Below, piece by piece: positions 1 through 64,000 of a stretch of DNA of 64,000 bases. Every line of letters begins with the position of its first letter. The first letter of the stretch is position 1. Under the pieces are notes generated by a model. It was not told the origin of the DNA. It made no database searches and worked only from the letters and a program-made list of their open reading frames with translations. Source of the stretch: Geothrix limicola (GTDB lineage Bacteria; Acidobacteriota; Holophagae; Holophagales; Holophagaceae); contig NZ_BSDE01000007.1 in NCBI RefSeq assembly GCF_030268085.1, positions 124,001 to 188,000 on the forward strand. The letters are read 5' to 3'. Position numbers and translations under genes: made by a program.

Positions 1-611
1 GACTTCAGCAGGGACACCCGGTTCTTGACGATGGGATCCCGGGCCACCAGGTATCCGGCCACGTCGCCTTCCAGGTTGGGCCGGAGATCGTAGGTGTGCT
101 TCGAGAACAGGAGCGGCACGGCCCGGGCCAGGGGATCTTCCAGGCGCTGAAGCACCAGGAGGCCCGCCGCGCCTCCCAGGTCGCCCAGCCACGTGCCGAG
201 TTCGAGGCCCGTGCCACCCTGGCCCAGCAGGGGCAGGCGCGAGGCGCCCAGGCGGGTCCGGGCTTCCAGGCCGACGAGGATATGGCCGGCATCCATCCAG
301 CGGTCCTGATGCCACACCACGGCGGAGTCCTTCAGGGCGCGCACGAGGGAAGCCCCGAGCAGCGGCGTCGGATCGGGAGGCGCCAGGCTTTGCAGGTAGA
401 GGTTGAAACCCCAGTTGCGCAACCGGCTCTGCCGGCGTTCGAAGTCGAGGCTGTGGGAGGTTCCGTAGTACAGGCCGCGAAGCGTCCGGATGCGCTGGTA
501 GGGGCCTTGCCCACGCTGCTGAAGGCGAAGGGCGGCCTCGTGCAGCAGCCGGATCAGGATTCCCAGCGTGGGGCCGGGCAGCGGGCCAGGGGGAGGGTCG
601 GGGTTCAACAT
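1..611 (-). CDS. Unknown protein, N-terminal part only (runs off the window)
   Basis: An open frame starts at ATG 611 and stays open to the window edge, giving about 203 residues with no stop. A GAGGG Shine-Dalgarno lies upstream. The N-terminus is proline-rich (MLNPDPPPGPLPGP), followed by a leucine/arginine-rich helical stretch. Later segments contain WGFNLYLQSL and many Gly-Leu pairs, and there is no signal peptide. Codon use has the strong G/C third positions of neighbouring genes, so I take it as real. I do not recognise the family. The C-terminus lies outside the window. Confidence 0.65.
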   Translation of the reverse strand, partial: MLNPDPPPGPLPGPTLGILIRLLHEAALRLQQRGQGPYQRIRTLRGLYYGTSHSLDFERRQSRLRNWGFNLYLQSLAPPDPTPLLGASLVRALKDSAVVWHQDRWMDAGHILVGLEARTRLGASRLPLLGQGGTGLELGTWLGDLGGAAGLLVLQRLEDPLARAVPLLFSKHTYDLRPNLEGDVAGYLVARDPIVKNRVSLLK

Positions 612-910
612 GCAATGCCCTCGCGCACGTCTGGAGTGAGGACCGAGGTGAAGGGAGGATCCAGTGGGGGATTGCGTCGACCTTGAATAAAAGATTGGGA
701 TCCCAAGTAATTGATTACGATAGCAGGTGAATGGTTGTCTCGACAGATCCTGAAGGTCAGCCCATGGGCGGCCGGAGCAACAGGGGCATTGAATGCGCCT
801 TCTGGAGGAGGACTGGCCTCACAAGCTATCGGTAATCTCTGGGCCATTCCGGTGATGGCGATTGAGCACCGCTTGAGCACATGGCCCCGGTGCAAGGAAG
901 ATGTGCTGAA
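612..910. other. Intergenic stretch, no gene seen
   Basis: About 300 bases lie between the partial gene and the tRNA terminator. Its short open frames look like chance frames. It is more AT-rich than its surroundings and holds a perfect 12-bp palindrome (TTGGGATCCCAA, 695-706), about 85 bases upstream of the leftward gene start, which could be an operator. Nothing else is supportable. Confidence 0.5.
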
Positions 911-946
911 TAAAAACAAAAATGCCCCCTGATTTCTCAAGGGGCT
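911..946 (-). terminator. Rho-independent terminator of the tRNA-Ala gene
   Basis: On the minus strand, directly after the tRNA CCA end, a GCCCC/GGGGC stem is followed by an AU-rich tail reading ATTTTTGTTTTTAT. This is a classic intrinsic terminator for the tRNA transcript. Confidence 0.8.
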
Positions 947-949
947 GGT

Positions 950-1025
950 TGGTGGACCTGATCAGGATCGAACTGACGACCTCTGCATTGCGAACGCAGC
1001 GCTCTCCCAGCTGAGCTACAGGCCC
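950..1025 (-). tRNA. tRNA-Ala (anticodon CGC)
   Basis: A complete 76-nt cloverleaf reads on the minus strand. It has a 7-bp acceptor stem GGGCCTG/CAGGTCC, a D arm GCTC-AGCTGGGA-GAGC, an anticodon loop TTCGCAA on a 5-bp stem, a T arm with TTCGATC, and an encoded CCA end. The anticodon CGC reads the Ala codon GCG. A consensus-like promoter lies just upstream and an intrinsic terminator just downstream, so it is a single-gene transcript. Confidence 0.95.
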
Positions 1026-1035
1026 ACGAAGCTCC

Positions 1036-1063
1036 AGTTTAGCGTGTCGGCGTTGGGCGTCAA
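1036..1063 (-). promoter_or_regulatory. Promoter of tRNA-Ala
   Basis: On the minus strand, TTGACG (1063-1058), a 16-bp spacer and TAAACT (1041-1036) form a sigma70-type promoter. The expected start lies about 4 nt before the mature tRNA 5' end. Confidence 0.7.
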
Positions 1064-1120
1064 TGGTGGGGCCCGGCGGGCAGTAGTGGCTGGCGCCGCG
1101 GGAGGGCCTGGGCGGAATGG

Positions 1121-1146
1121 CGAAGGCCGCCTTGCGGCGGCCTTCG
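1121..1146. repeat. Perfect 11-bp hairpin downstream of korB
   Basis: Arms CGAAGGCCGCC and GGCGGCCTTCG flank a TTGC loop. It lies 3' of korB and is followed by no U-run, so it may be an mRNA 3'-end stabiliser or a weak terminator. A second perfect hairpin (ACGCGCC-ACC-GGCGCGT) lies at 1189-1205. Confidence 0.5.
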
Positions 1147-1226
1147 GTGTCCATGTGGCATAACCTTCTCGCCGGGGGCCGGCTCCGAACGCGCCACCGG
1201 CGCGTCCTCCGTCACCCGGCGGTCGG

Positions 1227-2264
1227 TTACATGAGGCTCTGCATGATCTTGTCGAGTTCGGCGGCGCTGGGCTTCAGCATGTCCTCGCCGAGGCTGGCCA
1301 GGGGCTCGTCCACCAGGTTCAGCACCTGGGGAAGAGGGGGCTGGATGGGGTTGATGTAGAGCAGGCCCGTGAGGAACTCACCCTTCTCCATGGATTCGTG
1401 GATGGCCTTCATGGCACCGAAGCGGTCCGTGGGGTCGTAGTGCTCGTGGATGGCCTTGATGGCCACCTTGGAACCGTCGGGGAAGGTCACGACTTCGGTC
1501 TCGCCGGCGGCGATATCGACGTCCTCGACCTCGGAGTACTGGATGAAGCCCAGGTCGTGGAGGGGGAAATCATGATCCTTCACGTGCTTGTAGGAGCGCG
1601 TGGAGGCGTCGTGGTTGTTGAAGGTGACGCAGGGGCTGATGATGTCGAGCACCACGGTGCCTTCGTAGGCGAAGGCGGCCTTGAGGATGGTGTTCATCTG
1701 CTTGGGGTTGCCCGAGAAGCAGCGCGCCACGAAGCCGCAGCCCAGTTCGATGGCCAGGGTGCAGGGGTCGATGGGAGGCAGCTCGTTCTTGGCGCCCGTC
1801 TTGAGGAAGGAACCCTTGTCGGCGGTGGCGGAGAACTGGCCCTTGGTGAGGCCGTAGACGCCGTTGTCCTCGATGATGTAGATCATCGGGATGTTGCGGC
1901 GCACGGCGTGGACGAACTGGCCCATGCCGATGGACATGGAATCGCCGTCGCCCGATACGCCGATGTTGATGAGCTGGCGGTTGGCCAGGGAGGCGCCGGT
2001 GGCGATGGAGGGCATGCGGCCGTGCACGCTGTTGAAGCCCCAGCCCTGGTTGATGAAGTAGGCGGGGGTCTTCGACGAGCAGCCGATGCCGGAGTACTTG
2101 GTGACGCGGTGGCCTTCGATGTTGGATTCGAAGGCGGCGTTGATGATCTGGGCGGTGATGGAATCGTGGCCGCAGCCGGCGCAGAGGGTGGACTTGGAGC
2201 CCACGTAGTCCTGCTTGGTGAAGCCGAGCTTGTTGGTGGGAGCTGAAGGGGTGGCGGTGGTCAT
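1227..2264 (-). CDS. korB: 2-oxoacid:ferredoxin oxidoreductase, beta subunit
   Basis: This is the thiamine-diphosphate-binding beta subunit (345 aa) of a 2-oxoglutarate/2-oxoacid:ferredoxin oxidoreductase, which interconverts a 2-oxoacid and its acyl-CoA using ferredoxin. The family CxxCGH element (CAGCGH, residues 28-33) and the TPP/Mg motif GDGDSMSIG (105-113) are present. It starts 12 bases after the korA stop with a clear AGAGGAG Shine-Dalgarno, so the two subunits are co-translated. The two-subunit form (fused gamma-alpha plus beta) is typical of KorAB. The exact 2-oxoacid cannot be read from sequence, although 2-oxoglutarate is most likely. Confidence 0.92.
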   Translation of the reverse strand: MTTATPSAPTNKLGFTKQDYVGSKSTLCAGCGHDSITAQIINAAFESNIEGHRVTKYSGIGCSSKTPAYFINQGWGFNSVHGRMPSIATGASLANRQLINIGVSGDGDSMSIGMGQFVHAVRRNIPMIYIIEDNGVYGLTKGQFSATADKGSFLKTGAKNELPPIDPCTLAIELGCGFVARCFSGNPKQMNTILKAAFAYEGTVVLDIISPCVTFNNHDASTRSYKHVKDHDFPLHDLGFIQYSEVEDVDIAAGETEVVTFPDGSKVAIKAIHEHYDPTDRFGAMKAIHESMEKGEFLTGLLYINPIQPPLPQVLNLVDEPLASLGEDMLKPSAAELDKIMQSLM

Positions 2265-2276
2265 GGTCGGCTCCTC

Positions 2277-4100
2277 TTACTTCTGCTCGAAGGCGTTGAT
2301 CTGATCCACGATGCACTTGGCGTCGATGGCGTAGCCGTTGTAGTGGAGGACGCTCTTGAACTTGGTGGCGAGCGCCGGATAGGTCTCACGGAAGAGGTTG
2401 GCCATCTGGCCGTCGCGGTTCTGCTCGACGACGTAGACCACCTGCTTCTCCTGCACGAAGGCGTCGACCTCGGCGGTGAAGGGCAGGGCGCGCAGGCGCA
2501 GGTAGTCGGTCTTGAGGCCGGCCTCGGCCAGGACGTCCTGGGCCTCGATGACGGCGGGATCGCTGGATCCGAAGGCGAGGATGCCCTTGTCCGAACCCAG
2601 GTTGCGGAAGACGGGCGCGGGCACGTGGGTCTTGGCGGTTTCGTACTTCCGCTTCAGGCGATCCACGATGGCGACGTAATCCTCGGGCTTCTCGGAGTAC
2701 TGGGCGTACTCGTTGTGGCCGGAACCGCGGGTGAAGTAGGCGCCCTTGCCGCCGGGCGTGCCGGGCAGGGAGCGGTAGCAGATGCCATCGCCATCCACGT
2801 CCTTGTAGCGGCCCCAGTCCTTGGCCTCGGCCAGCTGCTGCTGGTTGAGCACCTTGCCGCGGTCATAGGGCTTGGCGGGGTAGGCGAAGGGTTTCGACGA
2901 CCAGTTCTGCATGCCCAGGTCGAGATCCGTGACGACGAAGATGGGCGTCTGGAAACGCTCGGCCAGATCGAAGGCGTCGTAGGAGAACTGGAAGCACTCC
3001 TCCATGTTCCCGGGGTAGAGGTTGATGTGCTGGGTGTCGCCATGGCTGCACTTGGCGCAGAGCTCCACGTCCGACTGCTGGGTGCGCGTGGGCAGGCCCG
3101 TGCTGGGGCCCGTGCGGGCGACGTTGAAGAAGACGCCAGGGGCTTCCACGTAATAGCCCAGGCCGATGAACTCGCTCATGAGCGAGACGCCGGGACCCGC
3201 GGTGGAAGTCATGGAGCGGGCGCCGGCCCAGCCGGCGGCCAGCACGACACCGGCCGAGGCCAGCTCGTCTTCCATCTGCACGATGGCGACGGTGGACTTG
3301 CCCGTCTTGGGATCCTTGCGGTACTCGTCGGCGTATTCGATGAAGGTTTCGACGAGGCTGGAGGCGGGGGTGATGGGGTACCAGCCCACCACGGTGACAC
3401 CGGCGAAGAGGGCGCCGAGGGCACAGGCCTCGTTGCCGTCGACGATGATGAGGCCCTGGGTCTTGTTGTCGCGCACGACCTTGACGTGATCCTGGTCGGG
3501 CAGGTTCTCCATGGCCCAGTCGTAGCCCGCGACGCAGGCGTTCTGGTTGAGTTCGATGGCCTTGGTCTTGCCCTTCAGCTGCTTGGCGATGGCCTTCTTC
3601 ACCTCTTCCATGTCGATGCCGAGCAGGCGGGAGGCCACGCCCACGTAGATCATGTTCTTCACGAGCTTGTGCAGCTTGGGCTCGGGGCAGGAGGCCGTCA
3701 CGAGCTTCTGGAAGGGTACGGGGATGTAGGCCAGGTCGCTGCGGAGCTTGTCGAGCTGGAGCGGCTCGTCGTAGATCACGAGCGCGCCGACATCGGCCTT
3801 GGCGATGTCTTCCTTGGCCGTCTCGGGGTTCATGAGGATCAGCATCTCGTTGCTGGCCTTGCGGGCCACGTAGCCCTTGGCGCTCGCGCGGATGGTGAAC
3901 CAGGTGGGCAGGCCCGCGATGTTCGAGGGAAAGAGGTTCTTGCCGCTGACGAAGACGCCCATCTGGAAGATGGCGCGCAGCAGAACGGTGTTGGCCGTCT
4001 GGGAACCCGATCCGTTGACCGTGGCCACCTGGATGGAAAAATCATTGATCCGGGTTTTCGCCCCTTGGGTGGGGGAGGGGGCGGCAAGACTGGCAGTCAT
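2277..4100 (-). CDS. korA: 2-oxoacid:ferredoxin oxidoreductase, fused gamma-alpha subunit
   Basis: This 607-residue subunit carries an N-terminal gamma domain (nucleotide-fold motif GSGSQTAN, 30-37), then the alpha pyrimidine-binding domain (GWYPITPASSLVE near 240) and a C-terminal transketolase-like domain. With korB it forms the CoA-acylating 2-oxoacid oxidoreductase that feeds or drains the TCA cycle with ferredoxin as carrier. I use ATG 4100 because a strong AGGAG sits just upstream; the open frame runs 27 codons further but has no comparable ribosome site. It is divergent from lexA across a 212-bp gap. Confidence 0.92.
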   Translation of the reverse strand: MTASLAAPSPTQGAKTRINDFSIQVATVNGSGSQTANTVLLRAIFQMGVFVSGKNLFPSNIAGLPTWFTIRASAKGYVARKASNEMLILMNPETAKEDIAKADVGALVIYDEPLQLDKLRSDLAYIPVPFQKLVTASCPEPKLHKLVKNMIYVGVASRLLGIDMEEVKKAIAKQLKGKTKAIELNQNACVAGYDWAMENLPDQDHVKVVRDNKTQGLIIVDGNEACALGALFAGVTVVGWYPITPASSLVETFIEYADEYRKDPKTGKSTVAIVQMEDELASAGVVLAAGWAGARSMTSTAGPGVSLMSEFIGLGYYVEAPGVFFNVARTGPSTGLPTRTQQSDVELCAKCSHGDTQHINLYPGNMEECFQFSYDAFDLAERFQTPIFVVTDLDLGMQNWSSKPFAYPAKPYDRGKVLNQQQLAEAKDWGRYKDVDGDGICYRSLPGTPGGKGAYFTRGSGHNEYAQYSEKPEDYVAIVDRLKRKYETAKTHVPAPVFRNLGSDKGILAFGSSDPAVIEAQDVLAEAGLKTDYLRLRALPFTAEVDAFVQEKQVVYVVEQNRDGQMANLFRETYPALATKFKSVLHYNGYAIDAKCIVDQINAFEQK

Positions 4101-4169
4101 GGGGACTCCTTTCTCATTTCGGACGCGGGCGTCGAAGAGGCCAGAAAGATGACGAACAGGGCGTAAATA

Positions 4170-4182
4170 CTTGAGCCTCAAG
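4170..4182. promoter_or_regulatory. Palindrome upstream of korAB
   Basis: CTTGAG-C-CTCAAG is a perfect 13-bp palindrome about 70 bp upstream of korA in the korA/lexA intergenic region. It could be a regulator site. No factor can be named. Confidence 0.3.
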
Positions 4183-4276
4183 GCCGTCTTTCAGTATGGC
4201 AGAGGCGACGAACGGGTTCTATCGCGGGTCTTGGAAAGCGGGAATGGGGGTCTGAAATAAAGCGAAAAAAAAGGGA

Positions 4277-4306
4277 TTGACGACCTGCGGCTCAACTCCT
4301 AAGTTG
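4277..4306 (+). promoter_or_regulatory. lexA promoter with overlapping palindrome (candidate SOS box)
   Basis: TTGACG (4277-4282), a 17-bp spacer and TAAGTT (4300-4305) form a good sigma70 promoter. A perfect inverted repeat CAACT-CCTA-AGTTG (4293-4306) covers the -10 element, the place expected for LexA autorepression. The predicted start falls at about 4312, directly before ATG 4313, so the mRNA would be leaderless or nearly so. Confidence 0.6.
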
Positions 4307-4312
4307 GAACGT

Positions 4313-4978
4313 ATGAAAGCCAGTGATCTCACCAAACGCCAGCAGGCCGTCCTGAAGTTCATCCGCACCTTCGTGGAGAGCGAAGGGCGGAGTCCGACCT
4401 TGGCGGAGATCGCCAAAGGGGTGGGCTCCAGCGCCGTGTCCACCATCCACAAGCACGTCCAGCACCTCATGGACAAGGGCTTCCTCGTGCGCAGCCACGG
4501 GAAGGGCAACAACCTGGTGGTGGCGGCCGCAGCCGAGGCGGAGAGCGCGTCTTCGCGAACCCTGCGGAGCGAGCCCCGCGCCGAGGCGGCGCCCATCGTG
4601 CGCATCTTCCCCTTCTGCGGGGACGTGGCCGCGGGCTCGCCCATCCTGCCGGAAAGCCGCGCCCTGCCCATCGAAGTGCCCAACAGCATCCACCGCCAGC
4701 GGGACGAGCTGTTCGTGCTGCGCGTGCGGGGCGACTCCATGGTCGACGATGCCATTCTCGACGGGGATCTGGTCGTGTTGCAGCGCAAGGGCGAGTACCG
4801 GAATGGGGATCGTGTCGTCGCTCTCATCGACCGGGAAGAGGTGACACTCAAAGAATTTCGCCGCGACCCCAAGGGTGTGTGGCTGATCCCCCACAATCCC
4901 GAGCTGCAGCCACGCTGCTACGCGCCGCAGCAGGTCGACATCCAGGGCGTGCTCATCGGCGTCATGCGCAGCTGCTGA
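4313..4978 (+). CDS. lexA: LexA repressor (SOS regulator, self-cleaving)
   Basis: This 221-aa protein has an N-terminal winged helix (DNA-binding helix near PTLAEIAKGVGSSAVSTIHK, 28-47) and a C-terminal S24 latent protease. The autocleavage bond is A107-G108 in CGDVAAGSP, the catalytic serine is S142 in GDSM and the general-base lysine is K180 in VTLKEF. RecA-DNA filaments would trigger its self-cleavage and derepress SOS genes. I chose ATG 4313 over the upstream in-frame start because the promoter -10 lies at 4300-4305, which would exclude the earlier codon from the mRNA. It is monocistronic with a strong terminator. Confidence 0.93.
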   Translation: MKASDLTKRQQAVLKFIRTFVESEGRSPTLAEIAKGVGSSAVSTIHKHVQHLMDKGFLVRSHGKGNNLVVAAAAEAESASSRTLRSEPRAEAAPIVRIFPFCGDVAAGSPILPESRALPIEVPNSIHRQRDELFVLRVRGDSMVDDAILDGDLVVLQRKGEYRNGDRVVALIDREEVTLKEFRRDPKGVWLIPHNPELQPRCYAPQQVDIQGVLIGVMRSC

Positions 4979-5005
4979 GGACCCGGAGATCCGGAGACCT
5001 TTCCT

Positions 5006-5043
5006 GAAAGCGGAGCATCCGAACGGATCTCCGCTTTCTTTTT
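5006..5043 (+). terminator. Intrinsic terminator of lexA
   Basis: A 10-bp stem GAAAGCGGAG/CTCCGCTTTC, with an inner ATCC/GGAT extension, is followed by a T-run (5037-5043). Confidence 0.88.
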
Positions 5044-5084
5044 CCGGTTCATCTGGAGTCGCTCGGCCGCGCAGGGGCGTTGAA

Positions 5085-6110
5085 TCAGGAAAACCGTTCC
5101 CGGATGGCCCGGCCCATGGCCGCGGTGGAGAGGGTTCCGCCGAGATCGCGAGTTTTCGCGCCGGCGGCCAACGCGTCCGAAACCGCGGTCTCCAGCGCCG
5201 CGGCTTCAGGTTCCCAGCCCAGGTACCGGAAGAGCAGGGCGGTGCTGAGCAGCATGCCCACGGGATTGGCGAGGCCCTGGCCCGCGATGTCCGGGGCGGA
5301 GCCGTGGACGGGTTCGGCCAGGACCGCGCAGCGATGGGGCCGGTGGGGCGCGAAGCTGATCGAGGGGGCCACGCCCATGCCCCCGATGAAGGCCGCACAG
5401 AGATCGCTGATGAGGTCGCCCAGGTAGTTGTCGGCGGCGATGAGGCCGAAGGGCGTGGGATCCTGCACGAGGGCGCAGAGCAGGGCGTCGGCGTGCATGC
5501 CGCGGGCGTTCACCTCGGGGTGGGCTGCACGGAGTTCCTCGAAGACGCGCATCCAGAGCCCGTGGCCGTGCTTCAGGACGTTGGCCTTGTGGGCCAGCGT
5601 GAGCGGGCGGCCCAGCGACGCGGCGCGCGCGAAGGCGGCCTGAAGGAGCCGGCGCACGGCGGGTTCCGTATGCACGGAGAGATCCACGGCCCGCCCCACT
5701 TCCGTCGAACCCTGTAGGCAGTAGGAGCCTTCGGTGTTTTCGCGGAACACTTCGATGTCGACGGTGCGCGCGACAGAGAGGAAGGGTGGGCAGGGCCGGA
5801 AGTTCACGGTGAGTTCGAGGTCGCGCCGCAGCCGCAGGAGGATCTCCTCGGCGTGGCGTCCGTCCGGAACCCGCGGATCGCCCACGGCGCCGAAGAGGAT
5901 GGCGTCGAAGTGATCGCGCAGATCTGTGAAGGCGGAATCTGGAAGGGTCTCCCCGGTGGCGAGGTAGTGGTCGGCTCCATAGGGAAAGGTCACGGTTTCG
6001 AGGGCGCGGCCCCGGTTCCGGGCCCATTCCAGGCAGGGCAGGGCCTCGGCCAGAACTTCGCCGCCGACACCGTCGCCGGGGATGAGGGCGATGCGAATGG
6101 GCTGAGCCAA
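5085..6110 (-). CDS. Isocitrate/isopropylmalate dehydrogenase family enzyme
   Basis: This 341-aa protein is an NAD(P)-dependent beta-decarboxylating dehydrogenase. It begins IRIALIPGDGVGGEV, has the substrate segment FRENTEGSY, the catalytic LAHKANVLKHGHG stretch and the cofactor motif HGSAPDIAGQGLANP. The ENTEG form resembles isocitrate, homoisocitrate or tartrate dehydrogenases more than classical LeuB, so the substrate is open; 3-isopropylmalate remains possible. No leu genes adjoin it. I place the start at TTG 6110, where AGAGGAG precedes at the right distance; an in-frame ATG at 6146 adds 12 residues without a good ribosome site. Confidence 0.82.
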   Translation of the reverse strand: MAQPIRIALIPGDGVGGEVLAEALPCLEWARNRGRALETVTFPYGADHYLATGETLPDSAFTDLRDHFDAILFGAVGDPRVPDGRHAEEILLRLRRDLELTVNFRPCPPFLSVARTVDIEVFRENTEGSYCLQGSTEVGRAVDLSVHTEPAVRRLLQAAFARAASLGRPLTLAHKANVLKHGHGLWMRVFEELRAAHPEVNARGMHADALLCALVQDPTPFGLIAADNYLGDLISDLCAAFIGGMGVAPSISFAPHRPHRCAVLAEPVHGSAPDIAGQGLANPVGMLLSTALLFRYLGWEPEAAALETAVSDALAAGAKTRDLGGTLSTAAMGRAIRERFS

Positions 6111-6178
6111 GGTTCCACTCCTCTTGAAGAGCCGATGGTGCCACACTCCATTCTCTTTTCTCTTTCCGGAGGTCAGGC

Positions 6179-6691
6179 ATGGATCGGAAATGGAGGGTCA
6201 GCATGGGAATCTTCGCGATGCTGGGACTGGCTTCGGCCGCCGACATCAAGGAAGGCATGAAGGCTCCGGCCTTCGAGGCGCAGGATCAGAACGGCATCAC
6301 CGTCCGTCTCGCCGACTACCAGGGCAAGGCGAACGTGGTGCTCTACTTCTATCCCAAGGACGACACGCCGGGATGCACGGCCCAGGCCTGCAGCCTGCGG
6401 GATGGCTTCGCGGCGATCAAGGCCGCCGGCGCCGTGATCCTCGGCGTGAGCGCCGATACGACTCAGAGCCACAGGGCTTTCGCGGAGAAGTTCCACCTGC
6501 CCTTCAGCATCCTCGCGGACCCCGACAAGCGCATCATCGAGGCCTATGGCGTGAAAATGCCTCTGGTCGGATTTGCCAAGCGGGTCACCTTCCTGATTGA
6601 TCGCCAGGGTCTCGTGCGGAAGGTCATCACGGATACCCGCACGAAGGATCATGACCAGCAGGTGCTCGCCCTGCTGAAGGGAATGTCCTAG
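6179..6691 (+). CDS. Exported peroxiredoxin, BCP type
   Basis: This 170-aa AhpC/TSA-family thiol peroxidase reduces hydroperoxides. The peroxidatic Cys66 lies in TPGCTAQAC and Cys71, five residues on, is the likely resolving cysteine, as in atypical 2-Cys BCP proteins. Unlike cytosolic BCP it carries an N-terminal signal peptide (residues 1-20, ending ASA), so it should act in the periplasm. GGAGG precedes ATG 6179. It is divergent from the dehydrogenase gene. Confidence 0.88.
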   Translation: MDRKWRVSMGIFAMLGLASAADIKEGMKAPAFEAQDQNGITVRLADYQGKANVVLYFYPKDDTPGCTAQACSLRDGFAAIKAAGAVILGVSADTTQSHRAFAEKFHLPFSILADPDKRIIEAYGVKMPLVGFAKRVTFLIDRQGLVRKVITDTRTKDHDQQVLALLKGMS

Positions 6692-6709
6692 GGGATTCCT
6701 GCATTTGCA

Positions 6710-6739
6710 TTGAGACAGAGGCCGTTTCCAAGCTAGACT
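6710..6739 (+). promoter_or_regulatory. Promoter of the MglA-like gene
   Basis: TTGAGA (6710-6715), an 18-bp spacer and TAGACT (6734-6739) lie 25 bp before ATG 6765. Confidence 0.5.
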
Positions 6740-6764
6740 TCGTGATCCACTACGAGGTCCTGGA

Positions 6765-8141
6765 ATGGTGTTCTTCAACCACGCCACCCGGCAGATGACG
6801 GCGAAAATCGTCTATTACGGGCCCGGTCTGTGCGGAAAGACCACCAACCTCAACACCATTTACGGCAAGACGAGCCAGAAGGCCCGCGGCGAAATGGTGA
6901 GCCTCAACACCGAGACTGATCGAACGCTCTTTTTCGATCTGCTGCCCATGGATGTGGGCATGGTCGGTGGTTTCAAGACCAAGCTCCAGCTCTACACGGT
7001 GCCTGGGCAGGTGTTCTACAACAGCACCCGCAAGCTCGTGCTGAAGGGCGTGGACGGCATCGTCTTCGTGGTGGACAGCCAGACGCCGATGCTGGACGCC
7101 TGCAAGGAGAGTTACCAGAACCTGGAGGAGAACCTCCGGGAACTGGGCCTCAGCCTGAACGACATCCCCATGGTCTTTCAGTGGAACAAGCGCGACCTGC
7201 GCAATGTCGTGCCCGTGGAGGATCTGGAGGCGGCCTTCAACCCCAAGGGGCATCCCAGCTTTCAATCGGTGGCCTCCGATGGCTCGGGCGTTTTCGAAAC
7301 GCTGCGGGGGATCACCAAGCTGGCCCTCTTCCACATCAAGACCAACGTGCTGGGCGAATCCCAGATCGCCGTGGCACCTCCACCGGTCACCTCGGCGGTA
7401 CCGATGGCTCCCATGCCCGAACCGTCCCGCCCTTCGGTGGAGCCCCTCACCCTATCGGACCTTCCCTCTGTCACCGACCTGCTCGACATGGAAGGCTCGT
7501 CCTACGGCGCCGTGGCCGGGGCCGCGCCCCTGCCGGACGAGGACGAGGATTCGGGCTTCTACATCGAGGCGCCTGTGTTGCCCGAACATCCGGGAGCCGC
7601 GGACGATGACATCGCATTCCTGGTGGACGAAGTGCCTCCGCCCGAACCTGCGCCGGAGGCCTTGCCCGCAGTCCCCCTGGCCTCTGCCGAGCCCGTGCCC
7701 AGCCCGGAGCCTGTCCCGGCCCCGCCTGAAGCGGCGCCCGCGGCGCTCCCTGTCAAGGCTCCGGTCCTGTCACCTGAACCCGGGCCGCAACACCCTCCTC
7801 TCGCGACACCCGCCCATGCGCACAAGCCACCCTCGAAGGTGGATCCCCTGGCGGCCCTGGCCTCGTTGAAGGTGGAAGCCAAGAAGCCGGTGGCCAAGCC
7901 CAAATCCATCGACCACAAGGACGCGATCAACTCGCTGTTGGGTGAGCTGACCATGGTGGGCCGCTCGGGGGCACCCTCCGTGCTGCGCCTGGAGGTGCCC
8001 GCTGAGATGGACGGGCAGGACATCGAGGTGGTGGTCCAGCTGCGTTTCCAGGGCCAGGTGCTGACGGAAGGCCAGATCCACCGTCCGGCGCCAGGCAAGG
8101 GCAGCACGGCGAAGCTTAGCGTCGAACTGAAGCGGAGCTGA
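6765..8141 (+). CDS. MglA-like small GTPase fused to a long Pro/Glu-rich tail
   Basis: Residues 1-200 form a Ras-like GTPase of the MglA (gliding/polarity) family, with a P-loop GPGLCGKTTN (19-28), a switch/G3 VPGQ (79-82) and a G4 NKRD (141-144). Canonical MglA is about 195 aa; this protein is 458 aa. After the G domain comes a roughly 180-residue Pro/Ala/Glu-rich linker. A compact C-terminal module of about 70 residues begins near DAINSLLGEL and ends in a beta-rich segment, LRLEVPAEMDGQDIEVVVQL. MglA sets cell polarity in gliding motility and type IV pilus function. No MglB/roadblock partner gene lies next to it. Confidence 0.85.
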   Translation: MVFFNHATRQMTAKIVYYGPGLCGKTTNLNTIYGKTSQKARGEMVSLNTETDRTLFFDLLPMDVGMVGGFKTKLQLYTVPGQVFYNSTRKLVLKGVDGIVFVVDSQTPMLDACKESYQNLEENLRELGLSLNDIPMVFQWNKRDLRNVVPVEDLEAAFNPKGHPSFQSVASDGSGVFETLRGITKLALFHIKTNVLGESQIAVAPPPVTSAVPMAPMPEPSRPSVEPLTLSDLPSVTDLLDMEGSSYGAVAGAAPLPDEDEDSGFYIEAPVLPEHPGAADDDIAFLVDEVPPPEPAPEALPAVPLASAEPVPSPEPVPAPPEAAPAALPVKAPVLSPEPGPQHPPLATPAHAHKPPSKVDPLAALASLKVEAKKPVAKPKSIDHKDAINSLLGELTMVGRSGAPSVLRLEVPAEMDGQDIEVVVQLRFQGQVLTEGQIHRPAPGKGSTAKLSVELKRS

Positions 8142-8142
8142 G

Positions 8143-8724
8143 GTGCGCCTTCCGCTCCTGCTCTGCCTGGCCCTGTCACCGGCATTCGCTGGTCCGCCCG
8201 GGTGGTGGGTGGCCTTCAGCAAGGGGCCCGCCCTGGAAAGCCGCTTCCGCCAGGAGAGCGATAGCGCGGTGTTCGGAAAGCTGTCTCGGGAAGGCCGTCT
8301 GGCCCTGGCCCGCGGAGGCAAGCTGCGCGTGGCCTACAATGGTGGCCTCACTGTCACCTGCGACGGCCACTACCTGGTGCAGTACGACCCGGATACCCGC
8401 ACGGCCCAGCGGGTCGAGCTGGCCCGTGCCGTGCGGGATTTCCCGCTGCTGGGCATCCTGCTGGACCCGGCGCGGCTGGAACGCCTGTACAGAGTGGACA
8501 CCTATGGCGGCGAGACCGTGAAGCTCACGCCCAAGGAGGCCGGCCTGCCTGAATTGAAGGCCACCGGACGCCGCGGGCTGCTGGGCACCCTGGAGTGGAC
8601 GGATCCGACCGGAGCGCGGCAGAAGCTGGAGCTGCTGGACGCGAAGGTGCCGGCCAGCCTGGCACCGGACCTCTTCAAGACCCAGGTTCCGGCGGGCACC
8701 CGCTGGTCTACTCCGAACGGCTGA
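8143..8724 (+). CDS. LolA-like periplasmic protein
   Basis: This 193-aa protein has a signal peptide (MRLPLLLCLALSPAFAG). The mature part resembles LolA-type lipoprotein carriers: a short amphipathic start, SRFRQESDSAVFGKLSREG, a central YNGGLTVTCDGHYLVQYDP strand pair and a C-terminal half-barrel. The GTG start lies 1 base after the MglA-like stop, so it is translationally coupled. Its 3' end overlaps the convergent phosphatase gene by 17 bp. The LolA-fold assignment rests on the pattern alone. Confidence 0.65.
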   Translation: MRLPLLLCLALSPAFAGPPGWWVAFSKGPALESRFRQESDSAVFGKLSREGRLALARGGKLRVAYNGGLTVTCDGHYLVQYDPDTRTAQRVELARAVRDFPLLGILLDPARLERLYRVDTYGGETVKLTPKEAGLPELKATGRRGLLGTLEWTDPTGARQKLELLDAKVPASLAPDLFKTQVPAGTRWSTPNG

Positions 8725-9415
8725 AGGCGTCGAATCGCTCCGGCTGCGGGAAGCGGATGCGCAGCCAGGCATCGAGCTCGGGCACGGTGTCGAACAGGTG
8801 CTCCGCGCCCGCGGCGAGGAGTTCCTCGCGGGTGCCGTAACCCCAGCCCACGCCGATGGCCTCCAGGCCGTGATCGCGGGCGGCAACCATGTCCACGCCG
8901 CGATCGCCGATGAACACGCCTCCGGGCCGGACGGTGCCCTGCTTCACCAACCCGCCAAGCACCTCGGTCTTGGGCTGCCAGCGGCCCTTGAGGGTGCTTC
9001 CGAAGATGTCGTCGAAGATCAGGTTCAGGTCGAACTGGTAGGCGATGCGGCGGGCGAAGAGGCTGGGCTTGGCCGACACGATGTAGATGCGGTGGCCCTG
9101 CCGCTTGAGGCGGTGCAGGAGGTGGAAGACGCCGGGGTAGAGCTCGTGCTCGAAGACGCCGTCTTCCCGGTAGCGGTCCCAGTAGAAGTCGAGCGCGTCC
9201 TCCAGGCGGGCGGGGTCTTCCAGTCCCGGCAGGGTGGCCAGGGACTCGCGCATGCCGAAGCCGATCCAGCTGCGGATGGTGGCCTCATCGGGCAGGTCCA
9301 ACCCGAAGGCGTCGCAGGTCTTCAGCAGACAGTTGCGCACGCCGAGCAGGGGATCCACGAGGGTCCCGTCCAGGTCGAAGCAGACGACCCCGGGGGCCGT
9401 CTCTTGGGATTCCAT
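8708..9415 (-). CDS. HAD-superfamily hydrolase, phosphoglycolate phosphatase-like
   Basis: This 235-aa protein has the HAD motif I nucleophile (CFDLDGTLVDP), a helical cap, motif II in YIVSAKPS, and motifs III/IV around KTEVLGG and FIGDRGVDMVAARDHG. It resembles Gph/PgmB-type small-molecule phosphatases. Substrate is unknown; 2-phosphoglycolate is a typical guess. The gene follows ppa by 6 bp. ATG 9415 is preferred over GTG 9418. Confidence 0.82.
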   Translation of the reverse strand: MESQETAPGVVCFDLDGTLVDPLLGVRNCLLKTCDAFGLDLPDEATIRSWIGFGMRESLATLPGLEDPARLEDALDFYWDRYREDGVFEHELYPGVFHLLHRLKRQGHRIYIVSAKPSLFARRIAYQFDLNLIFDDIFGSTLKGRWQPKTEVLGGLVKQGTVRPGGVFIGDRGVDMVAARDHGLEAIGVGWGYGTREELLAAGAEHLFDTVPELDAWLRIRFPQPERFDAFSRSE

Positions 9416-9421
9416 CACCAG

Positions 9422-9946
9422 TTACTTCTTCTCGCGGTTGTAGGCCGCGGTAGCGGCCCGGATGAAGGCGTGGGCCTCGTCCTTGCCGCCCCAGCCGTCG
9501 CTGGCCACGGTCTTGCGCTCGAGGTCCTTGTAGGTGAGGAAGAAGTGCTCGACCTCCAGCAGGAAATGCGGGGGCAGATCGCTGCGGGACGTTACGTGGG
9601 CGTAGGTGGGATCATCCGTGGCCACGGCGAGGATCTTGGCGTCGTGTCCCTTGTCATCCGTCATGCGCAGGATGCCGATGGGCCGGGCGCGGATGACGAC
9701 ACCCGGATAGGTCGATCCGTTGATGAGCACGAGGATGTCGGCGGGGTCGCCGTCTTCGGCCAGGGTGCCGGGAATGAAGCCGTATTCGGCGGGGTAGTGG
9801 AAGGGGGAGAACAGCACCCGGTCCACGTGCACCAGGCCCGTGTGATGGTCGATCTCGTACTTGATGCGGGATCCCGTCGGAATCTCGATGATCGCATTGA
9901 CGATTTCAGGCGCCTGCTTGCCAGGATGCAGGTGGACCAGGGACAT
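9422..9946 (-). CDS. ppa: Inorganic pyrophosphatase (family I)
   Basis: This 174-aa soluble Mg-dependent pyrophosphatase carries the substrate motif EIPTGSRIKYEID near residue 20, the signature EDGDPADILVL holding the metal-binding aspartates, and ends with the family GWGGKDEAHAFI segment. ATG 9946 has CGGAG upstream and gives the normal family length. The open frame continues upstream without support. It is first in a two-gene unit with the HAD phosphatase. Confidence 0.93.
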   Translation of the reverse strand: MSLVHLHPGKQAPEIVNAIIEIPTGSRIKYEIDHHTGLVHVDRVLFSPFHYPAEYGFIPGTLAEDGDPADILVLINGSTYPGVVIRARPIGILRMTDDKGHDAKILAVATDDPTYAHVTSRSDLPPHFLLEVEHFFLTYKDLERKTVASDGWGGKDEAHAFIRAATAAYNREKK

Positions 9947-10302
9947 GGATGCTCCGTAAAGACGTCGATTTTCGCATATTCCTGGGCGGGCGTCCCGCAA
10001 CCGTCGGAGCGTTTGAGTCATAAAGATTAAAAAAGGATTCAATGATGGCCCACTGAATCACCTTTGAGGCGTTTATTGCCGTGTTTTTCCCGGTGCGGCC
10101 TTTCAGGCGCACGTTTTTATTCAAAAATTAATCCATTCAGATGCCAGGACCGATGTCTGGCCCATCCATGGCGGGCCGGCTGATTGGGACATCAGGCGGG
10201 TGTCATTGGGGTCATGGGGGAACCATGGCGATCTCTTGAGGGCCACGGAACACACCGGCATCCGAGTCGGTCGGAGCCGGTCATTTGGTCAGGGAGGATT
10301 CG
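9947..10302. other. Structured 356-bp intergenic region, divergent ppa / TonB receptor
   Basis: No gene is seen. The region holds a terminator-like hairpin followed by a T-run (10093-10118), and further on a long-range pair GATGTC (10152-10157)/GACATC (10188-10193) enclosing GGCCC/GGGCC. It could be a structured leader of the receptor gene. It matches no riboswitch class I know. Confidence 0.4.
10093..10118 (+). terminator. Terminator-like hairpin in the receptor leader
   Basis: GTGC-(G)-GCC-TTTCA-GGC-GCAC followed by GTTTTTATTC reads as an intrinsic terminator on the plus strand. No upstream plus-strand gene needs it, so it may be an attenuator or the end of a small RNA. Confidence 0.45.
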
Positions 10303-12231
10303 ATGAATGACCGACCTGCATGGATGCTCCTGCTCGTCTCCGGATTGCTCAACGCCCAGGCGCCGCCCCCGAAGGATGTCAACCTGGCGGCTGAGCTGGA
10401 GGACCTGCTCAACACGCCCATCACGGTGGCTTCCACCAAGGCCATGACCCTCCGCGAAAGCCCGGGCATCATCACGGTCTTCAACCGAGACGAGATCGTG
10501 GCCTCCGGGGCGCGGGATCTGCTCGATGTCCTGAGGCTGGTGCCGGGCTTTGAAATCGGCACGGACACCCAGGGGGTCACCAGCGTATTCGTACGCGGCA
10601 TCTGGGGCCACGAAGGCAAGGTGCTCATCCGCGTCGATGGCCAGGAGGCCAACGAACTTCGCTACGCCTGCCTCTACCTCGGCAACAGCTTCCTCACGGA
10701 GACCATCCAGCGCATCGAGATCATCCGCGGTCCCGGCAGCGCGACCTACGGCGGCTTCGCCGAACTGGCCGTGGTGAACATCGTGACCCGCGGGGCCGAC
10801 GAGCTGAAGGGCGCATCGGGATCTGTGAGCCTCGGCCGAAACCCGGATGACTGGAGTCACCAGACGCTTTCGGCTTCGTACGGCGACACGGCCGGGGACT
10901 TCAAGTTCTCTCTGGCGGCGATGGGGTCCCGGGGCATCCGCTCCAACCATGATTTCGTCAGCTGGGATGGCGCCGGAACGACCACCGTGATTCCCATGAA
11001 CCGCGATACCGGCTACCAGAACGATGCCAACGTGAACCTGGGTATCCAGGGCAAAGGGCTGGGTTTCCGCTTCATCGAGGATCGCTACGCCACCTTCGAC
11101 TACCAGTCCTCCACATATGCCCGCATGGAATTCAATCACCGGTACGCGGAACTGAGCTACGCCTGGAAGGTGGCGGATGGCTTCACGCTGACACCCAAGG
11201 TCAATTACAAGCTCAGCCAGCCCTGGTTCTATCCCTCTCTGGAAGCCTCCAACGACAAGCAGGTGACCCGCCTCACGGGCGAGGTGCAGGGCATCTGGGA
11301 CGCGTCCAAGGAACTGAACATCGTCTTCGGCGCCCTGAGTTTCAAGGACGAGGGCAAGGCCAAGGGCGCCGGCCAGGTGTGGAGCAACGGCTCCGACACC
11401 ATCAGCTACACCACCAAGGCCCTCTACGCGCAGGCCCTCTGGAACCTGCCCATCGTCAACGTGACATTGGGCGGGCGCTACGAGGATCACAGCGCCGCGG
11501 GGTCGGCCTTCGTGCCCCGCTTCGGGCTCACGAAGGTGATGGGCAAGTTCCACGCGAAGCTGCTGGTGGCGCGCGCCTTCAGAACCCCCGTCATCGAGAA
11601 TCTTGAAGGCGGCCCCATCCATCCCGAGAAGACCACGGCCTATGAAGTGGAAGCGGGCTACCAGCTCACGCCCCAGATGATCCTCACGGTGAACGGCTTC
11701 AACCTGAAGATCGAGGATCCCATCGTCTACGCCAACACTTCGTTGACGGGATCCTACGCGAACCTTCCGCAGACCGGCAGCCAGGGCCTGGAGGCGACGT
11801 TGGCCGTCCGCGGCGGCTGGGGCTACCTGAACCTGACCGGGGCCTACTACCAGGCGAAGGACAACCAGGTGCCCGACTACGCGGTACCGCAGAACGACCG
11901 CACCCTGCTGGGCGCGCCGCGCCTGAAGTTCACGGCCTACGCCAACTTCATCCTCACCTCGTCGTTCAGCCTCGCGCCTTCGGTGGTCCACACCGGTTCG
12001 CGCTACTTCTACGACCAGGCCCACCCCGTTCAGCCGGGACAGCAGGAGGCCAGGACCATCCTGAACCTGTTCGGGAACTACCGGTTCCAGGCCCTCAAGC
12101 TGCTCGCGTCGCTGGGCGTCTCCAACCTCACCGACGAAAAACTCTATTACGCAGGAGGCTATCTGTCCGCGCCGTCTCCCAACCCCGCCCAGGGACGGGA
12201 GATCACCTTCCGACTTGGATACAACTTCTAG
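10303..12231 (+). CDS. TonB-dependent outer-membrane receptor
   Basis: This 642-aa protein has a short signal peptide and a plug domain (LEDLLNTPITVASTKA, then RDLLDVLRLVPGFEI and the IRGPGSATYGG segment). A beta-barrel follows, ending LGYNF with the C-terminal aromatic residue typical of outer-membrane proteins. ATG 10303 follows a GGGAGG Shine-Dalgarno. The plug start resembles receptors of the colicin-I/BtuB group. The ligand is unknown. It is followed after 8 bp by a YfiR-like gene, a pairing that suggests a signalling or regulatory unit rather than simple iron uptake. Confidence 0.88.
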   Translation: MNDRPAWMLLLVSGLLNAQAPPPKDVNLAAELEDLLNTPITVASTKAMTLRESPGIITVFNRDEIVASGARDLLDVLRLVPGFEIGTDTQGVTSVFVRGIWGHEGKVLIRVDGQEANELRYACLYLGNSFLTETIQRIEIIRGPGSATYGGFAELAVVNIVTRGADELKGASGSVSLGRNPDDWSHQTLSASYGDTAGDFKFSLAAMGSRGIRSNHDFVSWDGAGTTTVIPMNRDTGYQNDANVNLGIQGKGLGFRFIEDRYATFDYQSSTYARMEFNHRYAELSYAWKVADGFTLTPKVNYKLSQPWFYPSLEASNDKQVTRLTGEVQGIWDASKELNIVFGALSFKDEGKAKGAGQVWSNGSDTISYTTKALYAQALWNLPIVNVTLGGRYEDHSAAGSAFVPRFGLTKVMGKFHAKLLVARAFRTPVIENLEGGPIHPEKTTAYEVEAGYQLTPQMILTVNGFNLKIEDPIVYANTSLTGSYANLPQTGSQGLEATLAVRGGWGYLNLTGAYYQAKDNQVPDYAVPQNDRTLLGAPRLKFTAYANFILTSSFSLAPSVVHTGSRYFYDQAHPVQPGQQEARTILNLFGNYRFQALKLLASLGVSNLTDEKLYYAGGYLSAPSPNPAQGREITFRLGYNF

Positions 12232-12239
12232 GAGGCTGT

Positions 12240-12671
12240 ATGTCCGTTCGATCGCGTCTTTCTCTCGGAATGCTCGCGGGCGCATGGGTGCTCGCGGCGG
12301 GCCTGAACGCCTGGGCCGGGGACATCCCTCCCGCCGTCCAGGCGAAGTTCGTCAAAATCCTCGCGGCCGCTGCGGGTTCGCCCGGCAAGGTGGCCTGCAA
12401 GGATGCGGAGGTGCTGGCCGAGCTTGAAAAGATCGGCGTGTCCCAGGATGCGGGCGCCAAGGTCGCCTGGGCCAAGAGCGGGGAAGTCGGCGCCCTGAAG
12501 GCCGCGGGCAAGTTCATCATCTGCTCGAAGCTGGACGACCTTCCCAAGGGCGGTTCCATCGCCATCGTGGAAGAGGGCGGCAAGCCGCAGATCTACCTCC
12601 ACATGGGCAACATCTCGGCCTCGGGTGTGACCCTGTCGGACAGTGTCCTCAAGATCGGGAAACGCCTATAG
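12240..12671 (+). CDS. YfiR/HmsC-like (DUF4154-type) periplasmic protein
   Basis: This 143-aa protein has a signal peptide (residues 1-27, ending AWAGD). The C-terminal pattern, GGSIAIVEEGGKPQIYLHMG then SGVTLSDSVLKIGKRL, matches the end of YfiR/DUF4154 proteins, which act in the periplasm and often modulate membrane diguanylate cyclases or kinases. AGGAGG lies before ATG 12240. Its tail overlaps the convergent kinase gene by 6 bp. The N-terminal half is atypical, so the assignment is moderate. Confidence 0.6.
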   Translation: MSVRSRLSLGMLAGAWVLAAGLNAWAGDIPPAVQAKFVKILAAAAGSPGKVACKDAEVLAELEKIGVSQDAGAKVAWAKSGEVGALKAAGKFIICSKLDDLPKGGSIAIVEEGGKPQIYLHMGNISASGVTLSDSVLKIGKRL

Positions 12672-13775
12672 CCCCGTGGCCGGGGCAGGATCAGCGGCGG
12701 CGGCGGGAAGCCGCAGATGCACTGTCGTACCCCGGCCCACCTGGCTTTCGACGAAGAGCAGGCCACCGTGGGCCACGATGATGCGGTGGCACACCGCCAG
12801 GCCCAGCCCCGTGCCTCCGCCGAAGGTGCTGAAGAAGGGATCGAAGATCTTGGCCAGCGCCTCGGCAGGGATGCCGCAGCCGTTGTCGGACAGGGTGAAG
12901 TGCCAGCAGGGCTGGCCGTCCATCTGCTCTTCCACGGCGTTGAGGCTCATCCGGGGGGCCTCGGTGTCCTCCATGGCGCGGGTGGCGTTCTGGAGCAGGT
13001 TCTGGGCGACCTGGCGCAGCAGGTCCGGATCGCCGCGCCAGGCGGCCTGTTCGGGAATCAGGTTCTCCCAGGGCACCGTCTCGGCGAGGGTGGCGTGGCG
13101 CAGGGCCTCTTCCCACAGGTGACGCAGGGACACGGTGCCGGCCTTGGGCTGGAGGTCGCGGCTGAAGGCGAGGGTGTTGCCGACGACGCGGTTGAGGCGC
13201 TTGACGCCCTCCTGCATCTTGCGCGCGAGTTCGAGTGGGCCCGGCTGTTCGGCGAGATCCTCCACGAGCATGCCGGAGAAGAGCGAGAGGCTGCCCAGCG
13301 GGTTGCGGATCTCGTGGGCCAGTTCGGCGGCCATGCGGCCCATGGCCGCCAGGCGGTCTTCGCGCGTGGCCTGCTGGGCCCGCAGCACGGCCTCGGTGAC
13401 ATCGCGCAGGGTGACGATGGTGCCGCCGTGGGGCGCGGAACGCCGTTCCTCTTCGAAGATCAACTCCCGGCCTTCGGGGGTCTGGAAGCGGCGCTGCCCG
13501 CCGGGGCTGCCGATCTCCCAGGGGGCCGGATCCTGGAGGAAGCGCCCTTCGAGCCCCTGGGGCCGGTTGGTGAATCGCAGCGAACCGTCCTCGGCGAGCA
13601 CCCATATGGCGAAGGGGACGGCCTCGATCACTGTTTGGAGCTCGCCCTGGAGCTGGCCCAGCTGCGCCTGCAGGGCCTCGTAGCGGGCCTGCAGGTGCTC
13701 GGAGGCGGCGGTGAAGGCCTCGAAGGCCTCGAGGAGCTGGCGCGGATCCGGATGGGCCTGCGCGGCGTCGCTCAT
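12666..13775 (-). CDS. PAS-domain sensor histidine kinase, soluble
   Basis: This 369-aa protein has an N-terminal coiled coil (ASEHLQARYEALQAQLGQLQ), a PAS domain (VPFAIWVLAEDGSLRFTN), a phosphoacceptor H-box with AAELAHEIRNPLGSLSLF, and an ATPase domain with N-box QNLLQNATRAM and G boxes DNGCGIP and GTGLGLAVCH. There is no membrane segment. Its ATG 13775 overlaps the stop of the HEAT-repeat gene (ATGA), so it is the last gene of a tightly coupled series. No response regulator is adjacent. Confidence 0.88.
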   Translation of the reverse strand: MSDAAQAHPDPRQLLEAFEAFTAASEHLQARYEALQAQLGQLQGELQTVIEAVPFAIWVLAEDGSLRFTNRPQGLEGRFLQDPAPWEIGSPGGQRRFQTPEGRELIFEEERRSAPHGGTIVTLRDVTEAVLRAQQATREDRLAAMGRMAAELAHEIRNPLGSLSLFSGMLVEDLAEQPGPLELARKMQEGVKRLNRVVGNTLAFSRDLQPKAGTVSLRHLWEEALRHATLAETVPWENLIPEQAAWRGDPDLLRQVAQNLLQNATRAMEDTEAPRMSLNAVEEQMDGQPCWHFTLSDNGCGIPAEALAKIFDPFFSTFGGGTGLGLAVCHRIIVAHGGLLFVESQVGRGTTVHLRLPAAAADPAPATGL

Positions 13776-16138
13776 AGCGGGGCCGGGCGTTCCAGCAGGC
13801 GGTTCATGGCTTCGCGTTCTTCGCCCTTGGGCTCGGCTTCCACGGTTTTCTGCAGCGCGGCGCGGGCTTCGGGGGTGCCCAGGGCCGCCAGGGCCTTGGC
13901 GGCGGCCAGGCGAATGGGCGGGGCCTCGCCGCCGCCGAAGAAACCCTTCTTGCGGATGCATTCGAGGAGGACGGGCAGGGATTTCGGCGAGGCGATGTGG
14001 CCGAGGGTATCCAGGGCCTGGACCCGGATCCGTTCCGTCACCCGCTTATCCTGGGCCAGCTCCGTGACCTGGGGCAGGCCGACTTCGGAGCGCAGCTGCC
14101 CGAGCGCGAAGAGGATCTCCTGCATGGTCTCCCCGTCCGTGTCCTTCATGCGCGCGATCAGGTGGGGTTCAGCCACGGGCCCGCCCAGCTTCCAGAGGGC
14201 CCGCACGGCCGTGCGGCGCACGCGGGGTTCCGGGTGGCGCAGGAGGGGAAGGATGGCCTGGACGCAGCTGGCGTCGCCCAGATCGGACAGGAGGGTCAGG
14301 GCGTTGCGCACGAGGAACCAGGCCGGCGCGCTCAACGCGTCCAGGAGGGCGGGCAGGGCGGCGGGTCCCAGGCTGCGGACGGATTCCACGAGGCGCCCAC
14401 GCCGGGTGCGGTCGGCCTCGTCGCCGAGCCGGCTCACCAGGTGCCGGGCCATGGGATCTCCGATGAATTCCAGGTAGGGGTGCACTTCCCGGATCATCTG
14501 GTCGCGTTCTAAGGCGAAGGCGTGGGTGATGACCTCGTCGAGGAGTTGCGGCCGGTGGAGGGCCGCCCGGAGCCGCGCCAGGGCCTCGTTGCGCCAGGGA
14601 TGCTGTTCGTCCAGGAAGGCGCAGAGGCCTTCGAGTTCCTGGATGTCGGAAATGACGGCGCCGAATTCGCCGCGGTGGACGAGGGCCGCGAGCAGGGATT
14701 CAAGGGCGTCCGTGGTCCAGCGGTGAATCGGGGGATCGGGTTCCCAGGCGAAATGCGCGCGCAGCGCGTCGGCCAGCGGGCCCTCGCTGTCGGGCGGCAG
14801 ACCGGGGTCGCGGGCCCAGCGCGCCACGCCCGAAAGGGTCTGGCCACCCAGGAAGCGCAGGTCGGGGCGGTCGCTGCTGAGCGTTTCAACCAGCACTTCC
14901 TGGACCCGGAGGAATTCGTCGAAACGGCGCACCTCCAGCAGCTCGCGGAGGAAGGCCAGACGCTGCTCGAGGCTCAGTTCGAAGAGGCCGCCCTCCTCGA
15001 GCACCCTGAGCAGCTTGGCTTCCAGGCTGAGGCCCTCCCAGTCCAGGTGCCGCAGGAGCAGTTCGGCCTGGGAGGTGTCCTGGCCGGCGATGCGCAGATG
15101 GGAGGTGAGGGTCCGCACCAGGCGCTCGCGGTCGCCGAGCGGGCGCAGGATGTCCTGGATGGGGCCCTTCAGTTGGCCCCAGGAGGTTCCCTTGGCCAGC
15201 AGGCTGCTCGTGGCCACGGCGAGGATCTCGCCCGCCAGCGCCTTCACGCCCAGACCCAATCCGGCGGGGTGTTCCGGCAGGCTGCCCAGGCCCGCCAGGA
15301 GGCCCAATTGGACCTCGGGTGTGAGACCCATGAGCACCTGGCGGAGGGTGCCGAGCTGGCCGGGCGTCGGCATGCCTTCGCCCAGGCCCAGTTCGCGGCC
15401 CAGGGGCCCCAGGCCGCTGAGGTCGGCGGGGCCGAAGCCGCGCAGGGATCCCAGATCGTCGCGATCCGAGCCGCCCGAGGCCAATCCGCCGGATCCCTGG
15501 CCTCCGAGCCCCAACCCACCGGGGCCGAGGATCCCGGCCCCCGGCCCGCCCGCGCCGGGGCTTCCCGAGCTCAGGCCATTGGCCGCGCCGCCCTTGGCGA
15601 TGGAGGCCAGCAGGGCCTCGCGGATGAACTTGACGAGGTTCTCGGGGGACTGCGAAGGCGGCGGGGCGGGGGAGAAGGCCGGCGCCTTTTCGGTGGAACC
15701 GGATTCTTCGCCTTCCGAGACCTCCTGGTAGCGGGTCTGGGAAACACGGATGCGCAGCACGCCCGAGGAGCGCAGCAGTTCCTCGAAGCCGCCCAGCTCC
15801 TCGAGCTTCTGGGGTTTGGTGGCCAGGCCGAAGAGGAAGGTGAGCAGTTCGTCGGGCGTGACGCCGCGTTCGAAGACGAAGCCGCCGATGCCGCGTTCGG
15901 AGACGAGCCGCACCAGGGCCGAGACATGGGGGCTGCGGGTGTCCTGCACCTGCCCGTCCAGGAAGGCCTTGGAGCCCGAGACGACGAACTGGACGCGCTC
16001 CTGATCCAGCAGCCAGGCCTCGAGGATGGTGTGGGCGACGGCCAGGCTTTCCTGGGCGCGCGGATGCGAGGCGGTGTACATCTGCAGCGCCTTGAGGGCC
16101 ACGGCCAAACTCTGGGCAAGCTGCAGGAAGTCGCTCAT
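13772..16138 (-). CDS. Large HEAT-repeat protein with Gly-rich linker
   Basis: This protein is 788 aa. The N-terminal 150 residues are helical (MSDFLQLAQSLAVALKALQM). A Ser/Pro stretch and a glycine-rich linker (around 185-225, repeats of GPG and LGG) follow. The C-terminal 250 residues hold HEAT/PBS-type repeats (for example LGDASCVQAILPLLRHPEP, then RTAVRALWKLGG). Such solenoids bind protein partners. ATG 16138 overlaps the stop of the HD gene, and its own stop overlaps the kinase start, so the two likely act together. No enzyme domain is recognisable. Confidence 0.78.
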   Translation of the reverse strand: MSDFLQLAQSLAVALKALQMYTASHPRAQESLAVAHTILEAWLLDQERVQFVVSGSKAFLDGQVQDTRSPHVSALVRLVSERGIGGFVFERGVTPDELLTFLFGLATKPQKLEELGGFEELLRSSGVLRIRVSQTRYQEVSEGEESGSTEKAPAFSPAPPPSQSPENLVKFIREALLASIAKGGAANGLSSGSPGAGGPGAGILGPGGLGLGGQGSGGLASGGSDRDDLGSLRGFGPADLSGLGPLGRELGLGEGMPTPGQLGTLRQVLMGLTPEVQLGLLAGLGSLPEHPAGLGLGVKALAGEILAVATSSLLAKGTSWGQLKGPIQDILRPLGDRERLVRTLTSHLRIAGQDTSQAELLLRHLDWEGLSLEAKLLRVLEEGGLFELSLEQRLAFLRELLEVRRFDEFLRVQEVLVETLSSDRPDLRFLGGQTLSGVARWARDPGLPPDSEGPLADALRAHFAWEPDPPIHRWTTDALESLLAALVHRGEFGAVISDIQELEGLCAFLDEQHPWRNEALARLRAALHRPQLLDEVITHAFALERDQMIREVHPYLEFIGDPMARHLVSRLGDEADRTRRGRLVESVRSLGPAALPALLDALSAPAWFLVRNALTLLSDLGDASCVQAILPLLRHPEPRVRRTAVRALWKLGGPVAEPHLIARMKDTDGETMQEILFALGQLRSEVGLPQVTELAQDKRVTERIRVQALDTLGHIASPKSLPVLLECIRKKGFFGGGEAPPIRLAAAKALAALGTPEARAALQKTVEAEPKGEEREAMNRLLERPAPL

Positions 16139-16815
16139 GGGGGCGTCATCTCCATGGGATCGGACCACTCGCGGCGCAGTTGGGCGTAGTGGGCCTCGAG
16201 AAAGGCGAGCCTGCGCAGGCCCTCCGCCTTGGCGGGCTCGGTGTTGAAGCTGGCGGTGATGCCGCGGGCCAGGTCCAGCCATGCCTCCCCGCGCTGAAGG
16301 ATGTCCGCGGTGGTGATGGGCTGGAAGGCGCCGCTGATGCAGCCGAAGTGGATGAGGCTGGCCGCGCCGATCTTGCTGAGCTTGTCGCAGTCCCAGAGGC
16401 AGGCCGTTTCAACGGGCTCCAGACGCTTCGTGAGCTTGAGACCCACATGATGCTCGATGGCGTGTCGCACGGCTGGGATCTTCGCGGTGGGGAAATCCGT
16501 GCCCGCGAGGATCTGCTCCACCTGGGCGGAGGCGTCCTGCGCGTGGGTGTCCTTGCCCTTGGGATCCTTGAGGCGTTTGGCGACGTCGTGCAGCCAGGCG
16601 GCGCACTCCACCACCTCCGCGTCTGCGCCGACGGCGGGCGCCAGCCAGCGGGCCAGCAGCACCGCCGCGTAGGTGTGTTCGAAGCGGTAGTTGAAGATGG
16701 GCTTGTAGCCCCCCTCGACCTCGTGGCCGATGCCCCAGAAGCGGATCGAATCGGCGTCTGAAAAACGCCGGAGCGCCTGCTCGCAAGCGGTCCGCCAGGG
16801 GGTGGGCTGGGTCAT
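16135..16815 (-). CDS. HD-domain hydrolase
   Basis: This 226-aa HD-superfamily metal-dependent phosphohydrolase shows the metal ligands as H in FEHTYAAVLL, HD in AAWLHDVAKRL, HH in IEHHVGL, and D in LWDCDKLSKIG. Its likely chemistry is cleavage of a nucleotide or phosphoester; the substrate is unknown. The start codon directly abuts the hutH stop and the stop overlaps the next start, indicating translational coupling. Confidence 0.82.
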   Translation of the reverse strand: MTQPTPWRTACEQALRRFSDADSIRFWGIGHEVEGGYKPIFNYRFEHTYAAVLLARWLAPAVGADAEVVECAAWLHDVAKRLKDPKGKDTHAQDASAQVEQILAGTDFPTAKIPAVRHAIEHHVGLKLTKRLEPVETACLWDCDKLSKIGAASLIHFGCISGAFQPITTADILQRGEAWLDLARGITASFNTEPAKAEGLRRLAFLEAHYAQLRREWSDPMEMTPP

Positions 16816-18303
16816 CTAATGGGCTTCCTGATGGGCGCGGAGGGCGCCGAGGGTGGCGTGGATTTCCTCAAACATCGCGCGATCGGACCAGGGCGCGCAA
16901 GCCTGGGACAGGCGGTCCAGCAGGGGCTTCAGGCCGGTGGCGGGGGCCATGCCCAGGATGCGGATGCCCTCCAGGGCCATGCGGGCCTCGATGGCCAGCA
17001 CCTGCTCCAGGGCCTCCACCGCGCGCAGCAGCTTGCGGGCGGCGATGGGGCCCATGCTCACGTGATCTTCTTTGCCGGCGCTGGTGGGGATGGTGTCCAC
17101 GCAGGCCGGATGGGCCAGACCCTTCATTTCGCTGACGAGGGCCGCCGAGGTGACGTGGGCCATCATGAAGCCGGATTCGAGGCCGCCGTTTTGGGTGAGG
17201 AAGGCCGGCAGATCCGAGTAGGCCGGGTTCACCAGGCGCTCCTGGCGGCGCTCGGAGATGCTGGCCAGATCCGCGGCGGCGATGGCGAGCACGTCGCAGG
17301 CGAAGGCCGGGTACTGGCCGTGGAAGTTGCCGCCCGAGCGGGATTCCTGGGTGTCGGTGAAGATCATCGGGTTGTCGGTGGCGCTGTTCAGTTCGCGTTC
17401 CAGGATGGCTCCGGCAAAGCCCAGGGCATCCCGGGTGACGCCGTGGACCTGGGGCAGGCAGCGCAGGCTGTAGGCATCCTGCACGCGGTGGCAGTCGCGG
17501 TGGCTGTCGGCGATCTCGCTGCTGGTGCCGAGGATCTCCCGCATGCGCTCGGCCACGGCGATCTGGCCGGGGTGGGGTCGAGCCGCGTGGATGCGCGGGT
17601 CGAAGGCCGCGCGGGTGCCGCGCAGGGCCTCCAGGCTGAGGGCCGCGACTTCATCGGCCAGGGCCGCCAGGCGGGTGAACTTTTCCAATGCCAGGTTACC
17701 CAGCGACGTGATGAGCTGGGTGCCGTTGATGAGGGCCAGGCCCTCCTTCGCCTGCAGCACCACGGGCTTGAGGCCCGCCTGGGCGAGGGCCTCGCCGCCG
17801 GGGATCTGGCGGTCGCCCGACCAAGCCAGCCCTTCGCCGACGAGCAGCAGGGCCATGTGGGCCAGGGGGGCCAGGTCGCCGCTGGCGCCCACGCTGCCCT
17901 GGCAGGGCACGACGGGCACCACATTCTTGTTGAGGCATTCGGCCAGCAGGCGGATGGGCTCGGGGCGGATGCCGCTGTGGGCCTTCAGCAGGCAGTTGAT
18001 GCGGGCGGCCATGAGGGCGCGGGTCTGATCCTTGGGCAGGGGTTCGCCCACGCCGGCGGAATGGCTGCGGATGAGGTTGAGCTGGAGCAGCTGCAGCTGA
18101 TCGGGGGCGATGACGACGGTGGCGAACTGGCCGAAGCCCGTGTTGATGCCATAGACCGTGCGCCCTTCGGCCACGATGCGGTCCACCACGGCCCGGTTCT
18201 CGGCGACGAGCGCGAGGGCGCCCTCGTCGAGGCTGACGCCTTCGCCCGCGGCGATGCGCGCCAGCAGGGGCGCGGTGAGGGAACGGCCATCCAGATGGAT
18301 CAT
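16816..18303 (-). CDS. hutH: Histidine ammonia-lyase
   Basis: This 495-aa lyase deaminates L-histidine to trans-urocanate and ammonia. The MIO cofactor tripeptide is A140-S141-G142 in GSVGASGDLAPLAH, and the active-site tyrosine lies in VYGINTGFG near the N-terminus. Length and motifs are full and normal. No hutU, hutI or hutG lies in the window, so the rest of histidine breakdown must be elsewhere. The start overlaps the MFS gene stop (ATGA). Tyrosine/phenylalanine lyase relatives exist but the histidine form fits best. Confidence 0.9.
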   Translation of the reverse strand: MIHLDGRSLTAPLLARIAAGEGVSLDEGALALVAENRAVVDRIVAEGRTVYGINTGFGQFATVVIAPDQLQLLQLNLIRSHSAGVGEPLPKDQTRALMAARINCLLKAHSGIRPEPIRLLAECLNKNVVPVVPCQGSVGASGDLAPLAHMALLLVGEGLAWSGDRQIPGGEALAQAGLKPVVLQAKEGLALINGTQLITSLGNLALEKFTRLAALADEVAALSLEALRGTRAAFDPRIHAARPHPGQIAVAERMREILGTSSEIADSHRDCHRVQDAYSLRCLPQVHGVTRDALGFAGAILERELNSATDNPMIFTDTQESRSGGNFHGQYPAFACDVLAIAAADLASISERRQERLVNPAYSDLPAFLTQNGGLESGFMMAHVTSAALVSEMKGLAHPACVDTIPTSAGKEDHVSMGPIAARKLLRAVEALEQVLAIEARMALEGIRILGMAPATGLKPLLDRLSQACAPWSDRAMFEEIHATLGALRAHQEAH

Positions 18304-19568
18304 GGGACTTCCTTGCGGGAAAGGGTGAGGGCCAGCATCAGGGCCAGGCCCAGGGTGAGTCCTGCGACGGTGTACGTGGTCTGTCCGCCCCAGCGGGCGA
18401 AGGTGAAGGTGCCGACGGCGGGCCCGATGATGCGGCCCATGCCAGTCATGGCGTTGATCACGCCGAAGAGCCCGCCCTGTTCTTCAGGGGGCGTCAGGCG
18501 GCTGGCCAGGGCCGTGCCGGCCGTGTTGCCCATGCCGCTGCCCCAGGAGAGCGGGATGAAGAGCAGGACGAAGGGCCACATCCAGGGCGCCTTGGGCATC
18601 AGGGGCAGGGTCACGCCCATGAGTACGAGGCCCGTGATGAGCGCCACCCGCTCGGGGATGCGCTTGGCGACCACGCGCACGAGGCCGCCCTGGTAGATCA
18701 CGAGGAGGATGCCGATGCCCGCGAAGAGGTAGCCCACTTCGCGTTGATGGAAATCGAAGCGCTGATGGACCATGAGGGCGAAGGTGCCCTCCATCATGGC
18801 GAAGCCCGCCATGGCCAGCAGGGATACGCCGAGGATCTGGGGCATGCCGGGCCGCTTCAGGGCCTTCACGAGGGCGTGGCCTCGGCTCTCGTGGGAGCGG
18901 GCCCGGGCGCGCACCTCGGGCGTGAGGGTCTCGGGCAGCCAGAACAGCACCATGAGCGAGGCCAGAAGCGAGAGGCCGCCCGCCACGAAGAAGGGCAGGT
19001 GCCAGCCGCGGGTGGCCAGCAGGTGGTGACCGAAGGCGCTGCCGCTGAGGAGGCCCGCCAGGGCGGGTCCCAGCACGAAGCCCAGGCCGAAGGCGGCGCC
19101 GATCATGCCCAGCACCTTGGAGCGTTCCTCGGGGGCCGAGGTGTCGGCCATGGCCGCCTGGGCCACGGAGATGTTGCCGCCGGTGATGCCGTCCAGGATG
19201 CGCGCCGCGAGCATCCACTCGAAGCGGCTCGTGAGGGCGAGCATGAGGTAGCCGATGGCGGATCCGACGAGGCTGATCCAGAGCACGGGCTTGCGGCCCG
19301 TCTTGTCGGAGATCCGGCCCAGGATCGGTGAGGCGATGAACTGCATGACGCTGTAGCTGAGGAAGCCCACTCCGGCCCAGAAGGCGCCCGGCGTGGTTCC
19401 CGCGCCGCCCAGGCCGAGGAAATGGTTGACGCTCGCCATCCAGTCGCTGGGATGGTCGGCGATGGCCTGCGCGTAGAGCGGCAGGATCGGGATGACGATG
19501 CCGAAGCCCAAAAGGTCGACGAAGACCGTGAGGAAAATGGCCATCCGGGCGCGTTTGGAAGACTGCAT
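18300..19568 (-). CDS. MFS transporter, TetA-like
   Basis: This 422-aa protein has about 12 membrane segments. It has the MFS loop 2-3 motif ILGRISDKTGRKPVL and the N-terminal FVDLLGFGIVIPILPLYA typical of the TetA/drug:H+ antiporter group. Here it heads a hut-containing operon, so export or import of a metabolite (perhaps histidine-related) is as likely as drug efflux. A GGAGA site precedes ATG 19568; M9 is an alternative start. Confidence 0.87.
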   Translation of the reverse strand: MQSSKRARMAIFLTVFVDLLGFGIVIPILPLYAQAIADHPSDWMASVNHFLGLGGAGTTPGAFWAGVGFLSYSVMQFIASPILGRISDKTGRKPVLWISLVGSAIGYLMLALTSRFEWMLAARILDGITGGNISVAQAAMADTSAPEERSKVLGMIGAAFGLGFVLGPALAGLLSGSAFGHHLLATRGWHLPFFVAGGLSLLASLMVLFWLPETLTPEVRARARSHESRGHALVKALKRPGMPQILGVSLLAMAGFAMMEGTFALMVHQRFDFHQREVGYLFAGIGILLVIYQGGLVRVVAKRIPERVALITGLVLMGVTLPLMPKAPWMWPFVLLFIPLSWGSGMGNTAGTALASRLTPPEEQGGLFGVINAMTGMGRIIGPAVGTFTFARWGGQTTYTVAGLTLGLALMLALTLSRKEVP

Positions 19569-19606
19569 GCGGCTCTCCAGCCTCCCAGTGTAGCCCGGCG
19601 CCGGTC

Positions 19607-22600
19607 TCAGTCTCCCAGGACCATCTGAATCAGCCCACGGAGTTCCTTGATCTGATAGGGCTTCTGCATGAAGGCCGCCGGACCCTGCCCCGACAGGGTC
19701 CGGAGGGAATCCCGCTCCGTGAAGCCGCTGCTCAGCACCACGGGCACCGAGGGATCCAGGTCGTACATGGCCTGGAAGGCCTCGCGCCCATCCATGCGCG
19801 GCATGGTGAGGTCCATGAGCACCAGGTCCGGGCGGGGATCGGCCTCTTTGAATATCTGCAGGGCCTCCAGGCCGTCCCCGGCCGTGAGGACCTCCAGCCC
19901 GAGGGTTTCCAGGGCGGCCCCGATGGTCTGGAGGATGAGGTCCTCGTCGTCCACCAGGAGGATTCGGCCGTGGATGGGGTGCGAAAGCACCGTGTCGAGG
20001 GCGGGGGTGGAACTGGCGGGGCGCTCGCTCGTGGCGGGGAAGCAGAGGCGGAAGGTGCTGCCCCGGCCCACCTGGCTGCGGATGTGCAGACCGGTGCTGT
20101 GCCCCCGCAGGATGCCGAGCATGGCCGACAGGCCGAGGCCGCGCCCCGTCGACTTGGTGGTGAAGAAGGGGTCGAAGATGCGGCCCATCACCTCCGGGGA
20201 CATGCCGATCCCGGTATCGGTGACTTCCAGCAGGACGAAGCGCCCCGGTGCCAGGCCCTCCGGGCGGTAGTTCGAGCGGAGTTCATGCTCGTCGAGCTCG
20301 GCCGTGGAGGTGCTGAGGTGGATGATGCCCTCCTGATCCCCGATGGCGTCGGAGGCGTTGGTCACGAGGTTCATGACCACCTGCTGGATCTGGGCGGCGT
20401 CCGCCTGGATGGCCGGCAGTTCGGCCGCCAGGTCGAAGCGCAGGCGGATCTTCTTGGAGATGGAGACCTCCAGGAGGTGGGTGACCTCGCAGACCACCTC
20501 GTTGAGATCCTGGGGCTTCACGACGAAGTGGCCGCGCCCGGAATAGGCCAGCATCTGCTTGGTGAGTTCGGTGGCCCGCAGCACCGTGGCTTCCATCTTG
20601 GCCAGGTAGGGCAGGGCCGACGAATGCTCGGGCAGGTGCATCTGGGCGAGGTTCAGGTTGCCCATCACGACCGTCAGCAGGTTGTTGAAGTCGTGGGCGA
20701 TGCCACCTGCGAGGATGCCCAGGCTCTCCAGCTTCTGGGACTGCCGGAGGGCGTCTTCGGCCTGCCGGCGCTCCGTGATGTCCAGCACGTAGCCCAGGTA
20801 ATGGGAGGCTCGCGGGCCCGGACCCATCGCGGCGGAGAAATCGTAGAACCAGCGGTACTCGCCCGAAGCGGTCCTCAACCGGTACTGCTGTTCAAAGTGG
20901 GTCTGGCCCCGGGCCTCGACCTCGGCGGATTCCCGCAGCACCCGCTCCAGGTCATCCGGGTGGAAGAGGCTTTCGTAGGTGATTCGCCCTTCGGCCAGAT
21001 CGCTGGCGCTGTAACCGAGGATGGACTGGACGTTGGGCGAGGCGTATTCCACGGGCCAGCCGGGATCCGTGCGCCACTTGAACACCATCACCGGACCGCC
21101 GATGAAGAGGCCGCGCTCGGCGGCCAGGGCCTCCTCCGCCCGCTTGCGGTCGCTGATGTCGCGGGTGATGGAAAGCAGGCAGGGGACGCCGTCGACCTCC
21201 ATGGCTTTGCCCGACATCATGCCCGTGATGAGGCTGCCATCCTTGCGGCGGAACGCGACCTCCATCCCCGTGAATTCGCCGTCGGCCCTCAGCCGGTCCA
21301 CGATCCGCTTCCGATCCTCGGGATCGGCCCAGATGTTCAAATCGAGGGCCGAACGCCCGAGGACCTCCTGCCGAGTCCAGCCGCTGATCTTTTCGAACCC
21401 ATCGCTGACCTCCACGTACGTCCCGTCGTCGATCCGCGTGAGGTTGATGGCATCGGGACTGGCGTGGAAGGCGCGGGAGAATTTGTCCTCGCTGTAGCGG
21501 ATGGCGGCTTCCGCGGCCTTGCGGTCGGTGATGTCGCGCGTGATGGTCAGCAGACAGGTTTCCCCGGCGACCTGGAGCAGGGTGCCGGACACGAGACCCG
21601 TTCGGATGGAGCCGTCCTTCATGCGGAAGTCCGCCTCCAGGCCCACGAAATGGCCCTCTGCCTTGAGGTGTTCCTGCATCTTGGCGCGATCTTCAAGGTG
21701 AACCCAGAGGTTCAGATCGAGGGTGGAGCGGCCCAGCGTCTCCTCCCGGCTCCACCCGCTCAGGCGCGTGTAGGCCGGGTTCACGTCCAAGTAGGTGCCG
21801 TCGAGCCGGTTGATGTTGATGGCGTCCGGGCTGGCTTCGAAGGTCTTAGAGAACTTCTCCTCGCTGGCGCGGAGAGCCTCTTCGGCGGCCTTCCGGGAGG
21901 AGATGTCCCGGGCATGGGTGAAGATGATGTCCCGCCCTTCCGTTCGGAGGAAATTGCTGCTGAGTTCGACCGGGAAACACGTGCCATCCTTGCGCCGGTG
22001 CTGGCTTTCCATGCGCCGGGTGCCCAGGCGGCTGACCTGCTCCCAGCGGGATGGCCACGTCGCGGGATCCACCGAGGGATCCACGTTCCACACGTGCAGG
22101 CGAAGGAGCTCCTCCCGGGTGTAACCCAGGGAGGTGCCGGCCGTCTGATTGACGAAGATGAAACGCCCCTCGGCGTTGATGCCGAAGACCGGATCGGCCG
22201 CGGCGTCCATGGCCGCGGTCAGGACGCGCTGCTCGGACTGGGCCCGGGTGCGGTCGATGGCCAGGGCCACTTGGGCGGAGACAAATGCCAGCAGATCGTG
22301 GTCGGCCATGTTGTACCGGTGGTCACCCGTGTAGCTCTGGACCACCAGGGCGCCGAACACGCCGGCATCATTGCGGAGCGGCACCCCCAGCCAATCCCGG
22401 GGGGGCGTGCCGTGCGGATCCACCTCGCCGGATTGCAGCAGACCGGCCAGGGTGTCGGGGCTGACCAGCAGCGGCCTGCCGCTGCGCAGGATGTACTCGG
22501 TCAGGTACCGCTTGGGCCTGCGGGGCTCCGGGACCGGGTCGAGCTGGTCGACCCAGTAGGGAAAGCTGATGGTGTCCGTGGACCGGTCCCAGAGGGCGAT

Positions 22601-23158
22601 GTAGAGGTTCTCGGCGGGCATCAGGTCGCGGATGATGACGTGGGCGCGCTGGAAGAGTTCCTGGGTGTTCCTGGCCTCAAGGGCGGCTTCGGCGATGTGG
22701 TAGGTGGCCCGCTGTGTCTGTTCGGCCCGTTTCCGTTCGGAGATGTCCTGGGCCACGGCGATGACCACCTCCTGACCCAGGTAGGTGCCGGGGTACAGCC
22801 GGATCTCCTTGGGAAAGGGGGTGCCATCCCGTCGGAGGCCCCAATACTCGAGCTGCTGGGGCTCACCGTGGAGGGCCTGGTCGAAGGCGCGGCGGAAGCC
22901 TTCCGCATCGTTGCGGCCCGGCGCGGAGAGCACCTCGGGGGTCCGGCCGAGAAAGAAGGCCCGGGGATACCCGTACATCCGTGCCGCGCCTTCGTTCACA
23001 TCGAGGAATCGCCCCTCCGCATCCTGGACGTAGATGGCTTCGGAGATGGCATCGAGCATGCCGTGCGTCGCGTCCAGCCGCGCCTGCAGTCCGTCGGCCC
23101 TCAGATCCGAGGGGTCGAGGGCTTGCCGGAGATCCCGGGGTGGGGACTGGAAGGTCAT
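19607..23158 (-). CDS. Multi-PAS/GAF hybrid histidine kinase with C-terminal receiver
   Basis: This 1183-aa soluble protein has, in order, PAS (about 25-140), GAF (about 165-305), four PAS/PAC units (about 310-815; each has PAC segments such as ITRDISDRKRAEEAL), HisKA with the phosphoacceptor in AGGIAHDFNNLLTVV, HATPase_c (N-box NLVTNASDAIG, GRGLGLSAML) and a receiver with Asp in LVLMDLTMPRMDG. The HDFNN H-box marks the HPK4-like class. The input is unknown and is likely cytoplasmic or redox, as there is no membrane segment. It lies 45 bp downstream of the ABC exporter and may be co-transcribed. Confidence 0.9.
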   Translation of the reverse strand: MTFQSPPRDLRQALDPSDLRADGLQARLDATHGMLDAISEAIYVQDAEGRFLDVNEGAARMYGYPRAFFLGRTPEVLSAPGRNDAEGFRRAFDQALHGEPQQLEYWGLRRDGTPFPKEIRLYPGTYLGQEVVIAVAQDISERKRAEQTQRATYHIAEAALEARNTQELFQRAHVIIRDLMPAENLYIALWDRSTDTISFPYWVDQLDPVPEPRRPKRYLTEYILRSGRPLLVSPDTLAGLLQSGEVDPHGTPPRDWLGVPLRNDAGVFGALVVQSYTGDHRYNMADHDLLAFVSAQVALAIDRTRAQSEQRVLTAAMDAAADPVFGINAEGRFIFVNQTAGTSLGYTREELLRLHVWNVDPSVDPATWPSRWEQVSRLGTRRMESQHRRKDGTCFPVELSSNFLRTEGRDIIFTHARDISSRKAAEEALRASEEKFSKTFEASPDAININRLDGTYLDVNPAYTRLSGWSREETLGRSTLDLNLWVHLEDRAKMQEHLKAEGHFVGLEADFRMKDGSIRTGLVSGTLLQVAGETCLLTITRDITDRKAAEAAIRYSEDKFSRAFHASPDAINLTRIDDGTYVEVSDGFEKISGWTRQEVLGRSALDLNIWADPEDRKRIVDRLRADGEFTGMEVAFRRKDGSLITGMMSGKAMEVDGVPCLLSITRDISDRKRAEEALAAERGLFIGGPVMVFKWRTDPGWPVEYASPNVQSILGYSASDLAEGRITYESLFHPDDLERVLRESAEVEARGQTHFEQQYRLRTASGEYRWFYDFSAAMGPGPRASHYLGYVLDITERRQAEDALRQSQKLESLGILAGGIAHDFNNLLTVVMGNLNLAQMHLPEHSSALPYLAKMEATVLRATELTKQMLAYSGRGHFVVKPQDLNEVVCEVTHLLEVSISKKIRLRFDLAAELPAIQADAAQIQQVVMNLVTNASDAIGDQEGIIHLSTSTAELDEHELRSNYRPEGLAPGRFVLLEVTDTGIGMSPEVMGRIFDPFFTTKSTGRGLGLSAMLGILRGHSTGLHIRSQVGRGSTFRLCFPATSERPASSTPALDTVLSHPIHGRILLVDDEDLILQTIGAALETLGLEVLTAGDGLEALQIFKEADPRPDLVLMDLTMPRMDGREAFQAMYDLDPSVPVVLSSGFTERDSLRTLSGQGPAAFMQKPYQIKELRGLIQMVLGD

Positions 23159-23203
23159 GCCTACACCATCGACTGGAACGGGGCAGGGGCCAAGTTTTTC
23201 GGT

Positions 23204-24262
23204 TCAGGACCAGCGGAAGCGCCGCACCGCCAGGAGGAAGGCCGCGAATCCCCAGGCCGCGACGATGGCCAGGCCCAGCCCGTGTCCCGCCAAGCCTGCG
23301 CCGTCGTTGAACACGGCCCGCAGGGCGCGCAGGAAGGGCGCGAGGGGCAGGAGGGCCACCGTGTGCTGCAGCCAGGCCGGTGCCGCATCCAGCGTGAAAT
23401 AGACGCCGCTGAGGAGCATCAGGGGGAAGAAGACGAGGTTGGAGATGGCGGCGTAGCCCTCGGAGGTTTCCGCGAAGCCGCTCAGGGCGAAGCCGAAGGC
23501 CATGAAGCAGCCCGTGCCCAGGGTCATGATGAGTAGCAGGTGGGAGAACGATCCCTGGTTCTGGATGCCGAAGACCAGGCGCCCCACCAGGATGAGGATG
23601 GCGGCCTGCACGACCGTGATGGTGAGCCGGTGCAGCACCTGACCGAGCAGGAAGATCCACTTGGGCAGGGGTGTGACGGCGAGGCGGCGGAACTTCCCCT
23701 TTTCGCGGTAGGAGACGTTCACCATGCCCACGCTGAACAGGCCCATGCTGACGAGGTTGAGGCCCAGCAGGCCCGGCAGGAGGAAGGAGGCGTAGTTGGT
23801 GGAGCGCTTGTGGCCCGGCGATTCCACCTGGACGGGGATGCGCTGGGGTTCTGGGGCGCCGCTCATCCGCGCCTGGGCCATCAGCCAGGCCTGGTTCACC
23901 AGCCCCGCCGTGGCGCCGGCCTGGGCCATGAGGTAGCTGTTCAGACGCAGGCGGTAGCCCTCGCCATCGGGTTCGACCTGGGCCGCGGTTTCGCCGCGGG
24001 ACCAGCGGGCTTCGGCCTCGGCTTTCGTGAGGGTCTGCACCTTTAGCTGCAAGTCCGTCAGGGCCTGGTCCAGGGCCGCGTCATGGGGGGATTGGACCGC
24101 GGATTGGACCCGCACCACGGACAGCTTGGGGCCGCCACCGTCGCGGAAGATCGTGCCGAAGCCCAGCAGGAGCAGCACCGGAAAGGCCATGGTCCAGAAC
24201 ATGGCCACTCGGTCGCGGGCGTAGAGCCGCCATTCCATGGAAAACTGTCTCCAGAGCATCAT
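23204..24262 (-). CDS. ABC-2 type export permease
   Basis: This 352-aa protein has an N-terminal membrane anchor (RVAMFWTMAFPVLLLLGF), a large extracytoplasmic loop (about residues 45-170) and five more C-terminal membrane segments, matching the ABC-2 membrane subunit with one long loop (YhhJ/DrrB-like). It starts at ATG 24262, 2 bp after the ATPase stop, with GAGGGAG upstream. With its ATPase it would export a drug, lipid or other small molecule. Confidence 0.87.
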   Translation of the reverse strand: MMLWRQFSMEWRLYARDRVAMFWTMAFPVLLLLGFGTIFRDGGGPKLSVVRVQSAVQSPHDAALDQALTDLQLKVQTLTKAEAEARWSRGETAAQVEPDGEGYRLRLNSYLMAQAGATAGLVNQAWLMAQARMSGAPEPQRIPVQVESPGHKRSTNYASFLLPGLLGLNLVSMGLFSVGMVNVSYREKGKFRRLAVTPLPKWIFLLGQVLHRLTITVVQAAILILVGRLVFGIQNQGSFSHLLLIMTLGTGCFMAFGFALSGFAETSEGYAAISNLVFFPLMLLSGVYFTLDAAPAWLQHTVALLPLAPFLRALRAVFNDGAGLAGHGLGLAIVAAWGFAAFLLAVRRFRWS

Positions 24263-24264
24263 GG

Positions 24265-25185
24265 CTACTCCCTCAGGCTCCGGCCCGTGCGGTGCAGGAA
24301 GACATCCTCCAGGGTGGCCCGGCGGACGTGGACCTGCTGAAAGGGGACGACCGCGGCTTCGGCGGCCTCCAGCAGCCGCGGCAACAGCGTCTTGGGATCG
24401 GGCGTCGGGATTTCCCACAGATCCGCGCGCCGTTCCACGGCCTGGCCCAGGCGCGCGGCGAAGGCCGCGGGTTCCGGCGCCGCGCCTTCGAAGGTGAGCT
24501 CCACCACGCTGGGGATGGCCAGTTCGGAAATGAGCGAGGCGGGGGTTCCGGTGGCGATCACCTTGCCGTGGTCCATGATGGCCAGCCGGTCGCAGAGGGC
24601 CTCGGCCTCGTCCATGTAGTGGGTGGTTAGCACCACGGTGCGGCCCTCGCCCTTCATGCGCCGCACCACGTCCCAGAGGCTGCGCCGGGCCTGGGGATCC
24701 AGGCCGGTGGTGGGCTCATCGAGAAAGACCAGTTCGGGATCATTCACCAGGGCCATGGCGAGGGCCAGCCGCTGCTGCTGCCCGCCACTGAGGGTGACGT
24801 GGTAGGCGTCGGCCTTCTCCTCGAGCTGCACGAGGTCCAGCAGTTCCTGGGTGCCGCGGCGCTTCGGATAGTAGCTGCCGTAGAGGTCCAGGGCCTCCCG
24901 CGGCGTGATCTTGTTGAAGAGGCTGGTGCTCTGCAGCTGCACGCCGATGCGCGAGCGGATCTCCTGTCCCTGCTGCTCCCAGGTCAGGCCCAGGATCTCG
25001 ATGCTCCCGGCATCCGCACTCGTGAGCCCTTCGATGATTTCGAGGGTTGTCGTCTTGCCGGCGCCGTTGGGGCCCAGCAGGCCGAAGACCTCGCCCCGGG
25101 CCACCTCCAGGTCCACGCCATCCACGGCGACGACCTTGGGGAAGGCCTTGCGGAGACCGCGGATACGGAGGGCTGGAGCGGGCAT
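24265..25185 (-). CDS. ABC transporter ATP-binding protein (exporter type)
   Basis: This 306-aa protein has Walker A GPNGAGKTTT, Q-loop in GVQLQ, signature LSGGQQQRLALA, Walker B LVFLDEPTTGLDP and the switch His in VVLTTHYMDEAE. The C-terminal extension is that of DrrA/CcmA-like exporters. ATG 25185 is used, as a CGAGG site precedes it; upstream in-frame Mets lack ribosome sites. It is first in the ATPase-permease pair. Confidence 0.9.
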   Translation of the reverse strand: MPAPALRIRGLRKAFPKVVAVDGVDLEVARGEVFGLLGPNGAGKTTTLEIIEGLTSADAGSIEILGLTWEQQGQEIRSRIGVQLQSTSLFNKITPREALDLYGSYYPKRRGTQELLDLVQLEEKADAYHVTLSGGQQQRLALAMALVNDPELVFLDEPTTGLDPQARRSLWDVVRRMKGEGRTVVLTTHYMDEAEALCDRLAIMDHGKVIATGTPASLISELAIPSVVELTFEGAAPEPAAFAARLGQAVERRADLWEIPTPDPKTLLPRLLEAAEAAVVPFQQVHVRRATLEDVFLHRTGRSLRE

Positions 25186-25271
25186 GGCCACCTCGGAACC
25201 TACCATCATGCCCGAGCCCGGGGCCGCGTGTCTGAACAGCGTGTCCCTGGCGCGCAGGCGGCCTGTCGGGG

Positions 25272-25370
25272 TTATTCCTTTCGCGCCGGGGTCTTGAGGT
25301 TGTCCAGGGTGGCCAGGACGCCGTCGAAGAGATGGGCGGGGGTCAGGGTGGATTCCTTCAGCTTGTAGAA
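25272..25370 (-). pseudogene. Orphan 3' end of a gene (possible relic)
   Basis: A 32-codon frame ends in TAA 25272-25274 and reads KLKESTLTPAHLFDGVLATL near its start, in the codon style of real genes here. It has an in-frame TGA just before it (25371-25373) and no ATG, GTG or TTG. It looks like the surviving C-terminus of a decayed gene; a CTG-started micro-ORF is the alternative. Confidence 0.3.
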
Positions 25371-25415
25371 TCAGACAGGATTCCCGATAGGTTGAATCCA
25401 GCAATCAAGCTCGGA

Positions 25416-26252
25416 TCAAACCGACCAGGTTTTCCATCCCGGATTCTGGAGTGCGATTCGTCGCCTCGCGTCGTCCCGCGCCGCGGGGCTGGCGTATCGT
25501 CCGGCCCAGCAGCTGCCGGAACCGCAGAGCAGGGGCTCGGCGCCGGTAGCATGCAAGGTTTCGCGCACCTCGGCCAGGGCCGGGCAGACGCGCAGCGCGG
25601 CGGCCGTCAGGTCGTTGCGCCAGGGGGGGGCGGCGCCCTCCGGTTGCGAGGCCAGGGGCTCGGGGGCGGGATAGCCCACGTCCTGCAGGGCCCGGTAGAC
25701 GCTGGGCGTGCTCACGTGCAGGCCGGGATGCACGAGGAGGATCGGTTCCAGGGGCACCGGGCGAAGGGGGAACACGCGTTCACCGCGATCGAGCCCGAGC
25801 ACCGTGCCTCCCAGGAGGAAGAGCGGGACGTCGCTGCCCAGGGTGGCGGCCATGCGCAGCAGATCCCCGTCGGCCAGACCGAGCTCGAAGAGCCGGTTGC
25901 CCAGGCGCAGGGCTGCCGCCGCGTCGCTGCTGCCGCCGCCCAGGCCCGCGCCGTGGGGGATGCGCTTGACCAGTTTCAAGGCGGCGGGGAGAGGGCGCTT
26001 CGCGGCCGCTTCAAGCAGGCGCCAGGCCCTGATCACCAGGTTGGTTTCGTCGGCAACCAGGCCTTCGCCCGTGGGGCCCGAGATGGCGAGGGACAGCGCC
26101 TGAGCCGGCGCTCCCTCCAGGGTATCCATGAGATCCGACACCCCATCGAGGACCGTCGTGACCAGCTCCAGCGCGTGGAAGCCATCGGCGCGCCGGCCCA
26201 GCACGGCGAGGAAACGGTTGAGTTTGGCGGGAGCCTGGATCGTCAGAACCAT
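25416..26252 (-). CDS. ispE: 4-diphosphocytidyl-2-C-methyl-D-erythritol kinase
   Basis: This 278-aa GHMP kinase of the non-mevalonate (MEP) isoprenoid pathway phosphorylates CDP-ME at position 2. The N-terminal substrate motif APAKLNRFL and the ATP motif PHGAGLGGGSSDAAAALR are intact, and GSGSCWAG near the C-terminus is GHMP motif 3. ATG 26252 follows GGAG. ispH of the same pathway begins at 63051, so both are chromosomal housekeeping genes. Confidence 0.92.
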   Translation of the reverse strand: MVLTIQAPAKLNRFLAVLGRRADGFHALELVTTVLDGVSDLMDTLEGAPAQALSLAISGPTGEGLVADETNLVIRAWRLLEAAAKRPLPAALKLVKRIPHGAGLGGGSSDAAAALRLGNRLFELGLADGDLLRMAATLGSDVPLFLLGGTVLGLDRGERVFPLRPVPLEPILLVHPGLHVSTPSVYRALQDVGYPAPEPLASQPEGAAPPWRNDLTAAALRVCPALAEVRETLHATGAEPLLCGSGSCWAGRYASPAARDDARRRIALQNPGWKTWSV

Positions 26253-26290
26253 GTCTCCACGGTAGCGCAACGGGCCGCTAGGCTAGTCGG

Positions 26291-26794
26291 ATGGTTCTGA
26301 TTCTGCGCACGCTCTGGAAAGGCCTCAGCCTTCGGTTCCGACCACCCCTGGAGGCGCTGGCCACCTCGGTCCTCGTCTTCCGCGTCTGGCCCAACGACCT
26401 CGACGTGAACGTCCACATGAACAACGGGCGCTTCCTGAGCGTGATGGACTTGGGACGTTTCGACCTCACCTTCCGCACGGGGCTGGGTCGGGCCATGCTC
26501 CGGAACCGCTGGAAGCCGCTGGTGGGGGGCGTGTCCATGCGCTACCGCCGCAGCCTGGATCCCTTCGAGCGCTACGAACTGCACACGCGCCTGCTGGGCT
26601 GGGACGCCAAATGGTTCTACCTGGAGCAGCGCTTCCTGAAATGCGGCGGGGACCTGGCCGCCGAAGGCGTCGTCCGGGCCCTCTTCCGCGGGAGGGACGG
26701 CAATGTCCCGGTGGCCGAGGTGCTGGGCCAGGTGGGATTCTCTGGACCCCAGCCGGAACTGCCGGAATCCGTGCGACGCTGGGCGGAAAACTGA
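26291..26794 (+). CDS. Hot-dog fold acyl-CoA thioesterase
   Basis: This 167-aa protein has the 4HBT-type signature WPNDLDVNVHMNNGRFLSVM near residues 33-52, like THEM6 and FcbC-like thioesterases, in which the Asp/Asn of this stretch act in hydrolysis. It would hydrolyse acyl-CoA or acyl-ACP thioesters. It is divergent from ispE and 26 bp upstream of the GNAT gene. Confidence 0.82.
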   Translation: MVLILRTLWKGLSLRFRPPLEALATSVLVFRVWPNDLDVNVHMNNGRFLSVMDLGRFDLTFRTGLGRAMLRNRWKPLVGGVSMRYRRSLDPFERYELHTRLLGWDAKWFYLEQRFLKCGGDLAAEGVVRALFRGRDGNVPVAEVLGQVGFSGPQPELPESVRRWAEN

Positions 26795-26820
26795 ACCGGC
26801 ATCTCTCACCTGAGGTCTCC

Positions 26821-27285
26821 ATGGCCGCCATCCCTGCCACGTACCGGATTTCGCTGGACCCTGCGGAGCTCCAGTTCGACGTGATCCACGGTTTCCTGTC
26901 CCGCTGCTACTGGTCTCCGGGCATCCCCCGCGAGGTCGTCGAAAAGGCCGCCAGGCACAGCCTCTGCGTGGGCGCCTACGGGCCCGAAGGCGCCCAGGTG
27001 GGCTTCGCGCGGCTGATCACGGACCACACGACCTTCGGTTACCTGGCCGATGTCTTCGTGCTGGAGGAACACCGGGGCCTCGGTCTCTCCGCCGCCATGG
27101 TCCGCGCGCTCATGGACCTCCCCGAGGTGGCGGGCATGCGCCGCCTCATGCTGGCCACCCGCGACGCCCACGGCCTCTACGCGAAGCTCGGCTGGGCCCA
27201 GGTGACCGACCCCACGCCCCTCATGCAGATCCGGCGCGAAGGCCTCTACCAGCCAGGGCCGACTCCCCCGGAAGAGAGGCGTTGA
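26821..27285 (+). CDS. GNAT-family N-acetyltransferase
   Basis: This 154-aa protein has the acetyl-CoA-binding motif A as VLEEHRGLGLSAAMVRALMD, preceded by strand YLADVFV, and ends with a typical LYAKLGWAQV motif B. It resembles uncharacterised YjhQ-like acetyltransferases. ATG 26821 follows a GAGG. Substrate unknown. Confidence 0.85.
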   Translation: MAAIPATYRISLDPAELQFDVIHGFLSRCYWSPGIPREVVEKAARHSLCVGAYGPEGAQVGFARLITDHTTFGYLADVFVLEEHRGLGLSAAMVRALMDLPEVAGMRRLMLATRDAHGLYAKLGWAQVTDPTPLMQIRREGLYQPGPTPPEERR

Positions 27286-27305
27286 GACCCTCCCGGCCGG
27301 ATTCC

Positions 27306-28400
27306 CTACTTGGTGGCCGCTTCCCGCACGTTGGTCTTCAGCAGGGCGTCGGGACCGATGCCGAGATACCCCGTGCCACTGAGATCCTTCACCCTGCCTG
27401 AAATGAGATCTTCGTACCAGTTCATCCAGGGGAAGGCGTAGCCGTAGGACTGCGCCGCGTGGATTACGAGCCCACCGCCTAGGCTGGCGCTGGGCAGGCT
27501 GCAGCCCTTGCTCTGGTAGAAGGATTCGCCGACAGTGTGGAGCCACTCATGGATCCAGACGCCGGGATCGTTGGCCATGTAGTTGTTGATCACCGTCTGG
27601 AGATCGGATTGGGCATCCATCTTCACGGTGATGTAGCCCGTCTTCTGGGTGGCCAGCTGGGTGGGATCCGTCCAGGCCAGGCCGAAGTAGTTGCTCTTGA
27701 AGCTGCAGGTCCCCTGGCTTTCCCGCCAGAAGACGAAGACCGCGTCGTAGACGCCGGGTTGGACCTGGGGAAGCAGGGGCATCATGGTCGTGGGTTCGAG
27801 CGTGTAGCCGATGCTGCCGTAGGTGAGGGACACGGGGTTCACGACATCGACCCGCGTGATGTCCCACTTCATGGTGCCGTAGGAGTAGGGTTCGAAGTGG
27901 TGCGCGACGCTCCAGGTGAAGAAGTTGTACCCGGCGTCCAGTTCGGCCGTCGTGAATCCGGTGGTGCACTGGCCCGCGGTGGTCGTGCCCGTGGCGCTGG
28001 CAATGCCGACCCACAGGGCCTTCCAGGTCCTGGGCGCCTGCAGGTCCGCCGTCGCGTCCAGCGTGAGCTGGACATCCTTGTCCACCACGTCGACGGAGTG
28101 CCGCAGGTAGGTTCGGGAGGTGGCCAGGGCCACGCCGACCTGATGGGAGCCGGCCGTGACGGCCAGTTTCGCGGGAGTAAGCTGGCCCGTGTACTTGCCA
28201 TCAAGGTAGACGTAGCCCTGCTCGGGCGCACTGACGCTGAGGCTCAGGCTGCCGCTGCCATTGCCGCTGCTGTTGTTGCCTGAAACGCTTGGCGCATGGC
28301 CGCTCGACGCGCAGGCTAAGACCACGGCAAGGCTCAGGCAGCCCAGAACGAAGAACAGTGGTCCGGCCTGTTTCAGGCCCCTCCTCGTGATCGTGCTCAT
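27306..28400 (-). CDS. PEGA-domain lipoprotein with HExxH motif
   Basis: This 364-aa protein has a signal peptide with a probable lipidation cysteine (VVLACASS), a Ser/Gly/Asn linker, then a PEGA-like beta domain (APEQGYVYLDGKYTGQLTPA). A C-terminal domain contains WIHEWLHTVGESF, an HExxH zinc-metalloprotease signature. GGAGGAG precedes ATG 28400. It may be a surface-bound metalloprotease; a third zinc ligand could not be assigned. The upstream DNA is notably AT-rich. Confidence 0.7.
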   Translation of the reverse strand: MSTITRRGLKQAGPLFFVLGCLSLAVVLACASSGHAPSVSGNNSSGNGSGSLSLSVSAPEQGYVYLDGKYTGQLTPAKLAVTAGSHQVGVALATSRTYLRHSVDVVDKDVQLTLDATADLQAPRTWKALWVGIASATGTTTAGQCTTGFTTAELDAGYNFFTWSVAHHFEPYSYGTMKWDITRVDVVNPVSLTYGSIGYTLEPTTMMPLLPQVQPGVYDAVFVFWRESQGTCSFKSNYFGLAWTDPTQLATQKTGYITVKMDAQSDLQTVINNYMANDPGVWIHEWLHTVGESFYQSKGCSLPSASLGGGLVIHAAQSYGYAFPWMNWYEDLISGRVKDLSGTGYLGIGPDALLKTNVREAATK

Positions 28401-28501
28401 GCGCTCCTCCGAAGGCCGACGCGTGCCTTGATGGTTGTGCATGTAATATATCAGATTTTGTGAAAAAGTTTCCCGGACCCTGTCTTCTTCCGGAAGCAGT
28501 G

Positions 28502-29299
28502 CTACAGGCCGTCCTCTAATTCGAATTCAGGATCGGGGATGCTGAGGATCTCGGGGCCGTTGCGGGTGATGGCGATGTCGTGCTCGAACTGGGCGGAGAG
28601 GCCGCCGTCGCGGGTTCGCACCGTCCAGCCGTCGGGCTCCACCAGGCACTTGTGGCTGCCGGTGTTGAGGATGGGCTCGATGGTGATGGTCATGCCGGGC
28701 TCCATGCGGAAACCGGTGCCGGGCTTCTGCTCGGCGAAGACCACCTGCGGATCCTCGTGCAGGTCACGGCCCAGGCCGTGGCCGATGTATTCGCGCACGA
28801 CGGAGTAGCCGCGCTCCTCGGCGAAGTTCTGGACCGCCGTGGCCATGTCGCCCAGGCGCAGGCCCGGCCGGCAGTGCTCGATGCCCACGTACATGGCGAG
28901 CTGGGCGGTCTGGATGAGCATGCGGGCCTCATCCGTGATCTTGCCCACGCCCACCGTGAGGCAGGTGTCGCCGTGGAAACCGTCGAGCTTGGCCCCGCAG
29001 TCGATGGCGATGATGTCGCCTTCCTGAAGCACGTACTTGGTGGGGATGCCGTGCACCACTTTGTCATTCACGGAGGTGCAGAGGGTGCCGGGAAAGCCGT
29101 GGTAGCCCTTGAAGCTAGGGGTGGCCCCGTGCTGGCGGATGTAGGCCTCGGCAATCTTGTCCAGCTCCAGCAGGCTCACGCCAGGCCGTGCGGCCCGGGC
29201 GGCGATGCGCAGGGCATTGGCCGCCAGGCGGCAGGACTCCCGCAGCTTGTCGATCTCCTTGCGGCTCTTGTATCGAATCTGTTCGCGGATCAGGACCAT
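28502..29299 (-). CDS. map: Methionine aminopeptidase, type I
   Basis: This 265-aa dinuclear metalloenzyme removes the initiator Met from nascent proteins. The ligands lie in IIAIDCGAKLDGFHGDTCLT (two Asp), YIGHGLGRDLHEDP (His), MTITIEPIL (Glu) and QFEHDIAIT (Glu). A GAGGGGG site precedes ATG 29299. Full length, with no N-terminal SEC-C extension. Confidence 0.95.
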   Translation of the reverse strand: MVLIREQIRYKSRKEIDKLRESCRLAANALRIAARAARPGVSLLELDKIAEAYIRQHGATPSFKGYHGFPGTLCTSVNDKVVHGIPTKYVLQEGDIIAIDCGAKLDGFHGDTCLTVGVGKITDEARMLIQTAQLAMYVGIEHCRPGLRLGDMATAVQNFAEERGYSVVREYIGHGLGRDLHEDPQVVFAEQKPGTGFRMEPGMTITIEPILNTGSHKCLVEPDGWTVRTRDGGLSAQFEHDIAITRNGPEILSIPDPEFELEDGL

Positions 29300-29338
29300 G
29301 CCCCCCTCGAAACCTAGTCTAACGGGTAGAATGTGGGC

Positions 29339-29704
29339 ATGGCGCGATCATCCACAATCCTGGTGATGACATTTATCCTGGCGGGCTTCGGAGCCGGGTG
29401 CGGAAAGGTGCCGTCCAGGCCCCGTTCGGTGCCCGCGGACGCCGAGTGGGGCGGGGAGGGCAAGACCGGCGTGTTCCTGAGGGTCCAGAGCCACCAGGGC
29501 ACGTTGTGGCAGATGGAGGTCTGGGATCGCAAAGGCCAGCGGTTGGGTGCGGGGGCCTTCCGGCTCCGGGGCTTCGCCAAGGCCAAGATCGTTCCCGAGG
29601 AAGTGTTGGCCTGGGAGAACGGCGCCCTGCACCTGAAGGACGGCACCTGGCTGGTGCCGGAAGCTCCCGCGAACCCTTCCGCGAGCCCCACTTCGAGTCG
29701 CTGA
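29339..29704 (+). CDS. Small lipoprotein of unknown function
   Basis: This 121-aa protein has a signal sequence and lipobox (ILAGFGAGC, Cys about residue 21). The mature part has a strand-rich core (TGVFLRVQSHQGTLWQMEVW) and ends in a Pro/Ser-rich tail. Its stop overlaps the next ATG by one base (TGATG). No family recognised. Confidence 0.65.
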   Translation: MARSSTILVMTFILAGFGAGCGKVPSRPRSVPADAEWGGEGKTGVFLRVQSHQGTLWQMEVWDRKGQRLGAGAFRLRGFAKAKIVPEEVLAWENGALHLKDGTWLVPEAPANPSASPTSSR

Positions 29705-30327
29705 TGCCCTACAGCCGGGAGGAGAAGGACTGGCTGGAACGTGAATGGGCGTTCCGGGCCTGGGGGCGGGCCGGCCTGCTGAGCACCGAGGACTACCGGC
29801 AGGTGCTGGCCTGGGAGGCCGACGGCGTGCCCATGGACCTGGTGGTTTCGGCCCTCAACGCCTTTTTCGACCGGCGCGAGAAGCGCGACAAGCCCCGCAC
29901 CTTCGTGGCCCTGAAGCACCTCGACCGGGACGTGGCCAAGGCCGTGAAGCTGCGGGAATCCATCCTGCGCGCGGGACCCGCCCTGGACGCGGGCAAGGGC
30001 TGGCAGCAGGTGAAGGCGCCCCTGCGGGAGGATCCCGCCGCCCGTTCAGCCTATGAGGAGTGGCAGCGCCTGCGGGCGTCGGCCCCCTCGCCCGAATCCG
30101 CGGGCTACCTCGCCCATCACGACCAGATTCGGGAGGTGCGCGCGAGCCTGCTGGGCCTGGCCGAGGCCGCCCTCGGCCTCCAGGCGGAGGCACTTCGGAA
30201 GGACCTGCACCAGCGCCTCGAAGCTTCGGATATGAAAGAAGGCAGCCTCGTGTGGAAACGGGCCTGGAACCATCATTGGGCGCGCCTCGTGGCCTCCGCC
30301 TGGGCCCTGCCCCTGGAGGATGCGTGA
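29704..30327 (+). CDS. Unknown helical protein
   Basis: This 207-aa protein is hydrophilic and almost entirely helical, with many Arg/Glu/Leu (EEKDWLEREWAFRAWGRAG; VRASLLGLAEAALGLQAEAL), and has no signal peptide. It is coupled on both sides: its ATG overlaps the lipoprotein stop and its stop overlaps the GTG of the next gene. Function unknown; the coupling suggests a shared role with its neighbours. Confidence 0.65.
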   Translation: MPYSREEKDWLEREWAFRAWGRAGLLSTEDYRQVLAWEADGVPMDLVVSALNAFFDRREKRDKPRTFVALKHLDRDVAKAVKLRESILRAGPALDAGKGWQQVKAPLREDPAARSAYEEWQRLRASAPSPESAGYLAHHDQIREVRASLLGLAEAALGLQAEALRKDLHQRLEASDMKEGSLVWKRAWNHHWARLVASAWALPLEDA

Positions 30328-31631
30328 ACCCCGAGGCCCGCTGGTCCCAGGAGCTGGAGACGCCGACGGCGGGCTTCTTCGAGGCCTTCGCGGCCCGGAT
30401 CGCAGAGCCCGACGGCGTGCGGGACGCGGTGCGGGAGGCGGTGAAAGCCCTGGTGCCGCGCATCGACTGGGAGGCCTACCAGCCCCACGTGCCCCATGGC
30501 ATTCTTGGCCTTCGGGCGGTGTTCCGGCTGCGACCCCTGCTGGAAACGCGGAGCTTCCACCGGGCCCTCGGCATCCAACTGCACATGGCGGCCCACGAGG
30601 GGCGCCGGTCCGCCCAAGCGGCCGCCCAGGTGGCTTCCGCGAAGGGCAGTGGTCAGTGGCGCAACCTGGAATCGTTCATCGAATCCCGCCGGCCCGGCCT
30701 GGCCTATGCGGAGGCCCAAGGCTTCGAGCTGCCTGAGCCCGCCGACTTCCAGCGCTTGGGGCGGCGCGTGGACACGGACATGGCCAACGTGGGCCACAAG
30801 GCCGTGTTGGTCTCCGACCTGGGTGATCTACACGAGCAGCTGGAGCGGCCCAAGGCGACCGGCCGGCGGCTCTTCGGGCTGGCGGCCTGGGTGGCGGCCA
30901 CGCCAGAGGACAGCTTTTGGGCCCGCCGCGCGGCCAAGCGCCTGGGGGAGAACCAGGTCGCGCTGACGTGGACGGGAATGGATCCGGACGCGACGGCCCT
31001 CGATCCCTGGGTGCGGGAGATCTGCGATCTGGGCCTGGTGGCCCTGCTGGATCGCTTCACCGAGCGGATCCGCTTCGGCCAAGAGGCCTTGGATGCGCTT
31101 ACGGCGCTGGTGCTGGCGGCCTGCGAAAAACAGTTGGACGCCCGGCGCGACCTGGAAGGCAAGACGGCCTGGTCCTTCGTCTACCTGGCCAACCTCGCCC
31201 GCACCCGTCCCACGGATCCCCGCATCTGGTGCCAGGCCGCAGCCCTGGTGAACCTCTTCCCCACCGACGAGGCCGAGGAACGCATTCGCCCCGCGGCTCT
31301 CGCTGAGCCCACTTGCGAAGGTCTGCTGGAAGCCGTGCTGGACGCAGAGCCGGGGCCGGCCATGGGCCAGGCCCTGGGGCTTGTGCGTTCGGGGATGGGC
31401 GATGAGGCGCTCGCGGCCCTGGCCGAGGCCGCCACGCGCAATGATCCCTCCTTCAATCACGCCCACCAGCTGCTGGCCGTGGCGGCCGTGGCCGATCTGA
31501 TGCCGCACCTGCCCGCCTTCGCAAGAGAGGCGCTGCTCGTGGCCCTGGCCAAGAACCTCGCGAACAGTCAGGGCAGCGGGGATCTGGGCCGCCTGGCGGA
31601 CCGCGCCCTGAGTGCTTTGGAGGCGCCTTGA
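30324..31631 (+). CDS. Unknown protein, 435 aa
   Basis: It starts at GTG 30324, inside the previous stop (GTGA), and ends overlapping a TTG start. The N-terminal half has conserved-looking blocks (WEAYQPHVPHGILGLRAVF; HRALGIQLHMAAHE with two His). The C-terminal half is a leucine/alanine helical repeat with a possible four-Ala/Leu solenoid. There is no signal peptide or known motif. The His-rich N-terminal half might bind metal. Confidence 0.65.
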   Translation: MNPEARWSQELETPTAGFFEAFAARIAEPDGVRDAVREAVKALVPRIDWEAYQPHVPHGILGLRAVFRLRPLLETRSFHRALGIQLHMAAHEGRRSAQAAAQVASAKGSGQWRNLESFIESRRPGLAYAEAQGFELPEPADFQRLGRRVDTDMANVGHKAVLVSDLGDLHEQLERPKATGRRLFGLAAWVAATPEDSFWARRAAKRLGENQVALTWTGMDPDATALDPWVREICDLGLVALLDRFTERIRFGQEALDALTALVLAACEKQLDARRDLEGKTAWSFVYLANLARTRPTDPRIWCQAAALVNLFPTDEAEERIRPAALAEPTCEGLLEAVLDAEPGPAMGQALGLVRSGMGDEALAALAEAATRNDPSFNHAHQLLAVAAVADLMPHLPAFAREALLVALAKNLANSQGSGDLGRLADRALSALEAP

Positions 31632-32170
31632 GTCGCACCTTCGCGTTCCTTCGTGCCATCAACGTGGGCGGCCACACCGTGACCATGGCCCGGCTACGGG
31701 AGCTGTTCGAAGACCTGGGACTGCGGAACGCTGAGACCTTCATCGCCAGCGGGAATGTCATCTTCGAGGGCGCCAAGGGCACGGAGGCGGCCCTGCAACG
31801 GCGCATCGAGACGCATCTGCAGGCTTCGCTGGGCTATGAGGTGGCCACCTTTCTGAGGACCGAGCGGGAATTGGCCGCACTGGTGAAGGCCTGTCCATTC
31901 AGCGAGGCCGAGGTGGCTTCCGCCAAGGCGCTGAACGTGGCGCTGCTGCACGCGCCGCTGCCTCCGGAGGCCGAGGCGCGGCTGCAGACGCTCCGTACGG
32001 AGGTGGACGCCTTCCGCGCGGTGGGACGCGAGGTCTGGTGGTTGTGCCGGATGAAGCAGAGTGAATCCACCTTTTCGAACGCGGTTTTCGAAAGGGCCAC
32101 GAAGGTGCAGGCGACCTTCCGCGGTTTCAATTCCCTGCAGCGCCTGGCGGCGAAGCATCTGAAACCTTGA
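31628..32170 (+). CDS. DUF1697-family protein
   Basis: This 180-aa protein begins with the family hallmark FAFLRAINVGGHTVTMARLR and contains ETFIASGNVIF, both typical of DUF1697, a widespread family of unknown function. The start is TTG 31628, overlapping the previous stop (TTGA). It is the last gene of the coupled cassette 29339-32170. Confidence 0.85.
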   Translation: MSRTFAFLRAINVGGHTVTMARLRELFEDLGLRNAETFIASGNVIFEGAKGTEAALQRRIETHLQASLGYEVATFLRTERELAALVKACPFSEAEVASAKALNVALLHAPLPPEAEARLQTLRTEVDAFRAVGREVWWLCRMKQSESTFSNAVFERATKVQATFRGFNSLQRLAAKHLKP

Positions 32171-32213
32171 CCCGCGCCACCGTGCCTACAACAATCGCGA
32201 AACTGAGGTGGGC

Positions 32214-32819
32214 ATGGGAAAGAACAGGCTGGAAGCCTTCAGTGACGGAGTGCTCGCAATCATCCTCACCATCATGGTGCTGGAACTGAAGGTGCCCCAC
32301 GGCGACTCTTTCGCGGCTCTACGAACTCTATTACCGACCTTCGTGAGCTACGCGCTGAGCTTCATCTACATCGCCATCTACTGGAACAACCACCACCACA
32401 TGCTGCATGCCGTGAAGAAGGTGAACGGGCCCATCCTCTGGGCCAACACGCACCTGCTGTTCTGGCTGTCGCTGGTGCCCTTCGCCACGGCCTGGATGGG
32501 CGAGAACCACTTCTCGGCGGGGCCCGTGGCGCTCTACGGATGCGTGCTGCTCATGGCCGGGCTGGCCTACTACCTGTTGAGCCAGTGCCTGATCCATTTC
32601 CACGGCGAGGGCTCCCTGCTTGGCGCCGCCGTGGGCAGCGACCTGAAGGGCAAGCTCTCCGTCGTGATCTACGCCATCGCGATCCTGCTCTCCTTCTTCA
32701 ATCGCTGGGCGGGTTTCGGGCTTTACTGGATGGTGGCCCTGATGTGGCTTGTCCCCGACCGGCGCATCGAGCGGACGCTGGCGGGCCGCGTCCCCGGTGA
32801 GGATCAGCACCCCCTTTGA
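32214..32819 (+). CDS. TMEM175-family (DUF1211) potassium channel-like protein
   Basis: This 201-aa protein has six membrane segments. The first carries the TMEM175 signature EAFSDGVLAIILTIMVLELK (FSDG motif), which lines the pore of bacterial TMEM175 K+ channels. A histidine cluster, NNHHHMLH, lies at the second-third segment turn, as in the family. ATG 32214 is placed with GAGG upstream; GTG 32208 is an alternative. Confidence 0.86.
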   Translation: MGKNRLEAFSDGVLAIILTIMVLELKVPHGDSFAALRTLLPTFVSYALSFIYIAIYWNNHHHMLHAVKKVNGPILWANTHLLFWLSLVPFATAWMGENHFSAGPVALYGCVLLMAGLAYYLLSQCLIHFHGEGSLLGAAVGSDLKGKLSVVIYAIAILLSFFNRWAGFGLYWMVALMWLVPDRRIERTLAGRVPGEDQHPL

Positions 32820-32835
32820 CAACGCGGCCTCACGC

Positions 32836-33906
32836 TCAAAAGCGGCAGGTGAGGCTCGCGGCGAAGGAGGCGTCGTCCGTGTTCTCGTGGTGGGTGATGT
32901 TGTTGATGTAGCGGAAGGTCAGGGTGGAGCGCCGATCCAGGTGCACGTGCAGGCCCAGGTCGTGCTGGAGGCTGCCCTCGTGCAGCTTCGCGAAGGGCCG
33001 TGGCGTGCTGAATCCGCTCAGGAAGTAGAGCTGGACGAAAGGCTGGACGGCGGATTGCCTGCGTCCTTGCCAGGTGAGGTGGGCCCCCAGATCCGACGTG
33101 TAGTCCAGGTGGTTGTAGGCCGCGTTGCCGGAACCCCGGTGGGTGTAGGCGGCACCGGCATAGAGGGTCTGGGTGGTACCGAGGTCCCACCATCCGCTCA
33201 GGCCGCCCTCCAGGTCCCACCCGGCGCGGTACGAGCCATAGGTGGTGACCAGGGGGGGCTTCACGGTGAAGGTGGCGCTCAGGCCTGTGGACGCTCCCTG
33301 GTGGATCTGATGGACCAGCCCGATCAGGGGGTCCTGGAGGTGCGTTGCCTGGGATCCTTCCCGAACGAAGTCGAGGTGTCCGTAGCGGATGGTGGCGACG
33401 ACGGCCTGGTTGCGGGCCACCTCTGTCCGGCCCCACTGATCGAAACCGAGGGACTTGTGGAAGGCTTCGATGGGCGCGTCCAGGTCGCCGCCGCCGTGGC
33501 GTTCCACCGGCAGATCGATCCAGAGGTCGGTTCGCTCCGTGAGGCCGCGCCGAACCCGGAGGGTCGTCCGGGCGATCTCTTCGTCGAAATAAAAGACGAA
33601 GGGCGCCGCGGGGTACTGGGCGGCCAGGGCCTCCAGGGCGCGGCGGTCCATGATGACGCGCCCCTGGAACCAGGCCGGGGGGTGTTCCTTGATCAGGTCC
33701 GAGAACTCGAACACATTGGCGCGCACGTGGGTCAGGGACACCTGCCAGTTCCCGGCGCCGATGGGGCGCGGGGCCGTCGGCTGGTAGGTCATCGGCGCCT
33801 GAAGCAGGGTGAACATGTTGCGGGTGGGCAGGGGGCCCATTTCGGGATAGGCGGGGTCCTGGGCCTGGAGGGACAGGCCGAGGGCCAGCGCGAGAACGGC
33901 GCGCAT
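32836..33906 (-). CDS. DUF3187-type outer-membrane beta-barrel protein
   Basis: This 356-aa protein has a short signal peptide (MRAVLALALGLSLQA). The mature start, YPEMGPLPTRNMFTLLQAPM, then WQVSLTHVRANVFEF, fits DUF3187 proteins. Alternating amphipathic strands follow and the chain ends SLTCRF, with C-terminal Phe as in barrel proteins. AGGAG precedes ATG 33906. Its role is unknown. Confidence 0.75.
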   Translation of the reverse strand: MRAVLALALGLSLQAQDPAYPEMGPLPTRNMFTLLQAPMTYQPTAPRPIGAGNWQVSLTHVRANVFEFSDLIKEHPPAWFQGRVIMDRRALEALAAQYPAAPFVFYFDEEIARTTLRVRRGLTERTDLWIDLPVERHGGGDLDAPIEAFHKSLGFDQWGRTEVARNQAVVATIRYGHLDFVREGSQATHLQDPLIGLVHQIHQGASTGLSATFTVKPPLVTTYGSYRAGWDLEGGLSGWWDLGTTQTLYAGAAYTHRGSGNAAYNHLDYTSDLGAHLTWQGRRQSAVQPFVQLYFLSGFSTPRPFAKLHEGSLQHDLGLHVHLDRRSTLTFRYINNITHHENTDDASFAASLTCRF

Positions 33907-34007
33907 GGAAGGCTCCTGGGGGGCCGCGGGTGGACGCATCCACCCCTACCGGACGAAATCCGGGCGGCGCTTGGTGACGGTGACGAAAAAGGAAGTAGAG
34001 AGGGGGA

Positions 34008-34042
34008 TTAAAACCAGGACTCGGTTTTTGTGGCCCGAGTCC
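34008..34042 (-). terminator. Intrinsic terminator-like hairpin
   Basis: On the minus strand, GGACTCGG/CCGAGTCC (34042-34035 and 34024-34017, perfect 8-bp arms) is followed by TGGTTTTAATC. Something is transcribed leftward across this gap, either the small ORF or an RNA. Confidence 0.6.
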
Positions 34043-34244
34043 GCGACGAATGAATTCGAGGGGCCACCAGGACAGGGGACCTTCTTCGATGGGGGTGGGT
34101 GAGCCCAAGGGCTCTCGGCGGGTCGGCCATGGGGTCGGCAAAGCTTGTCAGCCAGCTTCGGCCGCCCGGGAGGGATAGAACCCTGAGCACCCAACGGCCC
34201 AGGCGCGTGATCCAGATCGGACTGGGGTTTTGAACGGGGCTCAT
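34008..34244 (-). CDS. Possible small protein, divergent from HxlR regulator
   Basis: This 78-aa frame has GGAG upstream of ATG 34244 and reads MSPVQNPSPIWITRLGRWVL at its start, with a hydrophobic/basic helix, then a low-complexity Arg/Pro tail. Its final codons form the terminator hairpin. The position opposite an HxlR regulator is where a target gene would sit, so it may be a small or decayed target. The codon use is atypical. Confidence 0.3.
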   Translation of the reverse strand: MSPVQNPSPIWITRLGRWVLRVLSLPGGRSWLTSFADPMADPPRALGLTHPHRRRSPVLVAPRIHSSRTRATKTESWF

Positions 34245-34315
34245 GGGGACTCCGGCGGCTTTCTCAAAGGAAGCTTGTTTCCTGGTGACAGCAATCTTGG
34301 TTCCGTGGCTTCCCC

Positions 34316-34344
34316 TTGTCAAGCGACTTTCTTTGGGATAGCTT
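34316..34344 (+). promoter_or_regulatory. Promoter of the HxlR regulator
   Basis: TTGTCA (34316-34321), a 17-bp spacer and TAGCTT (34339-34344) lie 31 bp before ATG 34376. Confidence 0.5.
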
Positions 34345-34375
34345 TGGGGTGCCCACGGTGGGCCCCGGACGACCC

Positions 34376-34702
34376 ATGGACGCGCGTGAAACCGCCAGTT
34401 GCCAGCTATTCAGGATGGCCATCGACCTGCTGGCCAAGCCCTGGACCGGCCGCATCCTGTGGATCCTCCAGGATGGGCCGCTCCGGTTCAACGAACTGGC
34501 CGCCCAAGTGGATGGCATCGGCGAGAAGGTGCTGTCGGCCCGCCTGAAGGAATTGGAGTGCCAGGGCCTGCTGGTGCGCCGCGTGTTGCCCACCACGCCG
34601 GTGAAGGTGGAATACGAACTCACCTGCAAGGGGCGGGGGTTCCGCCAGGTGGTGGAGGCCGTCACCCGCTGGGGCGAGCAGATCTCCCTGCCGCCGGCCT
34701 AA
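34376..34702 (+). CDS. HxlR-family transcriptional regulator
   Basis: This 108-aa winged-helix protein has the HxlR pattern: an N-terminal Cys (ETASCQLFRMAIDLL), then KPWTGRILWILQDGPLRFNE and LSARLKELECQGLLVRR. Members sense thiols, aldehydes or quinones, often through that N-terminal cysteine (Cys9 here). ATG 34376 is chosen because the promoter at 34316-34344 excludes the longer frame. Confidence 0.85.
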   Translation: MDARETASCQLFRMAIDLLAKPWTGRILWILQDGPLRFNELAAQVDGIGEKVLSARLKELECQGLLVRRVLPTTPVKVEYELTCKGRGFRQVVEAVTRWGEQISLPPA

Positions 34703-34711
34703 TCCCCGCAT

Positions 34712-35185
34712 CTAGGCCCGGTAGTTGGGCATCGCCTTTCCCTTGGCGCATTCGAAGATGAGGCTCGTTTGGATGTGGGCTACCTCGGAGCGGGTGGTGA
34801 AGGCGTCGAGGGCCAGATCCCGCAGGTGGTGGGCGTCGCGCACCGCCACGTGCACCTGAAAATCATGGGTGCCCGCCACGTGGAAGACGGCCAGCACCTC
34901 GGGCAGCCCCATGACGTGCTTCCAGAAGGCCTTCACCTGGGCCCGGCTGTGCTGGCGCAGCTGAACGGCGATGAGGGCCTGGAGGCCCACGCCCAGGGCC
35001 TGCGGATCGACTTCAGCGTGGGCCCCCTTCAGCACGCCCTCCGTTCGAAGGCGCTGCACCCGGGCCAGGCAGGAGGAGGGCGCCAGACCCACGGCGGCGG
35101 CGAGTTCCTTGTTGGATAACCGAGCATCATTCTGCAAAAGCTCGATAAGGGCGCAGTCGATTCGGTCGAGTTCCATGTTTTTCAT
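34712..35185 (-). CDS. Lrp/AsnC-family transcriptional regulator
   Basis: This 157-aa protein has an N-terminal HTH (RIDCALIELLQNDARLSNKE, then AAAVGLAPSSCLARVQRLR) and a C-terminal RAM ligand domain (LGVGLQALIAVQLRQH; GTHDFQVHVAVRD). It is divergent from a Met/Cys-metabolism PLP enzyme with 69 bp between, the arrangement known for the regulator of methionine gamma-lyase genes, so it probably controls that gene in response to an amino acid. Confidence 0.9.
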   Translation of the reverse strand: MKNMELDRIDCALIELLQNDARLSNKELAAAVGLAPSSCLARVQRLRTEGVLKGAHAEVDPQALGVGLQALIAVQLRQHSRAQVKAFWKHVMGLPEVLAVFHVAGTHDFQVHVAVRDAHHLRDLALDAFTTRSEVAHIQTSLIFECAKGKAMPNYRA

Positions 35186-35199
35186 TGTTTCACGAAATG

Positions 35200-35220
35200 A
35201 ATTCGGCCGGACACCGAATT
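35200..35220. promoter_or_regulatory. Candidate Lrp-type operator
   Basis: A perfect inverted repeat AATTCGG-(7 nt)-CCGAATT sits midway between the divergent Lrp and PLP-enzyme genes, a fitting operator for mutual control. Confidence 0.5.
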
Positions 35221-35254
35221 GAACGAACCTACATTGGAGGGACAGGAGCTCATC

Positions 35255-36463
35255 ATGACCCACTTGTCCCCTTCCTTGGCGCTTGAAACCCAGGCGGTGC
35301 ATGCCGGTCGTGAGGTCCTCCATGAGCAGGGTATCCATGCCATGCCCATCGATCTCAGCAGCACCTATCCCGTCCAGGATCTGGATGAGGGCGGCCGCAG
35401 CCTCGAGGCCATGGCCATGGGCGGCCTGCCCATCGGAAGCCCGGTGTACGCCCGCCTCTACAACCCCACCGTGGCCCGCTACGAGCAGGCGCTGGCGCAG
35501 CTCGAGGGCGCCGAGGAATGCGTGGCCTTCGGTTCCGGCATGGCCGCGGTGACCGCCAGCCTCATGGCCGCCAAGCAGCGCGGCAACCACATCGTGGCCG
35601 TGCGCCCCCTCTACGGTGGCACGGATCACCTGCTGGCCTCCGGCATGCTGGGTTTGGAAGTGACCTGGGCCGAGGCTGACGGCATCGCCGCGGCCATCCG
35701 CCCCGACACCGCCATGGTCATCGTGGAAACCCCGGCCAACCCGACGCTCGCCCTGCTGGATCTGGAAGACGTCGTCCGCCAGGCCGGCAAGGTGCCCGTG
35801 CTGGTGGACAACACCTTCGCCACGCCGATCCTGCAGAACCCCATCAAGCTGGGCGCGACCCTGGTCCTCCACAGCGCCACGAAGTTCCTCGGCGGCCACG
35901 GCGACGTGCTCGCGGGCCTGGTGGCCACCAACAACGACTGGGCCACGGAGCTGCGCAAGGTCCGCGTCATCACGGGCAACGTGCTGCATCCGCTCGCGGC
36001 CTACCTGCTGCACCGCAGCCTGCCCACCCTGCCCCTGCGCGTGCGCGCCCAGCAGGCGGGCGCCCAGGTGTTGGCCGAACGCCTCGCCAAGCACCCCGCC
36101 GTGTCCGCGGTGCACTTCCCGGGTCTGCAGGGCCAGGATCCCAAGGGCCTCATCGGAGGCCAGATGAAGGGCCCCGGCTCCCTGATGGCCTTCGAACTGA
36201 AGGGTGGTTTCGAAGCCGCCACGACGGTGATGTCCGAAGTGAAGCTCATGACGCCCGCCGTGTCCCTGGGCAGCGTGGACACGCTGATCCAGCATCCCGC
36301 GGCCCTCACCCACCGCGTGGTGAACCCCGAGGCCCGCGAGCACACCGGCATCTCCCAGTCGCTCATGCGGCTGTCCGTGGGCCTCGAGAACCCCGAGGAC
36401 CTCTGGGCCGATCTGGAACAGGCCCTCGTCAAGGCCATGGCCCGCAGCGTCGCCCAGGTCTAG
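35255..36463 (+). CDS. Cys/Met-metabolism PLP enzyme (gamma-lyase or synthase type)
   Basis: This 402-aa fold-type I PLP enzyme resembles methionine gamma-lyase. It has the Schiff-base lysine in HSATKFLGGHGDV, the PLP-phosphate tyrosine in YARLYNPTV and the C-terminal GISQSLMRLSVGLE segment. The position of the cysteine typical of methionine gamma-lyase (LYGCT in Pseudomonas) is glycine here (LYGGT), as in cystathionine enzymes and synthases, so the reaction (Met or homocysteine gamma-lyase, cystathionine gamma-lyase, or sulfhydrylase) is open. The AGGAGC site selects ATG 35255. A strong terminator follows. Confidence 0.87.
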   Translation: MTHLSPSLALETQAVHAGREVLHEQGIHAMPIDLSSTYPVQDLDEGGRSLEAMAMGGLPIGSPVYARLYNPTVARYEQALAQLEGAEECVAFGSGMAAVTASLMAAKQRGNHIVAVRPLYGGTDHLLASGMLGLEVTWAEADGIAAAIRPDTAMVIVETPANPTLALLDLEDVVRQAGKVPVLVDNTFATPILQNPIKLGATLVLHSATKFLGGHGDVLAGLVATNNDWATELRKVRVITGNVLHPLAAYLLHRSLPTLPLRVRAQQAGAQVLAERLAKHPAVSAVHFPGLQGQDPKGLIGGQMKGPGSLMAFELKGGFEAATTVMSEVKLMTPAVSLGSVDTLIQHPAALTHRVVNPEAREHTGISQSLMRLSVGLENPEDLWADLEQALVKAMARSVAQV

Positions 36464-36482
36464 CTTTCCCTGATCCCGCCTT

Positions 36483-36521
36483 CGGGGCCGCCCTGGCATG
36501 GGGCGGCCCCGATCATTTCTA
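36483..36521 (+). terminator. Terminator of the PLP-enzyme gene
   Basis: A perfect GC stem CGGGGCCGCCC/GGGCGGCCCCG (36483-36511), then ATCATTTCT. Confidence 0.7.
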
Positions 36522-36545
36522 TGCCAGGAAAGGGGGACCGCCCAG

Positions 36546-36574
36546 GTGAGGCCTGAGCAGAGCCCAGGCCTCAC
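36546..36574. repeat. Perfect 10-bp inverted repeat upstream of recG
   Basis: GTGAGGCCTG and CAGGCCTCAC flank a 9-nt loop, 30 bp before recG. There is no U-run, so it is an operator or leader hairpin rather than a terminator. Confidence 0.45.
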
Positions 36575-36603
36575 GTCTGGGTTCGTCCGAGCTAGGCTGA
36601 AGC

Positions 36604-38709
36604 ATGTCGCTCGCGCCGCTTCCCCTCTCGTCCAAGGTCACGGTCCTCCGCGGCCTGGGGCCGGCGCGGGCGGCGGCGCTGCAGGAGGCGGGCCTCGATA
36701 CGCTGCGGGATCTGCTGTGGGATCTGCCCTACCGCTATGTGGATCGCGGCAGCCTGAGAACCCTCGACAGCCTGGATCTGCGCGGCTTCGAATCGCCCGA
36801 AGTGGGCCTCGTGACGGTGCTCGGCACCATCCAGGATCTGCGCCAGAGCACCACCCACGTCCAGCGCATGGCCCTCACGGAGGCGCTCCTGGTCGACGGT
36901 ACCGGCAGCCTGCGCCTGATCTGGTTCAATCAGCCCTACCTGGGGCGCACCTTGAAGGTGGGGGACCGCCTGCTGGTGTTCGGCACCCTCGCCATGGGCC
37001 GCCATGGCCTGGAGATGCGAGGCCCCCAGTTCGAGATCATGGACCGCGGTGGAGACATCGGCCACCGCGACAGCGGCCTGGGCTGGGTGCGCCGCTACCT
37101 GCCGCTCTACCGCCGCCTGGGCCCGCTCACGGGACGTGTGAGGCAGAAGCTGGTGACCGAGGCCTTGGGCCGGGCCCACATCACCGAGGATTGGCTGCCC
37201 CTCGAGCTTGGGAGGGATCTGCCGGACACCCTGACGGCCCTGCGGCTTTTGCACGAGCCTCCGGACGACAGTGAGGCCCTGGCACTGGAAGAGGGATCGA
37301 CGCCGGCCCACCGGCGCCTGGCCTCCGAAGAACTCTTCGCGTTCTCCCTGGGGGTGGCCCTGCGTCGGGCAGGGCGACTGAAGCGCCGGGGTCTCGTGGT
37401 GGAGACCTCGCCCGAACTGCGTGAACGCCTGAGATCCTTTCTGCCTTTTCCCATGACCGGCGCGCAGCGCCGGTCCTTCAAGGAGATCGTGGAGGACCTG
37501 ACCTCGGGCCGGGTGATGAACCGCCTGCTCCAGGGCGACGTGGGCAGCGGCAAGACGCTCGTGGCGCTGTTGTCCCTGGCCATGGTGGCCGAAACGGGCG
37601 GCCAGGGCGCACTGCTGGTGCCCACGGAGGTGCTGGCCCGTCAGCACGCCGCCAGCTTCCGCCGCTACCTGGGCGATCAGGCGACCTCCATGCAGCTGTT
37701 GCTTGGAGGTATGAAGGCCGCGGAGAAGCGGGCGGCCCTGGCCCGCATCGCCAGCGGCGAGGCCCGTTACGTGGTGGGCACCCACGCGCTGTTCCAGGAG
37801 GCCGTGGCCTTCCACAAGCTCCAGCTGGTGGTGGTGGACGAACAGCATCGGTTCGGCGTCAAGCAGCGCGAATCGTTGAAGGAGAAGGGTGGCGATCCGC
37901 ACTGGCTGGTGATGAGCGCCACACCCATCCCCCGCTCGCTGGCGCTGGCCGTGTTCGGTGACCTGGATCAGAGCGTGCTGGATGAGCTGCCGCCCGGTCG
38001 CCAACCCATCAGCACCAAGCTGTTCAAACCCGACTCCGCCGAACGGGCCTGGGAACTCATGCGGCGCGAACTGGCCGAAGGCCGCCAGGCCTTCGTCGTG
38101 AGCCCGAGCATCGATCCTTCCGATGAAGGGAAGGTGCAGCTGCGAGACATCCAGGCCATGGAAGCGCTGCTGCAGGCCATCTTTCCCGACGAGCGCATCG
38201 AGGTGGTGCACGGTCGCCTGAAGGCCGATGACATGGGGACCCGCATGGCGCGCTTCGTTGCGGGCGAGGCGAAGATCCTCCTGGCCACCACGGTGATCGA
38301 AGTGGGCGTCGATGTTCCCAACGCCACCGTGATGGTGGTGGATCACGCCGAGCGGTTCGGCCTCAGCCAGCTCCACCAGTTGCGGGGCCGGGTGGGCCGC
38401 GGCGCCCACCGGAGCCATTTCCTGATGATCAGCGGATCGGAGAACGAGCGCCTGCAGACATTGGTGGAGACCCAGGACGGCTTCCGCATCGCCCAGCGCG
38501 ATCTGGAGCTGCGGGGGCCCGGCGAATTCTTCGGTGTGAAGCAGGCCGGGCTGCCCCGCTTTCAGGTGGCCGACCTCGTGCGGGATCGCAGCCTGCTGCT
38601 GCGCTGCCGCGAGGCCGCCGACCGGGTGCTGGCCCTGGGGCTCAGCGAGGCCCAGGCCGAATGGCTGCGCCGGGAGCAGGCCCGCCTGAAACTGGCCGAG
38701 ATCAGCTGA
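36604..38709 (+). CDS. recG: ATP-dependent DNA helicase RecG
   Basis: This 701-aa branched-DNA translocase remodels stalled forks and Holliday junctions. It has an N-terminal helix-hairpin segment (VTVLRGLGPARAAALQEAGL), an OB-fold wedge domain (LVDGTGSLRLIWFNQPYL), then SF2 motor motifs: Walker A GDVGSGKTLVA, motif II VVDEQHRFGVKQR, motif III MSATPIPRSLAL, motif VI HQLRGRVGRG. It is of normal length. It meets the chemoreceptor gene tail-to-tail 9 bp away. Confidence 0.95.
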   Translation: MSLAPLPLSSKVTVLRGLGPARAAALQEAGLDTLRDLLWDLPYRYVDRGSLRTLDSLDLRGFESPEVGLVTVLGTIQDLRQSTTHVQRMALTEALLVDGTGSLRLIWFNQPYLGRTLKVGDRLLVFGTLAMGRHGLEMRGPQFEIMDRGGDIGHRDSGLGWVRRYLPLYRRLGPLTGRVRQKLVTEALGRAHITEDWLPLELGRDLPDTLTALRLLHEPPDDSEALALEEGSTPAHRRLASEELFAFSLGVALRRAGRLKRRGLVVETSPELRERLRSFLPFPMTGAQRRSFKEIVEDLTSGRVMNRLLQGDVGSGKTLVALLSLAMVAETGGQGALLVPTEVLARQHAASFRRYLGDQATSMQLLLGGMKAAEKRAALARIASGEARYVVGTHALFQEAVAFHKLQLVVVDEQHRFGVKQRESLKEKGGDPHWLVMSATPIPRSLALAVFGDLDQSVLDELPPGRQPISTKLFKPDSAERAWELMRRELAEGRQAFVVSPSIDPSDEGKVQLRDIQAMEALLQAIFPDERIEVVHGRLKADDMGTRMARFVAGEAKILLATTVIEVGVDVPNATVMVVDHAERFGLSQLHQLRGRVGRGAHRSHFLMISGSENERLQTLVETQDGFRIAQRDLELRGPGEFFGVKQAGLPRFQVADLVRDRSLLLRCREAADRVLALGLSEAQAEWLRREQARLKLAEIS

Positions 38710-38718
38710 GCGCGGGGC

Positions 38719-40263
38719 CTAGGCCCGCCTGCCGCGGTGCTCCTGCAGGGTGAAGAAGGCCAGGAGTGACTGCAGGTGGGTCGCATGTTGGCCCATCTCA
38801 GAGGCCGTGGCGGCAAGTTCCTCGGATGCAGAGGCGTTCTCCTGGGTCGCCTGGCTCAGCTGGCTCATGGCGCCGTTGATCTGGGCCACGCCGGTGCTCT
38901 GCTCGCTGGAGGCCGAGGTGATCTCCTGCACCAGGTCCGACGTCTTCCGGATGGTCGGCACCATCTCGTCCAGAAGGTGCCCGGCCTGCTCGGCCATGGT
39001 GACGCTGGATCCCGCCAGATGGCTGATCTCCGCCGCCGAAGCCTGGGATCGCTCGGCCAGCTTGCGCACCTCGGCGGCCACCACGGCGAAGCCCTTGCCG
39101 TGTTCACCCGCATTGGCGGCCTCGATGGTGGCGTTGAGGGAAAGCAGGTTGGTCTGGTAGGCGATGTCGTCGATGAGTCCGATCTTGCTGGCGATCTTCT
39201 TCATCGCGTCGACGGTGTCCTTGACCACCGTGCCGCCTTCGATGGCGGCTTCGGCCGAATGGCTCGCCATGGTGTCAGTGACCTTGGCGTTCTCGGTGTT
39301 CTGCGCGATGGAGGCCGACATCTCGTCGATGGAAGCCGCGGTCTCTTCTACGCTCGCGGCCTGCTCGCAGGTGGCCTGGGAGAGGGACTGGGCGGTGGCG
39401 TTCACCTGCTGGGCCACCGAGGCGATGTGGTTCGCCGCCGTGTCGAAGTCGGTCACGATGCTCGTGAGGTTGCCGGCCATGATGTTGACGGCGTGGCGCG
39501 TGCGGCCGATGACGGAACCCGTGTCCACCGAGGCGTCGAAGGCCAGGTTGCCCGAGGCCACGGCCTGGCAGGCGAGGCCGATCTCCTCGAGGGGGCGGAA
39601 GACCTTGGCCCGGAGGGCCCACCAGACCCAGCCGTCCAGAACCAGTCCCAGCGCGGCGATCAAAAGGAGTAAGGCGTTGGCCTGGGGAGGCGTCGAGGTC
39701 ATCAGGAAGTACGCGAGGCCCAGGATGGACAGGCCCACGAGCAGGCAGGCCGCGGAAATCCCCGCCTCCACGCCGAGATTCCGGATCGCGTCCGGCCAGC
39801 CGCGCCAACCCGTGCGGACGATGCGGCCCGCCTTCACGGCATATCCCTGCCCGCGGCCCCCGCGGAGCAGCCTGTAGACCCGCTCGGCCTCCTGGATCTT
39901 GGCGCGCGGGGCTTTCATGCGCAGCGACATGTAGCCGACGATGCGACCGTTCTCCCAGATGGGGTTCGCGTTCGCATCCACCCAGTAGTAGTCGCCGTTC
40001 TTGCAGCGGTTCTTGACCATGCCCCGCCAGGCTTTGCCCGCCTGGAGGGTGCGCCAGAGGTCGGCGAAGGCTGCGGGCGGCATGTCGGGATGGCGCACGA
40101 TGTTGTGGGGAGCGCCCATCAGCTCCTCGTGCGTGAATCCGCTGATTTCGAGGAAGGGCTGGTTCACATAGGTGATCAGGCCCTTCGTGTCAGTCTTCGA
40201 GACGATGTACTGTCCGTCGCGAAGCTGGATTTCGACGTTGGTAACCGGTTGATTGATGCGCAT
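38719..40263 (-). CDS. Aer-like chemoreceptor (PAS + MCP signalling domain)
   Basis: This 514-aa protein has an N-terminal PAS domain like the Aer energy sensor ([20 protein letters not shown], then [17 protein letters not shown] and [15 protein letters not shown]). Two membrane segments follow (near [20 protein letters not shown]), then a HAMP-like stretch and the conserved MCP hairpin tip ([20 protein letters not shown]). FAD-type PAS binding would report redox or oxygen to CheA/CheW. A strong promoter precedes it. No che genes occur in the window. Confidence 0.9.
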
Positions 40264-40304
40264 GCCCATCCCCTTTCCCAGGGTTGTGCGAATGGCGGCG
40301 TGTC

Positions 40305-40333
40305 GTTATACGCCTCAACGGTTGTTTATGCAA
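40305..40333 (-). promoter_or_regulatory. Promoter of the Aer-like gene
   Basis: On the minus strand, TTGCAT (40333-40328), a 17-bp spacer and TATAAC (40310-40305) lie about 40 bp before ATG 40263. Confidence 0.65.
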
Positions 40334-40359
40334 ATGTCTTGATTTTCCGACGGGATGGA

Positions 40360-43300
40360 TCAGTCCTCTTGGACCTGAAGATCTTGGCTGGGCCCGGCCT
40401 TGGGGAACCTCAGGGTGAAGGTGGTCCCCTGGCCGGGCATGGATTCCAGCGCGAGTTCTCCGCCCAGAAGGCCCATGAATTTCTGCACCAGGGTGAGCCC
40501 CAGGCCCGTGCCCCCGAATTTCCGGGTGGTGCTGTCATCGGCCTGCTCGAATTCGCGGAAGACCTTGGCCTGTTGCTCGAGTGTCATTCCGATCCCGTTG
40601 TCCTGGACGACGACGACGAGGTCCTCCGCTTCTGGCCAGGCCTTCAGCAGCACGTAGCCCTTGTCGGTGAACTTGGCCGAATTGCCCAGCAGGTTCGTCA
40701 GGATCTGGCGGAGGCGGACGGGGTCGGAGCAGATGCGTCCGGCGGCTTCATGGATATCGATCTCGAAGCGATTCCCGTTCTTCTCCACCAGGGGGCGGAT
40801 GGTCGCATCGAGGTCATGCATGAAGGCATGCAACTCGATGTCCTGGAGTTCGAGGCGGAGGCGGCCCGCTTCGATCTTCGACAGGTCCAGGATGTCGTCG
40901 ATGAGGCCCAGCAGATGTCTGCCGGCGCTCTGGATCTTGCGGGCGTCCTGCCGAAGTTCGCCCAGGGCGGGGTCCTTCATGTCCTCCTGCAGGATCTCCG
41001 AGTAGAGCAGGATGGCATTGAGGGGCGTGCGCAGTTCATGGCTCATGTTGGCCAGGAAGGCGCTCTTCGCCCGGGAGGCTGCGAGCGGGGCCGAGGTCTG
41101 GCGGGCCACTTCCTCCATGAGTTCGCGGTTGCGCTGTTCGAGGCGCGCCTGGCGGACCTTCACGAGCAGCACGATGAGACCGGCCAGGCCCAGCAGTCCC
41201 AGGCCCCGCACCCACCAGCGTTCCCACCATTCCGGGCGCACCCTGAAACGGAAGGTGGTCACCGGTCCCAGAACACCATGCGGGGTGAGGCCCCGCAGTT
41301 CCAGCACGTGCGGGCCCGCCTGCAGCCCGGCGTAACGAAGGTGGGGCGTGTCGAGCTTGATCCAGTCCGCATCCACGTCCGACAGCTTCGCGGCATAGGT
41401 GAGGGTGTCCTGGACCTGGTAGTTGGGAACCATGAAGCGGAGTTCGAGCTCGTTGTGCTTCCGGGTCAGTTCAGGGATCTGATCGAGCCCTTCGAGCTCC
41501 TTCCCGCCGGCCTGGGCGGAAAGGATCAGGGGGGCCCTCAGTTCCTGCCGCGGAGGGCTGGGCCGGGGGTCGTGGCTCATCAAGCCCGAGGGGGTTCCGA
41601 TCCAGATGCGGCCGGGTTCCGCGAAGATGGCGCCCTGGTCGCACTCGGGGCTGACGAGGCGGTCTTCGGTGCCGAGAATGCGGAAGGTTTCTGGATGGTC
41701 TCCGTCCACATAGCCGAGTCCATGGGCGGTGCCGATCCAGATGCGGTCATCGGTTCCGAGGGCAACGCTGTAGAAGACCATGTTCGTTCCCGGCGGCGCG
41801 AGGTTGAGCACGGCCGTGCGGACGAGGCCGCCGTCCTTCAGCGCATGCACGGTGAGCGCCCCGGAATCCTTGTAGGCGATGACCACCTTCCCATCGGGCC
41901 GCGCGGCGGCCGTGAAGGGCAAATCCGTCAGGAGATCGGGCAGGCGCTTCCACTGTCCCGCCTTCCAGGTGGAAGCGGACTGGTCATGGAGGAGCAGGAC
42001 ACCGCCCCCCGGCAAGGCAAGCAGTCCCTTGACCCCCCGGGGCGGCAGACCCCCGATGGGCATGGACTCCCAGGACCATCCCGAGCCCGCACGGGTGCCC
42101 CGGACCACGCCGCCCTGGTCGTTGGCCAGCCATGGGTGCCCCTCGGCATCGATGGTCAGGGCTGCGGTGATGCGGGCCACCGGGAGTTTCTCGATCCGGA
42201 TGCTCCGGCCCTTGAGGGTGCGCGTATCCATGACCTGGACGGTTCCGCCGGGGCTCCCCGCCGCCCAGAGGGTGTCGTCCTTCCCCAGGGCCAGGACGAG
42301 GAAACGACCCGGGACGGTGCGTTTGAATTTTCCCCCTGCCTCCACCCAGAGGCCCTTGTCCGTGGCCACCCAGAGGTGGCCCTGATGATCGCGGATCATC
42401 TGCCAGGTGGTGTCCTGGGGCAGCCCGTCCTGGGGGCCGTAGGTGCGCCAGTGCGTCTGGCCGAGCACGCGAAGCACACCCTTGTCGGTGCGCAGCCAGA
42501 ACCCGCCGTCCTGGTCGACCATGCCGCCGCGGGCATCGTCCTGGGCGTGGCCGAAGCGTTCACGGTGGCTCCCGCGCACGCGCCACAGGCCGGCGGTGCT
42601 GTCCACCCACACCCAGCCCCGGGCATCCCGGCTCAGCCTCGAGATGTGGCTGTAGCCACCGGCCATGGGCAGGCCGACCCAGGTCCGCGGACCTTCGGCG
42701 GGTAGATGCCACAGGGTGCTGATGGTTCGCACCCAGAGATCGCGTTCGCCATCCACGGAAAGGTCGAGGAGGATCTCGCCCGGCGCGCAGGGCGGGGGGT
42801 CCTGCTTCACCCAACCCTGGGGCCGCCACCGCCAGATGGCGCGGGAGGTGATGGCCCAGGCGCCGGGCAGGGAGGGATCCGCAAACAAGTGGGCGGGCAG
42901 CTCCGGGTCGGGCCAGGGCATGGGCGCGATGAAGCCGTGGGAGGCATCCTCGACCCGCACACCCTGGGAGGTGAGCACCCAGAGGTGACCGTCCGCGTCC
43001 CGGGCCACTTCCTCCACCGATCCGCGCGGGATGCCTTCGGCTTCGCCCAGGCGATGCGAGCGGCCGTGGTCGATGCGGGCCAGGCCGCCATCGGTGGCCA
43101 CCCAGACGGCGCCGTCCAGATCGACGAACAGGTGCTGCACGAATCCCGGGGGCAGGGGCCCGTTGAAGGGATTGAACTGGCGCCCGTCGAAGGTGCAAAG
43201 GCCTCCTTCGGTGCCGACCCACAGCTGCCCCGCATGATCCTGCACCAGGGCGGATACGACCTCGCTGCACAGGCCATGCTCGGTGCCGTAGCGCCGGACG

Positions 43301-43371
43301 GGGAAGGTCCCCGCGGACTCGGCCGCCAGGGGGAGGATGAGGCTTAGAACAGCCAGGGCACGCAGCAGCAT
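40360..43371 (-). CDS. Propeller-type (Reg_prop/Y_Y_Y) sensor histidine kinase
   Basis: This 1003-aa protein has a signal peptide, then a periplasmic two-component-regulator propeller built of repeats such as VQDHAGQLWVGTEGGLCTFDG and IRDHQGHLWVATDKGLWVEAG. A Y_Y_Y domain follows (KHNELELRFMVPNYQ), then one membrane helix (WVRGLGLLGLAGLIVLLVKV) and a kinase core with H-box MSHELRTPLNAILLYSEI and ATPase GGTGLGLTLVQKF. Such kinases in other phyla sense glycans or their breakdown products. There is no receiver or HTH module; the cognate regulator is not adjacent. Confidence 0.9.
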   Translation of the reverse strand: MLLRALAVLSLILPLAAESAGTFPVRRYGTEHGLCSEVVSALVQDHAGQLWVGTEGGLCTFDGRQFNPFNGPLPPGFVQHLFVDLDGAVWVATDGGLARIDHGRSHRLGEAEGIPRGSVEEVARDADGHLWVLTSQGVRVEDASHGFIAPMPWPDPELPAHLFADPSLPGAWAITSRAIWRWRPQGWVKQDPPPCAPGEILLDLSVDGERDLWVRTISTLWHLPAEGPRTWVGLPMAGGYSHISRLSRDARGWVWVDSTAGLWRVRGSHRERFGHAQDDARGGMVDQDGGFWLRTDKGVLRVLGQTHWRTYGPQDGLPQDTTWQMIRDHQGHLWVATDKGLWVEAGGKFKRTVPGRFLVLALGKDDTLWAAGSPGGTVQVMDTRTLKGRSIRIEKLPVARITAALTIDAEGHPWLANDQGGVVRGTRAGSGWSWESMPIGGLPPRGVKGLLALPGGGVLLLHDQSASTWKAGQWKRLPDLLTDLPFTAAARPDGKVVIAYKDSGALTVHALKDGGLVRTAVLNLAPPGTNMVFYSVALGTDDRIWIGTAHGLGYVDGDHPETFRILGTEDRLVSPECDQGAIFAEPGRIWIGTPSGLMSHDPRPSPPRQELRAPLILSAQAGGKELEGLDQIPELTRKHNELELRFMVPNYQVQDTLTYAAKLSDVDADWIKLDTPHLRYAGLQAGPHVLELRGLTPHGVLGPVTTFRFRVRPEWWERWWVRGLGLLGLAGLIVLLVKVRQARLEQRNRELMEEVARQTSAPLAASRAKSAFLANMSHELRTPLNAILLYSEILQEDMKDPALGELRQDARKIQSAGRHLLGLIDDILDLSKIEAGRLRLELQDIELHAFMHDLDATIRPLVEKNGNRFEIDIHEAAGRICSDPVRLRQILTNLLGNSAKFTDKGYVLLKAWPEAEDLVVVVQDNGIGMTLEQQAKVFREFEQADDSTTRKFGGTGLGLTLVQKFMGLLGGELALESMPGQGTTFTLRFPKAGPSQDLQVQED

Positions 43372-43450
43372 CAAGACGTCTCTACCCCCTCTTCGGGTGG
43401 TTTGGGTCTGAACTCCACTATTCAGAGGAAAAAACCATGTCGGTCCCGGA

Positions 43451-44335
43451 TCAGCCCACGGAATCCTCGATGGCCCGGCAGAGGTGGTCCGCCAGCAGGC
43501 GCCCTGTCCGGCCCAGGGGGCGCTCCCGGCGGGTGACGAGCTGGGGGGTGAAGGTGTAGCGGGAACCGCCCGCATAGCTGAGTTCCACCAGATCACCGGC
43601 GGCCAGCTCGGTCTCCACGAGGTAGAGGGGCATCCAGCCGAAGCCCAGGCCCATGCGCAGGGCCTGCTTCTTCAGCACGAAGCCCGAGAGGTAGAAGACC
43701 CGCTCTCCGCCGAACATGTGGCGATCATCCCCACGGTCGGAGGAATCCTGGACGGAGAGTTCCACGTGTTTCCGCAGGTCTTTGAGTTCGACTTCTCCGG
43801 AGGCGAGGGGGTGGCCCGACGCCGCGCACAGCACGCATTCCACCTCGGGCAGGGCGATGGCGCAGAGGCTCGGGCTGGGCTGGAAATCCTTGACGAGCAT
43901 CAGGTCCGCCTCCTCCTTGTCGAAGCGGTACTGCACGCCCCGCAGGAACTCCACCTTCACCTGGATGCGGGTGGGCACCTGGTCGTCGGCGATGCGCTTG
44001 AGGGCCGTCATGATCGGCTCCAGGGGCAGGATGCCGTCGATGACCAGCGAAAGCCGGGGCTCCCAGCCGCTGGCGAACTGGTGGGCCAGATCCTCCAGGT
44101 GGCGGGCCCGGGTGAGGATGCGCTGTCCCTCCGCCAGCAGGGTCTCCCCGGCAGGCGTGAGGGCGGCCCGGTAGGCGCCGCGATCGAGCAGGGCGACACC
44201 CAGCGACTGCTCCAGCTTGCGCACCTGGTAGCTGACGGCGCTCTGGGCCTTGTTCAGCACCAGAGCCGCCTTGGCGAAGCCGCCTTCCTTCACCACTGCC
44301 TCAAGCGCCCGCAGGGCCTCCAGATCCAGGGTCAT
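43451..44335 (-). CDS. LysR-family transcriptional regulator
   Basis: This 294-aa protein has the N-terminal LysR HTH (LRALEAVVKEGGFAKAALVL, then AQSAVSYQVRKLEQSLGVAL) and a periplasmic-binding-like effector domain. It lies 16 bp after coaD on the same strand. Its target is unknown; no divergent gene partner lies beside it. Confidence 0.9.
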   Translation of the reverse strand: MTLDLEALRALEAVVKEGGFAKAALVLNKAQSAVSYQVRKLEQSLGVALLDRGAYRAALTPAGETLLAEGQRILTRARHLEDLAHQFASGWEPRLSLVIDGILPLEPIMTALKRIADDQVPTRIQVKVEFLRGVQYRFDKEEADLMLVKDFQPSPSLCAIALPEVECVLCAASGHPLASGEVELKDLRKHVELSVQDSSDRGDDRHMFGGERVFYLSGFVLKKQALRMGLGFGWMPLYLVETELAAGDLVELSYAGGSRYTFTPQLVTRRERPLGRTGRLLADHLCRAIEDSVG

Positions 44336-44351
44336 CGGCCATCTCCAAATC

Positions 44352-44831
44352 CTACTTCGCGAGCCTTTCGGAGATTCGCCCGCGCAGCGATTCGGGCACC
44401 AGTTCCGAAAGGTTGCCGCCCATGGTGCCGATCTCCCGGACCAGGCGGCTGCTCACGGCGCTGTACTTCTCCTTGGGCATGAGGAAGACGGTCTCCAGTT
44501 CCGGCGCCAGCTTGCGGTTCATGAGCGCCATCTGGAATTCGTATTCGAAATCGCTGAAGGCGCGCACGCCGCGGACGATGAACTGGGCGCCCTGGGATTT
44601 CGCGAAATCCACGAGCAGCCCGTGGAAGCTGGTGATTTCGATGCCCGGCCGGTCGCCCACGAGCTCGCGGAGCATGGACACGCGCTCGTCCACGCCGAAG
44701 GCGGGGGTCTTGGAGGGGTTGTGCAGAACGGCCACCACCAGGCGGTCCACGAGTTTTTCAGCCCGCTGGATGATGTCCCAGTGACCCAGGGTCACGGGAT
44801 CGAAAGAGCCTGGGTAAATGGCCGTCCGCAC
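44352..44831 (-). CDS. coaD: Phosphopantetheine adenylyltransferase
   Basis: This 159-aa nucleotidyltransferase makes dephospho-CoA from 4'-phosphopantetheine and ATP. It has the YPGSFDPVTLGHWDII HxGH-type motif at the N-terminus and the C-terminal YSAVSSRLVREI (SSxxR) motif. The start is GTG 44831 with a GGAGCTCCT ribosome site. Confidence 0.95.
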   Translation of the reverse strand: MRTAIYPGSFDPVTLGHWDIIQRAEKLVDRLVVAVLHNPSKTPAFGVDERVSMLRELVGDRPGIEITSFHGLLVDFAKSQGAQFIVRGVRAFSDFEYEFQMALMNRKLAPELETVFLMPKEKYSAVSSRLVREIGTMGGNLSELVPESLRGRISERLAK

Positions 44832-44923
44832 AGGAGCTCCAAAAGTCGCCCTAGCCTAACGCATCGGAGCCGTCGCGGTCGTCACAGTGTTCGATCGGGC
44901 CCGGTTGAGAGTACAGTGGTCGC

Positions 44924-45022
44924 ATGAGAACGAAGCAGGAACGGAGTTCCAGTCAGGCGGGGCAGGCCCCGCACGTGGTCCACCGCGTGGTCCACCGTGT
45001 GGTCCGGGGAGGTGCGGCATGA
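44924..45022 (+). CDS. Possible 32-aa upstream peptide coupled to ddl
   Basis: A small ORF, ATG 44924 to TGA 45020-45022, overlaps the ddl ATG as ATGA. It reads MRTKQERSSSQAGQAPHVVH and continues with an imperfect HVVHR repeat encoded by a 12-bp direct repeat (44973-45007). A possible -10 (TACAGT, 44912-44917) ends 6 nt before its ATG, implying leaderless translation. It may be a leader peptide that couples to ddl, or chance. Confidence 0.4.
   Translation: MRTKQERSSSQAGQAPHVVHRVVHRVVRGGAA
44973..45007. repeat. 12-bp tandem repeat (about 2.6 copies)
   Basis: GTGGTCCACCGC, GTGGTCCACCGT, then a partial GTGGTCCGGGG. Each unit holds the palindromic core GTGGTCCAC/GTGGACCAC. It lies just upstream of the ddl ribosome site. 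Confidence 0.75.
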
Positions 45023-46122
45023 GCGGAACCCTGAGCGGAACCTTGAGCGTGGGCCTGCTCTTCGGCGGGGAATCCCCCGAGCACGAAGTCTCCATCGTGA
45101 CGGCGCGGGCCATTTCGGAGCATCTGGATCCGGCGCGCTTCCAGGTGCGGCCCATGGGCATCGCGCGGAACGGCGTGTGGGTGGTGAATGGCGATCCCTT
45201 CGCGCGCCTGGCCGCCGGCGAGCTGCCGACGCGCAGCGAGCATCCCTTCCTCCCCCTGGAACGGGGCGCCGAGACGACGCCGCTGCCGGACCTCTTCTTC
45301 AACGCGCTGCACGGCGCCGGGGGCGAGGACGGGCAGATCCAGGGCTACCTGGAGCTGCTGCACCGGCCCTACACCGGCGCGGGCCTTCTGGCCATGGCCG
45401 CGGGCATGGACAAGTGGATCACCAAGCGCCTCTGGGAGTCCGAGGGGCTGCTCGTGGTGCCCTACGTGGGACTCACACAGGAACGCTGGAAGCGGGAGCA
45501 GGCCGTCTGTCTGGCGGAATGCGCCAAGCTGGGCCTGCCCCTCTTCGTGAAGCCCGCCAACCTGGGCAGCAGCATCGGCGTGGAGAAGGTGAAGCAGGCC
45601 GGGGACCTCGCGGCAGCCCTGGACCGGGCCTTCACTTTCGATCGGCGCGTGCTGGTGGAGCAGGGGTTGGATGTCCGCGAAATCGAGGTGGCGGTCCTGG
45701 GCGGCGACGAACCCCTGGTTTCGAGTCCCGGCGAAGTGATCGTGGCCGACGAGTTCTACACCTTCGAGGACAAGTACCTCCACGGCAAGAGCCGCACCGA
45801 GATCCCCGCCCAGATCCCCGAGGAGCTGGCGGACCTCGTCCGCAAGCTGGCGGCCAAGGCCTTCGCGGCCTCGGATGGTTACGGCATGGCCCGGGTGGAT
45901 TTCTTCCTGGAGCGCCTGACGGGGAGGGTCTTCCTCAACGAGCTCAATTTCATCCCCGGTTTCACCAGCATCTCCATGTATCCCAAGATGATGGCCGCCA
46001 GCGGCGTGCCCTACGCCGAACTGCTGACGCGTCTCATCGATCTGGCCCTGGCCCGGCATGCCCAGATGGCCGCCAAGCAGAAGGGCTTCCAATCCGGCAG
46101 CAACTGGTTCCAGAACGCTTGA
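45019..46122 (+). CDS. ddl: D-alanine--D-alanine ligase
   Basis: This 367-aa ATP-grasp enzyme joins two D-Ala for peptidoglycan. The N-terminal motif is VGLLFGGESPEHEVSI. ATP-grasp elements are LPLFVKPANLGSSIGVEKV, then EQGLDVREIEVAVLG, and the metal-binding RVFLNELNFIPGFTSISMYP. The long form (near 360 aa) is the DdlA type. GGGGAGG selects ATG 45019. Confidence 0.95.
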   Translation: MSGTLSGTLSVGLLFGGESPEHEVSIVTARAISEHLDPARFQVRPMGIARNGVWVVNGDPFARLAAGELPTRSEHPFLPLERGAETTPLPDLFFNALHGAGGEDGQIQGYLELLHRPYTGAGLLAMAAGMDKWITKRLWESEGLLVVPYVGLTQERWKREQAVCLAECAKLGLPLFVKPANLGSSIGVEKVKQAGDLAAALDRAFTFDRRVLVEQGLDVREIEVAVLGGDEPLVSSPGEVIVADEFYTFEDKYLHGKSRTEIPAQIPEELADLVRKLAAKAFAASDGYGMARVDFFLERLTGRVFLNELNFIPGFTSISMYPKMMAASGVPYAELLTRLIDLALARHAQMAAKQKGFQSGSNWFQNA

Positions 46123-46146
46123 ACCTCACGACATTTTTCATCAAGT

Positions 46147-46158
46147 CCGCCTAGGCGG
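46147..46158. promoter_or_regulatory. Perfect 12-bp palindrome
   Basis: CCGCCTAGGCGG lies between ddl and the flagellar-rod-like gene, 18 bp before its ATG. Possible operator. Confidence 0.3.
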
Positions 46159-46175
46159 CTGCCGATAGTTCCCCC

Positions 46176-46493
46176 ATGGACGTTTTCGGCATTGCACTTT
46201 CCGGTCTCAGCGCCTCCAGCGCGGGGCTGGCCATGCAGGCCAACAACGTGGCCAACCAGCAGTCGGACGGATTCAAGGCCAAGCGCGTCGACCTGGTGGC
46301 TGAAGCCTCGGGGGGGGTGCGGGTGTCGGGTGCGTTCGAGGACCCGACGCCCGCCGGCCCCGGCGCGTCGAACGTGGACCTACCCACTGAAACCGTGCAG
46401 GGCATGGGTTTCGAACTGATGTACAAGGCCAACCTCAAGGTCCTCAAAACCGCCGATGAACTGGCGCAGGCGACCATGGATCTGAAGGCCTAG
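46176..46493 (+). CDS. Flagellar basal-body rod-like small protein
   Basis: This 105-aa protein begins IALSGLSASSAGLAMQANNV followed by ANQQSDGFKAKR, the N-terminal signature of flagellar rod/hook proteins (NNxAN). It ends VDLPTETVQGMGFELMYKAN then LKVLKTADELAQATMDLKA, the matching C-terminal helix. FlgB/FlgC are about 130-150 aa, so the central domain is minimal. No other flagellar gene is nearby. It could be an orphan rod protein or a repurposed helical filament unit. Confidence 0.72.
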   Translation: MDVFGIALSGLSASSAGLAMQANNVANQQSDGFKAKRVDLVAEASGGVRVSGAFEDPTPAGPGASNVDLPTETVQGMGFELMYKANLKVLKTADELAQATMDLKA

Positions 46494-46565
46494 GGAGCGC
46501 ATGGCCGCCCCGGTCCGCTGCCAATAGCAGGAGGACGCCGGACGGTTTCCTCGTAGACTGTTTCC

Positions 46566-47777
46566 ATGCACTCACGCACCTGGCTCTCGGTCCTGTCGCT
46601 CCCCCTCGTGGCTGCCTTCACCATGCCGGTGATGCAGCAGGGCAACGCGCCCAAGCCCCAGTCCAAGGCGGGCGCCAAGGCTGTGCCCCAGGATCCCCTG
46701 GCGGGCCTGTCCGACATCCAGGACGTGCTGTCGCTCGTGCAGCAGAATTACGTGGACCCCCCCGACATGGACAAGGTGGTGTCGGGCGGCGTGCAGGCCG
46801 TGCTGGAGCGTTCGCACCCCCTCAACGCCTACCTGAGCGCCGAAGATCTCCGCCTGCCGGATCCGGGCCCCGCCGAAGCGGGGATGATCATCGTGAAACG
46901 GGGCATCTACGCCACGGTGGCCGCGGTGACACCGGGCGGGCCCGCAACCAAGGCGGGCATCCAGGCCGGTGATGTGATCCGCAAGGTGGACGGAGATTCC
47001 GTCGGCCGGCTCAGCGCCTGGGCCCTGGAGCGCAAGCTGCGCGGGCCCGATGGGTCGTCACTCGACCTCTACCGCTACAACGCCACGGGAGACCTCACCA
47101 AGACCACCGTGCAGCGCCAGCGCCTCACGCCAGGCGCGGTGGCCGTCAAGCACGGCCAGGGCGCGCTGATGGTTTCGCTGCCGGACCTGGATGCGGGGCG
47201 GGCCGAAGAGGTGAAGAAGGCGCTCGCGGCCGTGGATCACGGGGAGACCCTCGTGCTGGACCTGCGGCAATGCCAGAGGGGCGCCATGACTGAAGCTGCC
47301 GCCCTGGCCGGGGCTCTGGGCGCGAAAGGCGCCTTCGCCACCCTGCAGGAGGCGGGCAAGCCGGATCGCGAGATTCCGGTGTCGGGCCAGGGAACGCCTT
47401 TCGCGCACCTGGCGCTGTTGGTGGGACGTGCCACCCTGGGCGCGCCGGAAGTCCTGGCCTCCTGCCTCAAGAAGGGCGGCGCGAAGGTCCTGGGTGAGCG
47501 GACTCCGGGCCTGGGTGTCGAGCGCACGCGCTTCCTCCTGAAGCAGGGCGGGGCCGTGGAGCTGGTCTCCAAGCGCTGGGTGGGGCTCGGGGGCGAGAAG
47601 CTCGATCGCCAGGGAATCGTTCCCGATCAGGTGCTTCGCATGGCGGACACCGAAGATGCGCTGGCCCGAGTAATGACGGCCCTGGCGACTCCCGCCGTCA
47701 AGGCTGAGTCCCAGGCCTCGCATGGCATTCCCGTTCCCAAACTGGAAGTCCCGCCGCCGGTCAAGAAGCCCGACTGA
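46566..47777 (+). CDS. S41 (CtpA-like) protease homologue, catalytically degenerate
   Basis: This 403-aa exported protein has a CtpA-type layout: a helical N-terminus (IQDVLSLVQQNYVDPPDMDK), PDZ (about 105-175, with IQAGDVIRKVDGDSV) and an S41 core. The catalytic serine motif is GRATLGAPEVLAS, with Pro294 where active enzymes have Ser. The lysine motif reads ERTPGLGVE, with Leu316 where Lys is needed. It is therefore probably a non-proteolytic scaffold. It overlaps the YibQ-type gene by one base, the conserved CtpA-YibQ neighbourhood. Confidence 0.82.
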   Translation: MHSRTWLSVLSLPLVAAFTMPVMQQGNAPKPQSKAGAKAVPQDPLAGLSDIQDVLSLVQQNYVDPPDMDKVVSGGVQAVLERSHPLNAYLSAEDLRLPDPGPAEAGMIIVKRGIYATVAAVTPGGPATKAGIQAGDVIRKVDGDSVGRLSAWALERKLRGPDGSSLDLYRYNATGDLTKTTVQRQRLTPGAVAVKHGQGALMVSLPDLDAGRAEEVKKALAAVDHGETLVLDLRQCQRGAMTEAAALAGALGAKGAFATLQEAGKPDREIPVSGQGTPFAHLALLVGRATLGAPEVLASCLKKGGAKVLGERTPGLGVERTRFLLKQGGAVELVSKRWVGLGGEKLDRQGIVPDQVLRMADTEDALARVMTALATPAVKAESQASHGIPVPKLEVPPPVKKPD

Positions 47778-48691
47778 TGGCAGGAAGCAAAAAGAAACGC
47801 ACCTCCACCCTGGCCCTGGTGGGCTGGGCCGTGCTCATGCTGGCCCTGGGCCTGGGCGCCGGGCTGGTGCTGGGCCAGCAGGGCTGCGGCAAGCGCGGCA
47901 CCCCCGAAAAGCACGAGGCGCCCAAACCCGAACCCAGGAAGCCCGAGAAAAAAGGGACTGAGCCCAAGGCTAAGCCTCCGGCTGAGGCGGCCAAGCCCCA
48001 GAGTCCCGAGCCGGAACACCCACTGCCGCGCTTCGCCCTCGTCATCGACGACCTCGGCTACATGCAGCCGGAGCTGGTGACGCGGCTCTGCAGCCTGCCC
48101 GTGGCCTTCAGCGTGGCCGTGCTGCCCTACCAGGAGCACACGCGTGAAAGCGCGGAGATCGCGCATCGCCTGGGCAAGGAGGTGATGCTGCACCTGCCCA
48201 TGGAACCTATCGGCTACCCGGCGCCGGGCCGCGATCCGGGGCCCAACGCCATCCTCTTCAACCTTCCTGAACCCGAGGTCCGTCGCCGCGTGCGGATGGC
48301 GCTGGATGAGATTCCATTCCGCGCGGGCGTGAACAACCACATGGGCAGCCGCATCACGCCGGACCGCACGCGCATGGGCTGGGTGCTGCAGGAGATCAAG
48401 GCGCGCAAATACTTCTTCGTGGACAGCCGCACGGAGAAGGACAGCGTGGCTTACGACGTGGCCGAGGAACTGCACGTGCCCTCAGTCCAGCGGCGCGTCT
48501 TCCTGGACGACGACAAAGCCTTCCCCGAGATGGAAAAGCAGTGGGAGCGGGCTCTCAAGCTGGCGGAGAAGGAGGGCTCGGTGCTCATCATCGGCCACAT
48601 CTACCCCGAGACCGTGGAGGCCCTGGAAAAGCTGGTGCCCCGCACGAAGGGCCAGGTGCGCTTCGTGACCGCAGGGCAGCTGGTGAAATGA
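47777..48691 (+). CDS. Divergent polysaccharide deacetylase (YibQ/DUF610)
   Basis: This 304-aa protein has an N-terminal membrane anchor (TLALVGWAVLMLALGLGAGL) and a Pro/Lys-rich periplasmic linker. The deacetylase fold starts at RFALVIDDLGYMQPELVTRL, with VMLHLPMEP, NNHMGSRITPDRTRM and FFVDSRT motifs, all typical of YibQ. It acts in the envelope, probably on peptidoglycan-related material. It overlaps its neighbours at both ends. Confidence 0.9.
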   Translation: MAGSKKKRTSTLALVGWAVLMLALGLGAGLVLGQQGCGKRGTPEKHEAPKPEPRKPEKKGTEPKAKPPAEAAKPQSPEPEHPLPRFALVIDDLGYMQPELVTRLCSLPVAFSVAVLPYQEHTRESAEIAHRLGKEVMLHLPMEPIGYPAPGRDPGPNAILFNLPEPEVRRRVRMALDEIPFRAGVNNHMGSRITPDRTRMGWVLQEIKARKYFFVDSRTEKDSVAYDVAEELHVPSVQRRVFLDDDKAFPEMEKQWERALKLAEKEGSVLIIGHIYPETVEALEKLVPRTKGQVRFVTAGQLVK

Positions 48692-49485
48692 GGGCCCTCG
48701 CGCTGCTCGTCTGTGCGGTGATGGGCCAGGTCCACGCCCGGGCTCAGGACTGGACCGAAGCCGAAGTTGCGCGCGCCTTCGCGCCCAACGACTACGTGTT
48801 GTTGTGGGACCGCGGCGATCGCGTGACGCGATGGAGCCGCCATCTGAAGGCCACGGAGGCCTTCCAGCCGTGCTCAACCTTCAAGCTGCCCCACGCCCTG
48901 ATCGCCCTCGAAGCGGGTGTCATCACGCTGCAAGAGAACCGGCGGCACTGCGATCCTCGCGAATGCCACGCCGACCATGGCGAGATCGACCTGGCGGGCG
49001 CCATCCGCGAATCCTGCCTGAGCTACTTCCGTCAGACGGCGCGGGCCCTCGGCCCCGACCGCATGGCCGCAGGATTGGCCAGGCTCGGATACCCCGCCAC
49101 AGGGCCGCTTCAGCCCATCGACGGTTTCTGGATCACGGGCGAGATGAAGGTCACGGCCGAGCAGCAGCTTCGCTGGATCCGACGCTTCTACACCGAGGCG
49201 TTGCCCGTGAAACCCGAATACCTGGAGGCCGTGAGGGCCGCATCCCTGAAGCCCTCGAAGGGGGACTACGTCCTCCAGGGCAAGACGGGAAGCTCGGGCC
49301 ACGGAGACGGCTGGTTCATCGGGCAGGTGACCCAGTACGGCGTTCCAGCCTGGGTGGTGATCCTGCTCAAGGGGGACCACGCGACGGGCATGGAGGGCGA
49401 ACGTCGCCTGAAGGAATTCCTGTTACCGAAATCTCCGCTAGGATCAAAGTCCGGCGATGGTGTCCGCCCCAAAACCGCTCCTTGA
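48688..49485 (+). CDS. Class D (OXA-type) beta-lactamase family protein
   Basis: This 265-aa protein has a signal peptide (residues 1-19). The class D motifs are in order: S63-T-F-K66 (nucleophile and the lysine carboxylated in OXA enzymes), S109-C-L111 at the SxV position, F147-W148, and K199-T-G at KTGSSGHGDG. The sequence DGFWITGEMKVTAEQQ aligns with the OXA omega region. It may hydrolyse beta-lactams or act as a penicillin-recognising enzyme of wall metabolism. ATG 48688 overlaps the YibQ stop. Its last 11 codons contain the fluoride riboswitch of the next gene. Confidence 0.88.
   Translation: MRALALLVCAVMGQVHARAQDWTEAEVARAFAPNDYVLLWDRGDRVTRWSRHLKATEAFQPCSTFKLPHALIALEAGVITLQENRRHCDPRECHADHGEIDLAGAIRESCLSYFRQTARALGPDRMAAGLARLGYPATGPLQPIDGFWITGEMKVTAEQQLRWIRRFYTEALPVKPEYLEAVRAASLKPSKGDYVLQGKTGSSGHGDGWFIGQVTQYGVPAWVVILLKGDHATGMEGERRLKEFLLPKSPLGSKSGDGVRPKTAP
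49439..49444 (+). promoter_or_regulatory. Possible -10 element for the riboswitch transcript
   Basis: TAGGAT lies 8-9 bp before the aptamer, inside the beta-lactamase frame. The -35 is weak (TTCCTG, 16-bp spacer), so this is only a suggestion. Confidence 0.3.
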
Positions 49486-49519
49486 GCTGATGGCGCCTGC
49501 GCGAAGGGAGGGCGTAGGC
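49452..49519 (+). ncRNA. Fluoride (crcB-type) riboswitch with translational expression platform
   Basis: Aptamer: P1 GGCG (49453-49456)/CGCC (49465-49468). The P1 loop strand GGTGTC (49459-49464) pairs with GGCGCC (49492-49497) as the pseudoknot, six of six pairs counting G-U. P3 is GCTC (49477-49480)/GAGC (49484-49487), followed by the conserved TGATG. This matches the known fluoride aptamer in layout and conserved bases. Downstream, GCCTGCGC (49495-49502) can pair with GCGTAGGC (49512-49519), placing the AGGGAGG ribosome site in the loop. Since 49495-49497 are shared with the pseudoknot, ligand binding would open the site. The aptamer's first part lies within the beta-lactamase coding sequence. 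Confidence 0.88.
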
Positions 49520-50743
49520 ATGTTCGATTCGAGACAGCAGGTGGCGAGAACGTTCTGGGACATCGCCGCGGGTTCGGTGGTGGGCCTGATGTCGGGCGCC
49601 GCTTCGGCAGGCTTCATCTTCCTTCTCGGGCGCGCGATCCACCTTCGCGAGCAGCATCTCTGGCTGCTGGGCTGCCTGCCCCTGTTCGGCCTGGCCTCCG
49701 CCTGGCTCTACCACCGCTACGGCAAGGGGGCGGAGGGTGGCGGTGGCCTGATCATGGACGAGGTGCTCGAATTCAAGGGCCGCGTGCCGTCGCGCATGGC
49801 GCCCCTGGTGCTCATCGGCACGCTCCTTTCGCATCTGGGCGGAGCCTCCGTCGGCCGCGAAGGCACCGCCGTCCAGATGGGCGCCTCCCTGGCCCGCAGC
49901 TTCGGGAAGCTGCCCTGGGCCTGGTTGCGCCTGACCCAGTCGCGCCAGCGCCTGCTCCTCATGGCCGGCGTGTCGGCGGGCTTCGGATCGCTGTTCGGCA
50001 CACCCGCGGCGGGTGCGGTGTTCGGCATGGAGGTCATCGCCATCGGCAAGATCCACTACGAGGGCCTCGTGATCTGCGGGGTGGCGAGCTTCGTGGGGGA
50101 CTGGGCCTGCCGCGGTCTCGGCGCCCATCACGACCTCTATCCGGCCCTGTCCCTGCCCCTCACGCCCAGTCTGGGGCTGAAGCTCGCGCTCTTCGCGCTG
50201 CCGGTGGCCCTGGTGGCGGGCAGCTTCTCCGAGCTGTCGCACGGCCTGGCACGGTGGACGCGGGCCCGCTGGCCCGCCTGGTGGCTCCGCCCCCTGATCG
50301 GCGGCCTGGCCTTCATCGCGCTGACGGCCCTGTTTCGCAGCACGGATTACCTCAACCTGGGCACCGTGTGGCTGCCGCGCGTGTACCAGGGCGCTGGCGT
50401 GCCCGTCTGGGCCTTCGCGGCCAAGGTGGGCTTCACCGTGCTGTGCCTGGGCTTCGGCTTCAAGGGCGGGGAGGTGACGCCCCTGTTCGTCATCGGCTCC
50501 CTGCTGGGCGTGGCCCTGGCGCCCGTGTTCGGCCTGCCGCCGACCTTCCTGGCCACCATCGGCTTCATCGCGATGTTCGCCGCCGCGAGCAACACGCCCC
50601 TCGCCTCGACGCTCATGGGCATCGAGCTCTTTGGCGGCGCCTTCCTCGCACCCCTGGCCGTCACGAGCGCCCTGGCCTACGTGCTGGTGGGCCACCGCGG
50701 CATCTACGGCGGCCATCGCGTGGAAACGCCCAAACAGGCCTAG
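49520..50743 (+). CDS. CLC-family anion transporter, probable fluoride/proton antiporter
   Basis: This 407-aa membrane protein has the CLC signature GGASVGREGTAVQMGASL, with gating Glu114 in GREGT, and the later GFKGGEVTPLFVIGSLLG. GREGT (rather than GREGP) and a GGGGLIMDEV stretch in place of the chloride-type GSGIPE filter are traits I associate with fluoride-specific CLC-F proteins. The fluoride riboswitch directly upstream supports fluoride export strongly. ATG 49520 is the true start, because the longer frame would run through the aptamer. Confidence 0.88.
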   Translation: MFDSRQQVARTFWDIAAGSVVGLMSGAASAGFIFLLGRAIHLREQHLWLLGCLPLFGLASAWLYHRYGKGAEGGGGLIMDEVLEFKGRVPSRMAPLVLIGTLLSHLGGASVGREGTAVQMGASLARSFGKLPWAWLRLTQSRQRLLLMAGVSAGFGSLFGTPAAGAVFGMEVIAIGKIHYEGLVICGVASFVGDWACRGLGAHHDLYPALSLPLTPSLGLKLALFALPVALVAGSFSELSHGLARWTRARWPAWWLRPLIGGLAFIALTALFRSTDYLNLGTVWLPRVYQGAGVPVWAFAAKVGFTVLCLGFGFKGGEVTPLFVIGSLLGVALAPVFGLPPTFLATIGFIAMFAAASNTPLASTLMGIELFGGAFLAPLAVTSALAYVLVGHRGIYGGHRVETPKQA

Positions 50744-50750
50744 CAGGGCC

Positions 50751-51191
50751 TCAGGCGTGGGGTTCGCGGACCTTCCGGGCCTTGACGAGCACAAGGGTGG
50801 ATCCCTCGGGCGTACGCTCCATGATGACTTCGTCCATCACCTGGCGCATGAAGAACACGCCGCGGCCACCGGGCTTGAGCAGGTTCTCGGGGAGGTTCGG
50901 ATCGGGCAGGGCCTCCAGATCCACGCCGGGGCCACGGTCTTCGATGCGGATCTCGAAGCGGTCCACCCGGGGCGTGAAGGTCACCTTCACGGGCTTGTCC
51001 TTCTGCAGCTTGTTGCCATGGCGCATGGCATTGGCGATGCCTTCCTGGATGGCCAGCCACAAGCGCTCGCCGTCTTCCTGCGTGAAGCTGAGGTGCTTGA
51101 GGAACTCGGCCCCCACCACCTGGATCAGGTCGATGAAGCGCAGGTCCGTGTTGCACGTGAGGACGACGGGCAGAAGCGCGGGGTGGGCCAT
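50751..51191 (-). CDS. RsbW-like anti-sigma / serine kinase ATPase
   Basis: This 146-aa HATPase_c protein of the anti-sigma regulatory factor class has the N-box LAIQEGIANAMRHGN, G1 IEDRGPGVDLEAL and G2 GGRGVFFMRQVMDEV. Such proteins bind a sigma factor or an anti-anti-sigma (STAS) partner, which is not adjacent. The start is set at ATG 51191; upstream frame support is poor. Confidence 0.85.
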   Translation of the reverse strand: MAHPALLPVVLTCNTDLRFIDLIQVVGAEFLKHLSFTQEDGERLWLAIQEGIANAMRHGNKLQKDKPVKVTFTPRVDRFEIRIEDRGPGVDLEALPDPNLPENLLKPGGRGVFFMRQVMDEVIMERTPEGSTLVLVKARKVREPHA

Positions 51192-51229
51192 GGATGAAGA
51201 ATCCCTTCCAGAGATCAAAAGAACCAAGC

Positions 51230-51242
51230 CCAAGGTACTTGG
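51230..51242. promoter_or_regulatory. Inverted repeat upstream of the anti-sigma gene
   Basis: CCAAG-GTA-CTTGG, about 40 bp upstream of the leftward gene. Possible operator. Confidence 0.3.
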
Positions 51243-51311
51243 AATCCACCCCTTCGGGCCAGTGGTTTTGCCGCGGAGACGGCGTTGTGGGGGCCGGAGG
51301 TTGCGTGGCGT

Positions 51312-51360
51312 GGATCACAATTAAGAATACTTTGTCCTAAATATAGAAATTTATGGAACA
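51312..51360. promoter_or_regulatory. AT-rich promoter region of norZ
   Basis: This stretch (from GATCACAATTAAGAATAC to AAATATAGAAATTTATGG) is far more AT-rich than its surroundings and must hold the norZ promoter. I could not fix -35/-10 elements or a NorR, NsrR or DNR site with confidence. Confidence 0.45.
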
Positions 51361-51400
51361 CTGCTTTTTGGCGAGGAAATCCGCCCTGAAGGAGGTTTCG

Positions 51401-53632
51401 ATGAAGGCAAGATGGTGGCTGGTACTGCTGGTGCTCCTGGCAGGTTTCGGGGTGCTGGGGTTGGGCGGGCGGCAGATCGCCCAGAACGCGCCTCCGATTC
51501 CGCAACGCGTGGTTGCGGAGGATGGGACGGTCCTGGTGGGCCCGGGCCAGATCCTCGAAGGCCAGGTCAGCTATCTGGGCCACGGCGGCCAGCACATCGG
51601 TTCCATCTGGGGTCACGGGTCCTACCTGGCGCCGGACTGGACCGCCAAGGCGCTGCACCAGTGGGCCTCCCACACCCTTGACGGCGTGAAGGGGCAGGGC
51701 GGATCCCTGGCAGATGCCAAGGCCAATACTTTGTCTACATTTCAGAACTTCAGGTATGAATCATCCACCGGGACTCTGACCCTCGGCGCCGCTCAGGCGG
51801 CCGCCTACCTGAAGACCCGGGCGGAGCTGATGAAGATCGTGGTGGAGGGCGACAAGGGCGCCGCCATTCCGGCCCGCTGGATCCCCACCGTCCAGGAAGG
51901 CGAGCGCGTGGCGGACTTCTGGCTGTGGACGGCCTGGGCCGCCGCCGCGCGCCGTCCCGGCTCGGAGGTGAGCTTCACCCAGAACTGGCCTCAGGAGCCC
52001 CTGGTGGGCAACACCATCACGCCCATCAGCCACCTCTGGAGCATTCTCTCGATCATCCTGCTGATCCTGGGCGTGGGCCTGATGATCTGGCACCACGCGA
52101 AGCAGCCCGCGGAGGAATTCCCCGATCCCAAGGCCATCCCGGCGGCTCCGGCGACGCCCAGTCAGCGCTGGTCGGCCATCTACTTCGCCGTGGCCATGGC
52201 CCTCTTCCTCGTGCAGATCGGCATGGGCGTCCTGACGGCCCACGACGCCGTGGAAGGCAACGGCCTCTACGGTCTGGATCTCTCGCACATCCTGCCTTAC
52301 GCAGCCTCCCGCACCTGGCACCTGCAGCTGGCCGTCTTCTGGATCGCCACCTGCTGGCTGGCGACGGGCCTCTACCTGGGCCCCAAGCTCAGCGCCAAGG
52401 AACCCAAGGGCCAGTGGCTCGGCGTGGCGGGCCTGCTCGCGGCGCTGGTGGTGGTGGTGGTCGGTGCGCTGGTCGGCGCCCACCAAGCCATCGTGGGCAA
52501 GCTGTCGGGCTCGTTCATGCTGGGCCATCAGGGCTATGAATACGTCGAACTGGGCCGCCTCTGGCAGATCCTGCTGACGGTCGGCATGGTCATCTGGCTG
52601 GTGCTGGTGCTGCGCGCGCTCATCCCTGCGCTGAAGGGCGAACGGGGCCGCCTGGGTCTGCTCAAGCTCTTCGTGCTGTCGGCCATCGCCATCCCGCTCT
52701 TCTACTCCGCGGGCTTCATGTACACCCGCGAGACCCACGTCGCCATGGCCGAATACTGGCGCTGGTGGGTGGTCCACCTCTGGGTGGAGGGCTTCTTCGA
52801 AGTCTTCGCCACCGTCGCCATCGCGCTGCTTTCCACGCGCATGGGCCTGCTGCGCGAGAGCACCGCGCTGCGCGCCGTGAGCACCTCCATGGGCCTCTTC
52901 CTCGGTAGCGGCGTCATCGGCACCTTCCATCACCTCTACTACACCGGTTCCCCCGCCTCGATTTCCGCCCTGGGCTCGGTGTTCAGTGCCCTTGAGATCG
53001 TGCCCCTCACCATCGTGGGCTTCGAGATCGTGCAGAGCCTCAAGGCCGGCCGCGCCATCGGCAGCGGCTACGAATGGCCCTTCAAGTTCTTCGCGGCGGT
53101 CTGCTTCTGGAACCTGCTGGGCGCCGGTGTCTTCGGCATGCTCATCAACCCGCCTTCCGTGCTCTACTTCGGCCAGGGCCTCAACACCACGCCCATCCAC
53201 AGCCACGCCGCGCTCTTCGGGGTCTACGGCTTCCTCGCCATCTCGCTCATGCTCTTCGCCCTGCGCGGCATGACGCCGGACAAGGCCTGGGACGAGAAGT
53301 GGCTGAAGGTCGGCTTCTGGGGCCTGAACATCGGCCTGGTGCTCATGCTGGTGTTCTCGCTGATCCCCAGCGGCTTCTACCAGATGGCCCAGAGCCTCGA
53401 GCACGGCACCTGGTATGCCCGCAGCGCCGAGGTGGTGCAGTCACCCCTCATGCGCACCTTCACCTGGCTGCGCATGCCCGGTGACGTCCTCTTCGGCATC
53501 GGCGCCCTCGCCGTCATCCTCTTCACCTTCAAGGCCGTCATCGGCGCCTGGGGCTGGAGATCCGCCGAGGAAGCGCTTCCCGCCCGGGAAAGCGTGGACC
53601 AGGCTCCCGCCTTTGCGGTGGCCGAAGACTGA
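51401..53632 (+). CDS. norZ: Quinol-dependent nitric oxide reductase (qNOR)
   Basis: This 743-aa single-subunit membrane enzyme reduces 2 NO to N2O with electrons from quinol. The N-terminal quinol-type extension (GHGSYLAPDWTAKALHQWAS) replaces the NorC cytochrome domain and has no CxxCH. The heme-copper core has the conserved histidines in SHILPYAASRTWHLQL, HLWVEGFFEVFATVA, SGVIGTFHHLYYTG (the FeB/heme region) and TTPIHSHAALFGVYG. About 14 membrane segments. GGAGG precedes ATG 51401. It serves NO detoxification or denitrification; there is no norR, nirK or nosZ in the window. Confidence 0.95.
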   Translation: MKARWWLVLLVLLAGFGVLGLGGRQIAQNAPPIPQRVVAEDGTVLVGPGQILEGQVSYLGHGGQHIGSIWGHGSYLAPDWTAKALHQWASHTLDGVKGQGGSLADAKANTLSTFQNFRYESSTGTLTLGAAQAAAYLKTRAELMKIVVEGDKGAAIPARWIPTVQEGERVADFWLWTAWAAAARRPGSEVSFTQNWPQEPLVGNTITPISHLWSILSIILLILGVGLMIWHHAKQPAEEFPDPKAIPAAPATPSQRWSAIYFAVAMALFLVQIGMGVLTAHDAVEGNGLYGLDLSHILPYAASRTWHLQLAVFWIATCWLATGLYLGPKLSAKEPKGQWLGVAGLLAALVVVVVGALVGAHQAIVGKLSGSFMLGHQGYEYVELGRLWQILLTVGMVIWLVLVLRALIPALKGERGRLGLLKLFVLSAIAIPLFYSAGFMYTRETHVAMAEYWRWWVVHLWVEGFFEVFATVAIALLSTRMGLLRESTALRAVSTSMGLFLGSGVIGTFHHLYYTGSPASISALGSVFSALEIVPLTIVGFEIVQSLKAGRAIGSGYEWPFKFFAAVCFWNLLGAGVFGMLINPPSVLYFGQGLNTTPIHSHAALFGVYGFLAISLMLFALRGMTPDKAWDEKWLKVGFWGLNIGLVLMLVFSLIPSGFYQMAQSLEHGTWYARSAEVVQSPLMRTFTWLRMPGDVLFGIGALAVILFTFKAVIGAWGWRSAEEALPARESVDQAPAFAVAED

Positions 53633-53651
53633 TCCTGCAAGACTCTGACCA

Positions 53652-53686
53652 GGCCCCCGTTGCGAAACGGGGGCCTTGTTCTGTCT
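53652..53686 (+). terminator. Terminator of norZ
   Basis: A perfect stem GGCCCCCGTT/AACGGGGGCC with a GCGA loop, followed by TTGTTCTGTCT. Confidence 0.85.
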
Positions 53687-53745
53687 GCCCGTATTGCAGG
53701 GGACCAGCCAAAAGAACTAACCGGGCTACCCGCCATTCGGTCACG

Positions 53746-53773
53746 TTGACATCCAATCTCAAAAAATTAAGTT
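53746..53773 (+). promoter_or_regulatory. Promoter of the small secreted-protein pair
   Basis: TTGACA (53746-53751), a 16-bp spacer and TAAGTT (53768-53773). The predicted start is at the foot of the hairpin CCTCGCC-TCAT-GGCGAGG (53779-53796); a second hairpin GCGGAG/CTCCGC lies at 53811-53827, just before the ribosome site. Confidence 0.6.
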
Positions 53774-53846
53774 TGGGACCTCGCCTCATGGCGAGGCCTT
53801 CCAACCCCTCGCGGAGTGGAGCTCCGCTTGAATCAGGAGGTGGTCC

Positions 53847-54140
53847 ATGTTGAAGTCCGCGTTTGTTTTCGTCCTGTCTATGGCAGCTTCGGCACCCGCG
53901 CTCTTGGCGATCTCCCCGGCCCCGATCCCGGTGGCCGATGGAGATGAAATGAAGACGATCTGCCCTGTCACGGGGAAGGCCATCCCTCCAGGGAAAGGCA
54001 CCAAGGTCACGGTCCGGGGCCAGGAATATACCGTGATCGATAAGGCCGCCGCAGACAAACTTGCGGCGAACCCGGACCTTTTCCTGAACCCTGATGGGAC
54101 GCCGAAGAACGCCGAGAAAAAGGAGCCGAAGCCCTACTAG
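53847..54140 (+). CDS. Small secreted protein with CPVTG motif (paralogue 1)
   Basis: This 97-aa protein has a signal peptide (MLKSAFVFVLSMAASAPA). The mature core carries one cysteine (ICPVTGKAIPPGKGTKVTVR), then GQEYTVIDKAAADKLAANPD and a DPDG-like tail, NPDGTPKNAEKKE. The CPVTG segment looks like YHS/TRASH-type metal-binding proteins. AGGAGG precedes ATG 53847. The next gene is a diverged copy. Function unknown. Confidence 0.75.
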   Translation: MLKSAFVFVLSMAASAPALLAISPAPIPVADGDEMKTICPVTGKAIPPGKGTKVTVRGQEYTVIDKAAADKLAANPDLFLNPDGTPKNAEKKEPKPY

Positions 54141-54210
54141 CCACTGGCCACCAGTCAGGACCCTCAACCATTCGAAGCTGAGGCAATCCACGTGAACGAG
54201 GGAGGTCCCC

Positions 54211-54648
54211 ATGCTCATGTCGGCATTCACAGCCGTAGTCGTTGTGGCATCCATCCCGGTTTCGGCTCCGACGCTTCCGCCGGCTCCGGCAGCGCCGCCG
54301 GGGATTCTGGCGATCCTGGGGAGCGAAGAATCCACGCATGTGTGCCCGGTCTGCGGGGGCATCATTCCTTTTGGCAAAGGCAGCAAGGTCGTGGTTCGAG
54401 GCCGCGAATACGCGGTGGATGACGGTGCCTGCGGTGAGGCCCTGGCCGCCAATCCGGACAAGTACCTGGACCCCGACGGCACTCCGAAAAACGCCAAAAA
54501 GAAGGATGGTGCCCCTCCTAGGTCCTTCGAACCTGGCCCAATCGCTCGGAGCGGCCCGGCCGAACGGCGAGGGGCCGATCCCCGGATGTCGGTCCCTCCA
54601 AATCCGCCAGGAGACCGCAGATGGGTCAGATGTAATCGTGGAATCTGA
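54211..54648 (+). CDS. Small secreted protein with CPVCG motif (paralogue 2, altered C-terminus)
   Basis: This 145-aa protein is similar to its upstream neighbour over residues 30-98: HVCPVCGGIIPFGKGSKVVV, RGREYAVDD and ANPDKYLDPDGTPKNAKKK. It has C45 and C48 (CxxC) plus C74 instead of one Cys, suggesting real metal or disulfide chemistry. After residue 98 a 47-residue Pro/Arg-rich tail unlike the paralogue begins. A 1-nt difference against copy 1 removes the equivalent TAG, so the tail is probably translated former non-coding DNA. A GGGAGG site lies upstream. Confidence 0.7.
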   Translation: MLMSAFTAVVVVASIPVSAPTLPPAPAAPPGILAILGSEESTHVCPVCGGIIPFGKGSKVVVRGREYAVDDGACGEALAANPDKYLDPDGTPKNAKKKDGAPPRSFEPGPIARSGPAERRGADPRMSVPPNPPGDRRWVRCNRGI

Positions 54649-54783
54649 ATGTCACGATAGGGATGGGCGTGGGGACGCCAACCGCTGGGCCCCGCGGGAG
54701 TCCCGAATTCATGCCCATCCCCTGCCTTCAACCGATCACAACAGGACGCCACCCCAGGACGGGGCCGAACCCGGCGAGGCCCC

Positions 54784-55923
54784 TTGCCTGAGCGTGCCCC
54801 CATCTCCAAGCTGCCCTTCCTCGGCGGCGGTACCCTCGGTGACACGCTGAAGGGGTCGGCCTTGGCGCAGGCCCTCGACGAGATGGCTGAGCGCAAGGCC
54901 TTCCTGATGGTGGCGACGCCCTACCTGTCCTTCCCGGCGCGCCTGCTGGCCTGGCAATCCGGAGAGGTGCGGCTGCGGGCGAACCAGACCCGGGAATTCC
55001 TGCTGAGGACCCTGCCGGACCAGGGGTTCCGCCTGCGCATCCCCTGGGGGCTGGGCATCGCGGCCGCATCCACGCGGCTGCTGGGCGTAGAGGAGGTCGA
55101 AGGCAGGCGGGTGCTTTGTGTGCAGGCCCCGGATCGCTTCGTGGAGGACGAGCCCCGACGGGCCTTTCGCGTGACCAAGACGGGCCAATCGAGGGCCGTC
55201 ATCAATCCGGGCGGGGATCTCCTCCTGAGGGCCAACCTGGACAACCTCAGCGCCGTAGGGGCCTGCTTCTTCGTCACCGAGCCCATGCCGTCCGAAGGGC
55301 TCATCGTTAACCGCCCTCTCCGCCTTTCCATGGTGCTCGACCAGGGGCCCGCCCTGGATCTGGAGGGGCGCCTGGTCCACATGGACGGTCAGCTGCTGGG
55401 CGTGGCCTTCGAACCGCCACCCTCCACCGTCACGGCTGCTGCCCTCGAGGCCTGGCTTCAACCACGGGTGGAAGAAGCCCGGCGCCAATGGGAGAACCGC
55501 GCCGCCCTGCGGGCCATGGCCGAGCAGGCGGCCCGGCCCCGCAGCCAGCCCGAGGGCGCGCTGCTCCTGGCCCGGGATCCGGCCCTCCTCACCCAACTGG
55601 GGGACATCCTGGGCGAACGGCTGCCCATCCGCGCCTGTGGTCTCGCCCTGGCTCCGCTCAGGGAAGCCCTGGAAACGCCGCCCCAGGTGGTCATCGTGCC
55701 CTGGACCGGGGGCGGGGTGCAGGCCCGTCATACGCTCCGGAACCTGGCCGAGGCCTTCCCCGCCGGCACGCCCATCGTCGTGCTGGGTCTGGGGGGCGAT
55801 TACGGCGGCCGAGAGCTGGCCCTGGAACTCAAACAGGCGACCTTCGTGGCCTGGCCCACGGCCCAGGGCGCCTTCTTCGCCCGGCTGCTGGAAGGGCTGA
55901 TCCGCAGGGCCTGGGGAGCCTGA
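54784..55923 (+). CDS. PilZ-domain protein (YcgR-like) with C-terminal regulatory domain
   Basis: This 379-aa protein has an N-terminal YcgR-N-like half (LLRANQTREFLLRTLPDQGF) and a PilZ motif for c-di-GMP: RRAFRV and, after an insert, NLSAVGACFF (the D/NxSxxG part, with Asn replacing Asp). A C-terminal alpha/beta segment (GGGVQARHTLRNLAEAFPAG; IVVLGLGGDYGG) resembles a receiver or flavodoxin fold. The start is TTG 54784, with GAGG upstream. It would act as a c-di-GMP effector, perhaps for motility. Confidence 0.72.
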   Translation: MPERAPISKLPFLGGGTLGDTLKGSALAQALDEMAERKAFLMVATPYLSFPARLLAWQSGEVRLRANQTREFLLRTLPDQGFRLRIPWGLGIAAASTRLLGVEEVEGRRVLCVQAPDRFVEDEPRRAFRVTKTGQSRAVINPGGDLLLRANLDNLSAVGACFFVTEPMPSEGLIVNRPLRLSMVLDQGPALDLEGRLVHMDGQLLGVAFEPPPSTVTAAALEAWLQPRVEEARRQWENRAALRAMAEQAARPRSQPEGALLLARDPALLTQLGDILGERLPIRACGLALAPLREALETPPQVVIVPWTGGGVQARHTLRNLAEAFPAGTPIVVLGLGGDYGGRELALELKQATFVAWPTAQGAFFARLLEGLIRRAWGA

Positions 55924-55935
55924 GGGTGGCCTCGT

Positions 55936-58686
55936 CTAGCCGCTGTTGCGCAGGCCCGCCGCGATGCCGTTGATGGACAGCAGGAGGCACCGTTCGATGC
56001 GCTCGTCGGTCTCTCCGGTGCGGAAGCGGCGCATCAGCTCCACCTGCAGATGGTTCATGGGGTCGAGGTAGGGGAACCGGTGCCGGATGGATCGCTGCAG
56101 GGAGGGGTTGTCCTCAAGCAGCTCGGCTTGACCCGTGATGGCCTTCAGAGCCTCGACGGAGGCTTCGCATTCCGACTGGATCCGACCGAAGATGCGGTGC
56201 CTCAGGTCGGGGTCGCCCACCAGGTCCGCGTAGCGCGAGGCGATGGCCAGATCCACCTTGGCCAGCACCATGTCCATGTTCGAAAGCAGGCTCTGGAAAT
56301 AGGGCCACCGCGCGTGCATCTCCTTGAGCAGGGACAACCCCGCGTCGCCTCGCCTTTCCAAGAAAGACTGTACGGCCGAACCGAAGCCGTACCAGCCCGG
56401 CAGCATCACGCGGCATTGGCTCCAGCTGAACACCCAGGGGATCGCCCGCAGGTCCGTGATGCTGCGCCCGGCCTTCCGGCTGGCGGGCCTCGAGCCGATG
56501 TTGAGGCGGGCGATCTCGGCGATGGGCGTGGATTCCCAAAAGAACCGCTCGAAGCCTTCGGTTCCGTAGACGAGGTCGCGGTAGGCGCGGCAGGCCGCCT
56601 CGGATAAGTAATCCATGGCTTCGGTGAACCGGGGATCCGCGCCGGCATCCTGATGGACAGGCAGGCTTGCTTCTAGCGTGGCGGCCACCAACACTTCGAG
56701 GTTCCGGCGGGCCACGGCGGGGTGGCCGTACTTCGCGGCGATCACCTCGCCCTGCTCGGTGAGCCGGATCTGGCCATTCACGGCACCCGGGGGCTGGGCG
56801 AGGATGGCTTCGTAGGCGGGGCCGCCACCCCGCCCCACGGAACCGCCGCGCCCATGGAAGAGGCGCAGGCGGACACCATGATTCCGGGCGACCTCCACCA
56901 GCCGCAGTTCAGCCTTGTAGAGCTCCCAGCGGGAGGTGAGGAAGCCGCCGTCCTTGTTGCTGTCCGAGTAGCCGACCATCACTTCCTGGATGTCTCCCCG
57001 GCCCTGGAGCAGGCGCCGGTAGAGGGGCAAGCTGAACAGCGCGTCCATGATGTCGCCGGAGCGCTGAAGATCCTCGATGGTTTCGAAAAGGGGGATCAGA
57101 TTGATGTCGAGGCGGCCTTCCGCGGGCCGGAGGAGCCCGGCCTCACGCAGCAGCACGGCGGCTTCCAGCAGGTCCGACACGCCTTCCGTATGGCTGATGA
57201 TGCAGCTGGGCAGAGCCTCGACGCCCAGGCGCTGCTGCGCGTCGGCCGCCGCATGGAAGAGGGCCAGCTCCTGGCGGGTTTCATCGGTGTAGGTGAGATA
57301 GGGCGAGGCGAGGGGGCGCGGGCTTTCCAGTTCGGCGGCGAGGGCTGCGATGCGCCCGGATTCGTCGAGGGATCCGTAGGCCGAGCCGGGTCGCACAGCT
57401 TCGAGTAGCTCGGCCACCACGCGGCCCTGGACCTCGGAAGCCTGGCGCAGATCGATGGGCGCGAGATGGAAGCCGAAGACGGACACCGTGCGCCGCAGGT
57501 CCCGCAGGCGGCCCCGGGCGAGGCGGCGGCCCCCGTGATCGCGCAGGGACCGGTCCAGCACATCCAGGTCCGACTTCAGTTCGGCGGGGCTGCCGTAGGC
57601 GGCTTGGACCTCGGGCTTCGCGTCGCCTTCCGCACCCACCAGCTTCGTGCGGGTGGCCGATAGCCTCTGGAAGATCAGGCTGAGGGCGCGCCGGTAGGCC
57701 TCGTCCGCGCGCTGCGGGGCCTGGTCCGGGGCAGTCGCGGCCAGATCGAGCAGGTCCTGCGAGGCGCGGGAAACCTGGAGGCTGAGGGATAATTCCTCGC
57801 CGAGGGTCTGGGTCTCCTTCAGCAGGAAATCGAGGATGGTGCGCGACTGCATGCGCAGGGTTTGTCCGAGCACCTCTGCGGTGACGAAGGGATTGCCATC
57901 GCGATCTCCCCCGATCCAGCTGCCCACCTGGAAGAAGGGTGGCAGCTCGGCGTCGCCCCAGGCCGGATCGAGGCCGAGGCGGTCCTCCAGATCCGCATAG
58001 AGCGCCGGCACCTGGTGCAGGAAGGTGCGGCCGAAATAGGAAAGGGCGTTGGACACCTCGTCGGTGACCGCGGGGCGCTGGGGGCGCAACATGCGCGTCT
58101 GCCAGAGCAGCAGCACCTGGCGCTGCAGGTGCTCTTCGCGCAGGGCGGCCTCGCGCGGGGTCGAGGCGCTGCGATCGCGCTCGTCCAGCAGCCGCGCGAT
58201 CTCCATCTGGGCGTTCAGGATGCTCTTGCGCTGCACCTCGGTGGGATGGGCGGTGAGCACCGGCCGCACCTGGGCGCCGGAGAAGAAGGCCCGCAGCCCC
58301 TTCGCGCCGAGCCCCGCCTCGGCGGAACGGGCCAGGGCGTGGCCCAGGGAACTGGGCCTGGGCGCGCTCTGCCCCATGCGGTGGGCGCGGGAACGGCGGA
58401 TGTGGTGCTGGTCTTCCGCCAGGTTGGCGAGCTGGGAGAAGTAGCTGAAGGCGCGCACCACCAGCGTGGCGCGGCCCGGACTCAGGTCCTTCAGGATCGC
58501 GCGGAGCTCCTCGCCCGCCCCGGAATCCATGGCGCGGTGGAAGCGGACGCCGCTCTGGCGGATCCGTTCGATGAGCTGGAAGGTCTCCTCGCCCTCCTGC
58601 TCCCGCACGGTGTCGCCCAGCACCCGGCCCAGCAGCCGGATATCTTCCCTCAGGGGCAAGTCCTTGTCGGCGAGGGCGAGGTCCAT
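55936..58686 (-). CDS. ppc: Phosphoenolpyruvate carboxylase
   Basis: This 916-aa enzyme carboxylates PEP with bicarbonate to oxaloacetate, refilling the TCA cycle. The active-site motifs are intact: LTAHPTEVQRKSIL (catalytic His), WIGGDRDGNPFVTAEV, VGYSDSNKDGGFLTS and FHGRGGSVGRGGGPAY. It ends INGIAAGLRNSG, the family C-terminus. The start is ATG 58686 with AAGGA upstream. Together with korAB it points to active anaplerosis. Confidence 0.95.
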   Translation of the reverse strand: MDLALADKDLPLREDIRLLGRVLGDTVREQEGEETFQLIERIRQSGVRFHRAMDSGAGEELRAILKDLSPGRATLVVRAFSYFSQLANLAEDQHHIRRSRAHRMGQSAPRPSSLGHALARSAEAGLGAKGLRAFFSGAQVRPVLTAHPTEVQRKSILNAQMEIARLLDERDRSASTPREAALREEHLQRQVLLLWQTRMLRPQRPAVTDEVSNALSYFGRTFLHQVPALYADLEDRLGLDPAWGDAELPPFFQVGSWIGGDRDGNPFVTAEVLGQTLRMQSRTILDFLLKETQTLGEELSLSLQVSRASQDLLDLAATAPDQAPQRADEAYRRALSLIFQRLSATRTKLVGAEGDAKPEVQAAYGSPAELKSDLDVLDRSLRDHGGRRLARGRLRDLRRTVSVFGFHLAPIDLRQASEVQGRVVAELLEAVRPGSAYGSLDESGRIAALAAELESPRPLASPYLTYTDETRQELALFHAAADAQQRLGVEALPSCIISHTEGVSDLLEAAVLLREAGLLRPAEGRLDINLIPLFETIEDLQRSGDIMDALFSLPLYRRLLQGRGDIQEVMVGYSDSNKDGGFLTSRWELYKAELRLVEVARNHGVRLRLFHGRGGSVGRGGGPAYEAILAQPPGAVNGQIRLTEQGEVIAAKYGHPAVARRNLEVLVAATLEASLPVHQDAGADPRFTEAMDYLSEAACRAYRDLVYGTEGFERFFWESTPIAEIARLNIGSRPASRKAGRSITDLRAIPWVFSWSQCRVMLPGWYGFGSAVQSFLERRGDAGLSLLKEMHARWPYFQSLLSNMDMVLAKVDLAIASRYADLVGDPDLRHRIFGRIQSECEASVEALKAITGQAELLEDNPSLQRSIRHRFPYLDPMNHLQVELMRRFRTGETDERIERCLLLSINGIAAGLRNSG

Positions 58687-58877
58687 GGGCGATTCCTTGA
58701 TGAAGCAATGAAAGATCAAGCCTCCCGCCAGATTAAGGGAAATCGGGCATCGGAATCATGCCGATGTGGGTTCATGCGCCCGGATTCTTGCGGTGCGAAC
58801 CGGGCACCAGGAGGAGAAGGTCTTGAAGGGCCGCTGCCCCTGGCAAAAGCCGATGTCTCCTTCTCGAAATTTCACAT

Positions 58878-58904
58878 AAGCACGCCCAGCCGAAGGCCGT
58901 GCTT
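58878..58904 (-). terminator. Hairpin at the end of the MCP gene
   Basis: On the minus strand, AAGCACG/CGTGCTT encloses GCC-TTC-GGC, followed by ATGTGAAATTT. The hairpin touches the stop codon. Its tail is only weakly U-rich. Confidence 0.5.
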
Positions 58905-60808
58905 CAGAGACTGAACCGGTTCACGGCCTGGGAGAGATCTTCGGCGAGCCGGGAGAGTTCCATCGCGGTGCGGGAGACTTCGGCCACGGAGCTGGCCAGC
59001 TCCTGTGTGCCCCGGGAATTGACCGTGGTTTCGTCGGCCACGGCCAGCACCTGGTGGGCCGCCTCGGCACTGATGGCGGTCTGCTGATCGGTGGCCTGGC
59101 CGATGGCGGTGATCAGGTTCGAAATGCTATCGATCTGCGCCTTCATGTCCTGCACGGCTCCGGTGGCGGATTCCGTGGTTCGAAGGCCTTCTTGGACGGC
59201 TGAATCGCTGCGCTCGATCAAGGTGCTGATCTCCCGGGCGGCCGTGGCGGACCGCTCGGCCAGCTTGCGCACTTCTTCGGCCACCACGGCGAAGCCTTTG
59301 CCCTGGGCGCCAGCCTTGGCGGCCTCGATGGCCGCGTTCAGGGAAAGCAGGTTGGTCTGCCGGGCGATGTCCTGGATCAATCGCACCGCTTCCACCACTT
59401 CGTTGGTGGACGTCTGGATTTCATCCATGGCCTTGGCGATGGAGGCGCTGGCCTGTTCACCCAGCCTGGAAGCCTGGCTGGCACTGGTGACCCGGTGGCA
59501 GGCCTGCTGGACATGCCCGGACACCACAGTCACAGAGGAGGACAGGTCGGTGACCGCGGAACGGATGCGACCGGTGCTTTCCTGCACGTGCTGGGCCCCC
59601 TGGGCGATGCCGTGGGTGGTCCGGTTCATCTGTTCGGCCGAGGCGGAAAGCTGTGTGGCCCCGCTCGCCACGCGGTGGGATGCGTCCATCACGGAAACGA
59701 ACACCTCCCTGAACCGGGCCAGGGCCTTGTCCGCGGCCTGGGCGACCCGCTGGAATTCGTCCCGGCTCTCCAGTTCGACGCGGGAGGTCAGGTCACTGTT
59801 CTCCAAGGTGGCCACCAGCTGCGTCAGGGTTTCGTTGACGGAACGGTGGAAGCCGATGAGGAGGTACCCGCAAAGGAGCAATCCGAAGAGGGCCACGCCG
59901 AGGGCAAGTGCCATGCCCTGGGCCTTCACCTGGATCCGGGCGTCCAGCAGGTGGTTCAGGCAGGGGATGGTTTCTTTGAAGAAAGCAGCATTCGATTCGA
60001 AGGCCGCTCCAGCTATGCGATGGAGATCCGCCACTGAAGCCGTGGCCGGCGCCTTGAGGACCTGCTTCTCCAGGAACTCCGTGAACTCGGCCATGGCCTT
60101 GGTGGCGGCTGAGAAGGAAGGGCCCAGAAGCCTGGCCGATTCGGAATTGCTGAACCCTTTGGAGGGATTGAGGTCATCCTCCATGCCGGTTTGGTTGGTG
60201 CGAAGGGAGCCGAGGAGGATGGTGAGCCGCGTGGTTTCTTCTGCGGCAATGGCTTTCCGGGAGAGGATGCCTTCCGCGAGGGCCTGGCACTGGGCGATGG
60301 CGTCGCCCTGCTGGAGCTGCTTGAGAAGCGCCAGGTCCATGATGTAGAAGCTGTCCAGCTGAGGGTCGAGGATCAGTCCCGAAGTGTCGCCGACCTTTGA
60401 TACGGCGCCGAGCACCAGGTTGTTCATGGGTTCCAGGGCCGCCGGATCCAGTCGAGAGCCCCCCTTCTTCCAGGAGGTGACACCTTCCGACCAGGTGGTA
60501 CCCATGGCGAGGGCCGGGCCCAGCTTGGCATCGACGCCATCCATCCGATTCAGGGCCGATTCGAGAGGCCCGGATCCGACCCCGCCCGAACGCAGGCGGG
60601 CGAGGGCCTCGGATACGGCACCCAAGGCCTTCAGATAATCGCTGCCCAGGCGTTCCTGCCGCGCCGAGGCAAGGTCGGCGTTGAGCGTCGTAACCATGCT
60701 GAAGGTATTCCATCCCAGGGCGAGGAACACGACCACACTCACGGCGAGGAATTTCCCCCGGAAACGGAGGCGATGCATGAGGGTCGTAGCTGGTCCGAAC
60801 AGGTTCAT
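58904..60808 (-). CDS. Methyl-accepting chemotaxis protein
   Basis: This 634-aa protein has an N-terminal membrane helix ([19 protein letters not shown]), a long periplasmic helical sensor (about 40-300) with NIT-like features, a second membrane helix ([20 protein letters not shown]), HAMP and the MCP signalling hairpin with tip [20 protein letters not shown]. The ligand is unknown. AGGGGG precedes ATG 60808. Confidence 0.92.
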
Positions 60809-60970
60809 GGAACCCCCTTCACAGGCCCTATCAGGGAAATCCGTTGGACAGATTTTTTTTGATCGGGAGATGGGGCTTCCGGGTGAAATCCGGAGACCTT
60901 TCGGACTGGCATCCGCGCCTGGGAAAGCGGTGTCTTCCAGGTTAGGTCGACCGCCAGAGGTGAAAAGGGC

Positions 60971-62905
60971 TCACCTGTCGGGGAGGGGTGTTGAACCCGG
61001 GAAGCGCAGGGTGAAGCGGCTCCCCTGGCCGGTTTCGCTGTGCACCTCGATTTCCGCGCCGTGGGCCCGGGCGATGCCCTGGACCATGGCGAGCCCCAGG
61101 CCCGAGCCCCGGTCCGGGCCCTTGGTGGTGAAGAAGGGCGTGAACAGCTGATCCTTCACGTCCGGCGGGATGCCTTCCCCGCCATCCATGACGGCCAGGT
61201 AGGGCCGGCCGTCCGAGCCCTTTCCGGCTTCGAGGCGGAGAGGCCCGCCGCGGGGCATGGCGTCCCGTCCGTTGACGGCCAGGTTGAGCAGAACCTGCTC
61301 GAGCTGGAGCCGGTCCCCATGGATCCAGACGGGGTCCTGGGGCGGCACGACCTGGAGGGTCACCTGGGCGCCCAGCAGGGGTTCCAGCAGCGATCCCGAT
61401 TCCCTGAGCAGGGCTCCCAGTTCGATGGGGCCGGGATCTTCCTCCACGGGCCTCCCGATGGTCAGGAGGGCGCGCAGGAATCCTCGGCCGCGCCGGAGCG
61501 CGGAGGAGGCCAGGTCCAGGCTCCGCGTACGGAGATCTTCCGGGAGGCTCGGATCCTGGGCCATCTCCAGATTGGCGCCGACGGCAGAAAGCAGGTTGCC
61601 GAGATCATGGGCCACCCCGGCGGCGAGGGTGCCGATCATTTCGCGGCGCTGGGCCACGCGCAGGTGGCCTTCCAGGCTCGATCGCTCCTCGAGGGCGAGG
61701 GAGGCCACCCGCAGGGTCTTGGCGAGGTTCTGGACTTCGGCGATGGGGGTTTCGGGGCTGACGATGACGTGGCCTTCCACGAGGGCTTCCGCCTGGGCGG
61801 CCAGCCTTTCCAGGGGTTCGGCGATCTGGCGGCTGCTCCAGGCCATGCGCCACGCCAGGAAAGCCAGGGCGCCCAGGCTGAGGACCAGGGTGGCCAGGGC
61901 CACCCTCCGGGGTTCACGAAGCAGATCCTCTTCGGGAATGGCGGCGAGGATCTCCCAGTCCAGGCCCCCGTCCAGCCTGAATCGGCGCCGCTGCACGAGG
62001 AAGGTTTCCCGCCCCACCTTGATCTGGGGCCAGGAGCCGGCGCGGTCGGCGCGTTCGACCCGGTGGACCGCCGCGGGAATGGGGTGCCGCAGGGGATCCA
62101 GGGGCTCGGGCTTCAGGGCGCGGGAGTGGTCAGGCGGCGAGGGTGACCCCTCCTGTTCCGGGGGGACGAGCAGGCGACCATCCCCATCCAGGACGGCGAG
62201 CCGTGTGCCTTCCGTGGGCTTGGCCTCCCTCAACCAGGGCTGGATGTCGCCCAGCACCAGGTCCACGCCCAGTACGCCGAGCGGCCGGTCTCCCTGGGAC
62301 ACGGGGATGGTGTAGGTGAATCCGAAGCCGACCTTGCCCAGAAAGGGATAGGGCGGCGTCCAACTGCCCCGGGTCTCCTTCAGGCCCTGCAGGACCCAGG
62401 GACGCAACCTCCAGTCCGGTGGTGCCGCCGGATCCGGCTCGGTCCGGATCAGGCGGCCCTGCTCGTCCCACAGGTGGATCAGGCGCTGCGGAAGACCACC
62501 CTCGACGTGGGTTCCACGGGTGATCCACAAGTTCTGATACTCGGCTTCGGGGGTGTTGGCGGCGGAGGCCTGGCCATCCGGCAGCACGAAGGTCAGGTTC
62601 GACAGGCCGGGGCGGCTGCGCAGCTCGGCCAGCAGCTGTTGTTCCCCCGCGAGCGTATCCATGGGCGCCAGCTGGCCCAGCCGGCCCATCTGGGCGAGGG
62701 CCTCGCCGGTGCGGACGGCCTCGTTGAGGCTGCGCTTCAGCCGCCGCTCGACATCACTCAATCCCATCTCGGCCCGAGTCTTGGCTTGGGAAATCATGAT
62801 GGCCCGGGCTCCGGACCAACCCACCCCGGCCAGCCCCAGCCCTCCCAGGCCCACGATCAATAGGCTTTCTCGAAGCAGCAGGCGGCGGAGCGGGAGCGGA
62901 TCCAT
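60971..62905 (-). CDS. Cache-domain sensor histidine kinase
   Basis: This 644-aa protein has an N-terminal membrane helix (LLIVGLGGLGLAGVGWSGA), a periplasmic dCache-type sensor (about 55-330; VGFGFTYTIPVSQGDRPLGV is a typical Cache strand), a second helix (VALATLVLSLGALAFLAW), HAMP, then the kinase with H-box AAGVAHDLGNLLSAVGANLE and ATPase GSGLGLAMVQGIA. The HDLGN box matches NtrB/HPK4-like kinases. There is no receiver and no adjacent regulator. It is divergent from ispH. Confidence 0.9.
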   Translation of the reverse strand: MDPLPLRRLLLRESLLIVGLGGLGLAGVGWSGARAIMISQAKTRAEMGLSDVERRLKRSLNEAVRTGEALAQMGRLGQLAPMDTLAGEQQLLAELRSRPGLSNLTFVLPDGQASAANTPEAEYQNLWITRGTHVEGGLPQRLIHLWDEQGRLIRTEPDPAAPPDWRLRPWVLQGLKETRGSWTPPYPFLGKVGFGFTYTIPVSQGDRPLGVLGVDLVLGDIQPWLREAKPTEGTRLAVLDGDGRLLVPPEQEGSPSPPDHSRALKPEPLDPLRHPIPAAVHRVERADRAGSWPQIKVGRETFLVQRRRFRLDGGLDWEILAAIPEEDLLREPRRVALATLVLSLGALAFLAWRMAWSSRQIAEPLERLAAQAEALVEGHVIVSPETPIAEVQNLAKTLRVASLALEERSSLEGHLRVAQRREMIGTLAAGVAHDLGNLLSAVGANLEMAQDPSLPEDLRTRSLDLASSALRRGRGFLRALLTIGRPVEEDPGPIELGALLRESGSLLEPLLGAQVTLQVVPPQDPVWIHGDRLQLEQVLLNLAVNGRDAMPRGGPLRLEAGKGSDGRPYLAVMDGGEGIPPDVKDQLFTPFFTTKGPDRGSGLGLAMVQGIARAHGAEIEVHSETGQGSRFTLRFPGSTPLPDR

Positions 62906-62962
62906 GGCAACCTTCCTCGCTTCGGCAGGAAGGAGGGGACCTATGAGGAACGCCTTTGGGAT

Positions 62963-62983
62963 CGGATCTCCGGCCGAGATCCG
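62963..62983. promoter_or_regulatory. Inverted repeat 1 upstream of ispH
   Basis: CGGATCTC-CGGCC-GAGATCCG, perfect 8-bp arms with a 5-nt spacer, in the divergent kinase/ispH gap. Possible operator. Confidence 0.4.
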
Positions 62984-63006
62984 TGCACCCGTGCGGACCT
63001 GGAGGT

Positions 63007-63054
63007 ATGATGAATAACCTGACCAACCAGGTCAGGATTGTGGGGCTGCCATGA
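63007..63054 (+). CDS. Possible 15-aa leader peptide coupled to ispH
   Basis: GGAGGT is followed by ATG ATG at 63007-63012, reading MMNNLTNQVRIVGLP and ending in TGA that overlaps the ispH ATG (ATGA). The ribosome site here is stronger than the one directly before ispH, so coupling is plausible. An inverted repeat, CCTGACC-AACCA-GGTCAGG (63018-63036), lies inside. Confidence 0.35.
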   Translation: MMNNLTNQVRIVGLP

Positions 63055-64000
63055 AGGTGATCGTCGCCAAGACCGCTGGGTTCTGCTGGGGCGTCAAGCG
63101 CGCCATGGACGCGGTCCTGGAGGCCTCGGTGCGCAACGACGGGCGCACGGTGCAGACGCTGGGTCCGCTCATCCACAATCCCCAGGCCCTCGACCTCATC
63201 GGCAAGCGAGGCGTGGCCGTGGCCGAGGCGCCGGACAAGGTGCAGAACGGCACGGTGGTGATCCGCGCCCACGGTATTCCCATCCAGGATCTGCGCGGCC
63301 TGAAGGAGCGCCAGGCCAAGGGCGAGCTGAAGATCGTCAACGCCACCTGTCCCGAGGTGGCCAAGGTCCATAACAAGATCAAGAAATGGAGCCCCAAGGG
63401 CTATTTCACCGTGATCCTGGGCAGCCACGGCCACGCCGAAAGCGTGGCCCACCGCAGCTTCGCGGACAGCGGCTCGGTCATCGTGTCGAACATGGCCGAA
63501 GCCGAGGCGCTCACCGACGAGCAACTGAAGAAGGTGCTGGTGGTGGCCCAGACCACCTTCACCGTGAAGGACTACCACGCGATCACGGACTACATCCGCA
63601 CCCGCGCGGGCGATGCGGTCTTCGAGAACACCATCTGCGAAGACACCTGGATGCGCCAGGACGAGGCCAAGGAGCTGGCGCGGACGGTGGACACGGTGAT
63701 CGTCGTGGGCGGCAAGGCCTCCAGCAACACGAAACATCTGGCCGAACTGGCCCACCACTACGGCAAGCCCGTGCAGTACGTCGAAACCGCCGCGGAACTC
63801 GATCTCAGTGGGTTCACGGGGAAGGAGACCGTGGGCGTGCTCGCGGGCGCCTCCACCCCGACTTGGCTGGTGGACGAGGTGGTGGACGTGATGGAGCAGC
63901 TGGGCGACGGCCCCAGCCGCTGGCGCAGCTTCATGCAGGCGGCCTTCGGCAGTTCCTCGCTGATGGCCGTCGGCGCGGGCCTGATGACCCTGGGCGTGCA
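63051..64000 (+). CDS. ispH: 4-hydroxy-3-methylbut-2-enyl diphosphate reductase (partial, runs off the window)
   Basis: The 316 visible residues begin MKVIVAKTAGFCWGVKRAMD with the first Fe-S cysteine, then VNATCPEVAKVH and ENTICEDTWMRQDEA with the other two. The AHGIP motif and TTFTVKDY loop are present. The enzyme makes IPP and DMAPP in the MEP pathway. The IspH domain ends near residue 290, but the frame continues into AAFGSSSLMAVGAGLMTLGV, the start of a hydrophobic segment, so an extra membrane domain may follow. The start is ATG 63051. Confidence 0.9.
   Translation, partial: MKVIVAKTAGFCWGVKRAMDAVLEASVRNDGRTVQTLGPLIHNPQALDLIGKRGVAVAEAPDKVQNGTVVIRAHGIPIQDLRGLKERQAKGELKIVNATCPEVAKVHNKIKKWSPKGYFTVILGSHGHAESVAHRSFADSGSVIVSNMAEAEALTDEQLKKVLVVAQTTFTVKDYHAITDYIRTRAGDAVFENTICEDTWMRQDEAKELARTVDTVIVVGGKASSNTKHLAELAHHYGKPVQYVETAAELDLSGFTGKETVGVLAGASTPTWLVDEVVDVMEQLGDGPSRWRSFMQAAFGSSSLMAVGAGLMTLGV

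Follow-up and report, generated by a model that had tools for sequence, protein, structure and literature searches.

A fluoride riboswitch, probably a translational ON switch for a CLC-F-type gene, is overlapped by the apparently slipped 3' end of a beta-lactamase-like gene in Geothrix limicola

One outcome of our analysis of a 64-kb stretch of the Geothrix limicola genome (64,000 nucleotides, referred to here as the window) is the presence of a fluoride riboswitch aptamer immediately before a gene for a CLC-F-type antiporter, i.e., a protein of the kind that exports fluoride. We consider it very probable that, taken together, this is a standard fluoride riboswitch within an apparent operon, that it works as a translational ON switch for the CLC-F-type gene, and that its overlap with the end of the upstream beta-lactamase-like gene (bla) is incidental. 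The features on which this reading rests are the following.

47777-48691, + strand: divergent polysaccharide deacetylase gene (Pfam PF04748, E 3.6e-72)
48688-49485, + strand: class-D-like beta-lactamase/transpeptidase-fold gene (bla), 265 aa, ATG at 48688 and TGA at 49483-49485 (Pfam PF00905, E 3.2e-17)
49439-49441, + strand: counterpart of the TAG that ends bla in three relatives, here not in the bla frame (nucleotide alignment)
49444-49506, + strand: fluoride riboswitch aptamer, core 49453-49499 (Rfam RF01734, cmscan 51.9 bits)
49453-49468, + strand: P1 hairpin GGCG/CGCC, 49453-49456 with 49465-49468 (covariance-model alignment)
49459-49464, + strand: pseudoknot loop strand GGTGTC, within the P1 hairpin (covariance-model alignment)
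49477-49487, + strand: P3 hairpin, 49477-49480 with 49484-49487, containing the TGA (49483-49485) that closes the slipped bla frame
49488-49492, + strand: TGATG, directly 3' of P3
49492-49497, + strand: pseudoknot 3' strand GGCGCC, its last three bases common to the hairpin predicted to sequester the Shine-Dalgarno sequence
49495-49519, + strand: putative expression platform, an 8-bp hairpin (49495-49502 with 49512-49519, minimum-energy fold) directly before the CLC ATG
49506-49511, + strand: Shine-Dalgarno sequence GGGAGG, in the hairpin loop
49520-50743, + strand: CLC-F-type fluoride/proton antiporter gene, the predicted regulated gene (Pfam PF00654, E 1.6e-60)

The crcB covariance-model run that the preliminary description had proposed as a check was carried out over the whole window and gave a significant match, scoring 51.9 bits where the gathering score is 34 (with E 1.7e-11 for the 64 kb) and covering the model in full (positions 1-64 of 64). 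All the parts that had been drawn by eye, i.e., P1, P3, six pseudoknot pairs and TGATG, were recovered by the model, two of the six pairs between GGTGTC and GGCGCC being G-U. The bounds first given to the aptamer, 49452-49500, place it properly and are too narrow, as the Rfam span is longer, while the count of 11 final bla codons plus 15 bases past the stop is right (10 codons and the stop fall in the core, with 15 bases to 49500). The only other gathering-level Rfam match in the window is a tRNA, and a search of the genome to which the window belongs found this single RF01734 riboswitch. In the window the 17-mer GGCGATGGTGTCCGCCC has a single exact occurrence, and two other sites at 3 mismatches are near what is expected by chance. 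In an alignment of relatives (found by the same model), the 13 tested pairs of P1, P3 and the pseudoknot were all standard in each of the 17 distinct rows, and one aptamer pair was changed on both sides, in 6 rows. By sequence and predicted structure the aptamer is a real member of RF01734, i.e., a standard fluoride riboswitch, which would bind fluoride as the known family does.

The gene that follows had been described as a CLC gene with fluoride-type features, and homology to the CLC-F antiporters bears this out. Its product (407 aa from the ATG at 49520) has as best PDB match the CLC-F structure 6d0j (E 1.6e-54), whereas the next best CLC, Sll0855, only reaches 1.3e-14 and the best E. coli ClcA 1.7e-6. 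The protein is thus closest to CLC-F and not to the chloride CLCs, and fluoride transport is predicted for it. At the other end of the locus, the stop of the deacetylase gene overlaps the ATG of bla as ATGA, so that the genes look like one operon. The CLC frame is also open backwards through the aptamer (49457-49520), with in-frame ATGs at 49457 and 49490. Both were set aside as starts, since neither has a Shine-Dalgarno sequence before it. In addition, the frame from 49457 is closed by a TAA in the relatives G020 and G029 (within CCATAACC, after the first ATG, where the window reads CCAAAACC), and in G040 it differs from the frame of the CLC gene. Elsewhere, a CLC-F homologue 70% identical to that of the window was found in another genome of the genus (L111, G004), with no fluoride riboswitch at or over the gathering score in the surrounding stretch examined. 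Around a further CLC-F homologue, which has one in-frame TGA (G054), there is a lysine riboswitch (L109:2842-3020), and a single 22-kb contig (G076:C66) holds six fluoride riboswitch matches, suggesting a cluster of fluoride-response genes.

Between aptamer and gene lies the hairpin that we propose as the expression platform. It is present both in the minimum-energy fold and in the centroid, its loop contains GAAGGGAGG, and the CLC ATG is immediately 3' of it. Bases 49495-49497 (GCC) belong both to this hairpin and to the 3' strand of the pseudoknot, which would make the full hairpin and the bound aptamer mutually exclusive. Without fluoride, 49495-49502 would pair with 49512-49519 and shut the Shine-Dalgarno sequence in a loop just before the start codon. 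When fluoride is present, 49492-49497 would go to the pseudoknot, the base of the hairpin would open and ribosomes could load. The release may be partial, given that five of the eight hairpin pairs could persist with the pseudoknot formed. Most likely, then, fluoride raises CLC translation by freeing the Shine-Dalgarno sequence, the direction being that expected from the known family. Transcription as an operon, fluoride binding and the direction of switching are the steps of this explanation that we infer.

Recurrence of the stem was looked for in 45 riboswitches from the genus and family, 34 of which received a start codon under a simple rule (11 were left unscored). Seven stem pairs directly before the start were found in 20 of the 34 (window included), and 12 of the 34 did not show this stem. 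Two more loci, L022 and L033, show it when an ATG 6 bases further on is taken as the start, giving a total of 22 out of 45. The stem stands both before CrcB genes (Pfam-checked in L025 only) and before CLC genes. For the analysis of covariation we used 21 of these 22 loci (L035 was left out), which gave 17 distinct rows; as the rows were picked for having the stem, their 100% pairing is a matter of selection. Two stem pairs are changed on both sides (G-C to A-U and U-A to C-G), the cells with double changes number 12 against a shuffled mean of 4.9, the covariation score is 0.315 against 0.183, and sliding the partner strand lowers the pairing to 14-53%. Doubly changed pairs (2 vs. 1.9) and pair types (4 vs. 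5.0) were no more numerous than in the shuffled alignments, and the changes mostly separate crcB loci from CLC loci, so that few events could account for them. Taken whole, the 79-base segment has no better a fold than its shuffled versions (z 0.29, with 115 of 200 at least as good). Altogether, recurrence and covariation lend moderate support to the predicted platform hairpin.

Transcriptional control, as in the B. cereus crcB riboswitch, is the well-studied fluoride mechanism, and the switch in the window might work in the same way, by termination and not by hiding the Shine-Dalgarno sequence. We regard this as highly improbable, because no terminator-like hairpin with a run of T was found between 48900 and 49620 and the alternative stem adjoins the start codon and encloses the Shine-Dalgarno sequence. 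Besides, in the in vitro test of PMC13273304, 323 of 1901 fluoride riboswitches are reported to work as transcriptional switches. A sigma-70-like promoter was likewise not found in the same interval (48900-49620).

The gene upstream had been called OXA-type, and this holds only loosely, as a likeness to class D. Class D (OXA) beta-lactamases carry the motifs S-x-x-K, K-T-G, S-x-V and Y-G-N. The first two (S63TFK66 and K199TG201) are invariant in the four aligned sequences, i.e., the window and three relatives, and at the S-x-V position there is SCL in the window and SCV or SCI in the relatives. The Y-G-N motif is absent, a YPA being aligned to the YGN of the best PDB chain (5oe0), and the score against the NCBIfam class D equivalog was 111.4 bits, below the cut-off of 250. 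With YPA for YGN and a score of this kind we call the gene only class-D-like and attach no firm enzymatic role to its product.

Counting from where P1 starts, the bla stop ends at the 33rd base of the aptamer, and the preliminary description saw here a notable nested design, with one DNA serving for both protein and sensor. The comparison with relatives does not sustain this interpretation. We searched 47 genomes of the genus (that of the window included) and found a close bla homologue, i.e., with E below 1e-100, in four (G000, G029, G020 and G040). The gene order deacetylase, bla, riboswitch and CLC is kept in all four, and in the three relatives bla stops ahead of P1, with a TAG placed 14, 14 and 9 bases before it in G020, G029 and G040, respectively. 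The homologous TAG is still there in the window, standing in TAGGATC as in G020 and G029. Counted by hand on the alignment, 16 bases separate the L245 codon from it in the window and 15, 15 and 15 in G020, G029 and G040. The protein alignment agrees, being intact up to L245 and breaking afterwards: the relatives have five more residues (GGEIR, SGEIR and ERAVW) and the window has 20 without any resemblance to them, read from the spacer and the aptamer. The overlap is thus due to a single additional base close to the 3' end of bla, which puts the TAG out of frame, and the frame ends at the TGA in P3. That TGA is a second difference, as the sisters G020 and G029 have CGA in its place, and without it the slipped frame would be open for 612 more codons. 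In the simplest history, the lineage of the window would have undergone a slip of one base where bla ends, a stop being available in the variable part of P3. The overlap would then be incidental to the switch, with the TAG displaced by the extra base and the frame closed inside P3. A conserved nesting in G040 (L018), suggested by tblastn, was discarded on finding that the match crosses a TAG in the bla frame shortly ahead of the Rfam span. The bla homologue L131, which is more distant (49%), has no riboswitch at or over the gathering score in the stretch examined and is of no help in dating the overlap.

The extra base could also be a sequencing or assembly error, in which case bla would end at TAG 49439-49441, outside the Rfam span, and the overlap would be incidental all the same. 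The genome is a draft in 20 contigs, three relatives end bla at that very TAG, and TAGGATC is retained in the window in spite of the TAG being out of frame. On the other hand, there is no long homopolymer at the site of the extra base, the adjoining genes are open with overlaps of 1 and 4 bases, and the TGA that closes the frame in P3 is a further difference from G020 and G029. We therefore consider an error somewhat unlikely and take the extra base to be, with a good degree of probability, a true mutation. Whether mutation or error, the nesting looks accidental from the comparison of these genomes.

To put the arrangement in a wider frame, we surveyed genomes of the phylum, taking from them 127 fluoride riboswitches (69 out of the 83 matches in one list, plus 58 of 60 hand-picked from the upper part of another list, two at contig ends being left out) for same-strand ORFs of at least 80 aa with their stop inside the aptamer. 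The start of P1 was set at model position 10, a motif check of which failed in 19 of the 127, and a few loci had little upstream sequence. We found 13 such ORFs in 12 of the riboswitches. Two are in the window, namely bla and a shadow frame, and three others (L015, L018 and L020) were rejected as shadow frames, the true deacetylase or bla frame ending upstream. The other eight had no Pfam match at E 0.01. The GC content at third positions speaks against six of these and not clearly against L154 (0.84) and L143 (0.68), so that most have the look of shadows in another frame and one or two could be unrecognised genes. A recognisable gene with its stop inside the aptamer was therefore found in the window only, 1 of the 127 surveyed.

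Within the genus, the upstream neighbour of the riboswitch is the deacetylase gene in 18 loci, and the gap from its stop to P1 is of 12-13 bases in 14 of them (10, 40, 45 and 66 in the other four). The loci with a gap of 12 or 13 bases are L020, L023, L025, L027, L029-L032 and L034-L039. A distance of 12 or 13 bases is about what a terminating ribosome covers, and the regularity could be due to shared ancestry or to selected spacing. With such close packing against the upstream stop being common in the genus, a short slip is enough to produce an overlap.

An alternative is that the overlap has a function, with ribosomes that finish bla stopping in P3 and melting the aptamer, so that CLC expression would respond both to fluoride and to the translation of bla. 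Given the size of a ribosome, one terminating at the 33rd base from P1 would lie over P3 and extend in the direction of the pseudoknot strand. Besides, the TGA in P3 prevents a run-on of 612 codons, which makes this stop matter to the present arrangement. There is also a precedent of a kind in Mycobacterium tuberculosis, where a translated short ORF in the metE B12 aptamer lowers expression (PMC11260477). However, the overlap occurs in only 1 of 127 surveyed riboswitches, it is absent in all three relatives with the same gene order and the bla tail is not conserved; its being missing from the relatives examined counts against its use. We judge such a function improbable. The stricter version, a two-input switch in which ribosomes terminating in P3 block the folding of the aptamer, fluoride works only if bla is little translated, and the TGA has been kept to stop ribosomes before the CLC start, would be quite improbable. 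The incidental overlap is the reading that we retain.

The same chromosomal site holds different genes after the riboswitch. In 18 loci the deacetylase gene is followed directly by the riboswitch (L015, L020, L023, L025, L027-L032, L034-L039, L041 and L042), while in four (the window, L018, L022 and L033) bla, riboswitch and CLC come behind the deacetylase. In the one relative of the first group that was checked, L025, the gene after the riboswitch is crcB, its product being identified as CrcB by Pfam. It seems that at the deacetylase locus the exporter has been swapped and the riboswitch kept. In both contexts the element appears in the role known for RF01734, ahead of a fluoride-response gene, a CLC-F homologue in the window and CrcB in L025.

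These data add a well-supported fluoride riboswitch in the Acidobacteriota, with a compact and probably translational platform that, at one and the same chromosomal site, precedes crcB as well as CLC genes. They also provide a natural variant of spacing, since the distance from the upstream stop to the aptamer is of 12-13 bases in 14 of the 18 deacetylase loci and of minus 33 in the window, so that the influence of a ribosome at its stop on the folding of the aptamer can be tested directly.

As to known systems, the element is the same as the fluoride (crcB) riboswitch RF01734 in its full-length match, in its P1, P3, pseudoknot and TGATG, and in its location directly before a gene of the fluoride-exporter type. 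It differs from RF01734 in general in that the upstream gene of the window reads most of the core in frame, while those of the relatives examined do not. Among the best literature matches listed, none described a fluoride aptamer that overlaps the gene before it. The fluoride riboswitches of Pseudomonas syringae and Burkholderia pseudomallei serve as translational controls in PMC13273304. In line with such translational switches, no terminator was found around the element of the window (48900-49620), and its pseudoknot strand and ribosome-site hairpin share bases and would exclude each other. A probable difference is that in the window the Shine-Dalgarno sequence is in the loop of the hairpin and the stem ends at the ATG. 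The metE B12 riboswitch of M. tuberculosis (PMC11260477) resembles that of the window in having a reading frame within the aptamer; in metE this frame is a short uORF whose effect has been demonstrated, whereas in the window a complete upstream gene has its tail there, with at most a putative effect. Finally, the loss of a stop codon, with the use of the next in-frame stop, is a recognised route to same-strand gene overlap (PMC10666635). The bla gene of the window likewise loses its stop and takes the next one in frame downstream, and it departs from those cases in that the cause is a frame slip in place of a stop-codon substitution and the stop now used lies within an RNA element ahead of the following gene. 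A known riboswitch family thus gains a member, and the slip at the 3' end of the upstream gene is seen in the genome of the window only.
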